DNA of 8,216 nucleotides, from positions 1 to 8,216 of the forward strand of contig CACXDK010000369.1 of NCBI GenBank assembly GCA_902766345.1, in the 5' to 3' direction. Source of the stretch: an uncultured Spirochaetaceae bacterium (GTDB taxonomy: Bacteria > Spirochaetota > Spirochaetia > Treponematales > Treponemataceae). The notes beneath the pieces are model-generated. The model had not been told where the DNA came from. It was given only the letters and a program-made list of their open reading frames with translations, and ran no database searches. Made by a program: the position numbers and the translations under genes. Positions 1-8,216 of this stretch are shown here, in pieces. Within the stretch, counting starts at the first letter, position 1; the number at the start of each line of letters is the position of its first letter.

Positions 1-1
1 A

Positions 2-736
<735 letters not shown>

Positions 737-745
737 GGATTTTAT

Positions 746-1549
746 ATGAAACTTATTTTCTTAGATGTAGACGGAACATTAATTCCTTTTGGCACTTACA
801 TGCCGACAGCTTCTGCAGTGGAAGCCATAAAACTTGCACGGAAAAACGGACACAAAGTTTTTCTGAACACAGGACGCTGTCGCTGTGAAATTCACAAGGA
901 ACTTGAAGAGATTGGTTTTGACGGCATAATCTGTTCTAATTCGCTCTACATTGAAGAAAATAATAAAATCCTGTTCCAGAAAAACATTCCTGCAGAAAGA
1001 GTAAAAGCTCTTGCAGACTGGCTTTCAGACAACAAGGTCGGATTTTTCTTTGAAGGTCATAAATCGGTAATGGCAACCCCTCTTTATTTTGAGCAGATGA
1101 TAGAGCGTTTTGGTGAAAAAGCCGTAAACCGACTAAAAAAAGGCTTCCCTTCAATAAAAGAATCCGACCTTTCGTATGACGATGTAGCAAAAATAAATTT
1201 TATTACACGTCATGGTCTGGCACAGAAAATCAAACAGGAGTTTAGTAAAGATTTTCAGATAAATGAATGGTCTTTACTGGGCGATGATGCAGGAATGGGA
1301 GAAATCACTCTCCACGAAGCAAGTAAAGCAGAAGGTGTTCGAGTCATTATTGAACACCTTGGTGCAAAAAAAGAAGACACTTATGCATTCGGCGACACCA
1401 CAGGCGATCTTCCTATGATTAAATATTGTGGAACTGGAGTTGCCATGGGTAATGCCGAGCAGGTGTTAAAAGATGAAGCTGATTATGTAACCAGTGATGT
1501 TGATAAAGATGGAATTATAAATGCATTCAGGCATTTTGAGTTTATCTAG
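746..1549 (+). CDS. Cof-type HAD-IIB family phosphatase
   Basis: Cytoplasmic Mg-dependent phosphohydrolase of the HAD superfamily, type IIB (Cof/YidA-like), 267 aa, the usual length for the family. Motif I is DVDGT with nucleophile Asp7 and Asp9; motif II is NTGR (Thr42); Lys194 is a likely motif III residue; motif IV is GDTTGD (216-221) with two acidic metal ligands. The C2-type cap lies between, about 80-190. AAGGAT ends 5 nt before the ATG and fixes the start. The family acts on sugar phosphates, nucleotides or cofactors with loose specificity. Its place behind a 6-phospho-beta-glucosidase suggests a hexose phosphate, perhaps to relieve sugar-phosphate stress, but that is inference and the substrate cannot be read from sequence. 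Confidence 0.9.
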   Translation: MKLIFLDVDGTLIPFGTYMPTASAVEAIKLARKNGHKVFLNTGRCRCEIHKELEEIGFDGIICSNSLYIEENNKILFQKNIPAERVKALADWLSDNKVGFFFEGHKSVMATPLYFEQMIERFGEKAVNRLKKGFPSIKESDLSYDDVAKINFITRHGLAQKIKQEFSKDFQINEWSLLGDDAGMGEITLHEASKAEGVRVIIEHLGAKKEDTYAFGDTTGDLPMIKYCGTGVAMGNAEQVLKDEADYVTSDVDKDGIINAFRHFEFI

Positions 1550-1584
1550 CAAATAAATTTCACTCTAAAGGAAAGGTAAAGCAG

Positions 1585-2427
1585 ATGACGATTGTAAAGA
1601 TTCTTAATAACAATGCTGTGGTTTGCACTTCAAAAGATGGCAAAGAAACTGTCGCTATGGGACGGGGAATTGCATTCCAGCAGAAAGCGGGAAATATCCT
1701 TGATGAATCAAAAATAGAAAAGTCATTTGTGTTGCAGACAGAAGAAAAAAATTCCCGCTTCCAGAAGTTCATAAAAGACATTCCTATGGAAGAAGTTTTC
1801 CTTGCAGAAAAAATAATTTCGTTTGCACAAACAAAAGCTAACAAAACTTTTGATGACGGCATATACATCACGCTTACAGATCATTTGAGTGCAGCTTTAG
1901 AGCGGGTAAAGCACAAAGTTAAAGTTACTAACCCTCTAACAAGTGCAATAAAAAGTTTTTATCCTTTTGAATTCCAGATGGGTGAAAATGCCATAAATAT
2001 AATCAAAGAAGATACAGGCATTGCACTTCCAATAGATGAAGCTGCTTTTTTTGCAATGCATTTTGTTAATGCACAACTGGGCGATTCCGAAGCACAATTT
2101 GGGGCAGTACTTTCTTTTGTAGAAAGCATAAGCAACATTGTAAAACAGGAACTTCCAGAAACACTCGACCAAACTTCAATATCCTGGCAGCGTTTTATTA
2201 CGCACATTTCTTTTTTTGCACAACGGCTTCTTTCAGGAAACGAAAAAGAAGAAAAGTTTGCACCGCTTTATGAAGCAGTTGCAGCTTCATACCCAAAAGC
2301 TCTTGAATGTGTAGAAAAAATTACAGCCTTTGTAAAAACCAGTTACAATCACACTGTAAATCTTGATGAAAAAACTTATCTTATGATTCATGTAAACCGT
2401 TTACAGCAGGAAGCAGGATTAGAATAA
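1585..2427 (+). CDS. licT: BglG/LicT-family transcription antiterminator
   Basis: RNA-binding antiterminator that stabilises a RAT hairpin in the leader of beta-glucoside genes and so prevents termination. It has 280 aa in three parts: the co-antiterminator RNA-binding domain (about 1-55, MTIVKILNNNAVV and AMGRGIAFQQK, with Asn10, Gly26, Arg27 and Phe31 placed as in LicT), PRD1 (about 65-170) and PRD2 (about 172-277). The four phosphorylatable histidines are His100, His159, His207 and His269, which as I recall are the same positions as in Bacillus subtilis LicT. It should therefore be inhibited by EII-dependent phosphorylation in PRD1 and activated by HPr phosphorylation in PRD2. AAAGG ends 8 nt before the ATG. 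No RAT sequence is visible in the window; it is expected upstream of the glucosidase or transporter gene. The stop overlaps the next start. Confidence 0.93.
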   Translation: MTIVKILNNNAVVCTSKDGKETVAMGRGIAFQQKAGNILDESKIEKSFVLQTEEKNSRFQKFIKDIPMEEVFLAEKIISFAQTKANKTFDDGIYITLTDHLSAALERVKHKVKVTNPLTSAIKSFYPFEFQMGENAINIIKEDTGIALPIDEAAFFAMHFVNAQLGDSEAQFGAVLSFVESISNIVKQELPETLDQTSISWQRFITHISFFAQRLLSGNEKEEKFAPLYEAVAASYPKALECVEKITAFVKTSYNHTVNLDEKTYLMIHVNRLQQEAGLE

Positions 2428-2684
2428 TGTGGACAAGCATTGAATGTTTAAGGTTAGGTTCTCTTTGCGCTGGGGTTAATAATATAGAAATGATTTATAA
2501 TTGTTTTACGCGGGTTCACATCCAAATTAAAGATTTGGAAAAAGTAACGGCGGACAATCAGGAAGCTTTAAAAAAGCTTCCGTATGTAAAGGGGCTTCTT
2601 ATCCGAGGAGATGAACTTCAACTGATAATCGGCATGGAAGCCCGCAAAGTTGCAGAACTCTGCAATAAACATTTAAATAGATAG
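2427..2684 (+). CDS. stand-alone PTS EIIB domain, glucose family
   Basis: An 85-residue free-standing EIIB domain of the glucose/N-acetylglucosamine/beta-glucoside type. The core runs from VNNIEMIYNCFTRVHIQI through the domain end, and Cys26 in NCFTR sits at the phosphocysteine position (compare NLDACITRLR of E. coli IICB-Glc). Later strands (KKLPYVKGLLIRGDELQLIIG) fit the EIIB fold. No EIIC membrane domain or EIIA is fused to it, and none follows in the window. The start ATG shares one base with the licT stop (TAATG), with AGGA 8 nt upstream, so the two are translationally coupled. It may phosphorylate LicT PRD1 or serve an EIIC encoded elsewhere; both are inference. The N-terminal 15 residues are weakly conserved. 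Confidence 0.82.
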   Translation: MWTSIECLRLGSLCAGVNNIEMIYNCFTRVHIQIKDLEKVTADNQEALKKLPYVKGLLIRGDELQLIIGMEARKVAELCNKHLNR

Positions 2685-2710
2685 AATGACATGTTAGAGT
2701 TTTGAAGCTC

Positions 2711-3367
2711 ATGGATTACAGCTATATCTTCCGTTCTGGAAAAATAAAAAAACATTCTCTAGAAAATGCAGGCTTTACAACTGTTGATGGAATAAATTAT
2801 TCCGTGCGTTGTTTTATTGCAAACAATTCTTTTTATGCAGACATTGTTTTATCAGTAGACAAGCAAACTCTTACAGTTCAGCTCTTTGATGTTGCAACAG
2901 ATGAAAAATATATTCTTTTTGACATGCCTAATGCACAAGGAGCTTTTGTAGCATCTCTTAGAGAAGAAGTTCGAAAAATTATAGACGACATTAAAGCTCA
3001 ATGTTTTGAAACTAATGATTTAAAAGAGAAATACATTTCTTATTTAAAATCAAATTTTTCTGCCGAACCAGATTTTCCCTGGCAGGATACTCCCGACTAT
3101 GGGGTATTCAGATGTAAAAATAAAAAATGGTTTGCTCTGGTTATGAAAATAAAGTACCGACAGTTAGGACTTACAAGCGATGAAGAAGTTTGGGTTGTAA
3201 ACATAAAAGCCGATACAGATGCCATTTCAAATCTTGTTGACCACAAATCAATTTTCCCAGCCTGGCACATGAACAAAAAGCATTGGATTACCATCCTGCT
3301 CACAGCCGTAACAGACTTTGAAAAACTTTGTGAACTAACAAAAAGAAGCTATGAGTTGGTGAATTGA
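2711..3367 (+). CDS. two-domain MmcQ/YjbR-like protein
   Basis: A 218-aa protein. The C-terminal half (about 105-215) matches the YjbR/MmcQ family, a CyaY-like fold often labelled DNA-binding: DYGVFRCKNKKWFALVMKI, VWVVNIKAD, then FPAWHMNKKHWITILL and SYEL near the end. The N-terminal 100 residues form a separate alpha/beta domain that I have seen fused to YjbR in clostridial proteins, but I cannot name its function. I prefer the ATG at 2711; an in-frame TTG at 2702 would add three residues but has no better ribosome site. Neither start has a strong Shine-Dalgarno (TAGAG at 2695-2699 is the best). It follows the EIIB gene by 26 nt and is probably the last gene of the operon. No direct link to sugar use is known to me. 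Confidence 0.82.
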   Translation: MDYSYIFRSGKIKKHSLENAGFTTVDGINYSVRCFIANNSFYADIVLSVDKQTLTVQLFDVATDEKYILFDMPNAQGAFVASLREEVRKIIDDIKAQCFETNDLKEKYISYLKSNFSAEPDFPWQDTPDYGVFRCKNKKWFALVMKIKYRQLGLTSDEEVWVVNIKADTDAISNLVDHKSIFPAWHMNKKHWITILLTAVTDFEKLCELTKRSYELVN

Positions 3368-3374
3368 ATTCAAT
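3363..3374. repeat. 12-bp perfect palindrome at the yjbR-like gene end
   Basis: ATTGAATTCAAT overlaps the stop codon of the YjbR-like gene. It is short and AT-rich, with no partner copy seen nearby, so it may be chance. A second small hairpin, GAAAACT-GTCA-AGTTTTC, follows at 3393-3410; it has no T-tract and so is not a convincing terminator. Confidence 0.3.
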
Positions 3375-3437
3375 AATGTAATTTTTCAGACTGAAAACTG
3401 TCAAGTTTTCGTACCGTGTACTGTAATGTTTTAGGAC

Positions 3438-3470
3438 AAAAAAAGCCTAATGAAAGGGATTCATTAGGCT
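3438..3470 (-). terminator. intrinsic terminator, minus strand
   Basis: Arms AGCCTAATGAA (3444-3454) and TTCATTAGGCT (3460-3470) pair perfectly over 11 bp around the loop AGGGA. On the minus strand the stem is followed by T7 (3444-3438; the first T also closes the stem). It ends the small RNA and would also stop any read-through from the azlC-azlD-GNAT block. The plus-strand side has no T-tract, so it acts in one direction. Confidence 0.88.
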
Positions 3471-3481
3471 ACACTATAGGG

Positions 3482-3505
3482 AGCATAATCTAGCTAGATT
3501 ATGCT
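3482..3505. repeat. 24-bp perfect palindrome around repeat copy 1
   Basis: The 14-bp repeat copy 1 is extended to a perfect 24-bp inverted repeat (12-bp arms, AGCATAATCTAG and its complement). In RNA it makes a 10-bp hairpin with an AGCT loop. On the minus strand its 3' arm carries the first eight bases of the thiC-complementary segment, so pairing with thiC would have to open this hairpin from the adjacent single-stranded CCCTATAGT. Confidence 0.85.
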
Positions 3506-3567
3506 TTAAATCTAACTAGGATGTATTCATTAATCTAGCTAGGAAGAACATCCAATCTAGGTAGATT
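3487..3567. repeat. four 14-bp palindromic repeats at a 22-23 bp period
   Basis: Copies are at 3487-3500 (AATCTAGCTAGATT, a perfect dyad), 3509-3522 (AATCTAACTAGGAT), 3532-3545 (AATCTAGCTAGGAA) and 3554-3567 (AATCTAGGTAGATT). Starts are 22, 23 and 22 bp apart with 8-9 bp unrelated spacers, so all copies face nearly the same side of the helix. The region is very rich in CTAG, a tetramer that is scarce in many bacterial genomes. In RNA each copy is self-complementary, and copies can also pair with each other. It could equally be a set of protein-binding sites or iterons. Confidence 0.85.
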
Positions 3568-3596
3568 AAGATTTTATAAGCAGTTTTAAAATGAAC

Positions 3597-3632
3597 AAGA
3601 CCAGAATTAGCTTCTAGTCTTATTTTTTTATT
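3597..3632 (+). terminator. intrinsic terminator, plus strand
   Basis: AAGACCAGAA and TTCTAGTCTT pair over 10 bp (one G-T) around TTAGC at 3597-3621, followed on the plus strand by ATTTTTTTATT. It is the only good plus-strand terminator after the YjbR-like gene, about 230 nt past its stop. Operon transcripts reaching it would run antisense through the whole predicted small RNA. On the minus strand the same inverted repeat is the RNA's 5' hairpin. Confidence 0.65.
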
Positions 3633-3658
3633 ATAGCAGATTTTAGAAATTTTGTCAA
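3630..3658 (-). promoter_or_regulatory. consensus sigma-70 promoter for the small RNA
   Basis: On the minus strand TTGACA (3658-3653) is followed by exactly 17 bp and then TATAAT (3635-3630), a full match to both consensus hexamers. It begins 7 nt after the stop of the GNAT gene at 3666 and points into a gap with no gene on that strand until the terminator at 3438. The start is expected near 3622-3624, in the A-rich run. Confidence 0.8.
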
Positions 3659-3665
3659 AATTTTC

Positions 3666-4070
3666 TTATGTCAAATTCTTTATTAAATGGAACTTTTTAT
3701 TTCCTGTCGGAATGTCGTTAAGTTCTGCAATAATTTTATATCCGTGTTTTTTATAAAACTCTGGTGCCTGCCAACTCATTGTATCAACATGAACAGAATG
3801 GCATCCTCGTCGTACAGCTTCAGCTTCCGCAGCTTTCAACAATTTTGAGCCAATGCCACTTCTTCTACATTTTTCATCAACCCACAAAATATCCAGATGC
3901 ATCCAGCCCCAGTAAGTTCCACCAAGCAGCCCTGCAATTACATTTTTATTTTCATCATATTCAACAATGTTTAAAAGCTCATGATTATCAGGGCCAACAG
4001 CTTTGTTGTTAAATTCTTCCAACTTTAAATTTACAAAATCAATTTCTTTTTGTGACGGATTACAATTCAT
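3666..4070 (-). CDS. GNAT family N-acetyltransferase
   Basis: Predicted acetyl-CoA-dependent acyltransferase, 134 aa, a little short but complete for a single GNAT domain. Motif A is VDEKCRRSGIGSKLLKAAE (about 64-82) with the RRSGIG pyrophosphate loop; motif B is APEFYKKHGYKII (about 102-114). WGWMHLDILWV forms the strand before motif A. I use the ATG at 4070, 10 nt after the azlD stop. A longer reading from 4100 starts with TTG inside azlD and is less likely. No strong Shine-Dalgarno is visible, so translation may be coupled to azlD. The substrate is unknown; its place behind an amino-acid exporter suggests an amino acid or small amine, as inference only. Confidence 0.88.
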   Translation of the reverse strand: MNCNPSQKEIDFVNLKLEEFNNKAVGPDNHELLNIVEYDENKNVIAGLLGGTYWGWMHLDILWVDEKCRRSGIGSKLLKAAEAEAVRRGCHSVHVDTMSWQAPEFYKKHGYKIIAELNDIPTGNKKFHLIKNLT

Positions 4071-4080
4071 ATTTTCTATT

Positions 4081-4401
4081 CTATAAAATAAAATTAACAA
4101 TGACTACGTAGCAGACTGTTCCAGACAGAATGCTTAAGATTGTGTTTTTCTTCCACCAATGTGCAAGAACAATTACAAGAATGGAAACAATTTCCGGCAA
4201 GCCATGAACACCGCTCATAAAATCTACAGATTTCAGACAGAACACGACAAGCATCCCCATAATGGAATACGGCAACACTTTTCCAAGATACGCAATAAAG
4301 TCTGGCGTTTTTTTATTGCCACGAAAAGCTATGAACGGAAGAAAACGCAGCAAAGCTGTTACAACCGCCATTATTACTATATAGATAATTGCATTAATCA
4401 T
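4081..4401 (-). CDS. azlD: AzlD-family branched-chain amino acid transport subunit
   Basis: Small hydrophobic partner of AzlC in the inner membrane, together exporting branched-chain amino acids or analogues. It has 106 aa with four likely membrane segments (about 2-20, 38-57, 67-82, 88-105) and the family-typical LLRFLPFIAF near residue 17. It is full length for AzlD. The ATG overlaps the azlC end by 8 nt (ATGATTAA), and AGGAAGGA ends 9 nt upstream inside azlC, so the two are translationally coupled and made in step. The substrate is inferred from family only; AzlCD homologues also export azaleucine and other amino acids. Confidence 0.92.
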   Translation of the reverse strand: MINAIIYIVIMAVVTALLRFLPFIAFRGNKKTPDFIAYLGKVLPYSIMGMLVVFCLKSVDFMSGVHGLPEIVSILVIVLAHWWKKNTILSILSGTVCYVVIVNFIL

Positions 4402-5095
4402 TTTTACATTTCCTTCCTTTTACAAGTTTAGCGACAGAAAGCACGGCAAGAATTAAAATCATAGCTGGAATTAAAAAGCCCCCAGCTCCAAAAATGATAA
4501 TGCATAAAACAGAAGCAATCAGTCCGACAATTGCCGCAAAGTGAGAATCGGAATGAACCCACTGATCACAAAACACTGTAACAAAAAGAGCCGTAAGTGC
4601 AAAATCAATTCCTTCAATACTAAATGGAAGAACTTCCCCAAGCACAGAACCGATTACACTTCCCGTAACCCACCAGCAGTGATTAAAAAGCGATACAAAA
4701 AAATAATAATCATGCTCATGATCCTTATCATTTTTATAGCCGTTACATACAAGGGAATAAGTTTCATCAGTCAATGCAAAAATCAAATAAGGCTTTTTAC
4801 TGCCAGCATTTTTGTAACGGTCAAGCATTGAAATGCCGTAAAAAATGTGGCGGGCATTTACCATGACTGTTGTAAGAGCCACTGTAAGTAATGAAACAGG
4901 TACACCGCTAATCAAATCTACAGCGACAAACTGCATAGATCCAGCATACATAAAAAGACTCATTCCAATAACCCACAGAACACCGAATCCGTGAGCATTC
5001 ATTAAAAGTCCAAATGCGATTCCAAGAAAAACATAGCCTGCCAATACAGGTATAGTTGCAATAAAAGCATTTTTTAATGTGTTATTTTCTTTCAT
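4394..5095 (-). CDS. azlC: AzlC-family branched-chain amino acid transport subunit
   Basis: Large membrane subunit of the AzlCD exporter, 233 aa, normal length. Family signatures are GYVFLGIAFGLLMNAHGFG (about 20-38), MSLFMYAGSMQFVAVDLI (45-62) and MVNARHIFYGISML (about 78-91). Further hydrophobic segments cover about 130-155, 165-180, 187-203 and 205-222. The C-terminus is basic (KLVKGRKCKND), fitting a cytoplasmic end. The ATG at 5095 has no Shine-Dalgarno; the best promoter puts the transcript start only about 4-5 nt upstream, so the mRNA may be nearly leaderless. A palindrome over the -35 box suggests a local regulator, not encoded in the window. Confidence 0.93.
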   Translation of the reverse strand: MKENNTLKNAFIATIPVLAGYVFLGIAFGLLMNAHGFGVLWVIGMSLFMYAGSMQFVAVDLISGVPVSLLTVALTTVMVNARHIFYGISMLDRYKNAGSKKPYLIFALTDETYSLVCNGYKNDKDHEHDYYFFVSLFNHCWWVTGSVIGSVLGEVLPFSIEGIDFALTALFVTVFCDQWVHSDSHFAAIVGLIASVLCIIIFGAGGFLIPAMILILAVLSVAKLVKGRKCKND

Positions 5096-5105
5096 ATATT
5101 AAGCT

Positions 5106-5142
5106 AGCGTAGCAAACAAAATTGTCACTTGTCAACAATTTT
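5106..5142 (-). promoter_or_regulatory. azlC promoter with palindromic operator candidate
   Basis: On the minus strand TTGACA (5135-5130) is followed after 18 bp by TACGCT (5111-5106), a weak -10 with the key T-A-T positions. An inverted repeat with 8-bp perfect arms, AAAATTGT (5118-5125) and ACAATTTT (5135-5142), spans the -35 region with a 9-bp centre, the geometry expected of a dimeric repressor site. On the plus strand the same arms are followed by more T, so a weak terminator reading is possible too. Confidence 0.5.
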
Positions 5143-5162
5143 TTTTGATTTATCATAATTTT

Positions 5163-5246
5163 ATGGTTGTCAACATAACAAATGCAAAAGAAAAACAGCA
5201 GATTGTAAAACACATTCTTGAAGCACTGCCAGATATATGTAAGTAA
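5163..5246 (+). pseudogene. N-terminal remnant of a GNAT acetyltransferase
   Basis: A short frame of 27 codons, VVNITNAKEKQQIVKHILEA after the Met, then LPDICK and a stop. It resembles the start of a GNAT subgroup whose N-terminus ends in a conserved LPDWFG or LPEWFG; similarity breaks off right after LPD and nothing GNAT-like follows in any frame. There is no Shine-Dalgarno. It reads opposite to all its neighbours. I take it as a truncated gene end beside another decayed gene; a small real protein is less likely. The match is from memory of the family. Confidence 0.5.
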
Positions 5247-5262
5247 TGTCGTTATAATATAA

Positions 5263-5490
5263 CTAACTGTGATTCATTCTCTTTTCACAGCGGAACAAAC
5301 GTCTATTCATCTGATCATCCTTGTTATTTCTTGTTGATAATTTATGAGATGATACAGTTTCATTTCTGCACATCAGTGCATACAAAACAGGAATAAGCAC
5401 AAGCATTACAAAACCTACCATTGTCATTATAGAAACAGTCTGCCCACTCAAAAAATAAATCAAAAGGACACCAATAAACATAATTGCTCA
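5263..5490 (-). pseudogene. internally deleted C-terminal remnant of an RND efflux pump
   Basis: The 72 codons from 5481 begin IGVLLIYFLSGQTVSIMTM then VGFVMLV, the segment in AcrB-type (HAE1) pumps just before GIVVNNGIVLID. They then jump in frame to LIPVLYALMCRNE, the end of the last membrane helix. About 70-80 residues that normally lie between, and roughly 900 upstream, are missing. The same frame continues back through A-I directly to the TGA stop of the GNAT gene at 5488, so the fragment abuts that gene with no spacer. It ends in a charged tail (about residues 39-72). It has no Shine-Dalgarno and no sign of function; a small membrane protein cannot be excluded. Confidence 0.7.
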
Positions 5491-5940
5491 ATTCTCATAT
5501 TTCAAACGTAAGTCGAAGGCTTTTTTAGAACTGCCGTTAAAGCCAAGTTTTTCATAAAACTTATGAGCTTCTGTTCTTGCAATGCCACTTTGTAAAATTG
5601 CCTTGTAGCAATTGTTAGCCCTTGCAACATCAAGGGCTTTTTCTATTACTTTTTTAGCAAGACCTTGTTTTCTGTAGTTTAAATCTGTTACAACATTTTC
5701 TATAAAACAAATTGGCTGACCAAAATTTGTAAGGTTTGGAATTATCAAACAATAACAGGAAGAAACAACTTGACCATTATCTACAGCACCAAAGTATTTT
5801 ATGTTTTTATTATTTTCAATTTCAGCTTTCCAAATATCAATTGATTTCTGCAGAGAAATATCTTTATTTTTTTCATCCAGCTGAGTGTATAATTTTATGA
5901 GAGAGTACAAATCTTCTACTGTCAATTCGCGAATTTCCAT
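5488..5940 (-). CDS. GNAT family N-acetyltransferase
   Basis: Predicted acetyl-CoA-dependent acetyltransferase, 150 aa, full length for the domain. It opens with IRELTVEDL, has the strand 3-4 region YFGAVDNGQVVSSCYCLII (49-67), motif A ENVVTDLNYRKQGLAKKVIE (81-100) with the RKQGLA loop, and motif B EAHKFYEKLGF (124-134). AAGGAA ends 7 nt before the ATG. It has its own near-consensus promoter in the end of thiC and is probably expressed apart from the thiamine genes, though read-through over the 43-nt gap is possible. The substrate is unknown. It sits against a decayed RND pump gene, suggesting rearrangement just downstream. Confidence 0.92.
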   Translation of the reverse strand: MEIRELTVEDLYSLIKLYTQLDEKNKDISLQKSIDIWKAEIENNKNIKYFGAVDNGQVVSSCYCLIIPNLTNFGQPICFIENVVTDLNYRKQGLAKKVIEKALDVARANNCYKAILQSGIARTEAHKFYEKLGFNGSSKKAFDLRLKYEN

Positions 5941-5968
5941 TTACAGATTCCTTTTTTAAGTTTTAAAT

Positions 5969-5997
5969 ATTATAACTTGCAAACTACAGAATATCAA
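5969..5997 (-). promoter_or_regulatory. sigma-70 promoter for the GNAT gene
   Basis: On the minus strand TTGATA (5997-5992) inside the last codons of thiC is followed by 17 bp and TATAAT (5974-5969). That is 11 of 12 consensus bases at ideal spacing. The predicted start near 5961 leaves a leader of about 20 nt with AAGGAA (5953-5948) in the right place. Confidence 0.7.
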
Positions 5998-7303
5998 TCA
6001 TTTCTCCGCTCAGTGCTTTGTTCATACTTCTTACGGCACAGAATTTTCCGCACATGCTGCACGTATCGCTGTGGTCATCTTCTGGTAGTCTTGAATCGCG
6101 AATCTGTTTTGCAGTTTCTGCATCCAAAGCACATTCAAACTGTTTTTCCCAGTCAAGATTCCTACGGGCATCTGCCATCCTATCGTCAATTTCTCGAGCA
6201 TACGGAATGCCTTTTGCAATGTCCGCAGCATGTGCTGCAATTTTTGATGCAATAATTCCCTGTCTAACATCATCAAGATTTGGCAATGCAAGATGCTCAG
6301 CTGGGGTTACATAACACAAAAATGCAGCTCCGTTTGCAGCAGCAACAGCACCACCAATTGCAGCAGTAATGTGATCATAACCAGGAGCAATATCTGTTAC
6401 CAAAGGACCAAGCACATAGAATGGAGCTCCAGAACAGATTGTCTTTTGAACTTCCATATTTGCCGCAATCTGATTTAACGGAACATGTCCAGGACCTTCA
6501 ACCATAACCTGCACATTATGAGCCCAAGCTCTTTTTGTAAGCTCACCAAGTCTGACTAATTCTTCAATCTGACAAACATCAGTTGCATCACTGAGACATC
6601 CTGGTCGGCAAGCATCTCCAAGTGAAATTGTAACATCATGCTTTTCGCAAATTTCAAGAATGTCATCGAAATACTCGTAAAAAGGATTTTCCTGTCCTGT
6701 CATTGTCATCCATGCAAAAACAAGACTTCCGCCCCTGCTGACAATATTCATTTTACGCTTATTATTTTTTATCTGCTCAATTGTTTTACGTGTAATTCCA
6801 CAATGAAGAGTTACAAAATCAACACCATCTTCTGCATGAAGACGCACAACATCAATAAAATCTTTGGCTGTCAAGGTACTTAAATCGCGCTGGTAATGAA
6901 TGACGGAATCGTAAACAGGAACAGTTCCAATCATGACAGGACATTCCTTTACAAGTTTCTGTCTGAACGGCTGAGTATTTCCATGACTGGAAAGATCCAT
7001 GATTGCATCAGCACCCAAGTCCACGGCACTCAATACTTTTTTCATTTCAAGGTCATAATCTTTACAGTCTCGCGAAATGCCAATATTTGCATTAATTTTA
7101 GTACGTAACATGCTACCCACACCTTCAGGTTTTAAGCAGGTATGTTTTTTATTGGCGCAAATAACAACCTTACCCTCAGCAACAAGTTTTCTGAGAGTTT
7201 CTTTGTTCATTTTCTCGCTTTCTGCAACTTTTTCAAGTTCTGGAGTAATAATACCTTTTCTTGCGGCATCCATTTGTGTTGTAAAATTTTTGTTTTCGTT
7301 CAT
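5984..7303 (-). CDS. thiC: phosphomethylpyrimidine synthase ThiC
   Basis: Radical-SAM enzyme that rearranges aminoimidazole ribotide to HMP phosphate, the pyrimidine half of thiamine. It has 439 aa, the short form without the long N-terminal extension of the 590-630 aa enzymes. Seen in order: [15 protein letters not shown] (61-75), [16 protein letters not shown] (95-110), FVTLHCG (163-169), SRGGSL (189-194), [10 protein letters not shown] (227-236), [12 protein letters not shown] (268-279) with metal-ligand His273, APGYDHI (306-312), and the [4Fe-4S] motif near the end, Cys415, Cys418 and Cys422. The cluster motif here is C-X2-C-X3-C, one residue shorter than the common C-X2-C-X4-C. AGGGAG 6 nt before the ATG fixes the start. 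It follows thiD by 24 nt. A benzimidazole synthase paralogue (BzaF type) is possible but unlikely beside thiE and thiD. Confidence 0.95.
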
Positions 7304-7320
7304 ATTATGCTCCCTATAAT
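7304..7320 (-). promoter_or_regulatory. thiC ribosome-binding site, complementary to the small RNA
   Basis: On the minus strand the bases before AUG read ATTATAGGGAGCATAAT. The Shine-Dalgarno AGGGAG is at 7315-7310. TATAGGGAGCATAAT (7318-7304) is identical to plus-strand 3475-3489, so an RNA made from the minus strand there would pair with it base for base. The site can also fold weakly on itself (ATTAT with ATAAT, Shine-Dalgarno in the loop). Confidence 0.7.
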
Positions 7321-7327
7321 TTTTAAC

Positions 7328-8131
7328 CTACTCAGTTTGTAAATTCCATAAATGATTTAAAGGTCCAGAACCTTTTCCTAAGTCAAGCATTGCTTTTAAT
7401 GCACCGTTGATATATTCCTTTGCACAATGAATTGAATCTTCAAGAGATTTTTCCAAAGCAAGATTGGCACAGATTGCACTTGAAAGAGTGCAACCTGTAC
7501 CATGAGTGTTAGGATTATTTATTTTCTCAGCTTTGAACCATACACCATTCTTTCCATTAAAAAAGAAATCGCAAGAATCAGATGTGCAATGGCCACCTTT
7601 TAAAAGAACATTGCTTCCAGATTGCTCATAAATTTTCAAAGCAGCCTGTTCCATGTCTTTTTTATTGCAAACGTTCAAGCCCGAAAGAACTTCTGCTTCG
7701 GGAATATTTGGAGTAATCAAACTTGCAAGAGGAAAAAGTTTTTTCTGCAAGATAGAGATTGCGTCTGCATTAAGAAGTCTTGAACCGCTTGTAGAAATCA
7801 TAACAGGGTCTAAAACAATATTTTTTGCCTCATAAAATTTCAAACGGTCTGCAATGACTTCTATGATGGACGCAGAACTTGTCATGCCTATTTTTACAGC
7901 ATTGGGGGGTATATCCTTAAAAACTGCATCCATCTGTTTTTGAATAATGTCATCAGACACATTCTGAATGCCGTAGACACCGCAAGTATTCTGTGCCGTT
8001 ACAGCTGTAATAACAGACATGCCGTAAATTCCAAATGCCGAAAAAGTTTTTATATCTGCCTGAATTCCAGCACCTCCGCTGGAATCGCTTCCAGCAATTG
8101 TAAGTGCAGTTTTCACTGAGCCGTTAAGCAT
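7328..8131 (-). CDS. thiD: bifunctional hydroxymethylpyrimidine kinase/HMP-phosphate kinase ThiD
   Basis: Phosphorylates HMP and HMP phosphate to HMP diphosphate, the step between ThiC and ThiE; ribokinase fold, cytoplasmic. It has 267 aa, about the same as the E. coli enzyme. Motifs are LTIAGSDSSGGAGIQADIK (10-28), TAVTAQNT (42-49), VLDPVMISTSG (107-116), ITPNIPEAEVLSG (139-151), LLKGGH (176-181), and NTHGTGCTLSSAI (208-220) with the GTGC anion hole and Cys214. The end, GKGSGPLNHLW, is typical. I choose the ATG at 8131, which overlaps the thiE stop by 8 nt (ATGCTTAA) with a GGTGGGG tract 10 nt upstream; a TTG one codon earlier and a GTG at 8116 are weaker. Expression is coupled to thiE. Confidence 0.95.
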   Translation of the reverse strand: MLNGSVKTALTIAGSDSSGGAGIQADIKTFSAFGIYGMSVITAVTAQNTCGVYGIQNVSDDIIQKQMDAVFKDIPPNAVKIGMTSSASIIEVIADRLKFYEAKNIVLDPVMISTSGSRLLNADAISILQKKLFPLASLITPNIPEAEVLSGLNVCNKKDMEQAALKIYEQSGSNVLLKGGHCTSDSCDFFFNGKNGVWFKAEKINNPNTHGTGCTLSSAICANLALEKSLEDSIHCAKEYINGALKAMLDLGKGSGPLNHLWNLQTE

Positions 8132-8216
8132 CAAGAATATTCCCCACCTTCACACGAAGTTCTTTTGAAGCATTCGTTATGTCCTTCTGGGCAAATATTG
8201 CAGTAATTACCGCAAT
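8124..8216 (-). CDS. thiE: thiamine-phosphate synthase ThiE (C-terminal 30 residues)
   Basis: The frame is open to the window edge and ends IAVITAIFAQKDITNASKEL, RVKVGNILDA, stop. The pattern (G)-IAVITAIFAQKDI matches the last strand and helix of ThiE, the TIM-barrel enzyme that joins HMP diphosphate to the thiazole phosphate; the family usually has a V-S-A-I motif there. Its place directly before thiD supports the call. Only the tail is visible, so catalytic residues cannot be checked. A ThiE fused to another thiamine enzyme upstream cannot be ruled out. Confidence 0.75.
   Translation of the reverse strand: MAVITAIFAQKDITNASKELRVKVGNILDA

Follow-up and report, generated by a model that had tools for sequence, protein, structure and literature searches.

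The small RNA gene on the minus strand of the window (the whole 8,216-nt stretch analysed, contig CACXDK010000369.1 of an uncultured Spirochaetaceae bacterium) is, judged by its sequence, a copy of a dispersed, multi-copy Treponema family without a match in Rfam 15, and the role of this family is most likely linked to a DNA-binding, HU-like protein that carries an Ig-like DUF4469 domain. The 15-nt complementarity between the RNA and the ribosome-binding site of thiC, from which a preliminary description had proposed repression of thiC translation in trans or sponging of the RNA by thiC mRNA, is probably a lineage-specific coincidence and not a selected contact. The account favoured here, with a little better than an even chance of being right, is a stand-alone Treponema family RNA whose units are HU-DUF4469 sites and whose match to thiC is coincidental. 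The features of the window are given in Table 1.

Table 1 Features of the RNA locus and the thi genes in the window
Feature	Position	Strand	Remarks
Small RNA, ~188 nt	3436..3623	minus	Ends predicted from promoter and terminator; homologues found in relatives
Promoter, TTGACA-17-TATAAT, extended -10	3630..3658	minus	Sigma-70-type, 12/12 consensus positions
5' hairpin	3594..3624	minus	Covariation; at predicted RNA start
Four direct-repeat units	3486..3564	minus	CTAGNTAG-like cores, mostly palindromic; spacing 22, 23, 22 nt
AUUAUGCUCCCUAUA	3475..3489	minus	3' arm of last unit and C-rich stretch; complementary to thiC ribosome site
Intrinsic terminator	3438..3470	minus	Stem 3470-3444, AUCCC loop, then T run
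GNAT acetyltransferase gene	3666..4100	minus	Directly upstream of RNA promoter
thiC	5984..7303	minus	PF01964, 646 bits; ATG at 7303
thiC ribosome-binding region, TATAGGGAGCATAAT	7304..7318	minus	Equals plus strand 3475-3489
thiD	7328..8134	minus	PF08543; upstream of thiC, co-directional

The RNA gene of the window is well supported by its predicted promoter, hairpins, repeat units and terminator, and the fold of positions 3640-3430 (211 nt) gave a z score of -6.0 against shuffled sequences. This agrees with the preliminary description, which had placed on this strand a small RNA whose C-rich stretch lies free between a pair of hairpins. The 5' hairpin covaries strongly: 9 of its 13 pairs were changed on both sides among 11 sequences with 90 % of cells paired, none of 500 shuffles scored as high, and slid versions of the hairpin scored far lower (11 of 14 sequences were counted; L206, L209 and L217 were omitted because MAFFT had misplaced them). 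The hairpin of the last unit, in which some of the letters complementary to thiC lie, was rejected as a conserved RNA structure: 81 % of its cells were paired, but its score was reached by 36 of 500 shuffles. Covariation so little above that of shuffles indicates that the primary sequence is what is conserved there, and that the units may act as DNA. The pairing of unit 3 with unit 4 preferred by RNAalifold was also set aside, being without two-sided changes.

The family was surveyed in 200 genomes from the genus group of L004, an uncultured Treponema met in the ThiC scan. A BLAST search with the window RNA gave a near full-length homologue in G143 (82 % identity), three copies in G194 and partial matches elsewhere; at E ≤ 0.05 a match was obtained in 91 genomes, most of the weakest of these matches probably being due to chance. 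A covariance model (R1, E ≤ 1e-3) matched in 24 of the 200 genomes. Relatives carry several RNA copies per genome, and the distinct places, counted after opposite-strand duplicates had been removed by hand, numbered 11 in G168 (weak), 9 in G074, 7 each in G073, G131, G180 and G186, and 5 in G194. The large genus and phylum searches used stricter filters, under which weak matches are lost; at E ≤ 1e-4 the 296 genomes of the phylum sample yielded four with matches, of which three had turned up in the genus search and one (G416) was weak. Phages and plasmids, when searched, gave no match, and viral contigs contained neither the GNAT gene nor the one exact 31-nt pattern used as a query. The best Rfam 15 scores in the window (25.4 and 24.4 bits) were both below threshold, and a scan of 18 relatives' loci, with L117, L123 and L205-L224 outside it, found one tRNA only. 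The sub-threshold matches to Qrr and U12 in the window were judged to be chance; that to Qrr (RF00378) is weak, covers 3515-3436 with its best part at the terminator, scores 24.4 bits (E 0.51) against a gathering score of 50, and is not taken as homology. No report of the RNA family or of a DUF4469-linked array was found in the titles and abstract openings of a limited open-access literature.

Forty-one copies were read, comprising that of the window and 40 from relatives picked from the better matches, and 19 of 21 sequences were used in alignment A1 (L116 and L117, which have fewer units, were omitted). Most copies share one anatomy, in which a promoter and a 5' hairpin are followed by two to four units of 22-23 nt with the core TANNTAGATT and then by CCC. 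A promoter-like pair with exact 17-nt spacing and a score of at least 9 was present in 34 of the 41 copies, compared with a mean of 6.6 and a maximum of 10 in 50 shuffles; at a score of at least 11 the numbers were 24 of 41 and 0.2. By the same scoring no such pair was found in L130, L133, L208, L215, L216, L218 or L221, and that of L220 was weak. Counted on the assumption of four units, the distance from the -10 element to unit 1 was 61-68 nt in 19 copies, 75-78 nt in 10 and 84-86 nt in two, and it was shorter in L223 and in the two copies with fewer units, L116 and L117. Of the 41 copies, 36 had CCC right behind their last unit (35 by script and the window by eye). What follows is a terminator in the window and in G143 and, by eye, a C-rich array of similar period in many others. 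In L120, L122, L127, L218, L224 and others, a second tandem array of ~22-23 nt, with CCC in most units, was seen behind the last CTAG unit. The 17-nt-spaced promoter-like pairs, taken together with the strongly covarying 5' hairpin, suggest that transcription matters.

Family copies are dispersed between differing genes and lie in either orientation. In type III toxin-antitoxin repeat RNAs such as ToxI, a promoter precedes short tandem repeats, behind which a terminator often lies. Unlike RNAs of that type, the 40 relatives' copies examined have no constant gene behind the repeats, and a constant, toxin-like downstream gene was ruled out, as both neighbours and orientations differ among them. 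In L121 (G074) and L131 (G131) the array directly precedes related genes for 997-aa proteins, which by eye are perhaps a restriction-modification enzyme.

Several further observations were made on the genes of the window. The real start of the GNAT gene is probably an ATG later than that at 4100, and the named relatives near the top of its matches are from Treponema sp., which makes the organism of the window probably a Treponema. A 72-aa frame at 5263-5481 (minus strand) resembles, by eye, the C terminus of an efflux protein of the RND type and is possibly a gene remnant. The ThiC of the window is 75-91 % identical to most of its Treponema relatives and 83-85 % identical to proteins of several Lachnospiraceae and other Clostridia; the closeness of these two ranges is a hint of transfer among bacteria of the gut. 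The Rfam scan gave no match to a TPP riboswitch inside the window.

The match to thiC is itself exact and unusually long. The 15 letters TATAGGGAGCATAAT occur at 3475-3489 of the plus strand and at 7318-7304 of the minus strand, the next two pairs read from the sequence are G-U and U-A, and the thiC-side site stops at the base preceding the ATG. No other inverted match of 15 nt exists in the window; of the three 14-mers found there, two are inside the 15-mer. In controls picked after the match was already known, none of 2000 shuffled RNAs reached at least 15 pairs across the 10 start regions of the window (two of 2000 reached 14 pairs), and the longest run in 541 mechanically predicted start regions of related genomes was 11. 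The RNA site is accessible, in line with the preliminary description, with an opening cost of ~2.6 kcal/mol for the 17-nt site and ~2.0 kcal/mol for CUCCCUAUAGU. The preliminary description was therefore right that the match is unusually long and falls precisely on the thiC ribosome site. By energy thiC is good but does not stand alone: its duplex (-33.9 kcal/mol) was equalled or bettered in 8 of the 541 background starts, several of which are clearly richer in G+C.

The comparison of both sites in relatives, by which the preliminary description had proposed to judge a regulatory contact, speaks against such a contact. The letters opposite thiC, GATTATGCTCCC, are the family consensus of the conserved 3' part (last unit and CUCCC), and they or variants with few changes were present in seven genomes (G019, G074, G180, G186, G073, G131 and G059) in which no thiC was found at E ≤ 1e-100. 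At that threshold thiC was found in 33 of the 200 genomes, six of which also carry the RNA (G017, G020, G052, G129, G136 and G143). Of these, G143 is the only one in which the RNA was found close to a GNAT relative, which is the arrangement of the window (76 % identity, ~0.9 kb upstream of the RNA, on the same contig and strand). G143 thus keeps both loci, with an RNA 82 % and a thiC 90 % identical to those of the window, and the complementarity is gone: the RNA segment is GATTGCGATCCCGATACC, the thiC leader is GTACAGGGGTAATAATATG, and the longest pairing is 5 nt. The longest pairings were 9 and 7 nt in G017 and 5 nt in G020, and on inspection the site was absent from the thiC leaders of G052, G129 and G136 (pairing was scored in G143, G017 and G020). 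In 30 Treponema thiC loci TATAGGGAGCATAAT did not occur, and 24 of the 30 leaders were also inspected by eye. Since the segment is family-wide and the pairing is missing in the relatives checked, the match to thiC is probably coincidental.

A wider set of targets was looked for with the strict 12-mer AGGGAGYATAAT, of which 106 rows were counted by hand across the genus. It occurred 15 times in the 24 RNA-bearing genomes, five of these occurrences lying in arrays (four at model matches and one by eye). The 10 outside arrays correspond to 0.42 per genome, compared with 91 in the 176 other genomes (0.52 per genome). The reversed control pattern was found seven times in the RNA-bearing genomes and 45 times in all 200 (hand sum), so that the 12-mer outnumbers its control over the genus as a whole, but to no greater degree where the RNA is present. 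It preceded a frame of at least 100 aa in 2 of 10 cases in RNA-bearing genomes and in 6 of 29 examined in RNA-free genomes. With no excess in either count, this strict test gave no sign of a target set.

Evidence on the role of the family comes from the genes that accompany it. For 5 of the 41 copies, the gene that comes next on their strand codes for a protein combining the Ig-like DUF4469 with an HU-DNA_bdg or HU-HIG region, three of the five being recognised by Pfam (one with an HU match below the curated cut-off) and two as BLAST relatives; three HU proteins received no name from NCBIfam. A search with one HU-DUF4469 protein at E ≤ 1e-30 found this clade in 8 of the 200 genomes, and all eight carry the RNA (hypergeometric 1.3e-8, kinship uncorrected). 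An array lies directly upstream of the HU gene in seven of the eight (G017, G195, G136, G186, G146, G131 and G155); G143 has none upstream of its HU gene, and a second, weaker HU gene in G136 has no confirmed array, the frame examined there possibly being another gene. The clade was absent at E ≤ 1e-30 from 16 of the 24 RNA-bearing genomes, which argues against a strict one-to-one partnership. DUF4469 in general was present in 23 of the 24 RNA-bearing genomes (G152 being the exception) and in 96 of 200 overall (Fisher 1.8e-7). Because of the kinship among the genomes and the fragmented state of many of them, these p values overstate independence and the absences are uncertain.

Arrays of 22/23-nt period were also enriched beside HU-DUF4469 genes beyond the RNA family. 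Thirteen were found in 94 kb (30 loci from a domain search), compared with one, A+T-rich, in a 400 kb control, for which stretches were placed arbitrarily in 13 of the 30 genomes that hold the loci; about 10 of the 13 are independent, as L227-L229 and L232-L233 are near-copies. Periodic stretches of other periods numbered nine in the control and one in the HU loci, and the 22/23-nt period was found in none of 30 thiC and 12 YjbR loci. Judged by coordinates, the array comes just 3' of the domain in 12 cases and on its 5' side in one (L253), and 11 of the 13 fold better than mononucleotide shuffles (z of -3.2 or lower). The adjoining units, seen at L225-L229, L232-L235, L242, L244, L246 and L253, are tandem and mostly palindromic, and their sequence differs between most of the arrays. 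Other HU-DUF4469 paralogues thus carry differing arrays of the same 22/23-nt period, and each paralogue may have its own cognate array. The association of RNA and HU protein described here is one of genetic linkage and co-occurrence.

In the favoured account of a stand-alone family RNA, a strong promoter would yield an RNA of ~188 nt bearing a 5' hairpin, then four units, each of 22-23 nt and with a palindromic, CTAG-like core, and lastly a C-rich motif and a terminator. The evenly spaced palindromic units would be putative binding sites for the HU-DUF4469 protein, as DNA or as RNA. A copy before the HU gene could provide autoregulation, and the dispersed copies could serve as a nucleoid or regulatory RNA/DNA element, acting on the nucleoid or on expression. 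A broader proposal, that these elements make up a new Treponema RNA-protein (or DNA array-protein) system in which an HU-Ig (DUF4469) clade has its own 22-nt palindromic arrays, dedicated promoters and dispersed multi-copy RNAs, one copy being the leader of the protein gene, is put forward tentatively and with less than even confidence.

Three other explanations were weighed. An RNA-thiC contact that works, or that represses thiC, is improbable, and the form of it considered most closely, also unlikely, is a C-rich anti-Shine-Dalgarno RNA resembling LhrC of Listeria, whose free CUCCC would meet the GGGAG of thiC, whereupon the last hairpin would open and a duplex of 15-17 bp would block translation, thiC being a recent target among others. 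The available text on LhrC (PMC4132741) describes a multi-copy RNA with CUCCC-type motifs in a loop, a free stretch and the terminator loop, which binds the GGGAG of lapB. The Treponema RNA resembles LhrC, as there described, in being multi-copy, in having CUCCC free between hairpins and in its possible GGGAG partner before a start codon; it differs from that description in its palindromic 22-nt units, its HU linkage and the finding of no conserved target pairing. The 15 pairs ending before the AUG, more than any shuffled RNA gave at the start sites of the window, the accessible RNA site, the CCC behind the last unit of most copies, its recurrence in the window's terminator loop, and the further CCC units of many copies are all in keeping with such an RNA, but the CCC of the terminator loop is lost in G143, the pairing is absent in the three relatives scored, the 12-mer shows no excess, and several background starts pair with equal or better energy. 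A recently acquired target in the lineage of the window alone is possible: E. coli RNAs are older than the known binding sites on their targets, according to the part of PMC4114697 available, and with new targets of old RNAs thus on record, the loss in relatives is compatible with a contact here.

A purely DNA-level explanation, rather unlikely in our estimation, takes the units, which lie about two turns of the helix apart, as operators of an HU-DUF4469 dimer, the transcript being incidental. It accommodates the palindromic cores, the strict spacing of 22-23 nt, the linkage to HU-domain protein genes and the near-background covariation of the last-unit hairpin, yet it leaves aside both the 17-nt-spaced promoter-like pairs, present in many more copies than expected, and the 5' RNA hairpin with its strong covariation, and most family copies read have no adjoining HU gene. 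That the element is a selfish or mobile repeat (MITE- or REP-like), carrying a promoter and spread between genes, seems quite unlikely. Dispersal among different genes in either orientation, several copies per genome and the variable number of units are what such a repeat would give; the covarying hairpin and common anatomy across diverged copies, and the fact that the window and G143 each have a copy close to a GNAT gene, argue against it.

The nearest known case is naRNA4, which according to the accessible portion of a review (PMC6907758) is encoded in E. coli REP325 and connects DNA segments together with HU; the comparison is one of likeness and not of membership, and a nucleoid role for the Treponema family is putative. 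As far as that portion goes, the two have in common an extragenic palindromic repeat, here a candidate RNA, and a connection with an HU-type protein, here one of gene linkage and co-occurrence. The Treponema family differs from naRNA4, as there described, in that it has a strong promoter of its own, that its 22-nt units are ordered, that its 5' hairpin covaries and that its candidate partner is an HU-DUF4469 protein with a linked gene.

The thiC match illustrates that a striking antisense match can arise from family sequence that persists even where the target is missing, and the RNA family itself, travelling with the gene of a histone-like (HU) protein, is more interesting than that match. 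A candidate protein partner is now at hand for an RNA family without a match in Rfam 15. Should such arrays prove to be bound by HU-DUF4469 proteins, a direct test of what this little-described branch of HU proteins does would become possible, and the Treponema family, if this is true, would be a second HU-linked repeat RNA besides naRNA4.
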